Shown here: one piece after another, positions 1 through 64,000 of the stretch
Layout of the letters: each line of letters begins with the position of its first letter
Numbering within the stretch: position 1 is the stretch's first letter
Source: Oscillatoriales cyanobacterium
GTDB taxonomy: Bacteria > Cyanobacteriota > Cyanobacteriia > CACIAM-69d
Assembly (NCBI GenBank): GCA_004292515.1
Contig: RDXB01000035.1
Span: forward strand, 62,001 to 126,000
Reading direction: 5' to 3'
Length of the DNA: 64,000 bases
Position numbers and translations under genes: made by a program
The notes under the pieces: model-generated
Told to the model about the DNA's origin: nothing
Databases searched by the model: none
The model's input: the letters and a program-made list of their open reading frames with translations, nothing else

Positions 1-807
1 TCTCATCTGATTTTGATTTGATTGGAACCGTGGTTGGCTCTCATCTGATTCTGATTTGAGACTTGACTTGATCGAATGGCGATTTGATCGAATGGCGATC
101 GCGTGCTAGCACGATCGCGATCTGAATCGATCACAGACACCATCACCTGCGCCGTTGGCCGTCGCTGCTCTACCCAGAGGAGCCAACGTTTGGCGCGTTT
201 AGCGGTAACATCCTGAGGATTCTCATGAATGACCGGCAATCTCCCGTATTGATCAGCCGGATGCTGATCAATCAGTGCAGTAGCCTGTAGGGTAGGCAAT
301 GCCCACCGACGAACAGTTTCATAGCATCTGCGGTCTGATGTACCAATCGTTTGAGGTAAAGGCTGTAAGTCGGATGCCGATCAACCAGCGCGACCAGATC
401 ACCCAGTCAAACCCGGTGATCAGTCAAACCCGGTGATATCGATCTGCCCAAGTTCGGTCAATCCCGATTAATCCCGATTAATTGAGAGAAATCACCATCC
501 CTCCAAAATCCATCCAACCTGGATTTGAGCCGATTCCCATCCAGCCTCATCCATTCAGCGGACTAGCCCAATCCCCAGGTGCGATCGCGGCTCTTGAATG
601 TGGAGTTGGATAACACCTGCGACGCAAAACTTAATTCCGCTGCGCCCTAGCACATTGTCGAATGACAAGCAAATTGCTAGAACTTTGGGGGATTTGTATG
701 GCTTGTGACCAAACAGCGATGCTGTGGGGCGCGATCGCGGTGCAACTGTGCAGCCCGGATGTCTACATGTCTACTTTTTGACCAACCGCGCTCACTCACG
801 AGTTTTG
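1..807. other. intergenic region with short direct repeats, no convincing gene
   Basis: No gene is supported here. The first 60 bases contain an imperfect direct repeat of TCTCATCTGATT(T/C)TGATTTGA, and short duplications follow (GAATGGCGATTTGATC, about 73-100; TCAAACCCGGTGAT, about 407-437; TTAATCCCGA, about 464-480). A minus-strand frame at 3-299 is open but resembles no family I know, and its C-terminus is made of the repeats. The region also holds one copy of a dispersed repeat (280-373) and several HIP1-like sites. Confidence 0.5.
280..373 (+). repeat. dispersed repeat, copy 1
   Basis: This stretch of about 93 bp is repeated at 3122-3214. Both begin AGCCTGTAGGGT(A/G)GGCAATG and continue through CCACCGAC, TCTGATGT and GGTAAAGGCT with scattered mismatches. 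The opening words are part of a TAGGGTGGGCAATGCCCACC-type inverted repeat. No coding function is apparent. Confidence 0.7.
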
Positions 808-1221
808 ATGAACGCTTTCCAGCCCCAACCTCGCCCTACGCCGCCGCCCACCCGCCGGCCCCGGCTGCGGCCCAAACGGATTCCGCAGTCTGCGTCCCAT
901 CGGGCGATCGTCCTGGAAAGCCTGTTTAAGCTCTCGGTCAACAGCTTGCTGACCCTGGTGGCGATCGCGGCGATCGTCCAGTGGATGCCGTTATATTTCA
1001 CACGCCAGTCGGAATTGCGCCAACTCCAGGCCCAAGTGCGCCTCGTGGAAACCCGCGTGCAGCGATTGAAAGCCGATATGGCTATCCACTTCGATCCGGC
1101 GCGGACTCAGGCCACCGTAGAGTCGGAAACAGGCCGAGTCCCCGTGCGACAACGACCCATCCGCTGGCAAACCGATCGCCCGATCGCCCCCGAAGCGGAT
1201 GAGGATGACGGGTTACCCTAG
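808..1221 (+). CDS. slr1601-like cyanobacterial membrane protein
   Basis: This is a 137-residue protein. A Pro/Arg-rich N-terminus (about residues 1-35) is followed by one hydrophobic segment (LFKLSVNSLLTLVAIAAIVQ) and a short coiled-coil-like helix rich in Leu, Arg, Glu and Gln. The tail carries FDPAR and RQRPIRW motifs that I associate with the slr1601-type family of conserved cyanobacterial proteins. I chose the ATG at 808 because the open frame upstream of it is not protein-like. It lies just before tRNA-Gln on the same strand. Function is unknown; the layout suggests an inner- or thylakoid-membrane protein with a cytoplasmic tail. Confidence 0.7.
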   Translation: MNAFQPQPRPTPPPTRRPRLRPKRIPQSASHRAIVLESLFKLSVNSLLTLVAIAAIVQWMPLYFTRQSELRQLQAQVRLVETRVQRLKADMAIHFDPARTQATVESETGRVPVRQRPIRWQTDRPIAPEADEDDGLP

Positions 1222-1337
1222 CCTCCTGCCGGATCAATACGATCAATACGAACTAGATTTGGGTTGTCCAAAAAATCCTGCAAAATGGCTTGACCCTTTC
1301 GAGAAGTTGTTGTTAATATACTCAAGCCTTCAATCAA

Positions 1338-1409
1338 TGGGGCGTCGCCAAGCGGTAAGGCAGCGGGTTTTGGTCCCGCCATTCCTAGGTTCGAATCCTA
1401 GCGCCCCAG
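1338..1409 (+). tRNA. tRNA-Gln (anticodon TTG)
   Basis: The 72-nt sequence folds as a full cloverleaf. The acceptor stem pairs TGGGGCG with CGCCCCA, followed by discriminator G. The anticodon stem is GCGGG/CCCGC with loop TTTTGGT, which puts the anticodon TTG at 1370-1372. The T-arm is CTAGG-TTCGAAT-CCTAG. The 3' CCA is not encoded, so it is probably added by the CCA-adding enzyme, for which a candidate lies at 9449-10723. The weak U-A closing pair is typical of tRNA-Gln. Confidence 0.97.
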
Positions 1410-1790
1410 TTTTTCAGCTTATCCAAGCATCGTTTCCAACCTAAATAACTAGACTCGTTCTTGGGCTAACCTGAGGGCGCGCCCGAGGGGTATTTTTTAG
1501 CACAGGCCAAGTACCAGTCATCATGAGGGTAAGGGGCTGAGATCCCTTATCTACGTCGATCGATAGGGCGTATGAAGCGTCGATTCTGGCTGCTCAGATA
1601 TCCTCTAAATTGGCGAGAGCCACTGCTGAATTACACATTCAAATAGCCCCGGTCTGCTCCCAATGGGGATGGTCTTGGGCTAACCAACGATGCAATTGGG
1701 CCCCTTAGCTATTAACTTGGTACAGCAAGTGGTGAAGCCTAATTGATTTAACCCAACTATCGCGGAGCATCTCTCCGGGAGCATCCTATT
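1410..1790. other. intergenic region after tRNA-Gln
   Basis: No gene is seen. A GC-rich inverted sequence around GGGCGCGCCC (about 1476-1485), followed by TATTTTTT (1491-1498), could end the tRNA transcript. The remainder contains no recognisable motif. A CTGAGA word at about 1538 resembles the TPP riboswitch core but lacks the rest of that structure. Confidence 0.4.
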
Positions 1791-2177
1791 GTGGCCACTT
1801 GGCAATGTATTAAAGGTTGTGGAGCTTGCTGCCACCTTGACCCTACAAAACGTCCCGATCTCGAAGATTATTTAGACCCCGAAGATTTGCTGCTATACCT
1901 GAGTTTGGTTGGCGAAGATGGCTGGTGTCGGCACTACGACCACACCAACCGCGACTGCACAATCTATGACGATCGCCCCTGGTTTTGTCGGGTGCAAGCT
2001 GATAGCTTTGAGCGCATGTTTGGTGTGACGGCCGATGAGTTGAATGAGTTTGCGATCGATTGCTGTCGCGAGCAAATTTCTGGCGTTTATGGCGACTTGA
2101 GCCTAGAAATGCACCGGTTCGATCGCACTGTGGGTCTAGATCTAATCGCCACCTCAACCCCTGACGACACACCGTGA
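1791..2177 (+). CDS. YkgJ-type cysteine cluster protein
   Basis: This 128-residue protein begins at GTG 1791. It has the Cys pattern of the YkgJ / UPF0153 zinc- or iron-binding family: CIKGCGACC near residues 6-14, then CRHYD, RDCTIYDDRPWFCR and DCC. Family members are thought to chelate a metal ion, but their role is not established. Its last codons overlap the start of pilD by four bases (GTGA at 2174-2177), so the two are likely translationally coupled. The link to prepilin processing is by position only. Confidence 0.82.
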   Translation: MATWQCIKGCGACCHLDPTKRPDLEDYLDPEDLLLYLSLVGEDGWCRHYDHTNRDCTIYDDRPWFCRVQADSFERMFGVTADELNEFAIDCCREQISGVYGDLSLEMHRFDRTVGLDLIATSTPDDTP

Positions 2178-3046
2178 TTTCTGTTGGGTTACCCGACTGG
2201 CTCAGTCCTGAATTGCTAGCCCTTGGGCTAGTGGCTGCGATTTTGGGCGCGGCCGTCGGTAGTTTTTTGAATGTAGTGGTCTATCGGCTACCGGCGGGTC
2301 TGTCGTTGGTGCATCCCCCCTCCCGTTGTCCCCATTGCTTCCACCGACTCGCTCCCTACGACAATGTGCCGGTGTTGGGCTGGCTGTGGCTGCGGGGCCG
2401 CTGTCGCTACTGCGGTGCGCCGATCGCTGCTCGTTATCCCCTCGTGGAAGCGTTGACCGGGCTGTTGTTTGGGGCGATCGCCCTGCGCATTGGTGTCACA
2501 GAACCATTACAAGTTTTTAGTCTCTGGGGCTTCAGCATGATCCTCGGTGGGTGGATCTTCATCAGCTGGTTGCTGGCCCTCGCGCTGATTGACTGGGACA
2601 CCTTCACCCTGCCGAACCAGCTCACCCAATCGGGACTACTACTGGGCTTGGGCTTCCGAACCGCCTTCGGAATCATCGAAGCGGGTCACGGTGGTGGGGC
2701 AGCGGCTGGCCTGCTGGATGCACTCTTGGCCATGGCCCTTGGGCTGTGGCTCTTTCAGGCGATCGCGCTCCTCGGTCGGCTCATCTGGGGTCGCACTGCG
2801 ATGGGGGCTGGCGACGTGAAGCTCGCGGCCATGTTGGGGGCCTGGCTGGGCTGGAAATTACTGTTGTTGGCGAGTTTTCTGGCCTGTGCCCTCGGAGCAG
2901 TGGCGGGCTTAGGGGCGATCGGCTTGGGTTGGTTGCGGCGCGATCGCGTCTTACCCTTCGGCCCATTTCTAGCGATGGGCAGTATCATCGCCGTCCTGTG
3001 GGGAACAGACATGATCACCGCTTACATCCAATTTTGGACTCGATAG
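2174..3046 (+). CDS. pilD: type IV prepilin peptidase / N-methyltransferase PilD
   Basis: This 290-residue integral membrane protein cleaves the leader of type IV prepilins and related pseudopilins and methylates the new N-terminus. The N-terminal domain has GSFLNVVVYRLP (residues 29-40). Two zinc-type Cys pairs, CPHC (52-55) and CRYC (77-80), are typical of bifunctional enzymes. The peptidase aspartates lie in ALIDWDTFTLPNQLT (about 140) and GAGDVKLAAMLG (211-222). About seven to eight hydrophobic segments follow. Translation starts at GTG 2174, overlapping the upstream stop codon. No other pilus gene is nearby, which is common for pilD in cyanobacteria. Confidence 0.96.
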   Translation: MISVGLPDWLSPELLALGLVAAILGAAVGSFLNVVVYRLPAGLSLVHPPSRCPHCFHRLAPYDNVPVLGWLWLRGRCRYCGAPIAARYPLVEALTGLLFGAIALRIGVTEPLQVFSLWGFSMILGGWIFISWLLALALIDWDTFTLPNQLTQSGLLLGLGFRTAFGIIEAGHGGGAAAGLLDALLAMALGLWLFQAIALLGRLIWGRTAMGAGDVKLAAMLGAWLGWKLLLLASFLACALGAVAGLGAIGLGWLRRDRVLPFGPFLAMGSIIAVLWGTDMITAYIQFWTR

Positions 3047-3121
3047 CCTCAGGGTCTGCGCTTGAAATTTTGAACTTGAGACACAGCGGTTACCTCGCTT
3101 CATCAGTCCAGCATAGGCACA

Positions 3122-3214
3122 GCAGCCTGTAGGGTGGGCAATGTCCACCGACTAATCACTTCATGACATCTACGATCTGATGTGCCCATTGTTTGGGGTA
3201 AAGGCTATCAGTCT
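3122..3214 (+). repeat. dispersed repeat, copy 2
   Basis: This is the partner of 280-373. It matches through AGCCTGTAGGGTGGGCAATG, CCACCGAC, TCTGATGT and GGTAAAGGCT, and runs directly into a 14-bp tandem array. Confidence 0.7.
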
Positions 3215-3323
3215 GGGATTTTGAATCTGGAATTTTGAATCTGGGATTTTGAATCTGGGATTTTGAATCTGGGATTTTGAATCTGGGATTTTGAATCTGG
3301 GATTTTGAATCTGGGATTTTGAG
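3212..3323. repeat. tandem array, 8 x 14 bp
   Basis: Eight head-to-tail copies of TCTGGGATTTTGAA occupy 3212-3323. They are perfect except for one base in unit 2 (GGAATT) and one in unit 8 (final G). The period of 14 is not a multiple of three, and the frames read through it give only repetitive peptides, so the array is non-coding. There are no spacers, so it is not a CRISPR. Slippage expansion is the simplest explanation. Confidence 0.95.
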
Positions 3324-3371
3324 TTGAACCTGAAACATTTTTGCACTTTTCCATAGTTGAGTTGCACTGCC

Positions 3372-4592
3372 TTACAACAGGCGAGCAGCAACCTTATCAG
3401 CAGGCGATCGCCGCCAATCACTCGACAGATCCAAGAGTGACCAGCTCACCTCTTGCAAACACCTGGCTAGTTGTTGCACCACTCCCACAGCCCGCGGACT
3501 CGTTTTCAAAAATGCTGCCACTTGGGCCGCGCGATCGGCTTGTTGCAAAACCAGTGATGATGCGGGGGGATCGATCCCCAGGCTGAGTTGCCAACCGTTT
3601 AAATCCACTACCACCGCTTCCCAATAGACCGATTGAAAAGCCACAAAATCAAATTGGCAATCGCGCAAGACTCGTTCGATCCGCGCATAGCGGTGCAACG
3701 ACCAATCGCGCAGAATCACCCACGAGGGATGTAAGTCCTGGGCCAACACCAACTTGAAGGCTCGCCGCCGCAATTTGGGCAAGTAGTCATCCAGCCAAAA
3801 CACCATCATGGCGTGGAACTCAGGTGTGCCAATGCAGGAGCGATCGAGCACTTGCGATCGCGATACACCAAAGCGATCAAGCACTTCTTGGGGAAAGTAG
3901 CAGATGCCCTGTCGCGCATCTTCATCGATGTCGCGCAGGTTGTTATAGAACTGGTCAACGGCTCCAAAGTGATAGGCCGCTTCCCACTGAGCAGGACTCA
4001 AAAACGGCAAGATCTGAAAAAACGATCCCGCCAAGGTTTCCAGCATCGTTTCGTAGTCGGCCAGGGTCGCAATGCGCAGATCATCCCTGTGATAGGTCAA
4101 AATCGCGTCGAGATAGCGATCCCAGGCTTGAATGCAGAGGCGATTGATTTCGTCATCTCTCTCGTGATGGGTGCGATCGGGATGATTGCCCTCGCCCAGA
4201 TGCGTCGCGCCATCAAACTTCGGGGCGTGGGGCAATCGCGCCGTCCCTAGACGATCGCCCGCCACAAACCATCGCTGCTGGATCGTGGCCAACAACCCCA
4301 AGCGATCGTCCGTAACCAGCAATGTCCCCTGCACCAGGAGTTGCTTCCAGGCTCGATGCAATGCCAAAAAACTTGGTGAATCCGTATTGCTGTAACTTTC
4401 TTTACCAAGTAGTTCACACTCAGCTAATCGATCCACTTTGCGGATCCATCCAATCCGCTCAATCCACTCCCTCTGCACTGCTGGCTCAAGCTCTAATACC
4501 CAAGCAGCATTGTCTTCATCCTTAAGAGAATCATCAGCAATCGCGCAGTATTGCGACGATTCGACCAGCCTCGCCACAGCCGATCTGTCCAT
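3372..4592 (-). CDS. squalene/phytoene synthase-like protein
   Basis: This 406-residue protein contains a strong trans-isoprenyl-diphosphate synthase signature: DQFYNNLRDIDEDARQG followed by CYFPQEVLDRFGV. This matches the second aspartate-rich motif region of squalene and phytoene synthases. The first Asp-rich motif (DDxxD type) is not obvious, so a head-to-head condensing activity cannot be assumed. The C-terminal half (HPSWVILRDWSLHRYARIERVLR) looks specific to a cyanobacterial subgroup. I chose ATG 4592; a GTG lies nine codons upstream at 4619. It could be a carotenoid- or hopanoid-related enzyme or a non-catalytic relative. Confidence 0.65.
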   Translation of the reverse strand: MDRSAVARLVESSQYCAIADDSLKDEDNAAWVLELEPAVQREWIERIGWIRKVDRLAECELLGKESYSNTDSPSFLALHRAWKQLLVQGTLLVTDDRLGLLATIQQRWFVAGDRLGTARLPHAPKFDGATHLGEGNHPDRTHHERDDEINRLCIQAWDRYLDAILTYHRDDLRIATLADYETMLETLAGSFFQILPFLSPAQWEAAYHFGAVDQFYNNLRDIDEDARQGICYFPQEVLDRFGVSRSQVLDRSCIGTPEFHAMMVFWLDDYLPKLRRRAFKLVLAQDLHPSWVILRDWSLHRYARIERVLRDCQFDFVAFQSVYWEAVVVDLNGWQLSLGIDPPASSLVLQQADRAAQVAAFLKTSPRAVGVVQQLARCLQEVSWSLLDLSSDWRRSPADKVAARLL

Positions 4593-5295
4593 GATGCACC
4601 CGTAAAATCCCTGACGCACTCTACTAGAACTTTAGCCTTTCGTTTTACCAGATGATCGATTCAGCAAAAGTTCGCACTGAGAAGGTCACCCAGCCGTTCC
4701 CGCCTTGGTTGTAGCAACAAACCTGTCCTGACCGATTGACTGGTCTCACCCCCCAATTTCAAGGGTCTGATAGCGATTGAGGGTGATTGAGTCCGTCAGC
4801 GATCGAGGCAAACGAGGTCAGTCATGGTCGCCATTTATCTGGATGGTGACCATTCACCTGGAGAGGTTGGCAGGGGCGATCACTCTATCATCGTGATTCG
4901 ATCGCAATTTTGCTTGCGGGCCGCTCCAGTCACGGTCATTGCCAAATTCACCTTGCTAAATTCACCTTGCCAAAGTTGCCAAACTTCAATACACCACCAC
5001 CCAACACAACCCGTCCCGTCGCGATCGGCAGGCAGGTGACCAGCTAGCAACCTCCCTACAGACCAGGGCAGCGATCGGATCCCGAAGGGGCTTCAGAAAA
5101 ACCTGTAAGATCCTAGAGCCATCCTTTCAGGCGCTCACCATTCCGCAAAAAAGTATCAGTGCATCCTGAGCGCTACTGCGGGTCGATCCTGGAGAAATTC
5201 TCAGCGATAAAGCTTGGGTTGTATACCGAGGCGTGGGAAACTAGGGCGACGATTGCCCGCTGCTTGAAAGGGCGAGTCCGGGAGCCATTGAACCC
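4593..5295. other. intergenic region upstream of accD
   Basis: About 700 bases separate the divergent synthase-like gene and accD. I see no coding region or RNA. Short imperfect direct repeats occur (AAATTCACCTTGC at about 4944-4970). The promoters for both genes presumably lie here but cannot be placed by eye. Confidence 0.4.
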
Positions 5296-6300
5296 ATGTC
5301 ATTGTTTGATTGGTTTGCAAACCGTCGTAAGAGCGATTCGGTTGATCATCCGGGTCAGGAGCGCGAAATTGCCGATGGCCTGTGGACGAAGTGCGAGGCT
5401 TGCGGCGTTTTAGCCTACACAAAGGATTTGCAGGCAAACCAAATGGTTTGCTTGGATTGCGGGCACCACATGCGCGTGTTCAGTGATGAGCGCATTCAGC
5501 AATTAATCGATCCCGGCACTTGGTTGCCCTTGGATCGAGATGTGCGCCCGGTTGACCCCCTAGGCTTCTTTGATCGCAAGTCCTATAGCGATCGCATCGT
5601 GGAGGCTCAAACCAAATCCGGACTTGTGGATGCGGTACAAACCGGCTTGGGGGATCTCGACAGTCTACCGATCGCCCTTGGGGTGATGGACTTCCGCTTT
5701 ATGGGCGGCAGCATGGGTTCCGTGGTGGGTGAAAAGCTAACCCGGGCGATCGAACGAGCCACAGCCGAGCGACGCGCCATGATTATCATCTGCGCCTCCG
5801 GTGGTGCGCGGATGCAGGAAGGAATGTTGAGCCTGATGCAAATGGCCAAAATCTCCGGTGCGCTCGAACACCACCGGGAAGCGGGCTGTTTGTACATCCC
5901 CGTTTTGACACACCCAACCACGGGCGGGGTCACGGCCAGTTTTGCCATGTTGGGCGACATCATCATTGCGGAACCAAAAGCCCTGATTGGGTTTGCGGGG
6001 CGGCGGGTGATTGAACAAACCCTGCGCGAAAAGCTGCCTGATAATTTCCAAACGGCTGAATATTTGCAGCAAAACGGTTTTGTTGATGCGATCGTGCCGC
6101 GTACCCAGTTGAAATCAACCCTGGCTCGACTGGTGCGCCTGCATCACGGCTCCAATCAAAGTCGGATCACCTCGGCGATCGTTGGGCACGAGGCCCGCTT
6201 TCACACCGATCGCCTAGACGATCGCTTGCCCGACGTACACACGAACTCCCACCATCTCGATCGTCCAAACGTGGATGGGGTCATTGCCACGCCCTCTTGA
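5296..6300 (+). CDS. accD: acetyl-CoA carboxylase carboxyltransferase subunit beta
   Basis: This 334-residue protein transfers the carboxyl group from biotin to acetyl-CoA, together with AccA, to make malonyl-CoA for fatty acid synthesis. The N-terminal zinc ribbon is visible as CEAC (33-36) and CLDC (52-55). The crotonase-fold core includes [42 protein letters not shown] and [10 protein letters not shown]. The last 40 or so residues after LVRLHHGS form a His- and Asp-rich tail longer than the usual end of the family, with no known domain. The gene stands alone, as is usual for acc genes in cyanobacteria. Confidence 0.97.
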
Positions 6301-6983
6301 TCGACCATCCTGATCAACCCTGCTGGTTAACCCCTTTGACCCACATTTAGGTCAACCATTCCCGATCGCGCGCGCAGGTTGGGATCATGAACCCACCGCC
6401 GCTGCTTGTGGGGGACTGATGGCCGCGCGCGGTCTTGAGGTTTCCCCAAAACCACAGAGCCAATCAGTGTAAGATTGGGACTAGTTTTGACCCATACGGG
6501 TCAGCAACTGCGCCATCTAGCCCCCCTGTGCGATCATCCGATCGCGCGGTCAAACCATTCAGGAGCGAACATTGCATCCCACCGATGCCGATTAAAAAAG
6601 GCATTGCGGGATTTAAAATCAAAACGAGAAGTGCAATTCCCGCTTCCCGTATCGTGTGATTGGCACGCTCTACGCTTTGTGGGCTGTCCATTGGCAACAG
6701 CGTCCCCCCGTGGCGCGTTCTCCATCCTGTCAGATTTTGATCCGGCAGGCTAGGTGAAATCGCGCTTCGAGCCACGTTCTGTGACAAAGCAAGTACAGGA
6801 ACCTCAGTTTTGAAGCTGAGGCTGGGGAATCTCTGCTCCATTGAGTAGAGAAATGTCAATTAATGACTAATGTCAATTGTGGTTAGAGTGCCGTCGCGGG
6901 GCGATCTCGCAATCCGAGCAACAATCTAGCCATCCATAAAACTGGCCTGACTTCGATCGAGACCAAGAGACTTAAAAAGAACC
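6301..6983. other. intergenic region between accD and psbV
   Basis: No gene is supported across about 680 bases. A hairpin-like CCTCAG/CTGAGG sequence at about 6802-6820 is followed by AT-rich DNA. Direct repeats of TGTCAATT(A/G) are visible at about 6853-6880. The psbV promoter should lie in the last 150 bases, but no clear -35/-10 pair can be assigned by eye. Confidence 0.4.
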
Positions 6984-7481
6984 ATGCTGAAAAAGGTTGT
7001 TTTGCTGGTTGTAGCGGTGGCATTTTTTGCCTTCCAACTGGCCGCTAGCCCCGCTCTCGCGGCGGAAATGAAACCGGAACTACGCACCGTTAAGGTGAAT
7101 GAAAAGGGCGACACTGTTACGCTGACGCTGAAGCAAGTGGCCCTCGGTAAGCAGTTGTTTAACGATACTTGCGCTCAGTGCCATGCTGGCGGCGTGACCA
7201 AAACCAGTCCTGACTTGGATTTGTCGCCCGAGTCGTTGGCTGGTGCAATCCCCACCCGCGATCACATTGCGGGTTTGGTGGACTACATGAAGAACCCGAC
7301 GACCTATGACGGGGAGACGGAAATTTATGAATTGCACCCGAGCACTCGCAGTTCGGATATTTTCCCCGAAATGCGGAACCTGACGGATGACGAGCTGGAG
7401 GTAATCGCTGGCCACATCCTCAGCCAACCGAAGGTGGTTGGTAGCCGTTGGGGCGCTGGCAAGACTCGCTATTCGACATAA
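6984..7481 (+). CDS. psbV: photosystem II extrinsic cytochrome c-550 PsbV
   Basis: This 165-residue precursor has a 26-residue signal peptide ending SPALA before AEMKPEL, so the mature protein lies in the thylakoid lumen. It stabilises the oxygen-evolving complex on the lumenal face of photosystem II. The covalent haem site is CAQCH at residues 63-67. The second axial His is probably that in AGHILSQPK near residue 130. Family motifs LAGAIPTRDHIAGLVDYMKNP and GSRWGAGK are present and the length is standard. No other photosystem II gene is adjacent. Confidence 0.98.
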   Translation: MLKKVVLLVVAVAFFAFQLAASPALAAEMKPELRTVKVNEKGDTVTLTLKQVALGKQLFNDTCAQCHAGGVTKTSPDLDLSPESLAGAIPTRDHIAGLVDYMKNPTTYDGETEIYELHPSTRSSDIFPEMRNLTDDELEVIAGHILSQPKVVGSRWGAGKTRYST

Positions 7482-7550
7482 GCATTCTGCTCGATCGCCT
7501 CAGAATGATCGCGCTGTCATGGCTCCAGATGTCATGCAATTCTCAAATTT

Positions 7551-7580
7551 GCCCGGCCCGCCCTCGATCGGCTGCCGGGC
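7551..7580 (+). terminator. possible psbV terminator
   Basis: GCCCGGC (7551-7557) can pair with GCCGGGC (7574-7580) about 70 bases after the psbV stop. The tail ATTTGCTT is only weakly T-rich, so this is a candidate rather than a clear intrinsic terminator. Confidence 0.4.
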
Positions 7581-7901
7581 ATTTGCTTGTAATCTATACC
7601 CTCACCCTAAATCCTGCTGCCAAGTCGGGAGAGGGACTTGCAGACTCGAAACGCGATTGATGACAATCCTGATTTCTGGCTCCCCTTCGCCCATCTTTGG
7701 CTCGCCGGGCCAGAAGCAGTCCCACTCAGAGCGGTGAAGGCGGTTAAGATCGCCTCGGTGTATCACTTGGCGATCGCAGGGGCGGTGATCCGCTGATCAG
7801 CAATGCAATGCTGCACCATCCATTCCAAGGGTTAATCAACGGCTGGCACAATTTACCCCCGAATTTACCTCCGATTGATCCAGAATCTTCGCAAAATTTG
7901 T

Positions 7902-7952
7902 TGAGCCAACGGTTGATGAGCCAACGGATGAGCCAACGGATGAGCCAACGGT
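7902..7952. repeat. short tandem repeat TGAGCCAACGG(A/T)
   Basis: Four copies of the 12-bp unit TGAGCCAACGGA/T lie at 7902-7913, 7917-7928, 7929-7940 and 7941-7952. A partial copy, GGTGAGCCAAA, follows at about 7967. The array is non-coding and lies in the 740-bp gap between psbV and the next gene, which otherwise shows no gene. Confidence 0.85.
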
Positions 7953-8145
7953 TGAACTGAATTGGGGTGAGCCAAATTTTGGGGAGTCTTTGCAGTCGTT
8001 TAGGGAATCATTTGGGGAATCAGTAGCGATCGCTACGATCTCTGGGACAGTTCTCGATCTAGATCGGGTCAGGCGATCGTGCTCAATAGGGGAAAGCTGC
8101 TGATCTCCACCTCTCAACCCAGACCTCAAACAATGGGGCGATCGA

Positions 8146-8190
8146 CTCGTTCAATTTCACCTCGTTCAATTTCACCTCGCTCGATTTCAC
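8146..8190. repeat. 15-bp tandem repeat just upstream of the 8221 gene
   Basis: Three copies of CTCGTTCAATTTCAC (8146-8160, 8161-8175, and 8176-8190 with two changes) end 30 bases before the start codon at 8221. This places them in the likely 5' untranslated or promoter region. Confidence 0.85.
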
Positions 8191-8220
8191 TTTTACCTCG
8201 CTACGCCGTCTGTTGCCACC

Positions 8221-8649
8221 ATGTCTAAACGTCAGTCGAATCGATTTGCACTGGGGTTCTTGTTGGGGGCTGCGGCTGGCGCTGCCACAGGGCTGCTCGT
8301 GAGCGCACAACGCAACCCGGCCACTCGCGCACGACTACGCGCCTCATGGCAACGATCAACGGCACAATTGCCCGATTTGTTGGAAGATGTGGGGCAAGTC
8401 GTGCAATCGCGGGCTGTACAGTTATCCGAACAGTTATCCGAGCAGGCGCGCGATCGCTGGGCAGAGACGCTCGACCGGCTGCGCGAGGCGATCGCCACGG
8501 GCATGGCGGCAACTGCGGAACCGATCGCGACCGATCCTACGTCAGGGGAACCGTCCGATGCTGAGTCCCCTGAGGCAACCAAGCCCCGGCAATTGACCCA
8601 TCGCCGACTGGCTGCATCCGCTGGTCATCCAGGCGATGAGCGGCCGTGA
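8221..8649 (+). CDS. YtxH-like small membrane-anchored protein
   Basis: This 142-residue protein starts with a glycine/alanine-rich hydrophobic segment (GFLLGAAAGAATGLLVSA, about residues 12-29). It is followed by an amphipathic, coiled-coil-prone region with repeated SEQLSEQ and a disordered acidic tail. That layout matches the YtxH / gas-vesicle-like general stress family. Its role is unknown. It lies 17 bases before the DUF948 gene on the same strand, and such YtxH-DUF948 neighbours recur in bacteria, so the two products may act together at the membrane. Confidence 0.65.
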   Translation: MSKRQSNRFALGFLLGAAAGAATGLLVSAQRNPATRARLRASWQRSTAQLPDLLEDVGQVVQSRAVQLSEQLSEQARDRWAETLDRLREAIATGMAATAEPIATDPTSGEPSDAESPEATKPRQLTHRRLAASAGHPGDERP

Positions 8650-8666
8650 TCCCGTGACAGGAACCC

Positions 8667-9437
8667 ATGATCGATCCGCTATTTTGGCTAGGACTGTCGT
8701 TTCTCATTGTCAGCATTTGTTTGGCGATCGCCCTAGCCGTTGCCATTCCGGCGTTGCAGGAGTTGGGTCGGGCTGCTCGTAGCGCCGAAAAGCTCTTTGA
8801 TACGCTGACGCGCGAGTTGCCGCCCACCCTGGAGGCAATCCGGCTGACGGGGCTAGAAATTAGCGACCTGACTGACGATATGACCAGCGGCGTGCAGAGT
8901 GCCGGACAGGTGGTGCAAAAAGTGGATGATGGCCTAGACCGGGCCCGGCGGCAGGCTCGGCGCGTGGGTTCGACCGCCCGCCGCGCTGCTGTGGGGTTGC
9001 AGGCCGCTTGGCAAGCCTTGACCCAACCCAATCGCGATCGCCGACGACTGGAGCCAAGGGCTGACGGTCGCAACGAGGGTGGCCAACGGGGGCGCGATCG
9101 CCTCGCCAGTACCGACCGCTCAGGAGGCGATCGCTCAGGAGGTGATCGCTCAGGAGGTGATCGCTACGGCCTGCCTAGTGGTCAGCCCTGGGGCGGAGAT
9201 GAGCAAGACGATCGCTATCCAGACCAGCCCTACGGCCATCCCGAAGCATTAGCGGATTATGACGACGAGACGGACAATGGAGCAGAGGGCCTGTATGGTG
9301 ACTCGGCCTATGGCCTTGAGTACGAACCTGCCTTGGCCGCAGAAGCGAGCGATGATGGGGATGCCTTGGATGGAGTGGCTGACATTGCCCGTTGCAGCGG
9401 CGAACCGACCGTCGATGGGCGATCGCTGGGGTCATAA
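8667..9437 (+). CDS. DUF948-type membrane protein with repetitive acidic tail
   Basis: This is a 256-residue protein. Residues 1-30 form one transmembrane helix (LFWLGLSFLIVSICLAIALAVAIPAL). Residues 30-110 form a long helix with the DUF948 pattern (TLTRELPPTLEAIRLTG and VQSAGQVVQKVDDGLDRAR). The rest is low complexity: an RSGGD repeat encoded by a 15-bp tandem array (9121-9165), then an acidic Asp/Glu/Tyr-rich tail. The function is unknown; an envelope or septum-associated scaffold is possible. It lies 11 bases upstream of the chosen cca start, suggesting a three-gene operon with the YtxH-like gene. Confidence 0.7.
   Translation: MIDPLFWLGLSFLIVSICLAIALAVAIPALQELGRAARSAEKLFDTLTRELPPTLEAIRLTGLEISDLTDDMTSGVQSAGQVVQKVDDGLDRARRQARRVGSTARRAAVGLQAAWQALTQPNRDRRRLEPRADGRNEGGQRGRDRLASTDRSGGDRSGGDRSGGDRYGLPSGQPWGGDEQDDRYPDQPYGHPEALADYDDETDNGAEGLYGDSAYGLEYEPALAAEASDDGDALDGVADIARCSGEPTVDGRSLGS
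9121..9165 (+). repeat. in-frame 15-bp tandem repeat containing a HIP1-like core
   Basis: Three copies of CAGGAGG(C/T)GATCGCT lie inside the DUF948 gene and encode repeated Arg-Ser-Gly-Gly-Asp. Each unit carries a GATCGCT core related to HIP1, so expansion has multiplied the HIP1-like motif without breaking the frame. Confidence 0.9.
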
Positions 9438-9448
9438 TCCTCGCGCCG

Positions 9449-10723
9449 ATGACTATCTTGATTCCCATGCCTGCATCGTTGCGTCCCACTGGGCTTGACC
9501 CCCAAACCTGGCCGATCGCCCTGAGCGATCTCCCCACCACGGCCTACTTGGTGGGTGGGGCGGTGCGTGATGCCCTGCTGGGCCGCTGCCGAGCAGAGCT
9601 AGATCTGGACTTTGTGGTGGAAGGGGGGGCGATCGAGCTGGCCCGGTCGATCGCTGGCCGCTACGGAGCGGGTTTTGTGGTGCTCGATCGCGAACGGGCG
9701 ATCGCTCGGGTGGCTTTTGCCGCCGGAACCCTAGACTTTGCCCAGCAGGTGGGAGCCTCGATCGAAGCAGACTTACAACGGCGCGACTTCACCATCAATG
9801 CGATCGCCTACCAACCCCATCACCAGCAGTGGATTGACCCGCTCAACGGTCGCGGCGATTTAGCCCAGCAGCAATTGCGGATGGTGAGTCCAGCCAACTT
9901 AACAGACGATCCGCTACGTCTGTTGCGAGCCTATCGCCTGAGTGCCCAACTGGACTTTGCCATCGAGCCGACCACCGCTGCCACCCTTGCCGCGCAGGCT
10001 CCTAATTTGGCGCGGGTGGCCGCCGAGCGCGTGCGCACCGAGCTGGACTATTTATTAGAAACCACCGTTGCCGATCGAACCCTACAAGCAATCAATCAGG
10101 CGGGGCTGTTAGCGGACTGGTTGCCACCCTTGACCCCAGTGCAGTACCAAGCCCTAACCGCTCTGGGCAGTGCCGCCGAAGCCCTTTGGCAACTGTGGCC
10201 CACTGCCCCGATCGCCCAGCCCTTGCTCAATGGTCGATCGGCCATGGCAACGGCCCGCCTCGCCAACCTGCTGGGTCAGGACTTGATGGTGGCCGGAGCG
10301 GCCCTCGATCGCCTGAAGGTCAGCCGAGCCGATCGCCGCAGCCTGCTAGCCGTGGTGGCGGCCCTAGGCAGTCTGCCAGCCAGTACCCCATCTCAACCCC
10401 TGGATCGAGCCGGTCAATATGCCTTTTGTAAGGCGGCGGGCGACAGCTTTCTGGCGGCGGCCCTGTTGGCGATCGCTCGGGGCACACTGCCCAACCGATT
10501 GGCAGAGGCGATCGCCCGTTGGCAAGATCCGAGCGATCGCCTAGCCCACCCCTGCTCACCAATCACGGGAACCGACCTGATGGCTGCCCTGAACCTGCCG
10601 CGCGGGCCGGTGGTGGGGCAACTGTTGCTGGCCCTGGAGCGAGCATCGGCGATCGAACAATTGAGTTCTCCCACAGAAGCCCTGGCCTACGCGCACCAAT
10701 GGCTGGCCCAGAGAGAAGCCTAG
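9449..10723 (+). CDS. cca: CCA tRNA nucleotidyltransferase (or poly(A) polymerase relative)
   Basis: This 424-residue class II nucleotidyltransferase repairs or adds the 3' CCA end of tRNAs. Motifs from the ATG at 9449: GGAVRDALLGR (36-46), the metal-binding DLDF aspartates (52 and 54), RRDFTINAIA (111-120) and DPLRLLRAYRLSAQ with the ERVRTEL helix. The C-terminal half lacks the CBS and DHH domains found in larger cyanobacterial homologues, so this is the short form. An in-frame ATG six codons downstream (9467) is an alternative start. Distinguishing the CCA-adding from the A-adding or poly(A) form needs phylogeny. Confidence 0.88.
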   Translation: MTILIPMPASLRPTGLDPQTWPIALSDLPTTAYLVGGAVRDALLGRCRAELDLDFVVEGGAIELARSIAGRYGAGFVVLDRERAIARVAFAAGTLDFAQQVGASIEADLQRRDFTINAIAYQPHHQQWIDPLNGRGDLAQQQLRMVSPANLTDDPLRLLRAYRLSAQLDFAIEPTTAATLAAQAPNLARVAAERVRTELDYLLETTVADRTLQAINQAGLLADWLPPLTPVQYQALTALGSAAEALWQLWPTAPIAQPLLNGRSAMATARLANLLGQDLMVAGAALDRLKVSRADRRSLLAVVAALGSLPASTPSQPLDRAGQYAFCKAAGDSFLAAALLAIARGTLPNRLAEAIARWQDPSDRLAHPCSPITGTDLMAALNLPRGPVVGQLLLALERASAIEQLSSPTEALAYAHQWLAQREA

Positions 10724-10862
10724 CCACCTTTGGGGGTGGATGGTGACAGAAGTGAATCCCTAGCAATCCGGCAGCAATCCGGCAGCAAGACAGCGATCGC
10801 AATCCAAAATCGCAAGGCGATCGAGATGCGCTATGCTAGGTGGGCTGAACGGGGAATGGAAC

Positions 10863-11045
10863 ATGGCAAAGCGCCGCAACCTAAAGAAAGAAAAAGCCCA
10901 ACGTAACCTGGCCTACGCGCGCAAATTCCGCAAGCGCTCCAACAGCGGACGGATGAATCGCTCGCGTCGCCCCTCTGCATCGGCTGAAGCAGAAACCAAT
11001 GAAGAGGAACTGACCACCGAAAGCTCGGAAGGCGCAACGGCCTAG
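10863..11045 (+). CDS. small basic cyanobacterial protein
   Basis: This 60-residue protein is very basic in its first half (AKRRNLKKEKAQRNLAYARK) and acidic at its end (TNEEELTTESSEG). The ATG at 10863 is preceded by GGGGAA. I recognise the N-terminal pattern as a small conserved protein seen in cyanobacteria, without a known function. The charge suggests nucleic-acid or ribosome binding. A strong hairpin follows at 11191-11230. Confidence 0.65.
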   Translation: MAKRRNLKKEKAQRNLAYARKFRKRSNSGRMNRSRRPSASAEAETNEEELTTESSEGATA

Positions 11046-11190
11046 AGTCTGCCTTGATCGCTGAGAATTTGCTCGCCGGAACTCCACCGCTGGGAACTCG
11101 TCGCGATCAATCGCTGGGACTAGAGCATCGGAAGGCAACCTCACTGGGGTTAACCCACGTGCAGGTGGCGATCGCCCACCGCAACCTGAT

Positions 11191-11230
11191 CAAAACCGCG
11201 ATAGACCCTTGCTGGTCGTCGCGGTTTTGG
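11191..11230 (+). terminator. hairpin terminator after the small basic protein gene
   Basis: CAAAACCGCGA (11191-11201) pairs almost perfectly with TCGCGGTTTTG (11219-11229), with a loop of about 17 nt. The T run is inside the 3' arm (GGTTTTGGTATTTGTT). It lies 145 bases after the stop at 11045 and could act in either direction. Confidence 0.65.
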
Positions 11231-11359
11231 TATTTGTTGGGAACAATGTTGAGCGCAAATATTGAGCGCGAATATTGAGCACAATTGAGTTGGGAAACAA
11301 CCGGGCGATCGCATCGCTCCAGGGAACCAAATCGCTCCAGGGAGCCAAGAGGAGGCGGC

Positions 11360-12310
11360 ATGAGTGCAAACCCGTCGATCACGCTGATCTATAGCGATGA
11401 GTTTTTGCTGCATGACACGGGCTGGGGCCATCCAGAACGGCCCGATCGCCTGCGGGCCATTGTGGCTGCCCTCCAGTCGGCCCCCTTTGCCGAGCGGCTG
11501 GTTTGGCAGAGTCCCCAGGCAGTATCGGAACAAACCGACCCGATCGATTCCCTAACGGCAGCGATCGAGCGGGCCCACGATCGCACCTACATCCAACAGG
11601 TGCGGGAGCTGGCCAACCGTGGCGGCGGGCAACTGGACATGGACACACCCGTTTCCCCCCGCAGCTATGAAGTGGCTCGGCTAGCGGTGCAGGCTTGGCT
11701 CGATGGCATGGAACAGGCGATCGCCACTGGGCAGCAGGTTTTTGTGGCGGCACGGCCCCCGGGTCACCATGCCCTGCGCCATCGGGGGATGGGATTTTGC
11801 CTCTTTGCCAACGCAGCGATCGCGGCGTTTCATGCGCTCGATCGTCCCGAAATTCAGCGGGTAGCGATCGTTGACTGGGATGTACATCACGGCAACGGCA
11901 CTGAGGCGATCGTCAAAGATTGCCCCGAGATTGCCTATTGTTCAATTCACCAAATGCCCGCCTATCCCGGCACTGGCCGCCCCCGCGAGGACGATCGCGA
12001 TCGGCATTTGTTGAACCTGCCCGTGTCGCCCGGAGCCACCGCCGCTGACTATCGAACCGCCGTTGAAGATTCCCTGCTGCCCTTTTTGCGATCGTTTGGG
12101 CCGGATTTGCTGATTGTGAGTGCAGGCTACGATGCCAACCAAGCCGACCCCCTGTCCCAGGTACAGCTCCAACCGACCGACTACGGCTGGCTAACCCAAC
12201 AACTACTGAACCTGACGCGATCCGTGGTGTTCGGGCTTGAAGGTGGCTATGATTTGGAGAGTTTAGCCGCGTCGGTTTGCGAAACAATTGCCGCCTTCGA
12301 GCCATCTTGA
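11360..12310 (+). CDS. histone deacetylase family (deacetylase/amidohydrolase) protein
   Basis: This 316-residue zinc hydrolase has the arginase/deacetylase fold, and bacterial members remove acyl groups from polyamines, lysines or small molecules. Visible motifs are HPERPDRL near the N-terminus, ARPPGHHA (catalytic His pair), DWDVHHGNGTE (zinc Asp and His), GYDAN and LEGGYD. The start at ATG 11360 is chosen because AGAGGAGG precedes it by a normal spacing. The substrate cannot be read from the sequence. It is flanked by a hairpin upstream and a 360-base gap downstream. Confidence 0.9.
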   Translation: MSANPSITLIYSDEFLLHDTGWGHPERPDRLRAIVAALQSAPFAERLVWQSPQAVSEQTDPIDSLTAAIERAHDRTYIQQVRELANRGGGQLDMDTPVSPRSYEVARLAVQAWLDGMEQAIATGQQVFVAARPPGHHALRHRGMGFCLFANAAIAAFHALDRPEIQRVAIVDWDVHHGNGTEAIVKDCPEIAYCSIHQMPAYPGTGRPREDDRDRHLLNLPVSPGATAADYRTAVEDSLLPFLRSFGPDLLIVSAGYDANQADPLSQVQLQPTDYGWLTQQLLNLTRSVVFGLEGGYDLESLAASVCETIAAFEPS

Positions 12311-12670
12311 GGATTGTCGCCTCCCGCCTCAAACAAGCGCTAGGATGGGGCCGGGCGACATAATCACCCTAAAAACCTCGGACGCGGAAAACCAACCCTG
12401 TAGCCTAGAATGGGGGGAGTCATTGCACGATCCAATCTGCGATTCTTTTTGATCGCAAGCCGACAACCCGAGCAAATTGCCATGATGGCCGGCATGGGAG
12501 GCGATCGCCAACTACCAACAACCGTTGCGCCGTTCCTGCGCGCCCCTGTTGACTAGTGGCTCAATTGACCCCAGTGCTACCGATTCTGTAGCCCTGACAC
12601 ACCAATTGCCCGATCGCAACTCCATACAATACTTGCAGGGGCCAGTTCACCACCTTAAAAGAGGCAAGCT
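12311..12670. other. intergenic region before the 12671 gene
   Basis: About 360 bases with no supportable gene. A few HIP1-like sites and short words such as CCGGGCGACATAATCACCC are present, with no clear regulatory motif. Confidence 0.4.
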
Positions 12671-12988
12671 ATGCTACACCGCAAGATTTATCAGCTCTGC
12701 TGTGACGGCCAGGAAGTTTGCATATTCCTGCGCGATCAGCAGCGCTGGATCGAGCGCGCACAAATTCTCGACATTGAAGGCGACCTCGTGACCCTGCGCT
12801 ACGAAACCGAAGAGGACGACGAAAACTGTGCCTGGGAAGAAATGGTGCGACTCGAAAGCATCGGCTCGGTGACGCGCAAGCTAGCTTCAGTCTCGCGGCG
12901 CAGTGTCTTAGACCTGCCGGTGGCGGAAGACTGCCCTGAGGCCGAACAAATTCGCAAACACTCGGATAAGCAAGACGCAGATAAATAG
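12671..12988 (+). CDS. conserved small cyanobacterial protein (DUF6679-like)
   Basis: This 105-residue acidic protein contains YQLCCDGQEVCIFLRDQQ, IEGDLVTLRYE and CAWEEMVRLESIGSVTRKL. I recognise this pattern as a family nearly restricted to cyanobacteria (probably DUF6679) with no assigned function. The beta-rich core suggests a small barrel or SH3-like fold, which is inference. It is followed by two hairpins and faces convergent pdhA. Confidence 0.7.
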   Translation: MLHRKIYQLCCDGQEVCIFLRDQQRWIERAQILDIEGDLVTLRYETEEDDENCAWEEMVRLESIGSVTRKLASVSRRSVLDLPVAEDCPEAEQIRKHSDKQDADK

Positions 12989-13150
12989 CGCATCGACCGC
13001 GCGGTCAAACCTAGATTGAGACTGGCCTAGATTGAGGCTGGGGTGAGGGTTATCTAACCCGTTCGATCGCGCAATCAGGACGATCGCCAGTTTCAGTCTT
13101 GACCGAGAGCTAAACGATCAACCCCAGCCTAAATCTGAATTCGATCCACC

Positions 13151-13186
13151 ATACCGGGGGTGGGGCCTAGCTCCCACTCCCGGTAT
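13151..13186 (+). terminator. hairpin after the 12671-12988 gene
   Basis: ATACCGGGGGTGGG (13151-13164) pairs with CTCCCACTCCCGGTAT (13171-13186), with minor mismatch. It is followed by TTGTC and lies 160 bases downstream of the stop. Confidence 0.6.
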
Positions 13187-13217
13187 TTGTCAGGAAACTC
13201 CAGAAAATTACAACAGT

Positions 13218-13250
13218 AACGGCAGGAAAGCATGATGCTCTCCTGCCGTT
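13218..13250. terminator. near-perfect hairpin in the convergent interval before pdhA
   Basis: AACGGCAGGA (13218-13227) pairs perfectly with TCCTGCCGTT (13241-13250), and AGCAT/ATGCT extends the stem inward. TTTTA follows on the plus strand. This is a good intrinsic terminator for plus-strand transcripts. The fold is symmetric, so it may also stop pdhA transcripts that read past the repeat at 13334-13458. Confidence 0.75.
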
Positions 13251-13333
13251 TTATGTGGTCGTTTTATGTTTCTAAATCTTCAGCCTGAAGATCTTGTTGC
13301 TAAATCTTCAGCTTCAAGATCTTCAGCCCTTTA

Positions 13334-13458
13334 GAACCTGTCATCAGTTAGTCTGCAACCCTGATTCCGCCATGCCGAGATCGGGAGGGACAAGCTATTC
13401 AAGCCCTTGATTTCAGACTCATGATTTCAGACTCATTTTGGGAGACGATGACACCCCC
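13334..13458 (-). mobile_element. family A MITE-like element at the pdhA stop codon
   Basis: This degenerate 125-bp copy is related to 63150-63292. It carries TGTCATCAGTTAGTCTGCAA, CCCTGATTCC, GATTTCAGACTCAT (duplicated inside) and GACGATGACACCCCC. It is flanked by TA at 13332-13333 and 13459-13460. The right TA plus the first element base forms the TAG stop of pdhA. The palindromic core is eroded (CAAGCTATTCAAGCCCTTG). Confidence 0.75.
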
Positions 13459-14492
13459 TAATCTTCGGCAAAAATGTACTTGTAAAGATCCTTGGGATCA
13501 GGCTCGGGGCTGCCGAGCGCAAACTGAACCGCATCGTTTACCAATTCTTGGACGTTGCGATCAATCTCCTTCAGTTCCTCGGCGGTGGCCAGGCCTTCGC
13601 CCGTGAGGTGGTCGGCCAAGCGTGCGATCGGGTCGCGCTTGCTCCACACGTCTTTTTCTTCCTTGGCGCGCAGTTCATCAGGATCCGCCAGAGAGTGGCC
13701 GCGGAAACGGTAGGTCAGCGCCTCAATCACCGTTGGGCCTTCACCAGCGCGGGCGCGGGCAACTGCCTCTTGGGCCACGCCGCGCACTGCCAACACATCC
13801 ATCCCATCCACTTCTACACCGGGCATCCCAAAAGCTGGGCCCTTTTTGTAGATTTCAGGAACCGAGGTGGCGCGTTCGTGGGCCATCCCGATCGCCCACT
13901 TGTTATTTTCGATCACGTAAATGATCGGTAGCTTCCAGAGCGCCGCCATGTTCAAACATTCAAAGAACTGGCCGTTGTTGGCTGCCCCATCCCCGAAGAA
14001 ACAAACCGTCACCCCATCGGAGCTAGGATCATTCATTGCTTCGCGGCGATACTTGCTTTGGAAGGCAACCCCCGTAGCTACCGGAATCCCTTCAGACACG
14101 AATGCATAGCCACCCAACAGCCGGTGTGGCTCTGAGAACAAGTGCATCGAGCCGCCACGGCCCTTGCTGCAGCCGGTGACTTTGCCAAACAGTTCCGACA
14201 TTACTTCGCGCGCCGGCACACCTGCGCTCAGGGCATGGACGTGATCGCGATAGGTACTGGCCACGTAGTCGTTGGCATCCCGGCGCAGGGCGCGAATTAC
14301 CCCGGTCGAAATAGCCTCTTGGCCGTTGTAGAGGTGGACGAAGCCAAACATCTTGCCGCGATAGTACATCTCGGCGCACTTGTCTTCAAAGAGGCGACCC
14401 AACACCATGTCTTCGTAGAGCATTAGCCCTTCTTCGCGGGTGACGGTGGCGCGGGTGGTCGGGGTTGCAGGAAGTACGCGTTCTTGTACCAT
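13458..14492 (-). CDS. pdhA: pyruvate dehydrogenase E1 component subunit alpha
   Basis: This 344-residue thiamine-diphosphate subunit of the pyruvate dehydrogenase complex decarboxylates pyruvate. Motifs include [33 protein letters not shown], the ThDP/Mg motif beginning GDGAANNG and ending [10 protein letters not shown], and the phosphorylation-loop-like [15 protein letters not shown] chose ATG 14492 (MVQERVLP) because homologues start there, although the frame stays open 26 codons upstream. The last codons GAA-GAT are followed by a TAG stop lying on the edge of a family A element. The beta subunit is not adjacent, as is usual in cyanobacteria. Confidence 0.96.
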
Positions 14493-15901
14493 TTCGCGGG
14501 TGCTGGTGTTGCGGGCTATCGATCGAGTGGGTTGACCGAGCGAGTCGGCCTGGTTAGCGATCGCACCCAATGAGGAACGGCGATCGCGCCTGAGTCAACC
14601 CAAATACCTGGAAAATTGCTCGGGAATCCAGTTAGCTATAGTACCGGACTTTGGTAATCCGCGCGCGGCCGGGGCGATCGAAGCCGTCCATTGGGTTGGG
14701 GTGGCTGCCAAGTGTCCCCCGATCACCGCCCTGGGATTTTCTGGTGTCCAAGAACGCCGCATTCCCATGAGCAACAAGCAATTCCATGACCACAGCGTCT
14801 TGACCCCGAGCTGAAGGGACTCGATCGACAGCACTGGAACTGAATGCTAAAAACTGGACGTTGAAATACACCCAAGACCTACGCCTGAAAAATTTCCATA
14901 AGCGAACGCCCCAACCCGCTATTGAATCAACCTGCGAGAAAGGGCGCGATCAGTACGCTATTTGGAATGGTCTGCGGACTAACTCAGTCTAGGTCAGCCC
15001 AGATCCATCAATAATAGAACTTAGAACTTGGAGTCAAGTCTTCGTTATCTTTGGCTTGTTCCAGCCGTTATGGACGGCCAGAATGGGCGAGAACACGAGC
15101 AAAATTGAAGCGACAGAAATGACAGTTTTAGACAACGCAAAGTGGTGAGAACAACCAGTCTTAAGCAACAACTGGCAAAGACGGGGGAGTGCCATCAAGT
15201 GGTTATCACAAGCTGCCAAAAGCCTTACATCGCAAGGGCTTCGATGCTGGAAGTGATTGTTTAACCGGCACTACCCCAAACCAACAACGTTGCGTTTAGC
15301 GATCAAACGACCATCAGAGAGCGATTTAACGGTCTGAGCAATTACCTTTTGGGTAATTCTCGGGCGGTCAATGGTCAACTCTTGTTGACGCAATCACACA
15401 GTCACGGGCCCTAACTCTGGAAATTAACCCTAACGGTGGGGATGAGGCGAAGCAGCTTCTTCAAAACTCCCTTCGACCATGGCAGATGACAGAGCAACAG
15501 GGGCAAACAGAACGATCAAAACTAGCAGTACGGACATTTGCTACCTCCCTCAAACATGATGAGGGTATGGGTAAGATTCGACGAATCAGGATTGTTTTGT
15601 CGGGCTGGGCTGGGGTGCAGTTCACCAACAACCCTATTCTGACGCGATCGAGCGATCAGGGGGGTGATGGGCCAGGCACTTTTTGGCGATCGCAACGGCG
15701 ATCGATGTCGATCTCAGAGCGCTTCCCCAGCGATCGCGATCGCATGTAGGCTCCTCACACCACCCACCGCGTATTCTAGACCGAAAGATCGCAGGTGGGC
15801 TAATAAAAAAGATGTTCTACAGGAGGGCGATCGATTCAGGATTAAAATGGACTGATCTGTTGATCTGACAACGTTTCGTGGACAATCCGCTGCCGACCCC
15901 C
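14493..15901. other. 1.4-kb divergent intergenic region between pdhA and trpC
   Basis: No open frame here looks protein-like, and I recognise no RNA gene. The region has only a few HIP1-like sites, clustered at 15640-15745. A run GGCTCCTCACACC (about 15749-15761) resembles the single-stranded motif of the sRNA Yfr1, but flanking stems and a U tail are lacking. It is unusually long for divergent promoters. Confidence 0.4.
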
Positions 15902-16789
15902 ATGCAAATTCGCCGTATCCAGCCCAACCCTGCGATTGCTGTAGAAATGTTGCGCTACCAGGCCAAGGTTCCCGATGGCGAGCCTCGCAACATTTTAGAA
16001 AAAATTGTCTGGCATAAAGAAGCAGAAGTGGATCGGCTACGCGAAACCATCCCCTTGGTGCAGTTGCAAAAGCAAGTACGCGAAATGCCCGCACCAAAGG
16101 ACTTTTTGGCAGCGCTGCGACAACCACCAGCGCCCCAGCCTGCATTAATCGCGGAGGTCAAAAAAGCATCACCGAGCAAGGGCATCATCCGAGCCGATTT
16201 TGATCCCGTCGCCATTGCCCAAACCTATGAGGCTAACGGTGCTGCTTGCCTCTCAATTTTGACCGATCAGGAATTTTTTCAAGGCAGCTTCGACTATTTA
16301 TCGCAGGTGCGGCAAGCGGTTGATGTGCCCCTATTGTGCAAGGAATTTGTCCTCTATCCTTATCAAGTTTATTTGGCACGATCGCGGGGGGCTGATGCGA
16401 TTTTGCTGATTGCAGCGATCTTGAAAGATGCAGACTTGCAGTATTTCTTGAAGATTATTAACGCCTTGGGGATGACGGCTTTGATTGAAGTTCACACCCT
16501 AGAAGAACTCGATCGCGTCCTGGCCCTTGAAGGGGTGCAGCTAATTGGCATTAATAACCGCAATCTGGAAACCTTTGAGGTGACGCTGGAAACAACCACA
16601 AGCCTGCTAGCACAACGCGGCTCGGCTATCCAAGAGCGCGATATCTTAGTGGTGAGCGAGTCTGGATTGGGAACGCGATCGGATCTCGATCGCGTGATGG
16701 CCGCCGGGGCCAGTGCTGTCTTGGTGGGTGAATCGTTAATGCGTCAAACCGATGTAGCCCAAGCCGTCACAACATTACTCAAGGGCTAA
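15902..16789 (+). CDS. trpC: indole-3-glycerol phosphate synthase
   Basis: This 295-residue (beta/alpha)8 enzyme of tryptophan synthesis converts CdRP to indole-3-glycerol phosphate. Visible motifs are [56 protein letters not shown] and VVSESGL. ATG 15902 ([10 protein letters not shown]) is chosen; a GTG eight codons upstream (15878) is possible. An N-terminal extension of about 35 residues before the barrel (ending near NILEKIV) is normal for cyanobacterial TrpC. It ends in a clear terminator at 16956-16994. Confidence 0.96.
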
Positions 16790-16876
16790 ACCTGACTCAT
16801 TGGTTGGACGATTGACCATTCTGCTGGTCATTGCACCGACCAATTGAAGACAGGAAATCCATGAGCAATTCACGCA

Positions 16877-16950
16877 ACATTTACTCACGATATTCACTCG
16901 CGATACTCACTCGTAGTATTCACTCGTGATTCACGACATTTACTCGTGAT
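16877..16950. repeat. short degenerate repeats TTTACTC/ATTCACTCGTGAT
   Basis: About five to six degenerate copies of (A/T)TTCACTCG(T/C)GAT and CATTTACTC(A/G)(C/T)GA follow each other between trpC and its terminator. They look like slippage products and have no coding content. Confidence 0.7.
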
Positions 16951-16955
16951 CCTAT

Positions 16956-16994
16956 GGAGGCAAGATGTTAAAGCACCTTGCCTCCTCTGTTTTT
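16956..16994 (+). terminator. intrinsic terminator of trpC
   Basis: GGAGGCAAG (16956-16964) pairs perfectly with CTTGCCTCC (16977-16985), with a 12-nt loop and a TCTGTTTTT tail (16986-16994). This is the best rho-independent terminator in the window. TAGCCTGTGT-type repeats follow to about 17050. Confidence 0.88.
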
Positions 16995-17087
16995 AGGTAG
17001 GCTGTGTTTTTGCGTAGCCTGTGTCTTGAGATAGCCTGTGTAGGCTGTATCGATGTTGTTGGTTTCTGAATGAGGTAAAAGCATTAC

Positions 17088-18710
17088 CTAGCGCGACTTT
17101 GCCCGATACCGACCGCGATATCGGCGACGCTTGTGAATGACCTTGCCCTTCACGAGTTGCCAAGTATGTTCTGAAGGTGGAAACCCTGCTAGAACCGATC
17201 GCTGCAAATAAATATGAGTTGCTCGATCGGTCGGATTCATATGTAGGCATTCTTCAAATAAAGCTGCGGCCTCACGATATTGCCGACGGTGAAATCGCAA
17301 GACCCCTTCTTCAAATAAACTCGCCGTAGCCCGTTTTAGGGTCTGTAATTTAATTGGATCAGCATTTAAAACTTCATACACAGCAACCGGTTGTGTCCGA
17401 CCGCGTACATGGAGGCGATCGATAAACCGAATGCTATACCCCAATGGATTCTGCACATTAGCCAACATACGGTGTGACACCAAAACCGACACACTATACT
17501 GTTTGGTCAACTCTTCCAGGCGCGACGCAAGGTTCACCGCATCCCCGATCGCAGTGGTTTCCATCCGGTGAATGCCCCCGATCGTTCCTAAAATTAAAGG
17601 ACCAATATCCAGACCAATCCCAATCCGAATCGGTTGCCGTCCGACTTGAATTCGCTCTTCGTTATACTCCTGCAAAACTTGCAGCATCCCAATTGCGGCT
17701 TCAATGGCATGGTCAGCCCCACCCTCAAACAACGCCATAATGGCATCGCCAATATATTTATCAATAAAGCCCTGATTCTGAGCAATTACACGCTCCATCC
17801 TTCCCAAATAAGCATTTAAAAAATGTAAGTTTTCCTGCGGAGACATCGTTTCTGAAAGCGTTGTAAATCCGCGAATATCAGCAAACATGACAGCCATGGT
17901 GCGTTCAGTGCAATCGCCCAGGGTCACATCTGATAATTTTGTGCGATGGAGAATGCGCAGAAACTGCACAGGCATAAAGCGACTGTCACTACTAGATTCA
18001 TCATCAGCCAGCTCACTGATGGCCTGACCAGCATCAAGATGGTCATTCGGATGATTATCTACAACCGGACTGCTGCTCTCCAGTTCTAGATCGTCCTGTT
18101 GAGAACCAGAATCTAAGCACGAGTTGGCTGAGGAGCCTGCGGAGTTTAGTGATGATTGATCTGGCTGGACTGGATCACAGTGATTTGAATTTTTGTTGGA
18201 ATTTGCGCTGGAATTTGCGCTGGAATTTGTGCTAGCCAGATTTGCGCTAACCAGAGTTGGGGCCGATTGTGGCGATCGCCCAGCAACACCAAGAGCAGTT
18301 GGTGATTCTGTTGCAGCCGGTTGCTCGGCACACTGCTCGGCACACCGCGTGGTCGCATCACCTGCGGCAGAACTCATTTCACCAGAGGCAATCGCATCAG
18401 GGGCATCGATCGATTCAACCGATTCAACCAATTTAACCGAGCTAGCAGAGGCTCGATCAAGCCCAATCCAACGAGTCAAAACTACAATCGCCGTGAGCAA
18501 TGTGCTAACCAATACAGCGATCGCGGTTGATTCTACGAACCCCGTTGGCTGTTCCCAGTCAGACCAGTTTGCATGGCTGCGGGCGTGCCACTGCCAAACA
18601 ACCACCCCACTCACTAAAGTTGCCAGCAGCAGTACCCCAATGACTAGCCAACTCCAATACACTTGTTTCCATCGATTATTTAAAAGTAAATAAAACCGAG
18701 GCTTTGACAT
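17088..18710 (-). CDS. membrane class III adenylate/guanylate cyclase
   Basis: This 540-residue protein makes a cyclic nucleotide, probably cAMP. Two N-terminal membrane helices (about residues 17-41 and 60-85) are followed by a long Ser/Asn/Ala-rich disordered linker and then a catalytic domain from about residue 260. The metal aspartates lie in VMFADIRGFTTLSE and KYIGDAIMALF. The catalytic Asn and Arg lie in IGDAVNLASRLEE. The C-terminal 100 residues look helical and TPR-like, ending in a basic RRRYRGRYR tail. ATG 18710 is chosen over an earlier in-frame start. Confidence 0.9.
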   Translation of the reverse strand: MSKPRFYLLLNNRWKQVYWSWLVIGVLLLATLVSGVVVWQWHARSHANWSDWEQPTGFVESTAIAVLVSTLLTAIVVLTRWIGLDRASASSVKLVESVESIDAPDAIASGEMSSAAGDATTRCAEQCAEQPAATESPTALGVAGRSPQSAPTLVSANLASTNSSANSSANSNKNSNHCDPVQPDQSSLNSAGSSANSCLDSGSQQDDLELESSSPVVDNHPNDHLDAGQAISELADDESSSDSRFMPVQFLRILHRTKLSDVTLGDCTERTMAVMFADIRGFTTLSETMSPQENLHFLNAYLGRMERVIAQNQGFIDKYIGDAIMALFEGGADHAIEAAIGMLQVLQEYNEERIQVGRQPIRIGIGLDIGPLILGTIGGIHRMETTAIGDAVNLASRLEELTKQYSVSVLVSHRMLANVQNPLGYSIRFIDRLHVRGRTQPVAVYEVLNADPIKLQTLKRATASLFEEGVLRFHRRQYREAAALFEECLHMNPTDRATHIYLQRSVLAGFPPSEHTWQLVKGKVIHKRRRYRGRYRAKSR

Positions 18711-19045
18711 GACCGCACCGGGTAGAAGGTAGCCCTCAAATCCACTAGATAAAACCAATCAATCACTGATAAACCACTCACATTGACTCAAATTGACTCA
18801 AGATACCAGTGATGCGATCGAGGGTTGGTTTTATTTGATCACAATGTAAAACCCTCAATAGTCATGGATGAGGCCAAATAAAGCCTTTTTACCGTGCTTT
18901 TGACGGAGCATCACAGGATACTCAGTGATGGCATGATCGGTAAAACTGCTCCAGGAGACATGAGTTTTTGCGGCTGCTGACCAACAGCAACTGGCTGGCT
19001 TGATTTTAGACGGTAATTTTTATGAGCGCGCCAGCAATGGGACTA

Positions 19046-19187
19046 GGGGGTGTCATCATTTTCGAGAATGAGTCTGAAACCATCGATTTTCCATACCTCA
19101 ATTGCCGTAACAAGATGCTTGAGCATCTCACCCCCCACGATCGCGGCCCGGTGGAACCAGGGTTGTAGGCTAATTGATGACGGACGG
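19046..19187 (+). mobile_element. family A MITE-like element
   Basis: After TA (19044-19045) this copy begins GGGGGTGTCATCATTTTCGA and continues ATGAGTCTGAAACCATCGAT, then ATTGCCGTAACAAG. The core is altered to ATGCTTGAGCAT, itself a perfect palindrome. It ends GGTGGAACCAGGG and GGCTAATTGATGACGG. It aligns over its full length with the reverse complement of 63150-63292. No open frame lies inside. Confidence 0.75.
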
Positions 19188-19387
19188 GTTTCAAAATTTG
19201 ATTGCCAATGCGCTACAACCAGTACGCTACAACTCGTGCGCTACAAACAATGTTCTATGACCACAGACATGAGCAAACTCAGCGCATGAACCAAACTCCT
19301 ATCCTGTTGTAGCCTGAGGCGACAATTTTTGCGGATGGTGTCATGGCTGAGATGAGGGTTTCAGTCGCCTATGGCAAGTAGGCTGCC

Positions 19388-19482
19388 TAATACCGATTTC
19401 GATTGCTAATGCTACAAATCCTGCGTTGAAACCCTGACCAGACAAGAATTTTGAGTAGCGTCAATTCACGAAATTGGTATAA
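19388..19482 (+). mobile_element. family B MITE-like element, 95 bp
   Basis: The ends are TAATACCGATTTCG (19388-19401) and CGAAATTGGTATAA (19469-19482), inverted repeats matching at 12 of 14 positions. The interior (GATTGCTAATGCTACAAATC, GAGTAGCGTCAATTC) matches the reverse complement of 37090-37184, which is also 95 bp. It has no coding capacity. Confidence 0.8.
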
Positions 19483-19712
19483 CGGCATGATCTTGGACAA
19501 ACTGCCCAATCCCCAGAATCTATCCTGACTCTGAATTAGCCTCGCTGAAAAATTGAAAAGATGATCAAAAGTCACCCGAAAACCACCGATTACTCCATTG
19601 CCAAGGGGATTGTTGGTTGAAGGCTGCTCTGGGAGAGCGCCATGCTGGGTTGATTGAATCGAGCTGACTGGGCTGGGTGGCCGGCTTCGTAATTCGTTAG
19701 GGACTACTAAAT

Positions 19713-20489
19713 ATGCGGCATATTCTACTGTGGGCTTTATTGGGATCCTGTTGCTATGCCGGGCCGGCACTCAGCTATGCGTTATCGATCGCCTCCCAAC
19801 CCACTCCAGCGATCGCAGCTTCCCTGGCCAATGGCGATACTCAGGGCGCTCAGGCCAATGCCGCCACAATCACGGAAACCCTATGGGTCGAAGGGGAACC
19901 AGAATCAGTGATCCTCGATCGATATGTTGCCGATTTAGCACCGGTTTCAACCTACGTGGTGCGCGACAGCTTCCTGACGGAAACTAGCACCAACCAAGGG
20001 TTAGTTACGGTGCGGTTTGTGGCGAATGGGGGCAACGTTCGCAACGATCTGGCCTATGCCTCGGTGATTGTGCCCATACAGGGCGGGGTGTCTGCCGATC
20101 GCCTGTGGCAACGGTACACGGGGCCGGGGGGGTGGCTCTCTTCGATCAATGCGTCGATGATCACGGATCCAGAATTGCAGCCCGCCCTAAAACGCTTTGG
20201 ATGGGTCAAAGCGGCGCGCATGTTTCGCCGGATGGTGCAGGGCGAGCTAATGGTGGGCGAACTGTATTTGGGCGAAATGCGGGGTCAACCGTTCGTGGTG
20301 ATTGTGCATTTGCCTGCGGAGTACACGGAGGGCTATGGGCCGCGGGTGGGTTTGTTGCTGCGGTATTTGCAATGGCAACCCAGCCAACCGCAGCGCTCGG
20401 TCAGCGAAGGTAGGGGGCGATTTCAGATGATCACTAGCCAGTTCGCTAACCGCCGTCTGCCATCGGCCCGGGAGAAGTCGGCATTTTAG
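19713..20489 (+). CDS. secreted protein of unknown function
   Basis: This 258-residue protein has a cleavable signal peptide (MRHILLWALLGSCCYAGPAL, cleavage probably near SYA). The body has alternating hydrophobic residues suggesting beta structure (VTVRFVAN, YASVIVPIQG, PFVVIVHLPA) and a GPGGWLSSINASMITD segment. I recognise no family. It is probably periplasmic or lumenal. It converges on the C-S lyase gene, 38 bases away, where GCCTGGCTTTGGTTTTAA is tandemly repeated. Confidence 0.6.
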   Translation: MRHILLWALLGSCCYAGPALSYALSIASQPTPAIAASLANGDTQGAQANAATITETLWVEGEPESVILDRYVADLAPVSTYVVRDSFLTETSTNQGLVTVRFVANGGNVRNDLAYASVIVPIQGGVSADRLWQRYTGPGGWLSSINASMITDPELQPALKRFGWVKAARMFRRMVQGELMVGELYLGEMRGQPFVVIVHLPAEYTEGYGPRVGLLLRYLQWQPSQPQRSVSEGRGRFQMITSQFANRRLPSAREKSAF

Positions 20490-20527
20490 GCCTGGCTTTG
20501 GTTTTAACTTTAGGCCTGGCTTTGGTT

Positions 20528-21739
20528 TTAAACGATCGCCCGAATCTGCTCGATTAGTCGATCAATATCGGCTTCGGTGCTGAAGTAATGCACACAAGCA
20601 CGGGCACAGTCGGGATTGGGCAAGGTTCGCAGCAAAAATCCCTGGGCTTCGAGGGTGCTGACGAGCGATCGGGCATTGTGCTGATCGCCGCCCACCCGAA
20701 AGGACACCAGGCCCGTTGTGGGCGGCTGGTCGAGCCAGCAGTCAATTTGGGGAATGCCTTGCAACTGTTGCCAGAGGCGATCGGCAAGGACAACAATCCG
20801 GCCGTAGCGCTCTTGGGCACTGCCCCAGCGCCGATGCAAACTCAGGGACGCTTGCAGGCCCACGCCTAGGGCATAGGAGGAGGTGGCCACTTCAAAGCGC
20901 TGGCCGGTGGGTTTGTGGCCCGTGGGGTTGCCTTGGCGATCAGCGGTGATGCCGCGCCAGCCCACAAAGGTTGGCTCTAGGGTCGAGTTGGGGTTGACAT
21001 ACAACACCCCCAACCCGTCGGGGCCGCAACACCATTTGTGGCCCGTTCCGGCGTAGAAATCCACCTCAAGGGCTGGCAAATCGAGGGGCAACATCCCGAT
21101 CGATTGGGCCGCATCGACCAAAATTTGCACCGAGGGCTGCTGTTGGCGGCAAGCACGACCGATCGCCCCCACATCGAGCACTTCGCCGGTATTCCAGAGG
21201 GCGTGGCTGACCAACACTAACCGGGTGGTGGGTTGCAGGGCCTGGGCGATCGCATCGGGCAGGTTGGCTCGATCGGGCCAGTCCCGCAGGGGGAAGTAAT
21301 CGAGCGTGACGTTCCAGCGCTGGGCGATCGCCTGGGCCGCCGCAATTACGCCGGGATGCTCGCAATCGGTGAGCAGGAGTCGATCGCCCGATCGCCAATC
21401 AATCCCCCAGAGGGCAATGTTGCAACCGGCCGTGACATTTTCCGTCAGGGCGATCGTGTCGGCAGTCGCGCCCAGTTCTTCGGCAAAGGTTTGGCGGGTG
21501 GCATCCAGTTGCCCATTCACCCATTCGCCCACGGCGCTGCTGAAGGGGCCCAACTGCTGCATGGTTTGCCAAGCAGCGGTCATCGCTTCGATCGCCGGTT
21601 GGGGCAACGGGCCTTGGCCGCCAAAGTTGAAGTAGGTTTTATTGGCCAGGGCAGGGAAACAGTCCCGCACCTGCTCCAGCGTCAAGGGATCGCGATCGAG
21701 CGACGATGCGCCCAAGGGTCTTTCCGCAGCCAATTCCAT
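20528..21739 (-). CDS. PLP-dependent L-cysteine/cystine C-S lyase-like aminotransferase class V
   Basis: This 403-residue fold-type I PLP enzyme resembles the cyanobacterial L-cysteine/cystine lyase (C-DES) and NifS-like enzymes. The PLP Lys is in GTGHKWCCGPDG (Lys235). The ring-stacking region is TDCEHPG, and the cofactor Asp is in LVDAAQS (Asp209). TENVTAGCNIALWG binds the phosphate. The long mobile Cys loop of true cysteine desulfurases is not apparent, which favours a lyase role. C-DES releases persulfide from cystine for Fe-S cluster formation. Isopenicillin-epimerase-like activity is the main alternative. Confidence 0.8.
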   Translation of the reverse strand: MELAAERPLGASSLDRDPLTLEQVRDCFPALANKTYFNFGGQGPLPQPAIEAMTAAWQTMQQLGPFSSAVGEWVNGQLDATRQTFAEELGATADTIALTENVTAGCNIALWGIDWRSGDRLLLTDCEHPGVIAAAQAIAQRWNVTLDYFPLRDWPDRANLPDAIAQALQPTTRLVLVSHALWNTGEVLDVGAIGRACRQQQPSVQILVDAAQSIGMLPLDLPALEVDFYAGTGHKWCCGPDGLGVLYVNPNSTLEPTFVGWRGITADRQGNPTGHKPTGQRFEVATSSYALGVGLQASLSLHRRWGSAQERYGRIVVLADRLWQQLQGIPQIDCWLDQPPTTGLVSFRVGGDQHNARSLVSTLEAQGFLLRTLPNPDCARACVHYFSTEADIDRLIEQIRAIV

Positions 21740-21881
21740 AAAGCAGTAGGAACAATGATGGGTGGGGTAGATGGGCCGGGTGGTTCATCACCCAAGCCCT
21801 GCACTAGGGACTGTCTATCAAGAATCTTTCGACACTCGCCCCTTGTCTGCATCGATCGCTGGGAAGTGCAGAGTGATCGAT

Positions 21882-21949
21882 TATGACCTTGGGGATAGTA
21901 TGACCTTGGGGATAGTATGACCTTGGGGATAGTATGACCTTGGGGATAG
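21882..21949. repeat. 17-bp tandem repeat, four copies
   Basis: Four perfect copies of TATGACCTTGGGGATAG lie at 21882-21898, 21899-21915, 21916-21932 and 21933-21949. They sit between the C-S lyase start and the end of the next gene and so fall in the likely lyase promoter region. Read on the minus strand, the unit is CTATCCCCAAGGTCATA. Confidence 0.95.
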
Positions 21950-21963
21950 CTCCTCAAAACGGC

Positions 21964-23151
21964 TTACCAAGGTTGCCGATCGCTCGATCTCCGCTTGGTA
22001 TCACTCAGCCCTTGCCGCGCGCGATCGATCACCCAACTAAAGGTTTCAAACACTTGCTGCATCGATTGATCGTCTCGCAGGGTGGAGAGGCTGAAGTTGG
22101 GGGCGCGGCGCTCCCGAGAGTCGGGCGGCAGCGCCAAGCCGATCGAACTCAGGTGGTTGCGGAGTTCCATCCATTCCTCATGGCGCGTGAAGGGATACCA
22201 AGAGGCATAGGCGCTTGAGTTAATTTCCAACCCGCCATCGATTCCCACCTTAAACAGCTCGTGGGACTCGCCACGGCCAAAGTCACACATCGCGACAAAC
22301 CCACCGTAGGCATCGCCCGTGCGCCAATAGACTTCCACATCAGTGCGATCGCTGCACCACTCGTAGATATGGTGGGCGATCGCCGCTTCGTCTTCCCCTT
22401 GGCGCGTTGTGAACTCCTGGAAGAAACTCTCCTCGTCCCAGCGGCGGCGATCGAGGGCCGGTGAGGCATTTTTACTGTCAGCCATCCGCCCAATCGATCG
22501 GGGCACCAGGGTGCAGAAGCCCTCATCACTGACATATTGCCGCAGTTCGATCGCTTGCACTTCCGCCGGATCCATTTGGGCGTTCAGGAATTCCACCGTG
22601 CGCACCAGTTCCGGCGACAGGGCATCGGACACCACCACAATCCGAATCCGACCCGCTTGCAGATGGGTTTTCACTTGCTGCCAAAACCGTTCTTCTTCGG
22701 ATTCGTCGTGGCCCAAAAATTCTTCGATCGCCTGGTCAGGATCGCGATCGTTGGCTCGGCAACTGGCCTCAAACTGGGCCAACATGGCTTCGATCGGCCA
22801 ATATTGCGACAGATTCGCCGCATATTCGATCGCCTGGCCAATGAGGCCCTGGGACTGGGGCCCAGCCTCATCTTGGTTACAAAACACTTCGACCACCGTG
22901 GGCACCCCTTGGCGATCGAGAAAGATCCGATCGAGTGACCAGCGATCAGCGCGATCGTCATCAAAAGAATTGGTTCCCTGGCGGACAATCGCTAGCCAAT
23001 CTTGGTCGCGGGCCATGAGCGAGCGATCGCCAGCCAATAGATTGGGATGGTTTTCCAGCAACTCTTGGATCAACGTCACCGATCCATAGGGCTGCTCCGT
23101 CATTTCGACGAGTCGCCCGTCGTTACGTACTAGATAAATTCCGCTGCTCAT
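21964..23151 (-). CDS. nuclease-fold-like conserved protein lacking the usual Lys
   Basis: This 395-residue protein opens with an RNDGRLVEMTEQPYGSV module. A region LDRIFLDRQGVPTVVEV (residues 73-89) looks like a PD-(D/E)xK core, with Asp79 and Glu88. Relatives I recall read VEVKRS at this point; here it is VEVFCN, so the catalytic Lys is replaced by Phe90. The middle (FWQQVKTHLQAGRIRIVVVSD and EFLNAQMDPAEVQAIELRQY) matches the same family. The C-terminal half carries no domain I can name. It may be a catalytically dead relative. The 17-bp repeat array sits just past its 3' end. Confidence 0.6.
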   Translation of the reverse strand: MSSGIYLVRNDGRLVEMTEQPYGSVTLIQELLENHPNLLAGDRSLMARDQDWLAIVRQGTNSFDDDRADRWSLDRIFLDRQGVPTVVEVFCNQDEAGPQSQGLIGQAIEYAANLSQYWPIEAMLAQFEASCRANDRDPDQAIEEFLGHDESEEERFWQQVKTHLQAGRIRIVVVSDALSPELVRTVEFLNAQMDPAEVQAIELRQYVSDEGFCTLVPRSIGRMADSKNASPALDRRRWDEESFFQEFTTRQGEDEAAIAHHIYEWCSDRTDVEVYWRTGDAYGGFVAMCDFGRGESHELFKVGIDGGLEINSSAYASWYPFTRHEEWMELRNHLSSIGLALPPDSRERRAPNFSLSTLRDDQSMQQVFETFSWVIDRARQGLSDTKRRSSDRQPW

Positions 23152-23289
23152 GCCTGTGGCTCTTCGATTGCTGTCATGGACTGAGGATCGCCGATGGAGT
23201 ATTTGGTCTTAAATCGATGGCGATAGGCCCAACCCAACTCTCTGAATCGACGCGCGATCGACGATCGCCCCTATCGACTTGGGGCTAAC

Positions 23290-24132
23290 TTACCCCCACA
23301 CCCCGTTGAAAACAAACGTAGCCGGCCCGGTCATATGCACCCGGTTGCTGATCATTTCCCATCCAATCTGTAGCGGGCCGCCCGGTAGCTCGACCGTGGC
23401 CGAGCGATCGCTCCGGCCATTCAACACCGCTGCCACCAGTGTGGCACAGGCTCCGGTTCCACAGGCCAAAGTGATCCCCGCCCCGCGCTCCCAAACCCGC
23501 ATCTTTAGGTAGTCAGGCCGCACCACTTCCACAAACTCCGTGTTGGTGCGTTGGGGAAACGCCGGATGGTGCTCGAATTGCGGGCCGATCGCCGATAGGT
23601 CGATCGCCGCCACATCTTCCACAAAGGTAATGCAGTGGGGATTACCCATGCTCACAGCCGTCACCGACCAATCGTGACCCGCGACGCTCAACGATCGGGC
23701 GATCGCCTTGTCGCCCGCCGGAGCCAAGGTCGTCGGCACTTGTTCCGCATCCAAAATCGGGTAGCCCATATCCACCGTCACCTGGCCGTCGGCGCGCAGG
23801 GTGGGGCCAATCATGCCTGCTAGGGTATGGACTTGGTAGGCTTTTTCGGTGTTTTCCAAACCTTCGAGACTTGCGACATACTTGGCAAAGCAGCGAATGC
23901 CATTGCCGCACATTTCCGGCTCCGACCCATCGGAGTTAAAGATCCGCATGGTGTAGTCAGCGCCGTTTTGACCCGGCAACACGAAAATGACACCGTCGGC
24001 ACCAATGCCAAAATGGCGATCGCACAGTTGCACGGCTTCGGCAGGCGAGACGATCGGCTCCGGTCGATCGCGGTTGTCTAGCAAAATAAAGTCATTGCCT
24101 AATCCGTGATACTTTGCAAACGCAAGTCCCAT
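23290..24132 (-). CDS. dapF: diaminopimelate epimerase
   Basis: This 280-residue enzyme interconverts LL- and meso-diaminopimelate for lysine and peptidoglycan synthesis. The two catalytic cysteines are in [13 protein letters not shown] and [27 protein letters not shown] at the N-terminus and [10 protein letters not shown] are also diagnostic. ATG 24132 is chosen because [15 protein letters not shown] matches the family start. That leaves only 12 bases to the divergent hfq start, so each promoter must lie inside the other gene or the transcripts must overlap. Confidence 0.97.
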
Positions 24133-24144
24133 TGAGCACTCCCT

Positions 24145-24360
24145 ATGGCTGACGAGTTTAATACTGGACTGCCAAGCATCCGCCAGGTGCAGGCCGCCAT
24201 TAAAAATAAGCAAGACGTGGAACTGAAACTGCTCACCAACGACCTAATTGCGGGCAAGGTGAGATGGCAGGATCATGACTGCATCTGCATTGTTGACCAC
24301 CAAGACCAGCCTACAATCGTTTGGCGACACGCGATCGCCTACATCAAGCCGAAGGCCTAG
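24145..24360 (+). CDS. hfq: cyanobacterial Hfq-like Sm protein
   Basis: This 71-residue Sm-fold protein contains [21 protein letters not shown] (Sm1 region) and [13 protein letters not shown] (Sm2). It matches the divergent cyanobacterial Hfq family. In Synechocystis, Hfq binds the pilus ATPase PilB1 and is needed for motility and DNA uptake, and the RNA-binding residues of enteric Hfq are not conserved. It diverges from dapF 12 bases away and its last 17 bases overlap the end of the FTR1 gene. dapF as an hfq neighbour is known in other cyanobacteria. Confidence 0.92.
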
Positions 24361-25315
24361 GCGATCCATCAACCGATCCATCAACCGGGGGCGCTGGGGG
24401 GCGATCAGTCGGGGCAGCATCCCGCTGAGCCAAGCTCCGAAAGTAGAGCGTCCCAACAACGCCCAAAAATGCACTGTAGCCAATGCCCTGGGTCAAGTAG
24501 AGTCGATCGCGATAGCCCAGCAGGGTTTTGAGTAGGACTCCCGGCAGTTGGTGATCGTTCAGCCAGCCTGACCAATCCCACAGGCGCGGCCCCAGCACAC
24601 AGGTTTCCTTGGCCCCTGCGCACAGGTCGGCGAACCAGGCCAGATTCGCTGCGCCCAACAACAAAACGGCAGCGTCCAAGTGCTTCAGCACCGAGACCAC
24701 CAACCCGGCCACCACCAACAGCAGCAGCACTCCCACCACTTGAAAAAAGCGGCGCACATCGATCCGCACGCCAAAGCGAAAGAGCAACAGCCCCATCACC
24801 ACCGCTCCCAGCAGGCCGGCGATCGCTCCGATCGCGGCTCCTAGACTTTGTTGGAATTGGGCGGCAATGAAGATGACGGTTTCTAGACCTTCTTGCAAAA
24901 CGGCGGCCGTGACGAGGCTAAAAATCTTCCAACTCGCGCCATCCCCATTCCCGATCGCCTGTTGCACAGAGGATTGCACTTCGCCCTTGAGTTGCTTGGC
25001 TTGCTGGGTCATCCACACCAACATCCAGCTCAACAGCCCGATCGCCAAGGTTCCCAGCGCCACCTTTAGCAACTCCGTCAGTAGGGGCGCGATCGGCGCG
25101 GCCGATCGATCCAAGACTCCAAACACCCCAGCCAAACCAAAGCCCACCAATGCACTCAGCCCCAACCCCGCCAGAATCCCCAGTCCTACCCAGCGGTTGA
25201 GATGCGATTGACCCGCCTGACGCAAACAGGCCAGCACCAAGCCCACAATCAACACGGCTTCAAAGCCTTCCCGCAGGGCGATCGAGAAGGTGGGCAAAAC
25301 ATCTGCAAAATTCAT
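24344..25315 (-). CDS. FTR1-type high-affinity iron permease
   Basis: This 323-residue membrane protein has about seven hydrophobic helices. The two family motifs are ALREGFEAVLIVG (residues 13-25, REGFE) and LQEGLETVIFIAAQF, where the usual Arg of the second REGLE is Gln. It is predicted to import ferric or ferrous iron. The start at 25315 is set by MNFADVLPTFSIALREG, as the frame upstream is not protein-like. Its 3' end overlaps hfq by 17 bases on the opposite strand. The DUF4332 gene lies 79 bases upstream on the same strand and may be cotranscribed. Confidence 0.9.
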   Translation of the reverse strand: MNFADVLPTFSIALREGFEAVLIVGLVLACLRQAGQSHLNRWVGLGILAGLGLSALVGFGLAGVFGVLDRSAAPIAPLLTELLKVALGTLAIGLLSWMLVWMTQQAKQLKGEVQSSVQQAIGNGDGASWKIFSLVTAAVLQEGLETVIFIAAQFQQSLGAAIGAIAGLLGAVVMGLLLFRFGVRIDVRRFFQVVGVLLLLVVAGLVVSVLKHLDAAVLLLGAANLAWFADLCAGAKETCVLGPRLWDWSGWLNDHQLPGVLLKTLLGYRDRLYLTQGIGYSAFLGVVGTLYFRSLAQRDAAPTDRPPAPPVDGSVDGSPRPSA

Positions 25316-25394
25316 GGACACGAGCGGTTTGCTCCGACGACTCAGGGCTGGGTTGAGGACTGGCGAAGGGTAGGGGCGCACCAGTCCTTTCAGG

Positions 25395-25856
25395 CTAGCG
25401 ATTTGCCGGGCGATCGGCCAAGGGTGGCCGGGGCGATGGATACAATTCGCGGGCTTGCAAGATCCATTGAGTAATGGTGCCCAGGGGCGGACAAAGATTC
25501 CGCCGCTGGAGTTCTCGCACTTGGAGCCGCAGAATTTGCTGGTGCAGCTTGTGGGCCGGTTGCTGGGCCAGTTGGGCGGTGCTGATGATGCCCGCATGGA
25601 GCAACAGGCCGCAGTAATCGAGGCCGACACTGGGAATGCGGGCTAGATCGGCTAGGGCGATCCATTTGCGGACATGGTGTTCGTGCAAGCGCAGTTGGGC
25701 GGCGATCGCCCGTTGTCGATCGCGATCGGCTCCTTGGTGCAGCAGCGATCGGGTGTCGGTGATGCCCAGAGCCTGCAGGCTGGCCAGGTCAGTGGCGCTG
25801 AGACCGGGCAATTGCGAGAGGGGCCACCAACAGGCGGGCGATCGACGAGACGACAT
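25395..25856 (-). CDS. DUF4332 helix-hairpin-helix-like protein
   Basis: This 153-residue protein consists of two tandem helical modules: LPGLSATDLASLQALGITDT (about 16-35) and LARIPSVGLDYCGLLLHAGI (about 71-90). Both resemble the helix-hairpin-helix repeats of DNA-binding proteins and match the DUF4332 family. It may bind DNA non-specifically or mediate protein contacts; no function is established. Its position upstream of the FTR1 gene suggests shared transcription. Confidence 0.75.
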   Translation of the reverse strand: MSSRRSPACWWPLSQLPGLSATDLASLQALGITDTRSLLHQGADRDRQRAIAAQLRLHEHHVRKWIALADLARIPSVGLDYCGLLLHAGIISTAQLAQQPAHKLHQQILRLQVRELQRRNLCPPLGTITQWILQARELYPSPRPPLADRPANR

Positions 25857-25969
25857 GGGCTAACCAGCAATGGACGACGATTCCGATCCTGACATAGAAA
25901 TCACAATCTCTAACCATTCACTCCATTCACAGTTTTCAAAATTTTCAAACAGTGAAAGCCACAATTTCG

Positions 25970-25998
25970 GTAGGGATAGGTTTTAAACCTACCCCCAC
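25970..25998. repeat. family C palindrome (imperfect)
   Basis: GTAGGGATAGGTTT followed by TAAACCTACCCCCAC forms an imperfect inverted repeat of 29 bp. It is related to the perfect palindromes at 28096-28124 and 38141-38168 (GTAGGGGCG...CGCCCCTAC). Confidence 0.65.
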
Positions 25999-26145
25999 AA
26001 TAATGTTGATTTTTAATAACTCAATCAAGGCAAGCCAGATGGCAAGTCAAGCAACAAAAATAGAATCAGCCAACCCCAATCAGTCCAGGCTAAAATGGAT
26101 TGACTCGAATCAGCCTACCCTAATCACCAAAAGGCTTGGTTTCCT

Positions 26146-26820
26146 ATGGTCGTATCGTTTGACCAATTAACAATCCCCAGCGGAAGCTACATTCTGCTAC
26201 GAGATATTGACTGGAGTGAATTTGAAAGAATTCTAGAAGGGCTTAAACATCAGCCAGGTCATCGAATCGCTTATGAAGACGGATTTTTAGAAATCATGAC
26301 CCCATTGCCCGAACATGAGCATTTCAAAGAACTATTGAGTGATGCCATCAAAGAGGTCGCAGATAGTCTTGACCTAGACTATGCCAGCTATGGGTCAACC
26401 ACTTGGCGCAGCCGCTTTAAGCAAGCTGGCATTGAACCAGACAATTGTTTTTATATTAAAAATGAGGTCATGATTCGGGGCAAACTAGAATTTGATTTAA
26501 GTGTCGATCCACCGCCGGATTTAGCCCTAGAAATCGATCTGACCAGCCCTTCACTTGATCGCTTCCCAATCTACGCACGGTTGGGAATTCCCGAAATTTG
26601 GCGCTATGCCAAAGGGGAACTGCAAGTCTATGAACTACAAGGCGATCACTATCAGGCGCGTTCAACTAGCTTGGCATTTCCTCAGTTGCCGGTCAGTGAA
26701 CTACCTACTGTGCTGGAGCGCTCTCGCTCCTCAGGACAACGAGCAATGCGGCGGGCTGTGCGGGATTGGGTGGCTCAGTGGCGATCGCCCCAGGCCACTT
26801 CCGATCCTGGAACGGTGTAG
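26146..26820 (+). CDS. Uma2-family PD-(D/E)XK protein
   Basis: This 224-residue protein has the Uma2 (DUF820) fold, a restriction-endonuclease-like family expanded in cyanobacteria. Key sites are HRIAYEDGFLEIMTPLPEHE (about 39-58), the catalytic-like PDLALEIDLTSPS, and YARLGIPEIWRY. The usual cytosine-rich defence neighbours are absent. Function in cyanobacteria is not settled; roles as transposon-derived nucleases or regulators are proposed. The final 30 residues (RAMRRAVRDWVAQW) are an extra basic helix. Confidence 0.85.
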   Translation: MVVSFDQLTIPSGSYILLRDIDWSEFERILEGLKHQPGHRIAYEDGFLEIMTPLPEHEHFKELLSDAIKEVADSLDLDYASYGSTTWRSRFKQAGIEPDNCFYIKNEVMIRGKLEFDLSVDPPPDLALEIDLTSPSLDRFPIYARLGIPEIWRYAKGELQVYELQGDHYQARSTSLAFPQLPVSELPTVLERSRSSGQRAMRRAVRDWVAQWRSPQATSDPGTV

Positions 26821-26940
26821 CCAGTAACCCTGAATGGCAGGCATGGCGGTGAATTGCGGTGAATGGGCGTGAATTGCAATTAAACTGTGGACACTTGAAA
26901 AATTCCCGTTTTCAGACAACGTTTTAGACACGATCGACCC

Positions 26941-27882
26941 ATGACCGCCCAATCTCCCGCCTTTGTGCAACCCGGCCTGGCTTCCCGCTTGGTGACGGGC
27001 TTGCTGTCGATTAAGCCCTTGGCTAACTTTGCCCGCAGCCGCGCTCGCAAAATGATGATCGAGCGGGCTGAAGGGATGGGGATTCCCTGGCGCAAAACGG
27101 CCGCCGAACTTCAGGGCCGCGACTGGTCGGCGGAGTTGGCCCAGGTCGAAAACCCGAATTTGGCCTATCCCGACTATTACTTGCGGCCGTTCCACGCCTA
27201 CGATCGCGGCAATTTGGGCTGGGAACCGGCCAGCGAAGTGGAGGTGGCGGCCTATTCGGTGCATTCCACGATTTTTGGCCCTGAGAAAAGTGCTGATGGG
27301 GACGCGCGGTTGCGGGCGGCCTATCACGAGGTGCTGAAGGCGACGATCGCTCCCGATCCCCAGGCGATCGTGGATTTGGGGTGCAGTGTCGGCATGAGCA
27401 CCTTTGCCTTGCAGCGGCTCTATCCCCAGGCCCAGCTCACGGGGGTGGACTTGTCGCCCAACTTTTTGGCGGTGGCAACCCATAACACAGAGCATTCACC
27501 GATGAATCCCGATCGCGCCCGGCCCCGGTGGGTACATGCGGCGGCTGAGGCCACGGGGCTGCCGGCCGCTAGCTACGATTTGGTATCGGCTTCGTTGATG
27601 TATCACGAGCTGCCCCAGACGGCGGCGATCGCTATTTTGCAAGAGGCTCGGCGACTGCTGAAACCCGGTGGCTACCTGGCAATTATGGACATGAACCCCA
27701 AATCGGAGGTTTACGCAAAAATGCCGCCCTATATTTTGACCCTGCTCAAGAGTACGGAGCCCTACTTGGATCAATACTTTGGTCTGGATCTGAGCGAGGC
27801 GATCGCCCAAGCCGGGTTTGAGCCGCCGACAATTACGCCCACGACGGTGCGCCACCGGGCGATCGTGGCCCGTGCCCGCTAG
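26941..27882 (+). CDS. class I SAM-dependent methyltransferase
   Basis: This 313-residue protein has a Rossmann methyltransferase domain. Motif I is IVDLGCSVGMSTF (about 143-155), the ribose-binding acidic end is LTGVDLSPNFL, motif post-I is SASLMYHELPQ, and RRLLKPGGYLAIMDMNP follows. An N-terminal region of about 140 residues has no clear domain. Short repeats of GGTGAAT(G/T)G lie just upstream (about 26850-26875). The substrate is unknown; a small molecule or quinone/lipid is plausible. Confidence 0.82.
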   Translation: MTAQSPAFVQPGLASRLVTGLLSIKPLANFARSRARKMMIERAEGMGIPWRKTAAELQGRDWSAELAQVENPNLAYPDYYLRPFHAYDRGNLGWEPASEVEVAAYSVHSTIFGPEKSADGDARLRAAYHEVLKATIAPDPQAIVDLGCSVGMSTFALQRLYPQAQLTGVDLSPNFLAVATHNTEHSPMNPDRARPRWVHAAAEATGLPAASYDLVSASLMYHELPQTAAIAILQEARRLLKPGGYLAIMDMNPKSEVYAKMPPYILTLLKSTEPYLDQYFGLDLSEAIAQAGFEPPTITPTTVRHRAIVARAR

Positions 27883-27928
27883 GGTTCGATGGTCGCGGGA
27901 ACAGGTTTCAATACAGTCAATCACCTAA

Positions 27929-28049
27929 AATCCCGATTCCACCGCGAACGCATCGTGGGGCAGCAAGGGGCTTAAGCCCCTTGTTACGTATGACAATTGG
28001 GGCAAGGAGCATCGGCCATTTCAGCCCCATTCCCAAAAATGACGACAGG
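27929..28049 (-). mobile_element. family A MITE-like element (degenerate ends)
   Basis: The core CAAGGGGCTTAAGCCCCTTG lies at 27964-27983. It is flanked by GATTCCACCG and ATCGTGGGG on the left, and by GTTACG, CAATTGGGGC and GGCCATTTCAG on the right, in the same orientation as 63150-63292. The right end reads AAAATGACGACAGGC. The TA borders are not clear. It begins about 45 bases after the methyltransferase stop. Confidence 0.65.
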
Positions 28050-28095
28050 CTGTAGCACCTTGCTCTGGGAAACAGGTTTCAATCAAATCATTGTC

Positions 28096-28124
28096 GTAGG
28101 GGCGGGTTTGAAACCCGCCCCTAC
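28096..28124. repeat. family C perfect palindrome
   Basis: GTAGGGGCGGGTTT, a central G, then AAACCCGCCCCTAC forms a perfect 14-bp-arm inverted repeat just 17 bases before the sipA start codon. It could fold in the sipA leader as a hairpin. Confidence 0.85.
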
Positions 28125-28141
28125 CATCGGGGGGGACAACG

Positions 28142-28372
28142 ATGAGCGAATCGAGTGGAGCGATCGAATTGGCGGCGGGCGATCGGGTGAAATTAATTGC
28201 CCTGCCGCCCTACGTGAAAACGGCGGAACCCCTGCCGATGTTGCGGCCGCCCTCGGTGTTGGCGATCGGGGATCAGGGCACTGTGCTGGGTGTGCGACCG
28301 GGTAACAGTTGGGCCGTGCGGTTCAAGAATGGGGCTTATCTGTTGGCAGCGCAATACCTGGAACGGGTTTGA
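28142..28372 (+). CDS. sipA: SipA-like regulatory protein (DUF3148)
   Basis: This 76-residue protein matches the SipA family: GDRVKLIALPPYVKTAEPLP, MLRPPSVLAIGDQGTVLG and WAVRFKNGAYLLAAQYLERV. In Synechococcus elongatus SipA binds the essential sensor kinase NblS (Hik33) and modulates high-light and nutrient stress signalling. It is a small beta-barrel-like protein. The start ATG 28142 follows the palindrome at 28096-28124 closely. coaD begins 30 bases downstream, so the two are probably cotranscribed. Confidence 0.88.
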   Translation: MSESSGAIELAAGDRVKLIALPPYVKTAEPLPMLRPPSVLAIGDQGTVLGVRPGNSWAVRFKNGAYLLAAQYLERV

Positions 28373-28402
28373 GTCGCTCAACATCATCAACCTTGAGGAC
28401 GC

Positions 28403-28915
28403 ATGATGGCCGTTGGGGCAATTTATCCGGGTAGCTTTGACCCGATCACCTTGGGGCATTTGGATATCATTGAGCGGGGCTGCCAACTGTTTGATCAGGT
28501 GGTGGTGGCCGTGTTGCGGAACCCCAACAAAAAGCCCCTGTTTGAGGTGGCCGAGCGGATGGAGTTGATTCGTCGATCGACCGCCCATCTGCCCAATGTC
28601 AAGGTGGATACCTTCGATGGGCTGACGGTGGAGTATGCTCGCCAGCAAGGGGCCACCGTATTATTACGGGGATTGCGGGTGTTGTCGGACTTTGAGTATG
28701 AGCTACAAATGGCCCATACCAACAAGACTCTCTCGAAGGCGATCGAGACGGTCTTTCTGGCCACGCGCAATGAGTATAGTTTTTTGAGTAGTAGCCTGGT
28801 GAAAGAGATCGCGCGCTTTGGTGGCCCGGTCGATCGCCTTGTTCCCGATCCTGTTGTTGCGGAGATTCAGCGATGTTTTCCTCAGATGCCTCTGGTTTCG
28901 CCCCCCAGCCCGTAG
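28403..28915 (+). CDS. coaD: phosphopantetheine adenylyltransferase
   Basis: This 170-residue enzyme makes dephospho-CoA from phosphopantetheine and ATP, the fourth step of CoA synthesis. The nucleotidyl-transferase HxGH motif is in [30 protein letters not shown] holds catalytic residues, and [13 protein letters not shown] is the ISSTxxR-like motif in its cyanobacterial form. ATG 28403 is preceded by TTGAGGAC; a second ATG follows at once. Its 3' end overlaps the next gene by 43 bases in a different frame. Confidence 0.96.
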
Positions 28916-29559
28916 CGGATTCCACGGAGGCGGTGGCCGAGCCAGCAGCAAACGAGACTCAATCGACCAATGGGCGATCGGGCGGCCTGGACATTCAACG
29001 GGCGCTCGATCGGCTCGAAGAAATCGTCCTTGACAGTCCCCGGATTCCCTTTGGGCGGCGCACCTTGGTCGATGAAGAACTGCTGCTGGATCAATTGGAC
29101 GCGGTGCGGTTGAATTTACCGGCGGCCTTTCGGGAGGCCGAGGCGATCGTCCGGCAGCGCGAACAGATTTTGTTTGAAGCCCAGCAACAGGCCAAGGACA
29201 TCGTGGAAGGAGCCAAGCAACAGGCGGCCCGGGCCATTTCCGAAACGGAGCTGGTGCGCCACGCTCAGTTAGAAGCCGATTCCATCCATCGGCAGGTGGA
29301 AGAAGAATGCCAAGCCGCCCGCGATCGCCTGCTGACGGAGTTAGATCAAACCCGGCAGCAGGTGGCGGTGGAGTTGGAAGAAATGCGCCGCGCGGCGATC
29401 GCGGAGTGTGAGGCAATCCAAGACGGGGCCGATGACTATGCCGATCGGGTCTTGAGCAATATCGAGCGGCAGTTGGGCGATATGTTGCGGGTAATCCGCA
29501 ATGGTCGCCAGCAGTTGCAGCAGGAGTCCGATCGCGCCGCCAAGAGCCTCGGTAAGTAA
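28873..29559 (+). CDS. coiled-coil protein, DivIVA/ATP-synthase-B-like
   Basis: This 228-residue protein has an unstructured N-terminus of about 35 residues, then [21 protein letters not shown] (about 63-83). A long coiled coil follows ([20 protein letters not shown] through [16 protein letters not shown]), ending in [13 protein letters not shown]. The layout recalls DivIVA or F0-B subunit helices. It is conserved in cyanobacteria, often by coaD in my recollection, with no firm function; a division or cytoskeletal role is plausible. Its start overlaps coaD by 43 bases, which suggests translational coupling. Confidence 0.75.
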
Positions 29560-29884
29560 TACCGGGTCTGGTTATTCCATAGGCCTGGAATCCTGATGCT
29601 GCCGTTGCAAGATCTTGGGGGCAAGGGGCTTAGGGGGTGTCGTCGTTTCGCCCAAAACCCTGATTCCACCGTTAGCGGATCGTGGGGGACAAGGGGCTTA
29701 AGCCCCTTGTTACGACCATTGGGGCATGGGAAATCAACCGTTTCAGCTTGACCGTCTGTCCTGGCCGAAGCCATTCAGCCGCAATCACCCAAGCCCAAAA
29801 ATTGCGATACGATCGACGGCACTTGATCCCACGGGGATCTCGACCCGATCGCCGCTCAACTTCGCTGAATTGCGCTGAATTGCT
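29560..29884. other. intergenic region carrying a nested family A copy
   Basis: There is no gene in these 325 bases. They contain a half core GGCAAGGGGCTTA (29620-29632) interrupted by a family A element from 29633, and a short GCTGAATTGC repeat near 29865-29885 just before the next start codon. Confidence 0.55.
29633..29748 (-). mobile_element. family A MITE-like element inserted in a half core
   Basis: After TA (29631-29632) this copy begins GGGGGTGTCGTCGTTTCGCC, followed by CCCTGATTCCACCG. Next come GGATCGTGGGGGACAAGGGG, the palindrome CAAGGGGCTTAAGCCCCTTG (29690-29709), TTACGACCATTGGGGC and AAATCAACCGTTTCAG. The TA lies in a second, incomplete core (CAAGGGGCTTA, 29622-29632). The right end is lost. 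Confidence 0.7.
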
Positions 29885-30802
29885 ATGACTGCTCTGACCC
29901 CTGCACCGCTGGCCGCATCCACCATTCCCGGCCTCTCCGTCGATCCGCAAATCTGGCTTTGGCGCAACTACCGCGTGCAGTGGGTGGTGCAAGGCCAGGG
30001 CCAGCCGATTGTGTTGCTGCATGGCTTTGGGGCTTCGATCGGCCATTGGCGCAACAACATCCCCGCCCTGGCCGCGGCGGGCTATCGGGTCTATGCGATC
30101 GACCTGCTCGGGTTTGGCGGCTCCCAAAAACCGGCGATCAACTACAGCATGGAACTGTGGCAGGAGCTGGTTTTGGACTTCTGGGCGGAATGGGTGTGCG
30201 AACCGGCCGTGTGGGTGGGCAACTCGATCGGGGCGCTGTTGGCCCTGATGTTGTCGGCGGCCGCGCCCGATCGCACCGCTGCCACCGTGCTGCTGAATTG
30301 CGCGGGCGGTCTGAATCATCGCCCCGAAGAACTCAACCCCGTTTTGGGTCTGGTGATGGGCACGTTTGCCCGCGTGGTCAATACCCCCGGCATCGGTCGC
30401 TTCCTGTTCAACCAAATTCGCCAAAAGCACCGGATTCGCGGCACATTGCAACAGGTCTATGGCAACCGAGCCGCAATCACGCCGGAGCTGGTGGACTTGC
30501 TGCACAATCCCTCGGGCGACGAGGGGGCCTACGAAACCTTTGCGTCGATTTTGGCTGCACCGCCCGGCCCCAAACCCGAGAGCCTGTTGCCGAGCGTGAC
30601 CGGGCCGCTGTTGGTGTTGTGGGGCGAGGCTGATCCTTGGACACCGATTCGCGGCGCAGAAGTCTATCGCCAACTGGCCGAGACCGATCCCGACCGGGTG
30701 GCCTTTGTCCCGATCGCCCAAACGGGCCATTGCCCCCACGATGAGCGCCCGGAATTGGTGAACCCAGCGATCGCCCAGTGGCTCGATCGGGTGTTGGTCT
30801 AA
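29885..30802 (+). CDS. alpha/beta-fold hydrolase
   Basis: This 305-residue hydrolase has the oxyanion-loop motif LLHGFGAS (about 44-51). The nucleophile is Ser114 in VGNSIGALLAL. The acid is probably Asp in LVLWGEADPWTP, and the base is His in QTGHCPHDERP. The cap region (VNTPGIGRFLFNQIRQKHRI) resembles the cyanobacterial and plant group that includes pheophytinase and chlorophyll dephytylase, so a chlorophyll-phytol esterase role is possible. That is inference from overall similarity. No operon partner is adjacent. Confidence 0.82.
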   Translation: MTALTPAPLAASTIPGLSVDPQIWLWRNYRVQWVVQGQGQPIVLLHGFGASIGHWRNNIPALAAAGYRVYAIDLLGFGGSQKPAINYSMELWQELVLDFWAEWVCEPAVWVGNSIGALLALMLSAAAPDRTAATVLLNCAGGLNHRPEELNPVLGLVMGTFARVVNTPGIGRFLFNQIRQKHRIRGTLQQVYGNRAAITPELVDLLHNPSGDEGAYETFASILAAPPGPKPESLLPSVTGPLLVLWGEADPWTPIRGAEVYRQLAETDPDRVAFVPIAQTGHCPHDERPELVNPAIAQWLDRVLV

Positions 30803-30956
30803 TTGGCGACCCGTGGGCCAGTCAACCGTTGCAAAACCTTGCAAAATCGTGGGTTTGCCAGCAGTTCACCATCGGCCAGTGGCAAAATAGACGGGGTTTT
30901 CCCAGCAATTTCGCTGATTTTGGATTACCCAACGTTGCAAGCTGGACGCTGACTGC

Positions 30957-32489
30957 ATGATGGCCAACCCATCACCCCGTTCTCGATCGAACCGTCGTTC
31001 CAACGCGCTGAAGTTCGTGCGGCGCTGGCATCTGACCCTCTGGACTGAGCGCCTGCTGATTTTGATTGCTTGGGCCAACTTGCTGCTGGTGGCCTTCCAC
31101 ATTAGCTATGTCCCCCTGCGATCGTGGTATCTGCGGGGGGCGCTGTTGGTGCGCGACTGGGGAGCCGAAACGCCCTGGATTGGCAAAATCGTCGGGCCGC
31201 CGGGGGATGTGCGACTGTTCTATGACCCGATCGTGGGGATTGAGCCGGAGCGCCAAACCCTGTCCTACGTGAAGGCGGTGGATGTGCTGGTGTCGGAGCT
31301 AGAGCGGGGAGGGATTGAGTCGCCCAAAGTGCCGCCGCTGTTGGCGGATTTGCGCGATCGCAGCAATGAAATGATTGACCAAAACCCCTTTGCGGTGGCC
31401 GATCGCACGGGTAGCTTGGAAATTATTAAGAACCGGATGCGCGATCGGCTGGATTTAGAATCCTCCACCAAGGCCTTTGAAGTGTTCTGGTCGGTGGACT
31501 ATCTGCGCGATCGCACCTGGATTAAAGAACTGAAGTTTTTCGATCGGGAAATTCGCTTTCAACTCCAAAGCAACTATTTCCGCAGTATTGGTGAAGATGG
31601 GCAACCCGCCGACTATTTCGGCATCCTCGATACGCCTTTCATCATGTTGTTTGCCCTGGATTTCTTGGTGCGAACTTGGTGGATTCGGCGGCGCTATTCG
31701 GCCCTGAGTTGGCAGGCGGCGGCCTTTAGCCATTGGTGGGATCTGATTTTTCTGTTGCCCTTTGCCCGCTGGATGCGAATTATCCCGGTGGTGGTACGCA
31801 GCAACAAAGCACGTTTTCCGAATCTGGAGCCGATTCGCGCCTTGGTTAGCCGGGGTATCTTGGCGGGCATTGCATCGGAATTGACCGAAGTGGTGGTGCT
31901 GGAATTTATCTATGGGTTGCAAAACTCAGTAAAGTCGGGAGCGTTGTCCCAACAAATCTTGGATGTGGCCAGCAATCCCTATGTAGAAATCAATGATGTG
32001 AATGAGTTTCAGGCAATTCTTGATCGCCTTGTGCGGCTGAGTTTGTATCGCGTTTTGCCCGATGTGCAGCAGGATTTATCGCAATTGCTGGCCTATCAAA
32101 TGGAAGCGGTGTTGACGCGATCGCCCGCTTACCAAGCATTACGTGCGCTCCCAGGCTTCAGCAATTTGTCAAACCAATTGGCCAATCAAGTGGCGGCTAA
32201 TTTGTCGGCGATCGCCACGAATATGCCCCAAAAGGCCTACGACAAATTCAGCACGCCTGACCCCAAGGGCGAAGAACTGCTCGACAAATTAGTGGCCGAT
32301 GCATCGGCTTCATTCCGCAAAGGATTGGCAGAACCAGAAACCCAACGGGAATTGCAAGCGTTGATTTTTGATCTGCTAGAAGAACTGAAGTTGAGCTACA
32401 TCAAGCGATCGCGTGATCGGGCTGATTCTTTGCAAATCCTGCAAGATACCGAGAAGCTGCGGATCAAAGCTGGCAAACCTAAGTTTTAG
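30957..32489 (+). CDS. large membrane protein of unknown function
   Basis: This 510-residue protein has a basic N-terminus and a first membrane helix (LLILIAWANLLLVAFHISYV). A soluble segment of about 150 residues follows, then two hydrophobic segments (FGILDTPFIMLFALDFLVRTWW and HWWDLIFLLPFARWMRIIPVVV) that recall the voltage-sensor or pore region of ion channels. The last 200 residues are soluble and helical (PDVQQDLSQLLAYQMEAVL). I recognise it as conserved in cyanobacteria with no known role. After the stop, AAGTTTTAGGGAGAC is repeated three times. Confidence 0.65.
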   Translation: MMANPSPRSRSNRRSNALKFVRRWHLTLWTERLLILIAWANLLLVAFHISYVPLRSWYLRGALLVRDWGAETPWIGKIVGPPGDVRLFYDPIVGIEPERQTLSYVKAVDVLVSELERGGIESPKVPPLLADLRDRSNEMIDQNPFAVADRTGSLEIIKNRMRDRLDLESSTKAFEVFWSVDYLRDRTWIKELKFFDREIRFQLQSNYFRSIGEDGQPADYFGILDTPFIMLFALDFLVRTWWIRRRYSALSWQAAAFSHWWDLIFLLPFARWMRIIPVVVRSNKARFPNLEPIRALVSRGILAGIASELTEVVVLEFIYGLQNSVKSGALSQQILDVASNPYVEINDVNEFQAILDRLVRLSLYRVLPDVQQDLSQLLAYQMEAVLTRSPAYQALRALPGFSNLSNQLANQVAANLSAIATNMPQKAYDKFSTPDPKGEELLDKLVADASASFRKGLAEPETQRELQALIFDLLEELKLSYIKRSRDRADSLQILQDTEKLRIKAGKPKF

Positions 32490-32515
32490 GGAGACAAGTT
32501 TTAGGGAAACAAGTT

Positions 32516-35392
32516 TTAGGGAGAGCTGGGGCGATCGAAACGCGATCGCAGTTGGCGACAGTCAATCAACGGCAGCGGAGGCAGCGACCCACTAGCCACC
32601 AAAGCAACCGAGCCATCAGCTTGGTTCACCCATCCGGCGGCTTCCACAACCGGGGCAGCGGTGGCGGGTGGGCTTGCTGGTGTTGGGGACTGGGCAATCA
32701 TCGGGCGATCGAGTTCGGCAGCGCGATCAGCGTCTGGCCAGCGCAAATCATCCCAATAGGCTCCCGTGCTGCTGGTGGGCAGGTCAGGATCTTGGGGAAT
32801 GCCGCCGCGTCCCGTCACCACAAACCGGTTCCCCTCGTCCGCCGCACAGCCCAGAATGATCGCCGCCGTCGGGTCAAGGGTATCTTCGGGCAGGTCAACC
32901 AATCCCGATTCGTCGTTGAAATTTTGGGTGCTGATTTGCACTGCCCCGCTGAAGTTGGCCCCCAAACCCGAGGTGGCCGTGATGTCGCTGTCGGATGTGA
33001 GCTGCGGTCGAAAGGCTGTGCCTAAGACGGTCTCGGCTTGGATTTCTACCCGGCCGCCGCGGCCGGCTTGGGCGTTGGCAGTGATGTCGCTGTTTTGCAA
33101 GGCGGCCAGGGATGAAACATCAAACCGAATGTTGCCGCCATCACTGCGCAAGGCGTTGGTGGCGATCGAACTGCCGTCCAGCATTTGGAGGCTACGGATT
33201 CGCAAATCGATGTTGCCACCGCGGCCGGCCGCCGTGTTGGCAATGATGGCGGAATTTTCCAAGCGCAGGCGATCGCCCGTAATGTTCAAGCTGCCCGCAT
33301 CTCCAGTCAAGCTACTGCTCACGGTAATCAGTCCTCCATTGCGGATTTCCAGATCGCGCACTTGCAGGTTCAAGCTGCCACTGTCACCTGTGGCGGTAAT
33401 TTGCGACAAGTCTTCGCGCCCCGAAACCGCCAACAAACCACTGCGGAATCCGTCGGCCGATTGACCGTCAATGTCCATGCGATCGGCTCTGACGGTAATG
33501 TCGCCGCCACGCCCCAGCCCCACGGCCGAGCTAGATAAGGTGGCCCCACCGAGGATTTGCAAGATGGGTGTTTCGATCAAGACATTGCCAGCGGGATTGG
33601 CCGTGAAGGTGTCCGTTGCAACGCCACTGGAAAAAATCCCATCGCCGGAAGTGCCGATTAAATCCACTTGGCGACGGGCCCGAATGACGATGCTGCCTGG
33701 AATGCCGCCCGCTGGAAAGAGACCGATCCGAATGTTGGCCCCACTTTGGCCGCCCACGAAGGCCCCGTCGCGCACAACGAGGGTGTCGGTATCGATCACC
33801 ATGTCCCCGCCGCGTCCGTTGCCGGTGATTGTGTTGGTGAAAATACCACTGGCGACCGCTGCTCCGGGAACCGCGCCTTGCGCCTCAATTCGATCGCGCG
33901 CCCGCACCGTTAAGGCCCCACCCGGCCCATCCCCCAAGGTTACGGACAACACCAGCGTCCCGTCTTTCACCAGCAGGGAACCCGTTTCGATCGTTAGCGC
34001 GCCGCCCACCCCTGTGGAGTTGCGGGCATTACTGGTCGCAATCAAAGATCCTGACAGGTTCACGGTTTCAGCATTCAAGACAATAGATCCACCGGAGGCT
34101 GCGCCAAAGGTGGGGCTAAATAAGATGGCTCCTTGCAGGTCAATGCGGGGCGATTGGAGGGCGATCGACCCGGCCGGCCCCAAGCCAGCCGTGTTGGTAA
34201 ACGCGCCGCCTAGCCGGAATGTGGGTGGCAATTGCCCCGCGAGACTGCCGCCCACAATGAACTCGTTAATCAATTCCAGGCCAATGCCACTGAGGGCAAT
34301 TTGCTCGGAAGCCCGTAGGGTAATGTTGCCGCCCGGGCCGGGGCCAAAAGTGCTAGCTGACAGCAGCGCAGTTCCTTGGGTTGTGAGGATGCCGGTGTCG
34401 ATCGCAATATTGCCGCCCCGACCGGCTCCGCTGGTATCCGTGACGATCGCGCTGGGCTGGTCGCCGCTGGGGTTTGCGCCGACTAGGGCCATTCGATCGG
34501 CCCGCACCGTCACCCCACCTCCGTCAACATCCCCCTGGGTCAAGGCTGTGACGGTCGATCCGCCTTGGATCGATACATCACTAGCTTGCAAACCGATCGC
34601 CCCGCTGCCGGGCCCACTCACATCGATCGCCGATTGCTGACTCAGGGCGATCGACCCACTCCGCCGGGCCGTCCCCAAGGCCAGGGTGCGATCGGCCTGC
34701 CATTGCACCGTGCCGCCCGCCGCGCTGACCAACTCGATTTGGCCTTGGGGTGCGACGACGCGGCCACCCGCAAACTGCACAGATCCACCCACCAGGTTGA
34801 TCGATTGCCCGGGAGCCGCCACCAGTGTGCCGCGCACATCAATCGGGCCCGGCTGCTGACCCAGTTGCAACCCCACGGGCACGCTGGCTGACAACAAGGG
34901 GCGATCGCCCGATCGCCCGGCCCAAAACGTGGTGTTATCGGCCAAAATCAAGCCATCGGCGGTGCTGACCGTGAACGCGCCGCCCAGTTGCAGTTGGGCA
35001 TTGGGACCAAACACAATCCCATTGGGATTCAGCAAGAATAGATTGGTAGCCCCATTGGCTTTCAGGGTGCCGAGGATTTCCGATGCTTGCGTCCCCGTGA
35101 CCCGGGCGATCGCGTTTTGCACATCGGCCGAGGTGTTAAACCAAGCGGTGAACCCCTCCGGCACCGAAAAGCGCTCGAAGCTGTGAAACAAGTTGCCGCC
35201 CGATCGCGTGCCCCCATGAATTTGCAAGGTTTGCCCATTGGTCTGGACTTGGGAGGGTTGGGGCAAGGTGTTGTCCGGGGCGATCGGAGCGGTTTGGGCA
35301 ACCACCGCCCCACAGAGGCCCCACCAACCCAAACCACTTAACACCAACAGTTTTTGAATATTCACAGTCGATCGCCGCCGCTCCCAACGCAT
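32516..35392 (-). CDS. filamentous-haemagglutinin-type two-partner-secretion exoprotein (TpsA)
   Basis: This 958-residue exported protein has a signal peptide (KLLVLSGLGWWGLCGAVVAQ) and an N-terminal TPS domain, visible as HSFERFSVPEGFTAWFN and LFLLNPNGIVFGPNAQL (NPNGI motif). The rest is a predicted right-handed beta-helix of repeated G-(G/S)-(I/D)-like strands with many GRGG(N/D) turns. It ends in GNRFVVTGRGGIPQDP and a Pro-rich tail, common in cyanobacterial members. It should be exported by an outer-membrane TpsB/FhaC pore, but none is in the window. Long antisense frames in this gene are shadows of its repetitive codons. Confidence 0.9.
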   Translation of the reverse strand: MRWERRRSTVNIQKLLVLSGLGWWGLCGAVVAQTAPIAPDNTLPQPSQVQTNGQTLQIHGGTRSGGNLFHSFERFSVPEGFTAWFNTSADVQNAIARVTGTQASEILGTLKANGATNLFLLNPNGIVFGPNAQLQLGGAFTVSTADGLILADNTTFWAGRSGDRPLLSASVPVGLQLGQQPGPIDVRGTLVAAPGQSINLVGGSVQFAGGRVVAPQGQIELVSAAGGTVQWQADRTLALGTARRSGSIALSQQSAIDVSGPGSGAIGLQASDVSIQGGSTVTALTQGDVDGGGVTVRADRMALVGANPSGDQPSAIVTDTSGAGRGGNIAIDTGILTTQGTALLSASTFGPGPGGNITLRASEQIALSGIGLELINEFIVGGSLAGQLPPTFRLGGAFTNTAGLGPAGSIALQSPRIDLQGAILFSPTFGAASGGSIVLNAETVNLSGSLIATSNARNSTGVGGALTIETGSLLVKDGTLVLSVTLGDGPGGALTVRARDRIEAQGAVPGAAVASGIFTNTITGNGRGGDMVIDTDTLVVRDGAFVGGQSGANIRIGLFPAGGIPGSIVIRARRQVDLIGTSGDGIFSSGVATDTFTANPAGNVLIETPILQILGGATLSSSAVGLGRGGDITVRADRMDIDGQSADGFRSGLLAVSGREDLSQITATGDSGSLNLQVRDLEIRNGGLITVSSSLTGDAGSLNITGDRLRLENSAIIANTAAGRGGNIDLRIRSLQMLDGSSIATNALRSDGGNIRFDVSSLAALQNSDITANAQAGRGGRVEIQAETVLGTAFRPQLTSDSDITATSGLGANFSGAVQISTQNFNDESGLVDLPEDTLDPTAAIILGCAADEGNRFVVTGRGGIPQDPDLPTSSTGAYWDDLRWPDADRAAELDRPMIAQSPTPASPPATAAPVVEAAGWVNQADGSVALVASGSLPPLPLIDCRQLRSRFDRPSSP

Positions 35393-35571
35393 GAGCGGTC
35401 TGTCTGGGTTATACCAACTCGATCGCCCACACCAAACCAGACCCCGGACACCTGGCCATGGAAATTAACGCCCGGTCTGAGCCTGAAGTGGCCTCCAGGT
35501 GGTGGAGAGCGGGACGACCAACCGATACTTTTTCGCTAGCCCCTCATGCCCTAGCACCTCAACCTCATGCC

Positions 35572-36036
35572 CTAGCGCTTCAGGGCCCGCTGCATATCCC
35601 GCTCATCTTGCTTGCGTTTGAGATCTTCGCGCTTGTCGTGCAGTTTCTTGCCCCGTGCCAAGCCGATCGACACCTTCACCCAGCCACCTTTCAAGTACAT
35701 ACGCAGGGGCACTAGAGTCAGGCCTTGGCGATCGACCTCACCCACCAGTTTGCGAATCTCCGCCTTGTGTAGCAGCAGTTTTCGCGTTCGCCGGGGATCG
35801 TGGTTAAAATAGCTGCCCGTCGTGTCGTGGGGCGAAATATGCACATTCAGCAACATCGCCTCACCGTTGCGAATGAGCGCAAAGCCATCCCGCAGGTTAA
35901 CCTTGCCGGCCCGAATGGATTTCACCTCCGTGCCCTTGAGTTCAACCCCGGCTTCGTAGGTCGCCAAAATCTCGTACTCGTAGCGGGCTTGGCGGTTGTC
36001 TGCAACGATTTTGTGTCCACTCTTGTTGTCAGCCAC
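35572..36036 (-). CDS. smpB: SsrA-binding protein SmpB
   Basis: This 154-residue protein binds tmRNA and delivers it to stalled ribosomes. The core motifs are DNRQARYEYEI, EAGVELKGTEVKSIRAGKVNLRDGF, NVHISPHDT, and the C-terminal tail LARGKKLHDKREDLKRKQ. The start is GTG 36036, because GGCAGGAGG precedes it and the protein then begins VADNKSGHKIV, like other SmpBs. An earlier start (36081) lacks that support. The tail is helical and basic as needed for the decoding centre. Confidence 0.96.
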   Translation of the reverse strand: MADNKSGHKIVADNRQARYEYEILATYEAGVELKGTEVKSIRAGKVNLRDGFALIRNGEAMLLNVHISPHDTTGSYFNHDPRRTRKLLLHKAEIRKLVGEVDRQGLTLVPLRMYLKGGWVKVSIGLARGKKLHDKREDLKRKQDERDMQRALKR

Positions 36037-36618
36037 GCTGCCCCTCCTGCCCCACACAGTCCAACAATTTAAACAACTCAAAATTCAGCGTCTCGGGCTT
36101 GGGCTGCGGCAATCGATTCGATCACCCCACACCAAACGCCAGCAAACCCAAGCGAGAAGCCCATTCTAACCTCGACTGGCCAGACCCTGCCGATCGCCTG
36201 TGGATTGTTCCCGATCGCCGCCATCGAGGTGAAATGTAATCAATTGCGATCGATCCCTGAAGCTGATCCTCACGGCAAGCGATCGCTCCAAAACCGCCAA
36301 ATCCCTTGTCTGGGAATGTTTCGAGTCAATTTGACCATTGAGAACTGTGAACATTCTCCAGGAAGTATTCTGAACTACTTGACGCTCCCCAAGCAAAACC
36401 GTAGCATTAGATACAGAAATGAATCGTTCATCTTCTCCAGCCAAGAGCTGACGGACTGCTCGTAACCACAAGTGTCGTTACCACAAGTGTCGTTACCAAC
36501 AGAAACCGGGCGATCGGCTCAGGGAAGACGGAAGTAGGGCAAACCGCCCAAGCGCTAAGCCCGAAGGAACGCGCCTCAGTCAGATCACCAGTTGCATCGT
36601 CTGGAGGCGATCCTAACC
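36037..36618. other. intergenic region upstream of the DUF4278 gene
   Basis: About 580 bases. A minus-strand frame at 36166-36471 (101 codons, TTG start, no ribosome site) looks mildly protein-like but matches no family and is not called. GTTACCACAAGTGTC is tandemly repeated at about 36477-36500. Confidence 0.35.
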
Positions 36619-37092
36619 ATGAAACTTATCTATCGAGGCACTCGATACGAGTCCACAGCAGTTCCGCTACCAACCGTTGAAACGGGTGAAACCGGCCGAT
36701 ATCGCGGTCTAGAGATCCACTTCCGCCGTGCGGAATGGGTTCCTACCCAGCCGGTTCATGAGCTGACCTACCGGGGCGTGCCCTACACCACTGGACAAGG
36801 CGATCGCTTTGCGGTCCCTTCCCTCCAGCCCGCCCCGCACGCCGTTAATGTTCCGACCAGTCAACCCTTCACCCCCGGTGCTGTTATGTCCACTCAATCC
36901 ATCTCCGCTCGTGCCCGCGCTCAAATGACCTCCCGCCATCAACAAGTGGTTGCCCGCGAGCAAATGGCGCTCGATCGGGTCGCTGCGGATTTGGGCTTGG
37001 GTCATGTGTCGAGCTGTCTGAGCCGGATTCAAGGCAAACTGCAACACGACATCGCCATATCCTGCGAGCCTAGCGCTGTCAGCATGAGCTAA
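36619..37092 (+). CDS. DUF4278 domain protein
   Basis: This 157-residue protein has two copies of the DUF4278 signature: MKLIYRGTRYE at the N-terminus and HELTYRGVPYTT about 45 residues later. The family is small and mostly cyanobacterial, without a known function. The C-terminal part (ARARAQMTSRHQQVVAREQ) is a basic amphipathic helix. ATG 36619 is preceded by GGAGG at 36603-36607. The TAA stop (37090-37092) is also the first three bases of a family B element, whose insertion may have supplied the stop codon. Confidence 0.78.
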   Translation: MKLIYRGTRYESTAVPLPTVETGETGRYRGLEIHFRRAEWVPTQPVHELTYRGVPYTTGQGDRFAVPSLQPAPHAVNVPTSQPFTPGAVMSTQSISARARAQMTSRHQQVVAREQMALDRVAADLGLGHVSSCLSRIQGKLQHDIAISCEPSAVSMS

Positions 37093-37184
37093 TACCAATT
37101 TCGGGAATTGACGCTACTCAAGATTCTGGCCTGACAAGAATTTCAGCGCAGGATTTGTAGCATTAGCAATCGAAACTGGTGTGG
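37090..37184 (-). mobile_element. family B MITE-like element, 95 bp, at a stop codon
   Basis: It begins TAATACCAATTTCG (37090-37103). The interior GGAATTGACGCTACTCAAGA, GACAAGAATTT and GATTTGTAGCATTAGCAATC matches the reverse complement of 19388-19482. It ends CGAAACTGGTGTGG (37171-37184), a worn inverted repeat. Its length equals that of the other copy. Confidence 0.75.
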
Positions 37185-37344
37185 CAACCACTTGAGCGGA
37201 GGTCGATCGCCCTGGATCAACTGCCCTGTAACCCATGCAGCAGTGACAACCCAGGCGATCGCGCCCATTCTGATACCCATTCCGGTAGTTGCTCAGGGTT
37301 CATACCCATCACAGGGTTACTGAACCAGGGTTGCTGAACCGCAG

Positions 37345-37389
37345 GCATTGACCCTGATTTGGGTCTAAGCATTGACCCTGATTTGGGTC
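37345..37389. repeat. 21-bp direct repeat
   Basis: GCATTGACCCTGATTTGGGTC occurs at 37345-37365 and 37369-37389, separated by TAA. It lies 300 bases upstream of the cyclophilin gene in a 580-base region without other genes. Confidence 0.85.
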
Positions 37390-37674
37390 ATACTTTCCAT
37401 CTCATTCCATCGTTTCAGTGAGCGTTAGCTACGCGCCTCTATTCCCCAGGATCTGTATCTGTGATCCCAAGGATTGGGGGCGCGTTTTATCGTCAGGGGG
37501 CCGATCAACAACCAACGACCCTCGTTGACCAAATCAAGTGTTAGCCAATCCAGCAGGGCAGACCATCAAGAGTTAGTAAGACTTTCGGGAGCGATCGCCC
37601 CTGCTATTCAGAACCGCAAGCCACCGGGTACACTCAAACAGCAATCTGTAAGCATTAGTCCAAGGAAGCTTCGT

Positions 37675-38094
37675 ATGACGCGCGCCATCATGGAAACCGC
37701 CAAAGGCACAATCACAATCGAACTCTTCGAGACTGACGCGCCTAATACCGTCAAAAATTTTGTGGATCTCTCGGAAAAGGGATTCTACGACGGCTTGACC
37801 TTCCACCGCGTGATTCCCAACTTCGTAATCCAAGGCGGTTGTCCCAACGGTGACGGTCGCGGCGGCCCGGGCTACACCATTAAGTGTGAAATCAACCCCA
37901 ACAAGCATATGGCCGGGACCCTGTCGATGGCCCACGCGGGTCGCGACACGGGCGGCAGCCAATTCTTCATTTGCCATTCGCCGCAGCCCCACCTCGACGG
38001 CGTGCATACGGTGTTTGGTCAAACCCAAGATCTGGATGCGGTCAATGCGATCCGTCCCAATGACAAAATTCTGTCTGTCAAAATCGAGCGCTAG
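37675..38094 (+). CDS. cyclophilin-type peptidyl-prolyl isomerase
   Basis: This 139-residue cyclophilin lacks a signal peptide and should be cytoplasmic. Catalytic and binding residues are in [14 protein letters not shown] (Arg, Phe), [25 protein letters not shown] and HTVFG. ATG 37675 is preceded by CCAAGGAAG and gives the usual family start ([13 protein letters not shown]); a longer open frame upstream is not protein-like. It catalyses cis-trans isomerisation of prolyl bonds during folding. Confidence 0.93.
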
Positions 38095-38140
38095 ATTTCC
38101 ATCGGAAACCGGAGATCCACAATGGACAGGATGCATCCGG

Positions 38141-38168
38141 GTAGGGGCGTACGGCCGTACGCCCCTAC
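38141..38168. repeat. family C perfect palindrome
   Basis: GTAGGGGCGTACGG followed directly by CCGTACGCCCCTAC gives a 28-bp perfect palindrome, 46 bases after the cyclophilin stop. It could act as a bidirectional terminator-like hairpin although no T run follows. It shares the GTAGGGGCG arms with 28096-28124. Confidence 0.85.
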
Positions 38169-38236
38169 AGGGTTGACGGGTTTCGATCGACCCTGATTGG
38201 GATGATTTTGGCCAAATCAACCGTTAAGTTGAAGCC

Positions 38237-38328
38237 AGTAGGTTGGGTTGAGGCACGAAACCCAACGCCAGCCAAGTTTGCTTTGCATTGATCCTGTTGG
38301 GTTTCGCATAGCTCAACTCAACCTACTA
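38237..38328. repeat. inverted repeat TAGGTTGGGTTGAGG type
   Basis: AGTAGGTTGGGTTGAGGC and ACGAAACCCAAC on the left face GTTGGGTTTCGC and GCTCAACTCAACCTACT on the right, forming an imperfect long hairpin of about 92 bp. This is a repeat type I recall as widespread in cyanobacterial intergenic regions. It lies between the cyclophilin gene and the convergent reductase gene. Confidence 0.75.
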
Positions 38329-38447
38329 GTGCTATTAGTGCAACTGCTTTAATTCACTGAGTTGATCATTCTTCGGAGCTTGATTTGTCGAAACTTCAGG
38401 CTCTATCAACCCAGCTTATTAGCCTAGTTGCGCTACTGGTTACAGGA

Positions 38448-39653
38448 TTAGGATTGCGATAGGCGCTTGACTTGGCTGTCGGCCAGGATTTGGTGGGCCT
38501 CGGTCAGAATGTGCAGGATGCGATCGGGATGGGGACTCTTGGCTAGGCAAGGTCGCAAGTCCAGCTCCGACAACTGATCACCCCGCTTGCCTGGGAACCA
38601 GTGATCCCCAAAACCCAGCAGGTTGTAGCGCATCTTGCCATAGGCCACCAAGTCAAAGGCTTTCACCAAGTTCCAAAGCCAAACGATCGTCCGCACGCTG
38701 ATATTTCCGGGCACTTCTTCGGGCGATGGTAGGCCCTGTTCCCAAGTCCGCAACCATGCCCGCCCTTCACCCAGGCCAAATTCCCGATCGAATGCTTCCA
38801 TGGCGGCCTGTTCGAGGCGCTGTCGAATGGTTGGTAGATAGTCCGCAGCGCGATCGAGTAAGTCTAACGTTTTCAGATGCTCGTCAAAATCGCTGGGCCG
38901 CGCGGCTCCCAGGCTCAGGGTATGCACTTGCGGATGGCTTAAGCAAAACAAGTTGTTGAACACCATCGGACTGAGGGGCTGGCAGAGTTCCGCCAACTTG
39001 GGTGACGGTTCATAGAGCAGCCCCCCTTTGTTGGAAGGGCTGATGATAAACACGCCCATGTCTAGCTGGTTTGCCGCCTCGATCGCCGCCCAATTGGTTT
39101 GGTTGATGTAGTACCAGTGCAAGTTGACGTAATCAAACTGGTTTGATCGCACCGCCTCCACAATCACGTCGCGCGGGCCATGGGTCGAAAAGCCCACAAA
39201 ACGCACCCGACCGGCGGCTTGCCACTGGCGCACACGATCGAGACAGCCCCCGGGCCGCAGTGTCCATTCCAAATGCTCGCGCGTGTTGATGCCATGGATG
39301 CCCAGCAGATCCACATAGTCGAGCTTCAGGTGGCCCATGGATTGCTCAAACTGCCGCTCAAACTCCGTTGGGTCGGCGCTGGGGCCCACCTTGGTTTGCA
39401 CAATCAGTTGCTCCCGGGGGTATTGGGGCAAAACCCAGCCCAGTTGCATCTCGGAGGAACCGTAGCCGCGCGCTGTTTCGATGTGGTTGATGCCCAGGGA
39501 CAGGGCGCGATCGATCGTTGCGGCCAGGTTTTCTTGACCCGGCGCTTGAATTTGGTCGGGGGGTAAATCTTGCCAAGCTTGCTGGTAACGCATACCGCCG
39601 CAAGAAAACACCGGCATGGACAACTCGGTGCGCCCAAATCTTCGGTACAGCAT
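38448..39653 (-). CDS. aldo/keto reductase
   Basis: This 401-residue TIM-barrel oxidoreductase is NADPH-type. Motifs include FSCGGMRYQQAW, NHIETARGYGSSEMQLG (catalytic Tyr in GYG) and VQTKVGPSADPTEFERQFEQ (catalytic Lys). The conserved YVDLLGIHGINTREH and GRVRFVGFSTHG also fit. The C-terminal 100 residues are longer than in minimal reductases. They do not show the CxxCxxC ferredoxin motif often fused in this subfamily. The substrate is unknown. Confidence 0.88.
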   Translation of the reverse strand: MLYRRFGRTELSMPVFSCGGMRYQQAWQDLPPDQIQAPGQENLAATIDRALSLGINHIETARGYGSSEMQLGWVLPQYPREQLIVQTKVGPSADPTEFERQFEQSMGHLKLDYVDLLGIHGINTREHLEWTLRPGGCLDRVRQWQAAGRVRFVGFSTHGPRDVIVEAVRSNQFDYVNLHWYYINQTNWAAIEAANQLDMGVFIISPSNKGGLLYEPSPKLAELCQPLSPMVFNNLFCLSHPQVHTLSLGAARPSDFDEHLKTLDLLDRAADYLPTIRQRLEQAAMEAFDREFGLGEGRAWLRTWEQGLPSPEEVPGNISVRTIVWLWNLVKAFDLVAYGKMRYNLLGFGDHWFPGKRGDQLSELDLRPCLAKSPHPDRILHILTEAHQILADSQVKRLSQS

Positions 39654-39877
39654 TGGTCTTCAGTGGGGGGGGAATGCGTTATGACAGGAGGGGACTGGCC
39701 CGGCCAGCCCGTTTCCACGCTACCAGATCTGGCCTGATCCCGCTGGACGGTTGCTCGGCCGGGGTTTAAGGGACTCGATCGCCCACCGTTGAAGGGAAGC
39801 GATAGGATTAAGTCATGCTTAAAAAGACAAACCCATAAACTGCCTGCCGCCCTAGGCGCACACCCCATAGGAGCCTC

Positions 39878-40903
39878 ATGGATATTACGGAACTCAGCGA
39901 ACTCGAAAGTTCAGTCCAAGATTTGATTTCCGCCGCAAAAGTAGAACTGGAAGCAAAGCGCTTAGAAAAACAGCGAGACGAATACTATCAGCACGCCCTT
40001 TCAGAAATTGAAACCCGGCTGAAGTCCGTCCTAGACCAGGTGCAAACCGCCCTGAGAACCCTGCCGGCCGATGAATTTGGCGACAGCATAACCCGCCGCA
40101 AACTGGAGGAGAAGGAAGCTGATATTTCCCAGCAATTGGCTGATGCGCCCCGATTGGCCTCAGAAGCAGCTGATCGCCAGTTGATTTTGCAGGAAGAGCG
40201 GCTAATTGAAGATCGCCTGCTCGATCAAACCAATCGCTGGCGACAGGAGTTGAAAGAAGACTTGCTGGATATGATCCGCGAGCAGCAGGATTTCTACAGT
40301 GCCACCGATGCTTCTGTGGCGATTCGGGGCTATATGCTCGATCTCAAGGCGATCGATGCCCTAGGCGATGTGCTCGAAGCTTTGATGGATCAAATCAATC
40401 AACACAGCGAAGAAGGCCCGGTGGCCAAGCGACGGGGCACCGACGAGCAAACGCTGATGTTCATCTATGAAAAGGCGATGCAAAATCGGGCTAGGGTGGA
40501 GCGCAGTCCCGACGTGCGGCCCCAAACCCGCCATCGATCGTCCGAGCGCCGTCCGAATCCCTACGCTGATTTGACGGGCAAAGTGGTGGTGTTTGGGGGA
40601 CACGATCGCTTAGAGTCTGCCGTCCGCAACCGGCTGCGTGATTCTAAGGTGGAGCTGATTTGGTGTACGGCCCAGGCTGGCTTGAACATGGCCCAGCAAG
40701 GGGAAAGTCATATTTCCAGCTCTGATTTGGTGATTATCGTGACGGGCTATGCCAGCCATTCCCTCACGGAAAAGGCAATTCAGTCGGCTAAGAAAATGGG
40801 TATCGCCCCGGAAATGGTGAACACCACGGGCATGACCAAGTTGCTAGAGACGATCGAGTTTGGTCTGAAGGCCAAGCTGCTCGCTAAGCGATTGGGTGGG
40901 TAG
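39878..40903 (+). CDS. coiled-coil protein with C-terminal DUF2325-like domain
   Basis: This 341-residue protein has a long Glu/Gln/Arg-rich coiled coil (about 15-130) and a middle helical part ending at DEQTLMFIYEKAM. A basic linker (SPDVRPQTRHRSSERRPNP) leads to a compact alpha/beta domain beginning KVVVFGGHDRLESAVRNRL and containing SSDLVIIVTGYASH. The last domain resembles DUF2325 (GGH motif, possible nucleotide or metal site). I know no function. It starts 220 bases from the divergent reductase gene. Confidence 0.65.
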   Translation: MDITELSELESSVQDLISAAKVELEAKRLEKQRDEYYQHALSEIETRLKSVLDQVQTALRTLPADEFGDSITRRKLEEKEADISQQLADAPRLASEAADRQLILQEERLIEDRLLDQTNRWRQELKEDLLDMIREQQDFYSATDASVAIRGYMLDLKAIDALGDVLEALMDQINQHSEEGPVAKRRGTDEQTLMFIYEKAMQNRARVERSPDVRPQTRHRSSERRPNPYADLTGKVVVFGGHDRLESAVRNRLRDSKVELIWCTAQAGLNMAQQGESHISSSDLVIIVTGYASHSLTEKAIQSAKKMGIAPEMVNTTGMTKLLETIEFGLKAKLLAKRLGG

Positions 40904-40968
40904 GTCACCCCATTCCGGGTCAACCCGGGCCGTAGTTCCCTGAGTCGGCCGACCGCTGGTGGGCCGGC

Positions 40969-42225
40969 CTACCCACGAGGGTCTGTGGGGGCCAATGCAT
41001 AGACATCGGGCGATCGACCGAGGGCAAATTGGATCGATCGGCCGATCGTCTTGCTGGACAAGGTTAAAAACAGCAGCAAGGCCACCAAGGCCAAACCCGC
41101 TGCAATTTCAAACAGCACCCGGTAGCCCAAGGCATCGGACACGGTTCCCAGGCCCGGCCCCGAAATGGCAATGCCCAGGTCAAACCCCAACAGTACCAGG
41201 GAAAAGCTGCGGCCCCGTTCCTCAGCAGGGACGCGATCGGACACTAAGGCCACCATGGTCGGAATCAGCAGCCCTGCGCCCAGACCTTCCAACAGAGCCG
41301 CCAGCACAAATCCCTCCACGGACTCAGCCCGCGACAACAAGCCCATGGCGGCCACATAACAGACCAAGCTGAGGGTGATGAAGGAGCCGCGACCCAGGCG
41401 ATCGGACTGACGGCCAGACAGAAACCGGGCCCCAAAACTGGCCACCGCCGCGGCCGAGTAAAACAATCCGGGAATCAAGTTGACGCGACTTTCCACAATC
41501 AGCAACGGCACAAAGGTGCTGAGAGTGCCAAAGACTAGGCCGATCGCTAACATCACCAGAGCCGGGGTACGCAGGTGCGGGGCGGCCAGCTTGCCCCAAA
41601 AGCGATCGTCCCGGGGGTGGTCGGCCGTGGCGATCGGTTCCGGTGGGCGAGACTGTTCGCGAATGAAGGTCATGCCCAACACGGCTCCCATACCAAAGAG
41701 GGCCGCCATCGCGAAGGTGGGGAAAAAGCCAAAGCTGGTTTGTAAATAGCTGCCCAAGGCGGGGCCGATCGCCACGCCCACCGGTTGGGTCAGAGTCATG
41801 TAGCCGATCAGTTCACCCTTGCGATCGGGCGGTGAAAGATCCACCACCAGAGCACTGTAGCCCGTGGTGAAGGCAGCAATGCTCAAGCCGTGAAACACGC
41901 GCACCAGCATCAGCAGGGGAATTGATGAGGCCAGGGTATAGCCGATCGGGGCAATCATGGCGACGGCCGCGCCAATCAGCAAGACCGATCGCCGACCGCG
42001 TCGATCAGCCATTTGACCCAACTGTGGCCGCGACAGCAACAGTCCGATCGCAAACGAACCCATCACCAAGCCCACTTGGCTGTCATTGCCCCCCACATGG
42101 CGCACGTACAAAGACAGCACAGGCAGTTGGGAGGCCATACTGCACCAAAACAACAGCGCCGCGCCCGCCAAGCACAATAGATTCCGCCGGTATTCTGCCG
42201 GCAGCGATCGAAACAGCGATAACAC
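40969..42225 (-). CDS. MFS transporter
   Basis: This 418-residue protein has about twelve hydrophobic helices. The loop 2-3 motif GQMADRRGRRSVLLIG is the classic major facilitator signature, repeated in weaker form as GRQSDRLGRGS in the second half. It is probably a drug or metabolite exporter; the substrate cannot be inferred. Translation begins at GTG 42225. A perfect 44-bp tandem duplication lies 30 bases upstream (42256-42343), in the promoter or leader. Confidence 0.88.
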   Translation of the reverse strand: MLSLFRSLPAEYRRNLLCLAGAALLFWCSMASQLPVLSLYVRHVGGNDSQVGLVMGSFAIGLLLSRPQLGQMADRRGRRSVLLIGAAVAMIAPIGYTLASSIPLLMLVRVFHGLSIAAFTTGYSALVVDLSPPDRKGELIGYMTLTQPVGVAIGPALGSYLQTSFGFFPTFAMAALFGMGAVLGMTFIREQSRPPEPIATADHPRDDRFWGKLAAPHLRTPALVMLAIGLVFGTLSTFVPLLIVESRVNLIPGLFYSAAAVASFGARFLSGRQSDRLGRGSFITLSLVCYVAAMGLLSRAESVEGFVLAALLEGLGAGLLIPTMVALVSDRVPAEERGRSFSLVLLGFDLGIAISGPGLGTVSDALGYRVLFEIAAGLALVALLLFLTLSSKTIGRSIQFALGRSPDVYALAPTDPRG

Positions 42226-42255
42226 GACAGCCTCAAGCGTCTACACGCTGACGAA

Positions 42256-42343
42256 TAAGATCTGTCATTCTAAAGAAGTTTTGGTAGTGCCCACCAGGTT
42301 AAGATCTGTCATTCTAAAGAAGTTTTGGTAGTGCCCACCAGGT
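42256..42343. repeat. perfect 44-bp tandem duplication upstream of the MFS gene
   Basis: The block starting TAAGATCTGTCATTCTAAAG and ending GTAGTGCCCACCAGGT occurs at 42256-42299 and again at 42300-42343 with no mismatch. The absence of divergence indicates a recent duplication. It lies in the 5' region of the minus-strand MFS gene. Confidence 0.97.
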
Positions 42344-42497
42344 CTCTCACCCATTCAGTTCATCATTTGGGTAAGGAGAGTGGTTGCCAAGACACTGACT
42401 AGAAGGTGATCTCGTCCATGACTGTGGTGGTTATGCCTGTCACTGGTCTACCACCCTACAGTCTTAATCGGCTCAATCAGTGCAAATTTGCCGATCG

Positions 42498-44453
42498 CTA
42501 TGGGTACTGAAATTGTCGATCGCCCGCGATCGCCCACATTTTTCCCCCTTCCCAATCTTGGGTAATCAACGGTTTTTCGGGGTTGTTGAAATTAGTCGAT
42601 CGATAGGCGGGAAACTGGCCCCAATCAACCTTTTGACCGTTGCGCTCAACCGTTGGAAGCGCCGCGCCGCGATGGGTGACGGCTAGGCGATCGCCCCGGG
42701 AATCACGGAAAGTCACCGTTTTACCGGTCAGTTCCCAGCGCGACCGCCCCAACACGGACCGCTTGAAGGATGCAAAATCCCCGTCATTTTCCGGTTCGCC
42801 CACTTCCATCGCCCAGCCGGTGATCGCCTCGGGCGGGGTCGATCGCTCGGGTCGCGCCACCCACAGCCGATCGCTCGGGTAGCGTTTTTGCAGTTCGGCT
42901 GTTTGGCTCGCGTCGATCGCCGGTAAGGACAAGCCGATCGGGTGAATCGCCACCCAGGTGGTTTCAAAGCGCCAAAACAGCACCGGCCGGCCCGCTGAGT
43001 CGATCGCCGTTTCCGCCACCACCGACGCGGGCAAACTCCACTGGAACGGCGCGCCCCCATCGTTTAGCCACAGCAGCAGGGGCCCAAACTGCCCGATCGC
43101 CTCGTGGGTTTGCTCCTGGTGGTGGGTGGAAATTTTGCCGGGGTTCACGCCGGAGCTGGCGACCAGGTAATCGACCCCGCGCCGATCGTTTTGGGCGAGG
43201 AATTTGAAGCCGTTCACATCCGTGCCAGAGCCTTGGGCCAGGCTGCCAAATTGGAACGATCGCCCAAAATAGAGGGTTTCGTAATAGAGCGGTCGATCGC
43301 GCGCGCCGGGTCGCCAATGTTCGTAGGTCGGTTTGCCCGCCTGGATTTCCTGGGGCCGATCAAACTGTTTGCGGGCGATCGCCACGGCCGCGGCCGGCGG
43401 TCGGTAGCCACTGGTCAAGGCATGCACAACATCGGGATCAGCGTCAGGGTCGGGGGCGATCGCCTCACTAAAATAGAGACTCATCAACTTGCTGGCCAGG
43501 GAAGCTCGGGGCGCATTGCCCTTGCTGGCATCCCGTTTGGTGGGGCCGCCGAAGCCGCCGCGCCAATATTTCAGCGCTCCCGTGATGCTCAACCAATCGA
43601 GGGCACTCTTGGCCAGGGCGCGCATTTCCGGCTCCGGCCCAAAGTCGTAGAGATTCAGCCAAGCGGTGAAGGTGTGGCCCCAGTAGGTTTCCGAGTCCCA
43701 CTCGCCCTGGCCGATTTTGTAGAGGTTGTGGGCAAAACTGCGGAGCCGATCGCGGTAAATCACCGCTGTGTCCCGGTTGCCCGCCTCCATCGCAAACAAA
43801 TAGACCGCTACCTCGCGCATCGATCGCAAATTATCCGTGTTGCGGCAATCGACCCAGGTGATGCAGTTGTCGCGGGACTGGTTCCAAAAGGGCTGCGGCG
43901 TAAGAAAAAATTGCTTGAGCGGATCTTGGCGCGTCCAAACCGCCGCCGCTTGCTTCATCCGATCGCGGTAGCTCGGCTCCAGATAGCGACCAAAGTAGAA
44001 GTATTTGCGGACTTGTCCCTTGAGGGTGAAGGCGGGGTAGAGATCAATCCCGAAGGTGTGTTCGGTGCTGCTGGGAATCGGGTCGGGCTGCTGCAAAAAG
44101 CCGATCGCCCGATCGCGATTGCCCGCCAAAAAATCCAGCATCGCCTTGGGATAGGACTTTTTTTCGTTCTCGAAATAGCCGTTGCCGTAGCTCTTGGGGT
44201 TGGCAAATTGGGCGATTAGCTCGCGGCCGCGTTGCTGGTAGGTGGCTTCCCAGTCTGCGGGCCAGGGATTAGCCCCATCGGCCGGGGCGATCGCCTCTTT
44301 GGCAATCTCGTTGGGGCTTACGGGGCCGGTCGTCACTGGGGCGGCGATCGGGGTCGATCGCGGTGAGTTGAGATCGCCCGCCTGCACCGTGCAACCCAGG
44401 GCGATCGCCCCCAAGGCCAAGGCCCAAACCCCCTTGCTGAGATGGCCGCGCAC
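42498..44453 (-). CDS. large exported protein, possible polysaccharide lyase-like
   Basis: This 651-residue protein starts best at GTG 44453, with CAGGAG eight bases upstream; it then reads VRGHLSKGVWALALGAIALG followed by Cys, a signal peptide or weak lipobox. The body is rich in aromatic residues and amphipathic helices (GNRDTAVIYRDRLRSFAHNLYK, YWGHTFTAWLNLYDFGPE), like the (alpha/alpha) toroid of alginate or heparin lyases. The C-terminal third is beta-rich (RPVLFWRFETTWVAIHPIGL). No catalytic residues can be named. It is probably periplasmic; the family is uncertain. Confidence 0.55.
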   Translation of the reverse strand: MRGHLSKGVWALALGAIALGCTVQAGDLNSPRSTPIAAPVTTGPVSPNEIAKEAIAPADGANPWPADWEATYQQRGRELIAQFANPKSYGNGYFENEKKSYPKAMLDFLAGNRDRAIGFLQQPDPIPSSTEHTFGIDLYPAFTLKGQVRKYFYFGRYLEPSYRDRMKQAAAVWTRQDPLKQFFLTPQPFWNQSRDNCITWVDCRNTDNLRSMREVAVYLFAMEAGNRDTAVIYRDRLRSFAHNLYKIGQGEWDSETYWGHTFTAWLNLYDFGPEPEMRALAKSALDWLSITGALKYWRGGFGGPTKRDASKGNAPRASLASKLMSLYFSEAIAPDPDADPDVVHALTSGYRPPAAAVAIARKQFDRPQEIQAGKPTYEHWRPGARDRPLYYETLYFGRSFQFGSLAQGSGTDVNGFKFLAQNDRRGVDYLVASSGVNPGKISTHHQEQTHEAIGQFGPLLLWLNDGGAPFQWSLPASVVAETAIDSAGRPVLFWRFETTWVAIHPIGLSLPAIDASQTAELQKRYPSDRLWVARPERSTPPEAITGWAMEVGEPENDGDFASFKRSVLGRSRWELTGKTVTFRDSRGDRLAVTHRGAALPTVERNGQKVDWGQFPAYRSTNFNNPEKPLITQDWEGGKMWAIAGDRQFQYP

Positions 44454-44524
44454 TGTAATTGCTCCTGATAAGCTGAAGGGCCTGTCGTCTTTTCCGCAAG
44501 GCAAGCTACAACGATTGATCTGCC

Positions 44525-44606
44525 CCGCCCCAATCGTTGTAACAAGGGGCTTAAGCCCCTTGCTGCCCTACGATCGCATCACGGTGCAATCAGCATTTCA
44601 GGCGAT
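44525..44606 (+). mobile_element. family A MITE-like element fragment upstream of cobJ
   Basis: CCGCCCCAATCGTTGTAACA is followed by the core CAAGGGGCTTAAGCCCCTTG (44543-44562), then CTGCCCTACGATCG, CACGGTGCAATCAG and CATTTCAGGCGAT. It matches the central part of 63150-63292 read in reverse. It ends about 40 bases before the cobJ start. Confidence 0.65.
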
Positions 44607-44646
44607 AGGACGACAAACTTAAACATCCTGATTGACTCTCAGACCC

Positions 44647-46524
44647 ATGACCGATCGCCCGTCCGTTGCCATCCTAGCGCCCACCCCTCGCGGCTTGCGG
44701 CTGGCCCGCCAAATCCAAGCGGGCATCCCCGAGGCGATCGCCTGGACGAAACCGGGGGCGATCGGCGCGGGCGATCGGCCAGCCCAAACGGAGATCTACC
44801 AAGACTTTGGGGCCTGCGTCGCCGATCGCTGGGCCGCCGGTCAGCCGATCGTCTTTATCTTGGCCGTGGGGGCCGCCGTCCGGGCGATCGCGCCCCATCT
44901 GCAAGACAAGCGCACCGATCCGCCCGTGGTGGTGGTGGACGAAACGGGTCGCCATGTGGTGAGCTTGGCCGGTGGGCACATTGGCGGGGCCGATGCGTTG
45001 GCGCGGCAGGTGGCGGGCCTGTTGGGCGTGGAGCCGATCATCACCAGTGCCTCGGAAGGCCAAGGGCTACCGGCGATCGACCTACTGGGTGAGCCTTACG
45101 GTTGGCGGCGCGGCCAGGGCGATTGGTTGGGTGTGGCCAGCGCGATCGCCCGGTTCGAGACCGTGGGCGTGGTGCAGACCTGTGGCTGGACGCTCTGGAT
45201 CGAGGAGCTGGCGGGGTTTCACCCGTTCGTGCTGCTGTCGGAGGCGGATCTAGAGGACTTGTCACCCCAGGTGCGGGCGATCGTTTGGATTAGCGATCGC
45301 CCCTTGCCGCCTTTGTCGGTTCCCGCCGTGGCTTGGCATCCGCGCACAATTTGGGTGGGCATCGGTTGTGAGCGGCACACGCCCCTGGAGCAACTGGCGG
45401 CGGCCTTGGCGATGGTGATTGAGCAGCGGGAGTTGGCCCCGGAGGCGATCGCCGGCCTCGCGTCGATCGACCTAAAAGCCGATGAAGTGGGCTTGCTGGC
45501 CCTAGCCGATCGCTTAGATCTGCCCACCCGTTGGTTTACGGCGGCGCAATTGGCCCCGATCGCCGTGCCCAACCCGTCGGAGGTGGTGCGATCGGAAGTG
45601 GGCACACCTTCCGTGGCCGAAGCGGCGGCCCGACTGGCAGCGGGTGGGGCTGAATTACTCACCGAAAAACAGGTGTTTCGCGCCCCAACCGGTGGCAACG
45701 GCGCTTGCACGATCGCCCTGGCCCGCAGCGATCGGGAATATACGCCCAAACCCGGCAAGCTGTGGCTGATCGGCACAGGCCCCGGCGCGTTGGATCAAAT
45801 TACGCCAGCCGTCCGCGCCACCCTCAGCCGATGCGACGCGGTAATCGGCTATCAGCTCTATTTGGATTTGTTAGCCCCCTTGTTGCATCCAGGGCAAATC
45901 ATTGAAGGCAGCCCGATCACCCGGGAAAAACAGCGGGCCGAACGGGCGATCGACCTGGCCGAGCGGGGACTAACGGTGGCCGTGGTCTCCTCCGGTGATT
46001 GCGGCATCTACGCCATGGCCGGGTTGGTGTTGGAATGTTTGGTGGCGCGGGGCTGGGATGGCCAAGCACCCGAGGTGGAAGTCCTGCCAGGAATCACGGC
46101 CCTGCAAGCGGCAGCGGCCCGGGTCGGTGCGCCCTTGATGCACGATTTTTGTGCGATTTCCCTGTCGGATTTGCTCACGCCCTGGCCGGTGATTGTGCAG
46201 CGGTTGCAGGCGGCGGCGATCGGCGATTTCGTCGTGGCGCTCTACAATCCCCGATCGCAAACCCGCCAAACCCAAATCGAAACGGCCTTCGAGATTCTGC
46301 GGGAACATCGATCGCCCGACACGCCCGTGGTGCTGGCCCGATCGCTGCACCGGCCCGATGAGCAAATAACGATCGCAACCCTCAACACCGTTGATCTCGG
46401 GGCGATCGATATGTTGACCGTCGTGCTGATTGGTAATGCCAGCACGTTTGCCCATGGCGATCGGGTGATTACGCCGCGTGGCTATGCCGTTCGCACCCCA
46501 CCGTCTAGCTTGTCTATGAGCTAA
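44647..46524 (+). CDS. cobJ: CbiG-CobJ fusion: cobalt-precorrin-5A hydrolase / precorrin-3B C17-methyltransferase
   Basis: This 625-residue fusion has two parts. The N-terminal half resembles CbiG (FILAVGAAVRAIAPHLQDKR, VVSLAGGHIGGADALARQVA, ASEGQGLPAIDLLG), which opens the lactone of cobalt-precorrin-5A. From about residue 370 a tetrapyrrole methylase domain of the CobJ/CbiH type follows (KLWLIGTGPGALDQITPAVR, SSGDCGIYAMAGL, DFVVALYNPRS). Together they catalyse ring contraction and later steps of corrin synthesis. ATG 44647 is chosen over an upstream TTG. Such fusions are known in cyanobacteria. No cobalamin riboswitch was recognised upstream. Confidence 0.92.
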   Translation: MTDRPSVAILAPTPRGLRLARQIQAGIPEAIAWTKPGAIGAGDRPAQTEIYQDFGACVADRWAAGQPIVFILAVGAAVRAIAPHLQDKRTDPPVVVVDETGRHVVSLAGGHIGGADALARQVAGLLGVEPIITSASEGQGLPAIDLLGEPYGWRRGQGDWLGVASAIARFETVGVVQTCGWTLWIEELAGFHPFVLLSEADLEDLSPQVRAIVWISDRPLPPLSVPAVAWHPRTIWVGIGCERHTPLEQLAAALAMVIEQRELAPEAIAGLASIDLKADEVGLLALADRLDLPTRWFTAAQLAPIAVPNPSEVVRSEVGTPSVAEAAARLAAGGAELLTEKQVFRAPTGGNGACTIALARSDREYTPKPGKLWLIGTGPGALDQITPAVRATLSRCDAVIGYQLYLDLLAPLLHPGQIIEGSPITREKQRAERAIDLAERGLTVAVVSSGDCGIYAMAGLVLECLVARGWDGQAPEVEVLPGITALQAAAARVGAPLMHDFCAISLSDLLTPWPVIVQRLQAAAIGDFVVALYNPRSQTRQTQIETAFEILREHRSPDTPVVLARSLHRPDEQITIATLNTVDLGAIDMLTVVLIGNASTFAHGDRVITPRGYAVRTPPSSLSMS

Positions 46525-46573
46525 TCGAAAAAGCCACCTTAACAGGACGGGGCTTATACCCGTTTTTTGAGTC

Positions 46574-47758
46574 ATGTCGTCTTCCGATCCTCAAACCGCC
46601 CAGGGGACTGATGCCACACCCGCAACGGGATGCAAGGGCGCTAGTTCTTTAAGTTCTTTATCTGAAAGTTCTTTATCTAAAAGCTTTGTGCCCGATCGCC
46701 CCCTTGCGGATTGGCCGTTGGTGGTGCGGGCGCTGGACTTTGCGGCCCACAAGCACCGAAACCAGCGCCGCAAAGATCGCGCCCGATCGCCCTACATCAA
46801 CCACCCGATCGATGTCCTCACGGCCCTGGTGTTGGAAGCCGGGATTACCGATAGCCCCTTATTGGCGGCGGCCCTGTTGCACGACACTCTGGAAGACACC
46901 GACACGACCGCCCAGGAATTGATCGAGGTCTTTGGGGATGAGATTGCGGCCATTGTGGCGGAAGTGACAGACGACAAGCGCTTGCCCAAGGCTGAACGCA
47001 AGCGGTTGCAAATTGCCCATGGCCCGACCTTGAGCGATCGGGCCAAGCTGGTGAAGCTAGCCGACAAGCTCTGCAATTTGCGCGATGTTCACCAATCGCC
47101 TCCAGTCCACTGGTCGATCGAACGGCGGCGCGCCTATTTTGACTGGGCCGAGAAGGTGGTCACGGCCCTGGGCGCTACCCATCCGGTGCTCACCCATGCC
47201 CTTGAGACCGTGTTGGCGATCGGACGGGCCGATCTCGATCGCGACCGGGTTCAAGGGGCCGCGCGGCGGATTTATTGGGCAGGGCCGTTGTTTTCGGTGG
47301 GCGAGCGGTGGTTTAACCAAGTCCTGAGCGATCGCTTACAGGCAGCGGGCTACCAGGTGTTTTTGCCCCAGGCAGAATGTGCCAGATTGACGGAAACGGC
47401 GGCCATTTTCGATCGCTGTCGATCGGGTTTGCAACAGGCCGATGGGGTGATTGCGGTGCTGGATGGAGCCGATGCGGACTCGGGTACTTGCTGGGAATGT
47501 GGCTACGCCTTTGCCCAAAAGCTGCCGATCGTGGCGATTCGGACGGATTTTCGAGCGTCGGGCGATTCCGGTGGCTTTAACGCCATGTTGTTGGCTTCGG
47601 CCCAGGCGGTAGTGACCTTGGCCGACCCAGCGGCGGAGTTGCCGGCCAACCTCGATCGCTTGGGTCAAGATCTACTGTTTGCCCTCAGCATGATCGGCCT
47701 CGATCCCCTGAAGGAACCGATCGCCAATGCTCCGACAGCCGCTATCTATCCAGGATAA
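46574..47758 (+). CDS. HD (MESH1/SpoT-like) hydrolase fused to a nucleoside 2-deoxyribosyltransferase-like domain
   Basis: This is a 394-residue, two-domain protein. The N-terminus (about 1-40) is disordered and carries an LSSLSESSLS repeat. Residues 48-215 form an HD domain like the (p)ppGpp hydrolases MESH1 and SpoT: INHPID (His77), HDTLED (103-108) and LADKLCNLRD (Asp164). Residues 233-375 resemble nucleoside 2-deoxyribosyltransferase: YWAGPLFS, FDRCRSGLQQADGVIAVLDG, DADSGTCWECGYA with Glu308, and GGFNAML. All residues expected for both activities are visible. Cleaving ppGpp or another nucleotide and then releasing the base is possible, but this is inference. It lies 49 bases after cobJ. 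Confidence 0.85.
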   Translation: MSSSDPQTAQGTDATPATGCKGASSLSSLSESSLSKSFVPDRPLADWPLVVRALDFAAHKHRNQRRKDRARSPYINHPIDVLTALVLEAGITDSPLLAAALLHDTLEDTDTTAQELIEVFGDEIAAIVAEVTDDKRLPKAERKRLQIAHGPTLSDRAKLVKLADKLCNLRDVHQSPPVHWSIERRRAYFDWAEKVVTALGATHPVLTHALETVLAIGRADLDRDRVQGAARRIYWAGPLFSVGERWFNQVLSDRLQAAGYQVFLPQAECARLTETAAIFDRCRSGLQQADGVIAVLDGADADSGTCWECGYAFAQKLPIVAIRTDFRASGDSGGFNAMLLASAQAVVTLADPAAELPANLDRLGQDLLFALSMIGLDPLKEPIANAPTAAIYPG

Positions 47759-47834
47759 GGACGGGGTAAGCCACCGGGCGATCGCCCCTCTGGATTGGTT
47801 TCTCTCAGGTTCTGCTTGCCCTAGGTTCTCAGTT

Positions 47835-48320
47835 ATGTCTGATTTGATTTGTCTGATTCGGTCGATCGCTGCTGTCAGTGCCACCGCGATTGTGGGTTGG
47901 GGCGCGATCGCCCAGGCCGAAACCACCCTCGATCGCCCTACATTGGGAGGCTGGGCAGCACAACGCCCAGTAACCAGTGCTGAACCCTGGTTTGGGAAAA
48001 TTGTCGGTCGCTATCCGGGGCAGATTTTTAACGGCGATTCCCCCGTGCCCGGTACAACGGAGTTTACCCAAGGGCGAGACGGGCAAATTGCGGGCCGCTA
48101 CGAAATGATTGAATCAACGGGGCCAGCCTTGGGCACAATCACGAATTGCCAAGCCCTGGCCGATCGCACCCTGCGTTGTACTTGGCAAGATAAGTATGGT
48201 GAAGGGCTGTTTGAGGCAACGTTTGCTGAGGATTTCAACAGCTTTGAAGGATTTTGGCGTACACCCGATTCTCTCCAGAGATTTGTGTGGAATGGGGCCA
48301 GAGTAACGGGCGATCGCTAA
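47835..48320 (+). CDS. small secreted protein of unknown function
   Basis: This 161-residue protein has a signal peptide (LIRSIAAVSATAIVGWGAIA, cleavage near QAE). The mature part is beta-rich with Gly-Arg turns (GKIVGRYPGQIFNGD, GRDGQIAGRYEMIE, LRCTWQDKYGEGLFEATF) and two Cys (NCQ and RCTW) that could form a disulphide. It may be a lipocalin-like or beta-barrel protein exported to the periplasm. An earlier start at 47727 overlaps the preceding gene and is less likely. A family A element begins just after its stop. Confidence 0.6.
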   Translation: MSDLICLIRSIAAVSATAIVGWGAIAQAETTLDRPTLGGWAAQRPVTSAEPWFGKIVGRYPGQIFNGDSPVPGTTEFTQGRDGQIAGRYEMIESTGPALGTITNCQALADRTLRCTWQDKYGEGLFEATFAEDFNSFEGFWRTPDSLQRFVWNGARVTGDR

Positions 48321-48335
48321 ATTGCCGATCACCCA

Positions 48336-48428
48336 TCATTTTTCGGAACCAAGCTGAAACGGCCGATTTTCCATGCTCCCATTATCGTAACAAGGGGCTT
48401 AAGCCCCTTGCTGCCACACGATCCGCCA
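48336..48428 (+). mobile_element. family A MITE-like element fragment
   Basis: CATCATTTTTCGG, CTGAAACGGCCGATTTTCCA and CATTATCGTAACAAGGGG lead into the core CAAGGGGCTTAAGCCCCTTG (48391-48410). GCTGCCACACGATCCGC follows. It matches the left two thirds of the 19046-19187 type copy and starts 15 bases after a stop codon. Confidence 0.65.
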
Positions 48429-48484
48429 GGTGCGTTCGCGGCAGTAAGAGTTCAGTTTGCGTAATCATCAAAGGAGAGTGTCAG

Positions 48485-48967
48485 TTATTCCATCTTGCCC
48501 TGTTCATTCAACATATATCTAGCTCGCTGGTCTGATCCATCCAAGCCAAAGTCTATGACTAAAACAGGGCGACAACGATTAGAAATAAGTTGTGCGTAGC
48601 TACGCATCAAAACTGGTGAACTAAGAAACTCAAGTGAACGATTTAGTTGTGAAGGAGTATTGGGAAGAACTATGTCATAGACCCTAGAAAAGACTTCGCC
48701 CTGAGAATTTCGTTGGGCTTCATAGCCTCGCTCTGCGCTGGTGAGACGCTGTACTTGCACAGGTCTAATACCGTGGCGGTTAGTGATATTAGCACGGACT
48801 TCCTGAATCACTGATCGACATTCGCTTTCAACGTCAGCGTAGGCTGGATCGACAATGAAAGCCCCCAGAACTATGACCATAGGTAGAACACGTAGCGCTG
48901 CACGGCCCCCAAGGTATACGCCCCGAAAGCGTAAACGAGGAATTAGTGCGAATTCTCTTTGAATCAT
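48485..48967 (-). CDS. exported protein of unknown function
   Basis: This 160-residue protein has a hydrophobic N-terminal segment (AALRVLPMVIVLGAFIVDPA, signal peptide or anchor, after a basic leader). A polar domain follows with two Cys (SECRSVIQEV and NRCRPVLVID) that may pair. FSRVYDIVLPNTPSQLNRS and RSYAQLISNRCRPVLVIDFG are the most protein-like parts. ATG 48967 is chosen over an upstream start. I do not recognise a family. Base composition is AT-richer than its neighbours. Confidence 0.55.
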   Translation of the reverse strand: MIQREFALIPRLRFRGVYLGGRAALRVLPMVIVLGAFIVDPAYADVESECRSVIQEVRANITNRHGIRPVQVQRLTSAERGYEAQRNSQGEVFSRVYDIVLPNTPSQLNRSLEFLSSPVLMRSYAQLISNRCRPVLVIDFGLDGSDQRARYMLNEQGKME

Positions 48968-49088
48968 GATGCAATGAATTTGTGTGAGATATTTAAAATC
49001 TGTCCCAAACACACCAGCCACCCAAGGATTAACGAGATCGCCCCGCTGCCCTAATTTTGATTATAAATGCGTGATCGTTGTTATGTAA

Positions 49089-49129
49089 AACGCACCGACA
49101 CCGCTAAATTATGACGGAGCCGGTGCGTT
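49089..49129 (-). terminator. terminator of the CSP41-like gene
   Basis: AACGCACCG (49089-49097) pairs perfectly with CGGTGCGTT (49121-49129). On the minus strand the hairpin is followed by TTTTACATAA. It lies 65 bases past the stop at 49194, a normal place for an intrinsic terminator. Confidence 0.65.
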
Positions 49130-49193
49130 CGCATTGGATAGATTTCGGCAAGATTTGAGCTTGACGAACGATTTTGATCACCAATCCTAGCAA

Positions 49194-50132
49194 CTAGCCG
49201 ATCGCCTTAAGGATTTCATCATCGGTCGAAAAATCGATCTCGGGGCGATCGCTGCCCTGTTTCAGATAGTCAGTTTCAAACGCATCTTTCAGCCCCGAAA
49301 TCAAGTCATATTCTGGTTGCCAACCCAGCTCGTCCTTAGCTTTTTGGTTGCTAGCAAAAAAGTGCTGAACCCGCATGGGGAAGGCTTTGCGCTTGCCAAA
49401 ATCAAACGCTTTGGGATCGTAGTGCACAATTTTTAGAGCGGCTGGATCTTTGCCCGCCGCCGCTGCACAGGCCCGCGCCAAACCATCGAAGGTGACAAAG
49501 CGATCGCCCGAAATATTGTAGATTTGCCCGATCGATTTTGGATTGCCCGCCGCCGCCACCATTGCTTTAGCCAAGTCGGAAACGTGACCCAGTTGGGTGA
49601 TATGCAAACCATTGCCGGGAATGGGGACGGGGCGATCGTTCACAATCCGATCAAAGAACCAAGATTCCAAGGGATTGTAGTTCAGCGGCCCATAGATATA
49701 GGTGGGGCGAAACGAGGTAAACGGCTCGTCATGATGGGACAAATATTGCTCGGTTTCGTATTTGCCTTTGTGCCGACTGTTGGGATCAACGGGGTCAGAT
49801 TCGCTTAAGGGCGGCTGGTCGGTTTTCAAATACACTCCGGCCGAACTCATGTAGAGAAAATGCTCGGTTTTGCCGCGCAACACTTCCACCAAAGGTTGGG
49901 TGTCACTCAGTTCACGACCGTTATTGTCAAACACCCATTCAAAATGCCGATTGGCTAGCTTGGATTTCAGATCATCTGCCTGGGTGCGATCGCACTGAAT
50001 CACTTCCAAACCTTCCACGGGCGACGGCTTGCGACCCCGGTTCAGCAACGTGACTTGATGGCCTTGTTCTACCAACAGTCGCGTCAAATAAACCCCAATA
50101 AATCGCGTGCCACCCATCACCAATACGTGCAT
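49194..50132 (-). CDS. NAD-dependent epimerase, CSP41-like RNA-binding family
   Basis: This 312-residue atypical short-chain dehydrogenase begins with the nucleotide loop MGGTRFIG (residues 6-13) and ends LISGLKDAFETDYL. The sequence KGKYETEQYLSHHDEPFTSFRPTYIYGP is typical of the CSP41b family of chloroplast RNA-binding proteins and their cyanobacterial homologues. In plastids these bind mRNA, ribosomes and the RNA polymerase. The catalytic Tyr of sugar epimerases (YxxxK) is present only in altered form (KYETEQ), which fits an RNA role rather than enzyme activity. Confidence 0.85.
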   Translation of the reverse strand: MHVLVMGGTRFIGVYLTRLLVEQGHQVTLLNRGRKPSPVEGLEVIQCDRTQADDLKSKLANRHFEWVFDNNGRELSDTQPLVEVLRGKTEHFLYMSSAGVYLKTDQPPLSESDPVDPNSRHKGKYETEQYLSHHDEPFTSFRPTYIYGPLNYNPLESWFFDRIVNDRPVPIPGNGLHITQLGHVSDLAKAMVAAAGNPKSIGQIYNISGDRFVTFDGLARACAAAAGKDPAALKIVHYDPKAFDFGKRKAFPMRVQHFFASNQKAKDELGWQPEYDLISGLKDAFETDYLKQGSDRPEIDFSTDDEILKAIG

Positions 50133-50187
50133 GATCGCTGCTCCTATGCTTGTCTTGGGGCAATTCTATCGGTAATCCGGGTGCGGC

Positions 50188-51879
50188 CTAGGCCGGATCG
50201 GTGTTGTGGGCATAGACCGGGCAGCAACCATCGGGGGCGACCCGCCGATCGGCTAGGGGTGAGGCGGGATTGCGGCAATGTTGCCCGCGATAGAACTGAC
50301 AGGTTTGGCAACAGAGCAGATCGGCCGTGTCCAGCCAAGCGTTGTGGCGATCGAGGGCTTCCCGAGGCGACAGGCCACGCAACACCAAGTCAGAACCTTG
50401 CCAGCGCACTTCCACCAAGCCCGTTTCCGCAAAAGCTTTCCAGCGCGGACTATGGGCGATCGCATCGGGAAGATGGATCGTTGCGCCCTCGTCGCTGCTG
50501 CTCAGTTCGGCTTCGTAGCGCTCGATCGGGGCGGCCGGTTGGGCAAAGCTCTCACCGATCGGCAGTTCCAAGGGCGCGCCGGCCTTGGGGCAATGAATTT
50601 GGTAGCGGCTGTTCAGCTCATCCAGGCTGGCCAACTCCGCCAGGCGATCGACCCCCCCATGCACCAACACCACATGCTGGGGCCGCAGGTTGTGGATCAG
50701 TTGCAGGGTGCCCAGCCCGTCGGAATGCTCCGATAGCTCGTAGGTGTCATGGAGCAGCCGATCGCCCTCGGTGGCGCTGCGGGGCAACTCATCACCGGGC
50801 CGCCCACCCGCCGCCGCCTGCAACAACACCAGCCAACGGCCTTTTTGGCAAAAGCGATCGCTCAGTTGGCCGATCGGCGCGTCGTCATCCACCAAAAACA
50901 GCCCCGGCACGGTGGATTCGGGCAAGGGTAGCGACCGATCCTCCGGCAAGCGCCGCACCAGAGGCCGCACCCGATCGTCCCAGAACAGATTTTGATGGCG
51001 GGCAAAATTTTGCACCGAGTCGGGCAGCCGATCGAGAATCGACAGGTACGCATCGCAGCCGGCCGCCACGTTGCGATCGACCCAAATCGTAAATTCGCGC
51101 CCGGTGAAGTAGTGGTGGCTGCGCAACAGCATCAACAGCTCTTGGCCCAACCCCAACAGCGGCACGGGCAACAGCACTGATCGACCCTGGGCTAATGCTT
51201 GACTAACCCGATCGGCTAGGTCGTTTTCTTGGCGGCGACGGCGCGATCGCCGGGCCGAACCATAGCTCCCTTCCACGATCAGCACGTCCGGCTCCAGGCC
51301 GCGCACTTCCGTCAGGGGCATCCCCTCCACCAGTCGCCCGTTGGAGAGGAAAAAATCACCGCTATAAACCACGCTATATTCACGCGATCGCCCGGTGCGA
51401 TCGCTCGGCCGTTGGTAGCGCAGCAGCGTCAGGGCCGCCCCCGGCAAGTGGCCCGAGGGAAACAGCTCCACGGTCAAGTTGTCGGCCAAAGCCACGGGCG
51501 ATCGCCAGGGGAGGGCCTGGCAAAACAGCGGGATTGATGCCAACGGCCGATCGAGCCAGTTGGTGGGCAATAACTGCGCCGTTTCCCCACTAGCCAAAAT
51601 CGGCAAGCCAGGGAAGCGATCGTGCAGCGCCAGCAACCCCCGGGCATGGTCGCGATGGGCATGGCTACAAATGGCCCAGTCGGCCGGCAGCTTCGGCCGC
51701 GACGGCGGCCCGAAGCGAGCGCTCGGAGTGGCAGGATTGACCCAGGGGGCATCCTCCAGCACCGAGAGATTTCGCAGGCCGCAGTCCAGCATGACCCGAT
51801 GGTTTCCCAGCCGCACCACCAAGCACAGGCCTTCGCCCCCGTGGCCCACGGCATAGGGCAAGCACTCTAGTTCGGTCAC
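50188..51879 (-). CDS. MBL-fold, beta-CASP-like hydrolase with Cys-rich C-terminus
   Basis: This 563-residue metallo-beta-lactamase fold protein has the zinc motif SHAHRDH (72-78), later metal ligands in PSGHLPGAA and VYSGDFFLSNGRLVEG, and a C-terminal VLVHGG. The middle (EGSYGSARRSRRRRQENDLA, RSVLLPVPLLGLGQELLMLL) looks like the beta-CASP insert of RNase J and CPSF-73-like nucleases. The last 40 residues hold CCQTCQFYRGQHC and CCPVY, a Cys cluster that could bind Zn or Fe-S; this is unusual for the family. An RNA or DNA substrate is plausible. Translation starts at GTG 51879. Confidence 0.78.
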   Translation of the reverse strand: MTELECLPYAVGHGGEGLCLVVRLGNHRVMLDCGLRNLSVLEDAPWVNPATPSARFGPPSRPKLPADWAICSHAHRDHARGLLALHDRFPGLPILASGETAQLLPTNWLDRPLASIPLFCQALPWRSPVALADNLTVELFPSGHLPGAALTLLRYQRPSDRTGRSREYSVVYSGDFFLSNGRLVEGMPLTEVRGLEPDVLIVEGSYGSARRSRRRRQENDLADRVSQALAQGRSVLLPVPLLGLGQELLMLLRSHHYFTGREFTIWVDRNVAAGCDAYLSILDRLPDSVQNFARHQNLFWDDRVRPLVRRLPEDRSLPLPESTVPGLFLVDDDAPIGQLSDRFCQKGRWLVLLQAAAGGRPGDELPRSATEGDRLLHDTYELSEHSDGLGTLQLIHNLRPQHVVLVHGGVDRLAELASLDELNSRYQIHCPKAGAPLELPIGESFAQPAAPIERYEAELSSSDEGATIHLPDAIAHSPRWKAFAETGLVEVRWQGSDLVLRGLSPREALDRHNAWLDTADLLCCQTCQFYRGQHCRNPASPLADRRVAPDGCCPVYAHNTDPA

Positions 51880-51932
51880 AAGTCCTTAAATCCTTGAGCC
51901 GATCGCCCCCGAACTGGAGCGATCGCACTTCC

Positions 51933-52055
51933 CTAGTGAGCCGAGCCGTTACCGTGATAGTTGTCCGTGTCGTAGAAGCCATTGCGCGTGCCAAAAAACA
52001 GGCAAGCCACCACGAAAACACCGGTCAACACCGCCAAGATCAATTTGACATCCAT
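51933..52055 (-). CDS. 40-residue single-pass membrane protein
   Basis: This is a short minus-strand gene with ATG at 52055 and TAG at 51933. The product is 40 residues: a short N-terminus, one hydrophobic helix (LILAVLTGVFVVACLFFG), then a polar end RNGFYDTDNYHGNGSAH. The size and the RNGFYDxDxYHGNGSAH ending resemble conserved cyanobacterial thylakoid mini-proteins, but I cannot name it. The MBL-fold gene starts 54 bases downstream on the same strand. A photosynthetic-complex subunit is one possibility, by layout only. Confidence 0.7.
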   Translation of the reverse strand: MDVKLILAVLTGVFVVACLFFGTRNGFYDTDNYHGNGSAH

Positions 52056-52125
52056 ACCAGTTGCGATCTCCCAGGGAGTCGTTCGAGCTGCTAAACAATG
52101 GGGGCTATTGCCACCGGAAAACGCC

Positions 52126-52164
52126 AGACCCTAAAGCTGACAGGGATTTGGCAACTTTAGGTCT
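52126..52164. terminator. hairpin between the mini-protein and the nuclease gene
   Basis: AGACCCTAAAG pairs with CTTTAGGTCT (about 52155-52164) with a single-base bulge. On the minus strand it follows the nuclease gene and is trailed by GGCGTTTTCC, so it may be a weak terminator. Confidence 0.4.
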
Positions 52165-52254
52165 TCCTTCTACCGTATCCAGACCCCTGGCGGCTGTCAA
52201 ATGCCCGAGCCAATGGTGATGCGGGATCAACCAGTGTCTGATTCAAGGAACAAC

Positions 52255-53202
52255 CTACAACGCAACTTCTTCGATCGCCTCCAGAATTTGATCCCAGGTT
52301 TGATCCCGGCTTTGATCCCAGGACTGTTCCTGCCAGACCAACTCCGGGAAGCCAATCACCTTCGATCGCTGGCAACGACTGGCAAAGGCACAGGTCTGAC
52401 AAGCGCGATCGCCCACCGGCACCTGGGCCAAAGACTCGCCGCGCCCGTGCACCACCAAGGCCCGATCGATTTGGGCGATCGCCTCGGTCAATTGCCCTTG
52501 GATTTGGCGATGCCAGCGATCGCTATAGGCAAATGTTTCTTCATGGAGGGTGGCGAATGTTTCTTCATGGAGGGTGGCGGTTGTCTCGGTTGTCTCAGCG
52601 GGATTACTCGCCGACGCACCAAAAACTGGTCGCACAAACCAATAGCTCATCGACAACCGATCGGGCGGCAAATCGATCGTTTCCGCCAGCAGATACAAAT
52701 ACAAACGGGTTTGCCAATCCCGTGCCAGTCGATCGCGTGGCACCGGTTGCGCGTAGGTTTTCCAGTCAAAAATTTGGGCCCGATCGCCCTTCACCGCCAA
52801 CAGGTCATAGACCACCGTAATTGGGCGATCGCCCGCAATCCAAGTGCGCCGATGTTCCGCATCCAGTTGCCAGGGGTGGTCAGTTGCCGTGCGATCGAGC
52901 CACTGAGTCAACGCAGTCAAGGTGGTCGCGATCGCCTGCTGGAGGTCGCGATCGTCCAGGGCGGCGCTATGGTCTAGGTGGGTTGGGGGAACGGCTGCGA
53001 TCTCGGGTGTGCCCAGGCGATCGGGGATTGAGACTTGGGCGATCGCTTGCTGCATCAGCCAGTGAAACTGACTCCCCCACCCCATCCGCTCCTGTTGAAT
53101 TGGATTAGCAGGCAACAACAATCCTTCTAAATATTTGTATTGAAATTGCCTGGGACAAGTTTGCCAACTATTCAAAATTCCCTGAGAAAAGGGTTGCACC
53201 AT
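52255..53202 (-). CDS. RecB-family PD-(D/E)XK nuclease with Fe-S-type cysteines
   Basis: This 315-residue nuclease has one Cys near the N-terminus (TCPRQFQYKYLEG, Cys16) and a C-terminal CQTCAFASRC. This is the four-Cys layout of AddB/Cas4-type 4Fe-4S nucleases. The catalytic core is IFDWKTYAQP (Asp and Lys). A QTRLYLYLLAE segment with Gln fits motif III. The protein is Cas4-like, but no cas gene or CRISPR is nearby. A 24-bp in-frame duplication repeats ATLHEETF near residues 208-223. The end (QSWDQSRDQTWDQ) is also made of repeats. Confidence 0.85.
   Translation of the reverse strand: MVQPFSQGILNSWQTCPRQFQYKYLEGLLLPANPIQQERMGWGSQFHWLMQQAIAQVSIPDRLGTPEIAAVPPTHLDHSAALDDRDLQQAIATTLTALTQWLDRTATDHPWQLDAEHRRTWIAGDRPITVVYDLLAVKGDRAQIFDWKTYAQPVPRDRLARDWQTRLYLYLLAETIDLPPDRLSMSYWFVRPVFGASASNPAETTETTATLHEETFATLHEETFAYSDRWHRQIQGQLTEAIAQIDRALVVHGRGESLAQVPVGDRACQTCAFASRCQRSKVIGFPELVWQEQSWDQSRDQTWDQILEAIEEVAL
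52532..52579. repeat. 24-bp in-frame tandem duplication inside the nuclease gene
   Basis: AATGTTTCTTCATGGAGGGT followed by GGCG occurs twice, at 52532-52555 and 52556-52579, with no mismatch. It adds eight residues (ATLHEETF) to the protein without a frameshift. Confidence 0.95.
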
Positions 53203-53525
53203 CCTCTCCTGCTAATCACACTTCGCTGATCGCGCTTGGGAGCTACTAAAAGGCTGTTTTGAGGAATTAAATTCGATCCCTTTTGATCCCTCACTGACCC
53301 CATTATATCGACACAGCCAAGGGGCTTAAGCCCCTTGCTTTCACAATACTAGGTGATTAGCTCAGTCCCTCAAGCCACTTTTCAGAAAGCTGCTTTGAAA
53401 GTCCAGTGATCACAATCAATTCATACCCAGCGATTCATGCCCAGCGATTCATGCCCAGCGATCGCCCCCCATCCAGTCGATCAGCCTGGTGGATTCACCC
53501 CATTCAGTCTGACTGCTCGGGGTAC
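53203..53525. other. intergenic region with family A core and 14-bp tandem repeat
   Basis: No gene. It contains an isolated family A core at 53318-53337 and three 14-bp copies of TTCAT(G/A)CCCAGCGA at 53420-53433, 53434-53447 and 53448-53461. Confidence 0.6.
53318..53337. repeat. isolated family A palindromic core
   Basis: A perfect CAAGGGGCTTAAGCCCCTTG stands without the usual flanks, 116 bases from the nuclease start. This shows the core can persist, or spread, apart from the full element. Confidence 0.85.
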
Positions 53526-54026
53526 TTATTTGGCCGAACAGTAGGTGTTGACTTCCTGCACTAACTTCTTTTCACTGTTAGCCGCCGATTCACCCGTTTT
53601 GCTAGCAGCAGCCACATCCGCTTGCAATTGCTTCAATTTCTTAGGCGTTTCTGGCGTGGGCTTCTTGTTTTTCTCAATTTCTGTCAGCGCTGTCCCCACT
53701 GAAGCTGAAGCCTCACTCAAATCATTGTAGATTTTGACAAAGCGCCCCTGGAAGCCTTTGAGCTTTTCATCTGCCAATTCCACTGCACTAATCTCCTTCG
53801 ACAAACCACCCAAATCGGTGGAGAGTTTTCTCATGGCAGGGGCATCCATCCCTTTAATACTTTCGCTAATTTGTTGCCCCTTGTTTACGACCGTAATCAG
53901 CTTGTTGCATTGAGCCACTTTACCTTCGCCGCAACCAACCAACAAAACAGCCAGCACCGTAGAAGCAACACCCAAACGAGCGGGGCTGATAGATTTGGCA
54001 ATGCGATCGAACTGGGTTGAAATCAT
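53526..54026 (-). CDS. putative lipoprotein
   Basis: This 166-residue protein has a signal sequence and lipobox LAVLLVGCGEG (Cys at about 32), so it is probably lipid-anchored. The rest is helical and rich in Lys, Glu and Ser (KELAD-like heptads, VELADEKLKGFQGRFVKIYND), suggesting a coiled coil. Single Cys residues at the start (AQCNKL) and end (NTYCSAK) could form a disulphide. The family is unknown. Confidence 0.7.
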   Translation of the reverse strand: MISTQFDRIAKSISPARLGVASTVLAVLLVGCGEGKVAQCNKLITVVNKGQQISESIKGMDAPAMRKLSTDLGGLSKEISAVELADEKLKGFQGRFVKIYNDLSEASASVGTALTEIEKNKKPTPETPKKLKQLQADVAAASKTGESAANSEKKLVQEVNTYCSAK

Positions 54027-54224
54027 GGATTGTTAAATTCCTCAAAACTCAGGCAACGCTCAATCAATCCTTAGTGAAGGAACTGCACCCGGAAAGGGCG
54101 AGTTAGGTTGCATCACCGGGGTTGGCGCTGATGATTCTTGCGTTGGATGCAAGATCATTTCTAGCGATCGGGGCGTGCTGATAGCCTATTCTATGCTCGT
54201 TCTTGATTGCAACTTTGCCCCCTC

Positions 54225-55271
54225 ATGACCCTCGATGCAGACTTTGCGCCCCAATTGCGCCGCGCCGCCGATCGCCTGTTCTCCCTGATCGATCGCTTCA
54301 GTGAAGCACAGGTGTTGGTGGTGGGCGACCTGACCCTCGATGAATTTTTGACGGGGTATGTGGAGCGCATTTCCCGGGAAGCCCCCGTGCCCATCATTCG
54401 CCACGAGCGCACCCGCCAAGTGCCCGGCGGCGGGGCTAATGCGGTCTATAACCTGGCCAAACTGGGGGCAAAAGTACAGGTAGCCGGGTTTGTGGGGGAC
54501 GATGTGCAGGGGCTGGCGATGCGTCAAATCTTTGAGGCAGCAGGCATTGACACCACGGGGGCACTGGTGGAGGCGGCGCGACCCACGGTGACAAAGACGC
54601 GGATTTCAGCCCATTCACGCCAGTCCGTCACCCAACAGATTGTCCGGTTCGATCGCAAGTCTGACGATCCTCCCACGGCGGCCGACTGCGATCGTCTGGC
54701 GGCGTTTGTGGCCGATCGCGCTCCCCGGGCCCAGGCGGTGGTTTGCTCGGACTATGGCGATGGGGTGTTTTCCAGCGGTGTGATCCAAGCAGCCCTAACC
54801 GGACAGCCCGTGATCGTCGATGCCCAAAAGGATCTGACCCGCTACCGGGGAGCCACTTGGTTCACGCCCAACCTGCCGGAAGCGGAACGGGAAGCGGGCT
54901 TTGGGATCACCAATCAAGAGAGTCTGCTGAAGGCGGGGGCAACGCTGCTGGCCAAAACCGAGGCGGAGTATGTGTTGATCACCTGTGGTGAGTCGGGGAT
55001 GAGCTTGTTTGGGCGATCGGGCGAAATTTCCCACATTCCCGCCTTCAACCGGGCAGAGGTGTTTGATGTGACCGGCGCGGGCGACACGGTGGTGGCGGCC
55101 CTGACCTTGGGCTATGTGTTGGGAGCCACACCTTGGGAAGCGGCGGTGCTGGGCAACTTGGCTGCCAGCCTAGTGGTGCGCCACATCGGCACGGCCACCA
55201 CCAGCCGGGATGAAATGAAACGGGCCTTGAAAGCTATGCTCGATCGCCATGATGGTGCTGACTTCACCTAG
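54225..55271 (+). CDS. PfkB-family carbohydrate kinase, RfaE1/HldE-domain-like
   Basis: This 348-residue kinase matches the RfaE1 (D-glycero-beta-D-manno-heptose-7-phosphate kinase) subgroup of PfkB. Visible motifs are VLVVGDLTLDEFLTGYVERI, PVPIIRHE, PGGGANAVYNLAKLGAKV and VTGAGDTVVAALTLG (anion hole and catalytic Asp). The adenylyltransferase half of bifunctional HldE is absent, so this is a stand-alone kinase. It would supply ADP-heptose or a related sugar for lipopolysaccharide. ATG 54225 is chosen over an upstream TTG. Confidence 0.85.
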   Translation: MTLDADFAPQLRRAADRLFSLIDRFSEAQVLVVGDLTLDEFLTGYVERISREAPVPIIRHERTRQVPGGGANAVYNLAKLGAKVQVAGFVGDDVQGLAMRQIFEAAGIDTTGALVEAARPTVTKTRISAHSRQSVTQQIVRFDRKSDDPPTAADCDRLAAFVADRAPRAQAVVCSDYGDGVFSSGVIQAALTGQPVIVDAQKDLTRYRGATWFTPNLPEAEREAGFGITNQESLLKAGATLLAKTEAEYVLITCGESGMSLFGRSGEISHIPAFNRAEVFDVTGAGDTVVAALTLGYVLGATPWEAAVLGNLAASLVVRHIGTATTSRDEMKRALKAMLDRHDGADFT

Positions 55272-55310
55272 CCCAAACCTGCCTAGGCTGTTAAACCAAT
55301 AGCTACCAGA

Positions 55311-55330
55311 CAAGGGGCTTAAGCCCCTTG
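55311..55330. repeat. isolated family A palindromic core
   Basis: A perfect CAAGGGGCTTAAGCCCCTTG lies 40 bases after the kinase stop, followed by TTCGCGC. CAGTTCCAACACAAA occurs twice just beyond (about 55343-55370). It may serve as a hairpin terminator in this position. Confidence 0.85.
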
Positions 55331-55468
55331 TTCGCGCATAGTTCCAACACAAACACAGTTCCAACACAAAAGAACCAGAGTTTTGGCAATTTGATAACAA
55401 CTTCTTAGCCCTCTACTCCCATAGTAGCTAATACTTGACAAGTAGCTAAAGATACTTTCAAAAACCTT

Positions 55469-56503
55469 TTAGGTATCAGTACTTTCTGCCCTACGGATCA
55501 TCTGTTCAACCTCCTGAGTAGCATTCAGACGCACAAGCTGCATTTCTGGGTGCTGTCTTTTAAAAACTCGAAAAACTTCATCTGCAAATGCTTGTCCGAC
55601 TGCATCTACTCCAGCAAAATCAAAGACCACCACCTTAAATTTGTCAACACCAGCCAGTAATCGTTTTGCTTGGGAGCGTGAAACTAACTTTTCATTCCCG
55701 TATTGGGCAAGACGAACCGGTACTACCGTTTTCGTAAAAGCATAGTCATCGCCCGACGAAAAACCATCAAATACCTGCTTAGAAGTTCTCGAAATATTAT
55801 TATTTAGCTTCATAGAAACTGTCGTCCCAGATTGAAAATCACCTTCTTCTAAGATCCAATCTTCTGCCTTGCTGAACTGATGTGAAAAATAGACACTTCC
55901 AGACAGAATCGCAAATTCATCAAACATCCGTGACGTAAAAAAGATTCCTTGACCAGTGTGACGTTCTGGGTCAGTCGTCAACTTACCCTTTGCTAATTCA
56001 AGGACTGCGTGGCGCTCGTCATGCAGATACAGCTCTCTCTGAATCTTTTTAAAAATCCCTTCTCCATTATCAAGAATGATGATTTGGGTATCGATCGCTG
56101 TTCTTTCCAATTGAACAATGATCGTTTGACCAGATGAGTGATCTATAGCGTTATTAAACATTTCGGTAAACCCATAAACCCAAATGTCTCTAACATTATC
56201 TGGTAGATCATTGATCAAAGGTCTGATGTCTGAATTCCAAACGATATCTTCTGCAAGATTGCTATTTAAATCATAGACTTTTATCCATTGAGCTTGTGGA
56301 TGAAGTTGATATTTCCTGTTCCTTGTAGAACCTGTAACTACAAGTGCTTTTTGCTCAACCAGGTGTTGAATATGTTTATTGATTGCTTGTCTGCTGATGC
56401 TAAATTCTTGAGCTGCCAAAGTCGCTACATCACTTGGATATTTTTCAACATTTTCCAAGATGAATTGGCGAATCTGCTCACCCCGCTTTCGAACTTGTGA
56501 CAT
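55469..56503 (-). CDS. wHTH - GHKL ATPase - DUF4325 (STAS-like) fusion regulator
   Basis: This is a 344-residue, three-part protein. Residues 1-70 form a winged helix (FSISRQAINKHIQHLVEQKA). Residues about 80-235 form a histidine-kinase-like GHKL ATPase: N box EMFNNAIDHS (Glu114, Asn117-118), DNGEGI (145-150), and GQGIFFTSRMFDEF (184-197). Residues about 255-340 match DUF4325 (VVVFDFAGVDAVGQAFADEVF), a STAS-like fold. There is no dimerisation/phospho-His motif, so it is not a sensor kinase. The gene is visibly AT-richer than its neighbours, suggesting transfer. It may be a nucleotide-switched transcription regulator. Confidence 0.8.
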   Translation of the reverse strand: MSQVRKRGEQIRQFILENVEKYPSDVATLAAQEFSISRQAINKHIQHLVEQKALVVTGSTRNRKYQLHPQAQWIKVYDLNSNLAEDIVWNSDIRPLINDLPDNVRDIWVYGFTEMFNNAIDHSSGQTIIVQLERTAIDTQIIILDNGEGIFKKIQRELYLHDERHAVLELAKGKLTTDPERHTGQGIFFTSRMFDEFAILSGSVYFSHQFSKAEDWILEEGDFQSGTTVSMKLNNNISRTSKQVFDGFSSGDDYAFTKTVVPVRLAQYGNEKLVSRSQAKRLLAGVDKFKVVVFDFAGVDAVGQAFADEVFRVFKRQHPEMQLVRLNATQEVEQMIRRAESTDT

Positions 56504-56782
56504 TGCTCTTCAAGCCTTGTTTGTCGATCTTGCGTGGATGTATTGTCAACTTGAATATGCTTAATTGTCAACTTATCATGTCAACTCATCACAAAACATA
56601 GGTTAATCTGATGCCTTACATTGGTCAAAGCAATACAGGATGCAGGCCTTATGCGTTTCGACATCGACTGGACTACAACGCTCAATACAGCTCTAGCCCT
56701 GTGATTGTTGATGGTTGGTTCCTGTCTGGTAGGTTTTGTTTGTTGATCTTGACCTGCGACCCCTGACCTGAATTCACCCACC
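56504..56782. other. AT-rich spacer between the fusion regulator and rmlB
   Basis: No gene. Short repeats of TTGTCAACTT(G/A) occur at about 56546-56585. The composition is as AT-rich as in the preceding gene and returns to GC-rich at rmlB, so the transferred segment may end here. Confidence 0.45.
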
Positions 56783-57898
56783 ATGACTGACTCGATCGCC
56801 CGTTCCCCTCGCCGCATCATCATCACGGGTGGTGCGGGCTTCATTGGTTCCAACTTTGTCCGCCATTGGTGCGATCGCTATCCGGGCGATCGGGTGGTGG
56901 TGCTCGATGCCCTGACCTACGCGGGCAACCGGGCCACGTTGGCGGATTTGGAAGCGGCCGATCGCCTGCGGTTTGTCCAAGGCGACATCACCGATCGCGC
57001 TTTGATCGATCAGCTCCTAGGCGAAGAACAAATCGACACGATCGCCCACTTCGCCGCCGAATCCCACGTCGATCGCTCCATTCTCGGCCCCGGCGCATTT
57101 GTGCAAACCAACGTGGTCGGCACTTTCACCCTGCTAGAAGCCTTCCGCCAACATTGGCTGGCAGCAGACAAGCCGGCCGATTGGCGCTTTTTGCACGTCT
57201 CCACCGATGAGGTCTACGGCTCCCTGGGCGAAGACGATCCCGCCTTCAGCGAAACCACGCCCTACGCACCCAACAGCCCCTATTCCGCCTCCAAGGCCGG
57301 CAGCGACCACCTAGCCCGCGCCTACTTCCACACCTACGGGATGCCGACGATCATCACCAACTGCTCCAACAATTACGGCCCCTACCATTTCCCGGAAAAG
57401 CTGATCCCCTTGATGTGCATCAACATCCTGCTGGGCAAGCCGCTGCCGGTCTATGGCGATGGGCAAAACATCCGCGACTGGCTCTATGTGGAAGATCACT
57501 GCAGCGGGATCGATGTGGCGATCCACAAGGGCCAACCGGGCGAGGCCTACAACATTGGCGGCAACAATGAGGTGCGGAATTTAGATCTCGTGAAGTTGCT
57601 GTGCCAGTTGATGGATGAGCTGGCCCCGCAGCATGGCTGGAGCTTGCCAACCCAGCCGAGCAGCAGCCTGATTACCTTCGTGACCGATCGCCCCGGCCAC
57701 GATCGCCGCTATGCGATTAATGCCGAAAAAATCCGCATCGAGCTGGGTTGGGAACCGTCGGTGACGGTCGAGGAGGGCCTGCGCCGCACGGTGACTTGGT
57801 ATCTCACGAACCGGGCCTGGTGGGAACCGCTGCTGTCGGCCGATTACCAAACCTATTACCAGAAGATGTACGATCGCCGCCCGGAAGCAGTGAGCTAG
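56783..57898 (+). CDS. rmlB: dTDP-glucose 4,6-dehydratase
   Basis: This 371-residue extended short-chain dehydrogenase converts dTDP-glucose to dTDP-4-keto-6-deoxyglucose for rhamnose synthesis. Motifs are [17 protein letters not shown] (NAD loop), [18 protein letters not shown] (catalytic Asp-Glu), [15 protein letters not shown] (Tyr and Lys) and [19 protein letters not shown]. The other rml genes are not adjacent. It stands between an AT-rich gene and a membrane protein gene, with HIP1-like sites in the coding region. Confidence 0.96.
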
Positions 57899-58020
57899 GA
57901 ATGGTCTAGGAGTGAGCTAGGAGTGGGCTAGGGGGCGATCTCGCCTTTAACCCCAACACCATCTGGATCGGTTAGCTTGATAGGCGAGTTGTCCGACCAC
58001 CCATCCCGGATTTTGTGCTG

Positions 58021-58701
58021 ATGGCGATCGCTCCGAAGCCTGTCCTGACCCGACCCACTGCCCCCCGCTTGCGATCGCTGCCCCAGACCTACGGTGCAAT
58101 CAGCGTGGCCTTGGGGGGCTGGGCGGGGTTGTTGTTGTGGCGAGGGTTGCGGCCCGTGGTTTGGCTGGGCGGCGCGATCGCCACGGGGATCATGCTGGGC
58201 TGGTGGGTGCTGGAGGTGCGGCGGCTGCCGTTGCCGCAGGTCAGTGAGGATTTGCTGGATACAGCGGGGTTAGATCAACAGCTCGTGGCCCTAGAACCGC
58301 TGGCCGGTCAGTCGGCAACCGCCCAGCGCCTTTGGGCAACGGTGGTGCAAGAGATGCGATCGCTGCGGATGGCGGCGGCGGATATTGCCCAGCGGGACTC
58401 GTCGTTGGTGCCAGATTTGTATGAGGCGATCGTCACGGGATTGGGACTGGCCGAGCAGGCCATGAAAGCCACCGCTGCGATCGAAACGGTGCAAACGGCC
58501 GCCTACCGCGATCGGGCACGCAGCCAACAGCAAGAGGCGATCGGTCGTTTAAATGCCGCTTGCACAGCCATGACCGAATTGCGGGATAGCCTGGTCTTGG
58601 GGGAAATTGCCACCCAAGATGGGCGATCGTCCCTGCCAGCCCGCTTGAGTCTAATCGTGGAAGAGAATCGGGCAGCCCTCCAACGACAATCCAGCTCGTG
58701 A
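58021..58701 (+). CDS. membrane protein of unknown function
   Basis: This 226-residue protein has a basic N-terminus, then two hydrophobic helices (AISVALGGWAGLLLWRG and VVWLGGAIATGIMLGWWVL). A cytoplasmic helical region follows (TAQRLWATVVQEMRSLRMAAADI, AIGRLNAACTAMTELRDSL). I recognise no family. A GTG at 58015 is an alternative start. Degenerate ATTGGGATAGT repeats follow its stop (about 58698-58752). Confidence 0.55.
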   Translation: MAIAPKPVLTRPTAPRLRSLPQTYGAISVALGGWAGLLLWRGLRPVVWLGGAIATGIMLGWWVLEVRRLPLPQVSEDLLDTAGLDQQLVALEPLAGQSATAQRLWATVVQEMRSLRMAAADIAQRDSSLVPDLYEAIVTGLGLAEQAMKATAAIETVQTAAYRDRARSQQQEAIGRLNAACTAMTELRDSLVLGEIATQDGRSSLPARLSLIVEENRAALQRQSSS

Positions 58702-58804
58702 TTGGGATAGTAATTGGGATGGTGCTGGGATGGTGACTGGGATAGTGATTTGGATGCATTGCAATTGATTGGGACATCGACTTTAGGATTGTTGAGGCAA
58801 GCCC

Positions 58805-60577
58805 ATGCTGTTCAAACACCGCCGACTACCCAAGCGAAAATTCAAGCGACAAGTGTGGTCAATTGTTTTTGCAATTAGTGCTTGTATCACGGTTTTAACG
58901 GCCTGTTTGGGCGGTGGTATTTCGGAAGCCAAAAGCTTTGATGACGCGGTGAATATTCTGAGCAGTCAGGTGATGCCCAAAATCACCGTTCAGGATGAAT
59001 TGATCAGTGATGCGGCGGCCGCTCGCTATTCCGTGGAAGGCATTGCTGACCCGCTGCCGGACTTGGCAGATTTTCCGATTTTTGCGGCTAAACCCGCCGG
59101 TAATGCTGAGATTTATGTGGAGATTTTTGGCTCCACTGAAAAGTCGAATGCCGAACGCACCGATAGCCGTTGGCTCGTGGATGTGGCAGAAGGGTTCAAC
59201 CAAAAAAATGTGGCGATCGGAGGCAAACCCGTACGCATAGGGATACGGCGCATTGATTCCGGTGCGGGGATGCGTTTGCTAGGGGCGGGTCAAGCCAAAC
59301 CAGCCGCCTATTCGCCTTCTAATGATCTGTGGTTGGCGCTGCTCCAGGAAAGTGGTGTGGCCTTTGAGCCAGTGGCCGATCGCCTAGTGCCCAACTCGAT
59401 CGGCTTTGTGTTGCGGGGTGAGGTTTATCAACAACTAGCCGCTGCCGGCCCCGTCACGTTCGACAGTATTTTGAATGCGATCACGGCGGGTAAAATCACG
59501 ATCGGCTATCCCAATCCCTACCGCAGTTCCACAGCACTCAATCTGATGTATGCGCTGTTTTGGCGCGCCGCAGGACGCAATCAAGCGGGTGGATTGCTGA
59601 CCGAGCAAGATATTCGATCGCAACAGGTCGCGTCAGTTTTTGAGCAGTTTCAAAAACAAGTGCTGATCGCCACCAATACGTCACCGGAATTGCAGGATAT
59701 TTTCTTGCGAGATAAATCGACCTTGCAAGCTTTCCCACTGGAATATCAAAACTACCAAACCATCCAAAAGATGCCCGGGTTTGAGCAAACCAAATTTGTG
59801 CCGCTGGGCTTGCCCCACACCAATCCGTTGGTGAGTTTTGCTTGGACAACCCCTGACCAAAAAGCTGCCCTCAAGGCCTTTGCCGAATTTGCTCGATCGC
59901 CCGAAATGCAAAAGCTAGCGACAGCAACGGGCTTTGTGGAAACGGACTACACCAAAGCGGGCAAATTTCCCCCCCTCAACCCTTCCGGCAAGATTCTGAA
60001 AGCGATCCAAGCCCAATGGAAACGGGGCAAAGATGTGGGTAAAACGGTCTATTTAATGACGGTGGTGGATACGAGCGGCTCGATGGATGGTGAACCGATC
60101 AAGGCAGTTCAAGCCGGATTAAAGGCCGCCACCACCCAGATTAATGCGGGCAATCAAGTGGGGCTGGTGACCTTTAGTGATCAGGTGGTGCGAAGGCTGG
60201 CTCTGGCCCCGTTCGATCGCTTGCAACATCAGAAATTTTTGGCGGCGATCGAAAGTCTGCGCGCCGATGGTGGAACGGCTATGTACGACGGGTTAATGGT
60301 GGCGCTCAACGAGTTGGTTGCCAAAAAGAAAGCTGATCCCAATGGTCGTTTTTACGTGATTGTCTTAAGCGACGGGGATTCTAATACGGGCTTTAGTTTG
60401 TCGGATGTGCAAAGCCTCATTGCCCAAAGTGGAATTCGGGTTTATCCGATCGCCTATGGAGATGTGGATAAAAATCAATTGGAAGCGATCGCAGCCCTGC
60501 GGGAATCGACTGTACAAACGGGCGATCCCAAAACCGTTCGTGACCTGCTCAAGGGGCTATTTGAAACCAATCTCTAG
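58805..60577 (+). CDS. lipoprotein with substrate-binding-like domain fused to VWA domain
   Basis: This 590-residue protein has a signal and lipobox region (VLTACLGGG, Cys at about 34). Residues about 75-395 resemble a periplasmic extracellular-solute-binding fold (AEIYVEIFGSTEKSN, NPYRSSTALNLMYALFWRAA, QAFPLEYQNYQ). Residues about 415-585 form a VWA domain with a complete MIDAS motif (DTSGSMDG, GTAMYDG, VLSDGDSN). Substrate-binding/VWA fusions occur in some bacteria, but their ligand and partner are unknown. A small membrane protein gene follows 40 bases later and could be a partner. Confidence 0.8.
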   Translation: MLFKHRRLPKRKFKRQVWSIVFAISACITVLTACLGGGISEAKSFDDAVNILSSQVMPKITVQDELISDAAAARYSVEGIADPLPDLADFPIFAAKPAGNAEIYVEIFGSTEKSNAERTDSRWLVDVAEGFNQKNVAIGGKPVRIGIRRIDSGAGMRLLGAGQAKPAAYSPSNDLWLALLQESGVAFEPVADRLVPNSIGFVLRGEVYQQLAAAGPVTFDSILNAITAGKITIGYPNPYRSSTALNLMYALFWRAAGRNQAGGLLTEQDIRSQQVASVFEQFQKQVLIATNTSPELQDIFLRDKSTLQAFPLEYQNYQTIQKMPGFEQTKFVPLGLPHTNPLVSFAWTTPDQKAALKAFAEFARSPEMQKLATATGFVETDYTKAGKFPPLNPSGKILKAIQAQWKRGKDVGKTVYLMTVVDTSGSMDGEPIKAVQAGLKAATTQINAGNQVGLVTFSDQVVRRLALAPFDRLQHQKFLAAIESLRADGGTAMYDGLMVALNELVAKKKADPNGRFYVIVLSDGDSNTGFSLSDVQSLIAQSGIRVYPIAYGDVDKNQLEAIAALRESTVQTGDPKTVRDLLKGLFETNL

Positions 60578-60617
60578 GCGACTAATCTCTAGGCAAAGTA
60601 GAGGACAAACCAACCAC

Positions 60618-61037
60618 ATGCAATCGATCGACTGGGCGTTTTTCAGAACCCTTACCGTGGGGTTGGGTGGTTTTGGGTTAGCCGGCCTGGTTATTGGCTG
60701 GATGATGCCCACGATGCGAGTGGCGATCGTAGTCGATCGCGCATTTTGTGCGCCTAATCAATGGCAATCGACAACAGCAACCTACCGCGATCGCTACCAA
60801 GCCCACCAACAAAAGGCGATCAAAATTGAGCGCGTAATTTTAGTCGGCGACTTAGGCGAAGAACGCTTGCCCCAGTTACCCACACCGGAGGACTTCGCCA
60901 AGATTGCTACCTTTGGGCGATCAAACCGTGCTGCCCTGGCTAAATGGCAACAAAGTCAACCACAATCCCCTGACTTGCAAGGTATCCGCATTCAGATGTT
61001 GGGCTGTGGCGAAGGTACTCAATCAACACCACAGTAA
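60618..61037 (+). CDS. small membrane-anchored protein downstream of the VWA lipoprotein
   Basis: This 139-residue protein has one N-terminal helix (TVGLGGFGLAGLVIGWMM). A polar domain follows with VAIVVDRAFCAPNQW and a later CGEGTQ, two Cys that may pair outside the membrane. ATG 60618 is preceded by CAAACCAACC, a weak site. I recognise no family. The close spacing to the VWA lipoprotein gene (40 bases) suggests an operon. Confidence 0.6.
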   Translation: MQSIDWAFFRTLTVGLGGFGLAGLVIGWMMPTMRVAIVVDRAFCAPNQWQSTTATYRDRYQAHQQKAIKIERVILVGDLGEERLPQLPTPEDFAKIATFGRSNRAALAKWQQSQPQSPDLQGIRIQMLGCGEGTQSTPQ

Positions 61038-61136
61038 GGTGGCAAACCTTGGTGGAGTTTGGGGCAGTTTGGGCGGGAGCTGGGTGGCTAGCAAGGTTGC
61101 CAAAACCACCAACCCAACTAGGTGTTGTTTAGTTGT

Positions 61137-62894
61137 TTAGGAGTTGTTCAGGGCAGCGGCGGGCGGTGTGGCCCAGGTGGGCAGCAACTGGGAGGCGCGA
61201 TCGAGAGAAAATTCGGTGATGGCTTCCCAAGCTGTGCCCAAGGCCACTTGCATCAATCGGGTTGGTTCCAAATCATCTTTCACCAACTCCCAAAGTCGCT
61301 GCATTTCTGCGCCATGAATCCGATCGTCTTCGACCAAGGCCAACAGCAGCCGCTGACGTAACAATTGCCCCTCATCAGACATCAGATAGCGCAGACCCAA
61401 GCCCGCCGTGGGCACCAGATCAAAACTCGAATCCGATCGGGCGATCGCCAACATATTCTCCAGTCGCTGCCATTGAAATTTTCCATCTTCAAACAGCACT
61501 TCAATCAAGCGGCGGCGCAGTTGTGGCGACTCACCCATCAGCAGCCGCCGAGCCACATAGGGATAGGCAATTTCGAGAATTTTAAAGGCGGGATTGAGGC
61601 TCAGGGCCAAACCTTCTTGGGTAACGAGCGATCGAATAATCAGCGCAAATTTAGCGGGCACGCGGAAGGGATAGTCATACATCAACTCCGAAAAGCGATC
61701 GGTGATGGTTTTGAAGTTAAAACTGCCCACATCTTTCCCGATCGCCTCGCCCAACACCGATTCCAAAGCCGGAACGATCGGTCGAATATCCGTACCCTTT
61801 GCTAAGAACCCAAGCTGTACGAAGTCATCAGCCAATTCGTCGTACTTGCGATTGAGCAGATGAACAACCGAATCAACGATCGTTTCTTTGGTGATCTCGT
61901 CCAGTTGATCCATCATGCCAAAGTCGATGTAAGCCATACGCCCATCACGCATCGCAAACAAATTTCCAGGGTGGGGATCCGCATGGAAAAAGCCAAACTC
62001 CAACAGTTGCCGCAACCCCGAAGTCACCCCAATTCCGATGAGGGAATCGCGATCGAGACCTGCTTCTCGCACCGAGTCTGTATTGGTAAGTTTCAGACCA
62101 TCAATCCACTCCAGAGTCAACACCCGATGGCTGCTATAGTCCCAGTAAATCGTGGGAATTTTGACCGTTGGATCATTCCGAAAATTATCAGCAAAGCGCT
62201 CGGCGTTTCTCCCTTCATTTTGATAGTCGATTTCTTCAAAGAGCTTGCTGCCAAACTCATCCACAATCAAGGTGAGATCGTGACCCAAGTTCAGCGGCAA
62301 CCAAGGAGCCAACCCCCCCGCCAACCAGCGAATCAGATAGAGATCCAGCGTCAAGGTCGGCAGCAGGTTGGGCCGCTGCACCTTGACGGCAACGGCTTCT
62401 CCGGTGTGCAGTTGCGCTTGATACACCTGCCCTAAACTAGCTGCGGCGATCGGCTCTGGCGAAATCTCGCGAAACACATCTCGCAGGGAACAGTCAAGAT
62501 CAGTTTCAATGATGCTAAAGGCCAGCTCCGTCGAAAATGGCGGAAGCTGGTCTTGGAGTTTTTCCAGTTCTGCTAAATAGTCAACCCGTACCAAATCTGG
62601 CCGAGTAGATAGGGCTTGACCAACTTTAATAAAGGTTGGGCCGAGATGAATCAAAATGTTGCGTAATTGCTCGGCGCGCTTACCCACCTCGCTGGCACGC
62701 TCGCCCAGCAGGTAGTCGCCCAGGCAACCCAACACAAATGATGTACTAAACCAAACCACTTGGAGCAGACGCAACATCGCCAACCAAGGCCGCCAGCCAT
62801 AGAAACGGGCGATCGCCTGGGAGTCGTAGCAACGAGCGCGATTGCTGGTGACACCAGCGCGTAAATCTTCTAATAAAACTGAAGTGCCGTTCAC
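61137..62894 (-). CDS. AarF/UbiB (ABC1) family atypical kinase
   Basis: This 585-residue protein belongs to the ABC1/UbiB atypical protein kinase-like family, which supports quinone or prenyl-lipid metabolism. Visible motifs are GPTFIKVGQALSTRPDLV (KxGQ), AAASLGQVYQAQL, AVAVKVQRPN, HADPHPGNLF and IDFGMMDQL. The C-terminal part after FRVPAKFAL is long and mostly helical. I favour GTG 62894 because GAGG precedes it; TTG 62912 is in frame. Cyanobacterial homologues are often thylakoid-associated. No neighbouring quinone gene is present. Confidence 0.9.
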   Translation of the reverse strand: MNGTSVLLEDLRAGVTSNRARCYDSQAIARFYGWRPWLAMLRLLQVVWFSTSFVLGCLGDYLLGERASEVGKRAEQLRNILIHLGPTFIKVGQALSTRPDLVRVDYLAELEKLQDQLPPFSTELAFSIIETDLDCSLRDVFREISPEPIAAASLGQVYQAQLHTGEAVAVKVQRPNLLPTLTLDLYLIRWLAGGLAPWLPLNLGHDLTLIVDEFGSKLFEEIDYQNEGRNAERFADNFRNDPTVKIPTIYWDYSSHRVLTLEWIDGLKLTNTDSVREAGLDRDSLIGIGVTSGLRQLLEFGFFHADPHPGNLFAMRDGRMAYIDFGMMDQLDEITKETIVDSVVHLLNRKYDELADDFVQLGFLAKGTDIRPIVPALESVLGEAIGKDVGSFNFKTITDRFSELMYDYPFRVPAKFALIIRSLVTQEGLALSLNPAFKILEIAYPYVARRLLMGESPQLRRRLIEVLFEDGKFQWQRLENMLAIARSDSSFDLVPTAGLGLRYLMSDEGQLLRQRLLLALVEDDRIHGAEMQRLWELVKDDLEPTRLMQVALGTAWEAITEFSLDRASQLLPTWATPPAAALNNS

Positions 62895-63100
62895 GCGAGC
62901 AGCCTCAAGCAAGCTAGAGCCGGTCTTATTCTAGCTTTACCACCCGTATAGAAAACTACAAAAATCGAAAAACAAATGGAGGGTTTTCGTAATAACTCTC
63001 CATTTTTATCCTGGGTTGTCTTGGGCTGTCCTGGGTTGTCTTGGGCTTCGTCGGTGGTGACTGATCGCGCTGCGGGCGGGTCAGTCTTGCCCAGCGCGGG

Positions 63101-63318
63101 GCTGAAAAGGCGGATTTTCCTTTCTCCAGCCGTCGTAACAAGGGGCTTAGAGGCTATCATCAATTAGCCTGAAACCCTGATTCCACCGTCAACAGATCGT
63201 GGGGCGGCAAGGGGCTTAAGCCCCTTGTTACGACGATTGAGGCGTAGAAAATCGACGATTTCAGACTCATGACGGGTAATGACAACACCCCCTAAGCCCC
63301 TTGCTGATCCCCGATTTC
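63101..63318 (+). mobile_element. outer family A element, interrupted in its core
   Basis: GCTGAAAAGGCGGATTTTCC, CCGTCGTAACAAGGGGCTTA (ending 63149) and TAAGCCCCTTGCTGATCCCC (from 63293) are the two parts of one element. The palindromic core GGGGCTTAAGCCCC is split by the inner copy at 63150-63292, with TA at both joints (63148-63149 and 63293-63294). Confidence 0.75.
63150..63292 (-). mobile_element. inner family A element, best-preserved copy, 143 bp
   Basis: This copy runs from GAGGCTATCATCAATTAGCC through CCCTGATTCCACCG, the core CAAGGGGCTTAAGCCCCTTG (63209-63228), TTACGACGATTGAGGC and GATTTCAGACTCATGACGGG, to GACAACACCCCC. Its ends form imperfect inverted repeats (GRGGSTRTCRTCAWT). The flanking TA pair is the target duplication. 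It has no open frame, so it must depend on a transposase elsewhere. Confidence 0.82.
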
Positions 63319-63362
63319 ATAGCGGTTTCATTGGGGTTTTGGGTCTATGCGCTGACAGTTCC

Positions 63363-63947
63363 CTAGTCCACCGATGCGGGTTCCGGCAAGACCGAGATGG
63401 GAAACATCAGCGTTTCGAGCTTGCTCAGGGCCGCTTCGAGATCGTCGTTGACAATTTGCCGATCGAACTCCGCCGCCGCTGCTACTTCTTCGCGGGCGCG
63501 GCTCAACCGTCGTTCGATCGCCGCCTCCGCATCCTGCCCGCGCGATCGCAATCGTCGCTCCAACTCATCCAGTGAAGGCGGCAACACAAACACCCGCAAC
63601 GCCTCGGGGAAGGTGTTTTTCACTTGGCGTGCCCCTTCGAGTTCAATTTCCAGCAAGACATGCTCGCCGCGATCGAGCCGTTCCACAATTGTCTGACGCG
63701 GCGTGCCATAGCAATTGCCCGCAAACTCCGCCCACTCCAGCAGGTCGCCCGCTTCCACCATGGCCGCAAAGCGATCGCGCGACACAAAAAAATAATCTTG
63801 TCCGTCAATTTCGCCTTCACGGGGCGATCGCGTCGTTGCTGACACCGAAAGATACAAATTGGGATGCCGCTCGCGCAGCAATTTGACCAGTGTGCCCTTG
63901 CCCACACCGCTGGGGCCCGTCAATACCGTGAGTGTTCCCTGTGCCAT
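63363..63947 (-). CDS. gmk: guanylate kinase
   Basis: This 194-residue enzyme phosphorylates GMP to GDP. The P-loop is [17 protein letters not shown]-binding residues are in [22 protein letters not shown], and [15 protein letters not shown] and [17 protein letters not shown] are also typical. I prefer ATG 63947; GTG 63959 is in frame. The frame remains open without a stop to the window edge, so the true start cannot be fully settled here. The upstream neighbour lies outside the window. Confidence 0.95.
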
Positions 63948-64000
63948 CTGCTGATTCACTGCGGCAAAACCGACTGGAGTATCTTGGCTGATTAGGCGCT

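Follow-up and report, generated by a model that had tools for sequence, protein, structure and literature searches.

The window, by which we mean the whole stretch of 64,000 nucleotides that was analyzed, carries at positions 46574-47758 of the forward strand a gene for a 394-amino-acid protein in which a Mesh1-type HD hydrolase is fused to an N-ribosyltransferase of the nucleoside deoxyribosyltransferase (NDT) family. This assignment rests on profiles, a structural model, and full-length orthologues in three other genomes (G033, G045, and G135). Judged from sequence and model together, the fusion is probably a genuine nucleotide-recycling enzyme with two heads: the HD domain lacks none of its metal and catalytic residues, and the NDT domain behind it has its catalytic Tyr, Asp, and Glu as well as the 5'-OH Asn. 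Organisms from bacteria to humans have Mesh1 enzymes, whose true substrate is a matter of dispute, with ppGpp, NADPH, PAPS, and CoA all having been put forward. Finding Mesh1 naturally fused to an enzyme that acts on nucleosides gives a rare hint of Mesh1 chemistry and places both activities in one purified protein in which they could be assayed; it also highlights a cyanobacterial NDT subfamily in which an active-site Asp is replaced by Cys. A literature search covering few subscription journals found no paper that ties MESH1 to NDT or describes an HD domain-NDT fusion, and its sole match for NDT fusions (PMC3710099) concerns other ones; an earlier note on this DNA, which knew of no described function for the architecture, was thus borne out within that search. 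To our knowledge, the parts are known, and the HD and NDT combination and the Cys subfamily are apparently undescribed.

The domain layout was determined by profile, sequence, and structure comparison. The open reading frame begins with ATG and ends with TAA. Pfam HD_4 matched residues 53-177 (E = 1.5e-18, above the gathering cut-off), and Nuc_deoxyrib_tr (PF05014) matched residues 233-329 (E = 1.9e-18; 67.1 bits versus a gathering score of 28.8). The relation of the second half to NDTs, which the earlier note had left to be checked by profile comparison, was therefore upheld. The sole NCBIfam match was a partial one to spoT_relA, far below its cut-off. When PDB sequences were searched by phmmer, the N-terminal half matched human MESH1 (3nr1, E = 3e-50), and the C-terminal half matched the NDTs 7m5h (E = 2e-10) and 7o62 (E = 3e-8). 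An AlphaFold2 model (mean pLDDT 84, pTM 0.65) recovered both folds. Residues 45-219 (46706-47230, forward strand), the Mesh1-type HD domain, superposed on human MESH1 5vxa over 175 aligned residues (VIA Z 28.2, rmsd 1.5), and residues 228-375 (47255-47698, forward strand), the NDT-family domain (profile E = 2.2e-22), superposed on the Desulfotalea psychrophila NDT 7o62 over 132 residues (VIA Z 17.6, rmsd 2.0), followed by E. faecalis 7m5h, MilB, the Chroococcidiopsis thermalis NDT (CtNDT), and DNPH1 as the next structural matches. A long interdomain helix (residues 204-227), the end of which (residues 220-227 by AlphaFold2 secondary structure; 47231-47254, forward strand) falls between the two domains, leads into the first NDT strand, and the relative orientation of the domains in the model is unreliable (pTM 0.65). 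Residues 1-44 (46574-46705, forward strand) form a partly low-complexity N-terminal extension with a tentative start codon; its first 40 residues have a pLDDT of about 38-56, and it is unconserved in relatives. It contains an imperfect 15-nt tandem repeat, AAGTTCTTTATCTAA, at 46643-46683 on the forward strand, which encodes SSLSSLSESSLSKS. Pfam, phmmer, and the predicted structure thus agree with the MESH1-like HD and NDT-like domain pair that the earlier note had read from the letters, and its reading frame, coordinates, and motifs (His77, HDTLED 103-108, Asp164, YWAGPLFS 234-241, DSGTCWECGYA 302-312, and Glu308) were all correct.

The HD half was then compared with known hydrolases, all codon positions given here being on the forward strand. 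By alignment, the metal ligand His77 (46802-46804) is invariant in the four known fusions and standalone Mesh1 sequences; HDTLED 103-108 (46880-46897) supplies metal ligands and the catalytic Glu107/Asp108, with Glu107 corresponding to human E65; Asp164 (47063-47065) is a further invariant metal ligand; and Trp180 to Arg184 (47111-47125) occupies the position of human MESH1 W138/R142, invariant across the aligned Mesh1 sequences. Altogether, every fusion has His77, His103, Asp104, Glu107, Asp108, Asp164, Lys67, Trp180, and Arg184, and free-standing Mesh1 shows almost no variation at these positions. The E65A form of human MESH1 is inactive (PMC13221220). In the tree, the HD half lies on the Mesh1-proper side with proteobacterial, human, and fly Mesh1, apart from the cyanobacterial long RSH enzymes and the divergent cyanobacterial small alarmone hydrolases (SAHs). 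Its patchy presence and its mixing with Proteobacteria in the tree suggest that the HD half was acquired by transfer, which has already been remarked for the Mesh1 group (PMC3153485). With the Mesh1 SAHs (human MESH1 and Drosophila Mesh1; a subgroup of Atkinson et al. 2011, PMC3153485), it shares the fold, 52-53% identity, all catalytic residues, and the side of the tree; known Mesh1 enzymes, however, are single-domain, whereas the fusion adds a C-terminal NDT domain and so departs from the single-domain definition of SAHs. XccSAH and other Mesh1-L enzymes (PMC9765508) resemble it in the HD hydrolase fold and motif and in being orphan SAHs without a toxic synthetase, but they are single-domain and form a sister group. 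Reported Mesh1 substrates include (p)ppApp and (p)ppGpp (PMC7644958), NADPH, also for one bacterial SAH (PMC9765508), CoA (PMC13221220), and PAPS (PMC12934728; PDB 9chy).

For the NDT half, residues were numbered against CtNDT. In the alignment that fed the model, standalone NDTs are misplaced in their N-terminal part, and the residue claims were therefore drawn from separate alignments. On the forward strand, YWAGPLFS 234-241 (47273-47296) contains Tyr234, equivalent to CtNDT Tyr7; DSGTCWECG 302-310 (47477-47503) contains Asp302, equivalent to Asp82, and Glu308, equivalent to the nucleophile Glu88; and Asp331 to Asn336-x-Met338 (47564-47587) corresponds to CtNDT Asp111 (base), Asn118 (5'-OH), and Met120 (roles from PMC10913048). 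Tyr234, Asp302, Glu308, Asp331, and Asn336 are kept in all four fusions. In CtNDT, Asp82 and Asn118, the counterparts of Asp302 and Asn336, lie near the free 5'-OH, and the site is completed only by two subunits (PMC10913048). The position of the active-site Asp62 of CtNDT is occupied in the fusion by Cys282 (47417-47419, by alignment; PMC10913048), and Cys likewise stands there in every free-standing cyanobacterial protein of the same NDT subfamily. CtNDT D62N retains about 50% of its efficiency with more futile hydrolysis, and a clash of Asp62 with the ribonucleoside 2'-OH has been proposed (PMC10913048). From these two observations we infer, by analogy, that members of the Cys subfamily are less selective for the sugar and hydrolyze more. 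Since D62N stays active, the Asp62 position is not strictly essential, although Cys282 could signal weakened catalysis. Known NDTs (D. psychrophila 7O62, CtNDT, and L. leichmannii NDT) share with the fusion the fold (Z 17.6 to 7O62 and 15.9 to CtNDT), the nucleophile Glu, the Tyr, the 5'-OH Asn, and the base-binding Asp, and differ in having no joined hydrolase and no Cys for CtNDT Asp62. The nucleotide N-glycosidases DNPH1 and MilB belong to the same fold class (Z about 14-16) but act on 5'-monophosphates, whereas the fusion aligns better with the nucleoside-type NDTs and keeps their 5'-OH Asn.

The earlier note had suggested a database search for the same domain pair, and this yielded three further genomes with the fusion. 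It is full-length in G033 and G045 (same genus, 70%) and in G135 (another genus of the same family, 54%), which ruled out an assembly chimera or frameshift and brought the fusions to four in all, from two genera of one small cyanobacterial order. Within that order, four of six genomes carry the fusion, and the other genus (G386 and G387) has NDT alone. Beyond the four, searches of 386 genomes from the phylum and 390 from the class turned up no further fusion. Among about 85,000 species scanned, at least two full-length fusion matches emerged, Limnothrix sp. CACIAM 69d and Cyanobacteria bacterium MS008, which are apparently not additional to the four; the other matches listed were mostly proteobacterial Mesh1 genes without NDT. 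In phages, plasmids, and viral contigs only the separate domains were found. As far as seen, therefore, the fusion is confined to one small cyanobacterial order. Longer Mesh1 frames in Proteobacteria (L050, L107, L069, and L056) were rejected as fusions, being stop-free upstream reading in GC-rich DNA whose extra residues, judged by eye, resemble out-of-frame sequence, and a tblastn match of L052 into the NDT region was rejected because it is interrupted by a stop. Between G033 and G045, dN/dS was 0.09 for the HD half and 0.087 for the NDT half, indicating purifying selection on both and hence that neither half is decaying. The NDT tree joins the four fusions (70/63); free HD trees put the G135 HD domain apart, and a single clade of the four was not rejected (p-AU 0.525). 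A single fusion event, the simplest reading of these sequences, is thus probable.

The fusion is kept in two genera, in gene neighborhoods that differ. In G033, G045, and G135, the fusion is preceded on the same strand, at a distance of 2-38 nt, by a HAD phosphatase gene, the assignment of which to the beta-phosphoglucomutase type falls below the specific NCBIfam cut-offs. The window's own genome lacks an orthologue of this HAD gene (best matches 26-30%), and none adjoined the free-standing NDT genes at the loci examined. In the window, the fusion is immediately preceded by a 630-aa cobalamin-synthesis protein that joins CbiG to a tetrapyrrole methylase of CobJ/CbiH type (44632-46524, forward strand), and farther upstream a 668-aa predicted protein without a Pfam match is encoded at 42498-44504 on the reverse strand. 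A hairpin with a U-run just 5' of the fusion start (-13.5 kcal/mol) was rejected as an intrinsic terminator on its z of -1.1 versus shuffles, and the terminator scan gave no entry for it. Among 386 non-fusion genomes of the class, Mesh1 occurred in at least 52, the fusion-type NDT in at least 22, and both in at least 2, where chance expects 3.0 (lower bounds, with the first five candidates per genome scored); no excess co-occurrence of the separate genes was found in these genomes. As they co-occur only at chance level, the fusion itself is the main evidence tying the two activities. A conserved Mesh1-NDT operon was likewise rejected, an NDT-family frame standing beside Mesh1 in just 1 of about 80 Mesh1 loci. 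At that one locus, in a Propionivibrio MAG (L058), an NDT-family gene lies directly upstream of Mesh1 on the forward strand (4108-4737 and 4902-5516).

On balance, we lean toward the fusion being a cytosolic bifunctional nucleotide/nucleoside turnover enzyme, the halves of which would serve one salvage or clean-up branch. The HD half would act as a Mn-dependent phosphohydrolase that takes the 3'-(pyro)phosphate or 2'-phosphate off adenine or guanine nucleotides, candidate substrates being (p)ppGpp, (p)ppApp, PAPS/PAP, CoA, or NADP(H). Working as an obligate dimer, the NDT half would make a Glu308-glycosyl intermediate from a nucleoside and then pass the sugar on, either to a different base or to water, and Cys282 in place of Asp may relax the sugar choice toward ribonucleosides and favor hydrolysis. 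Because HD products are mostly 5'-phosphorylated, direct channeling from HD to NDT is unlikely, save for 3'-monophosphates or with an intervening 5'-phosphatase; 5'-dephosphorylation, perhaps by the HAD neighbor in relatives, would have to fall between the two steps. The halves would most likely be linked through shared dimerization and co-expression rather than by direct hand-over of one substrate. It is this improbability of channeling that makes us prefer a bifunctional salvage or clean-up enzyme, with the eraser, regulatory, and 3'-nucleotide routes kept as rivals. The absence of a HAD neighbor here, the chance-level co-occurrence, the uncertain interdomain geometry, a possible weakening of catalysis by Cys282, and the loss of the nucleophile Glu in one relative (L033) count against it and keep our confidence moderate.

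The earlier note had instead suggested that the fusion may be a signal-nucleotide eraser, which takes off phosphate and then the base, or a damaged-nucleotide sanitizer; in the eraser, HD would remove the 3'-pyrophosphate or 2'-phosphate of a molecule whose base NDT would go on to cleave. The note's domain assignments and the lack of a described function stood; consecutive processing of one signal nucleotide, as it was put, was not supported. The product of MESH1-type hydrolysis of ppGpp, PAPS, or NADPH retains its 5'-phosphates, while the residues that accommodate a free 5'-OH are conserved in the NDT half, so that a 5'-phosphatase step would be needed. Such a phosphatase adjoins the fusion in three genomes only, and the separate genes do not co-occur elsewhere. 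Given these objections, and even with two nucleotide-acting enzymes physically fused, of single probable origin and jointly conserved, we consider it unlikely that one enzyme couples 3'/2'-phosphate removal to base release from the resulting nucleoside and so irreversibly destroys a signal or damaged nucleotide; if true, such coupling would be a new kind of nucleotide-signal eraser. The only route that would supply NDT with a free 5'-OH without a third enzyme is salvage of 3'(2')-nucleotides, in which HD would turn 3'- or 2'-monophosphates (e.g., 3'-NMP) into nucleosides for NDT to hydrolyze or trans-glycosylate. Mesh1 enzymes take varied 3'- and 2'-phosphates, and Cys282 would, by analogy with the CtNDT data, tolerate ribose; the literature search, however, found no report of Mesh1 acting on 3'-NMP, and no genomic links to RNA turnover were seen, which leaves this route rather improbable.

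ACT and TGS domains tune long RSH enzymes, and the NDT half could similarly be a sensor that adjusts the HD hydrolase on binding a nucleoside or base. The Asp-to-Cys change in all cyanobacterial members of the NDT subfamily speaks for such a role, as does the dimerization that an NDT domain would impose on the hydrolase. So does a standalone NDT relative in the same family (L033, G387:C705, 1423-1854, reverse strand) that has Val for the nucleophile Glu (SGSCFVMGY), given which the NDT half might be a binding or regulatory domain in part of the family. L033 may be an NDT without catalytic function, or its Val may stem from a sequencing error; its sister, G386, keeps the Glu. The five residues kept in the four fusions (Tyr234, Asp302, Glu308, Asp331, and Asn336) are nevertheless best explained by catalysis, and CtNDT D62N retains activity (PMC10913048), so we hold a sensor role to be a minority possibility. 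Far less probable still is a conflict or anti-phage effector in which the NDT half has nucleic acid as its target or depletes nucleosides. NDT domains are known in fusions to Abi N-terminal domains with a proposed conflict role (PMC3710099), and separate Mesh1 and NDT genes occur on viral contigs, but PADLOC matched 0 families on the fusion, no defense neighbors were recognized at the fusion loci, and the fusion is conserved in its lineage rather than strain-variable.

Some other NDTs also bear on the Asp62 position. Two large viral contigs (L131 and L132; 173 and 241 kb) encode at 2953-3447 on the forward strand a related NDT, of the same DADSGTCWE type, in which the active-site Asp is kept. 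In another subfamily, two picocyanobacterial NDTs (L163 and L165) have Cys at this position, and their close relatives have Asp or Asn.
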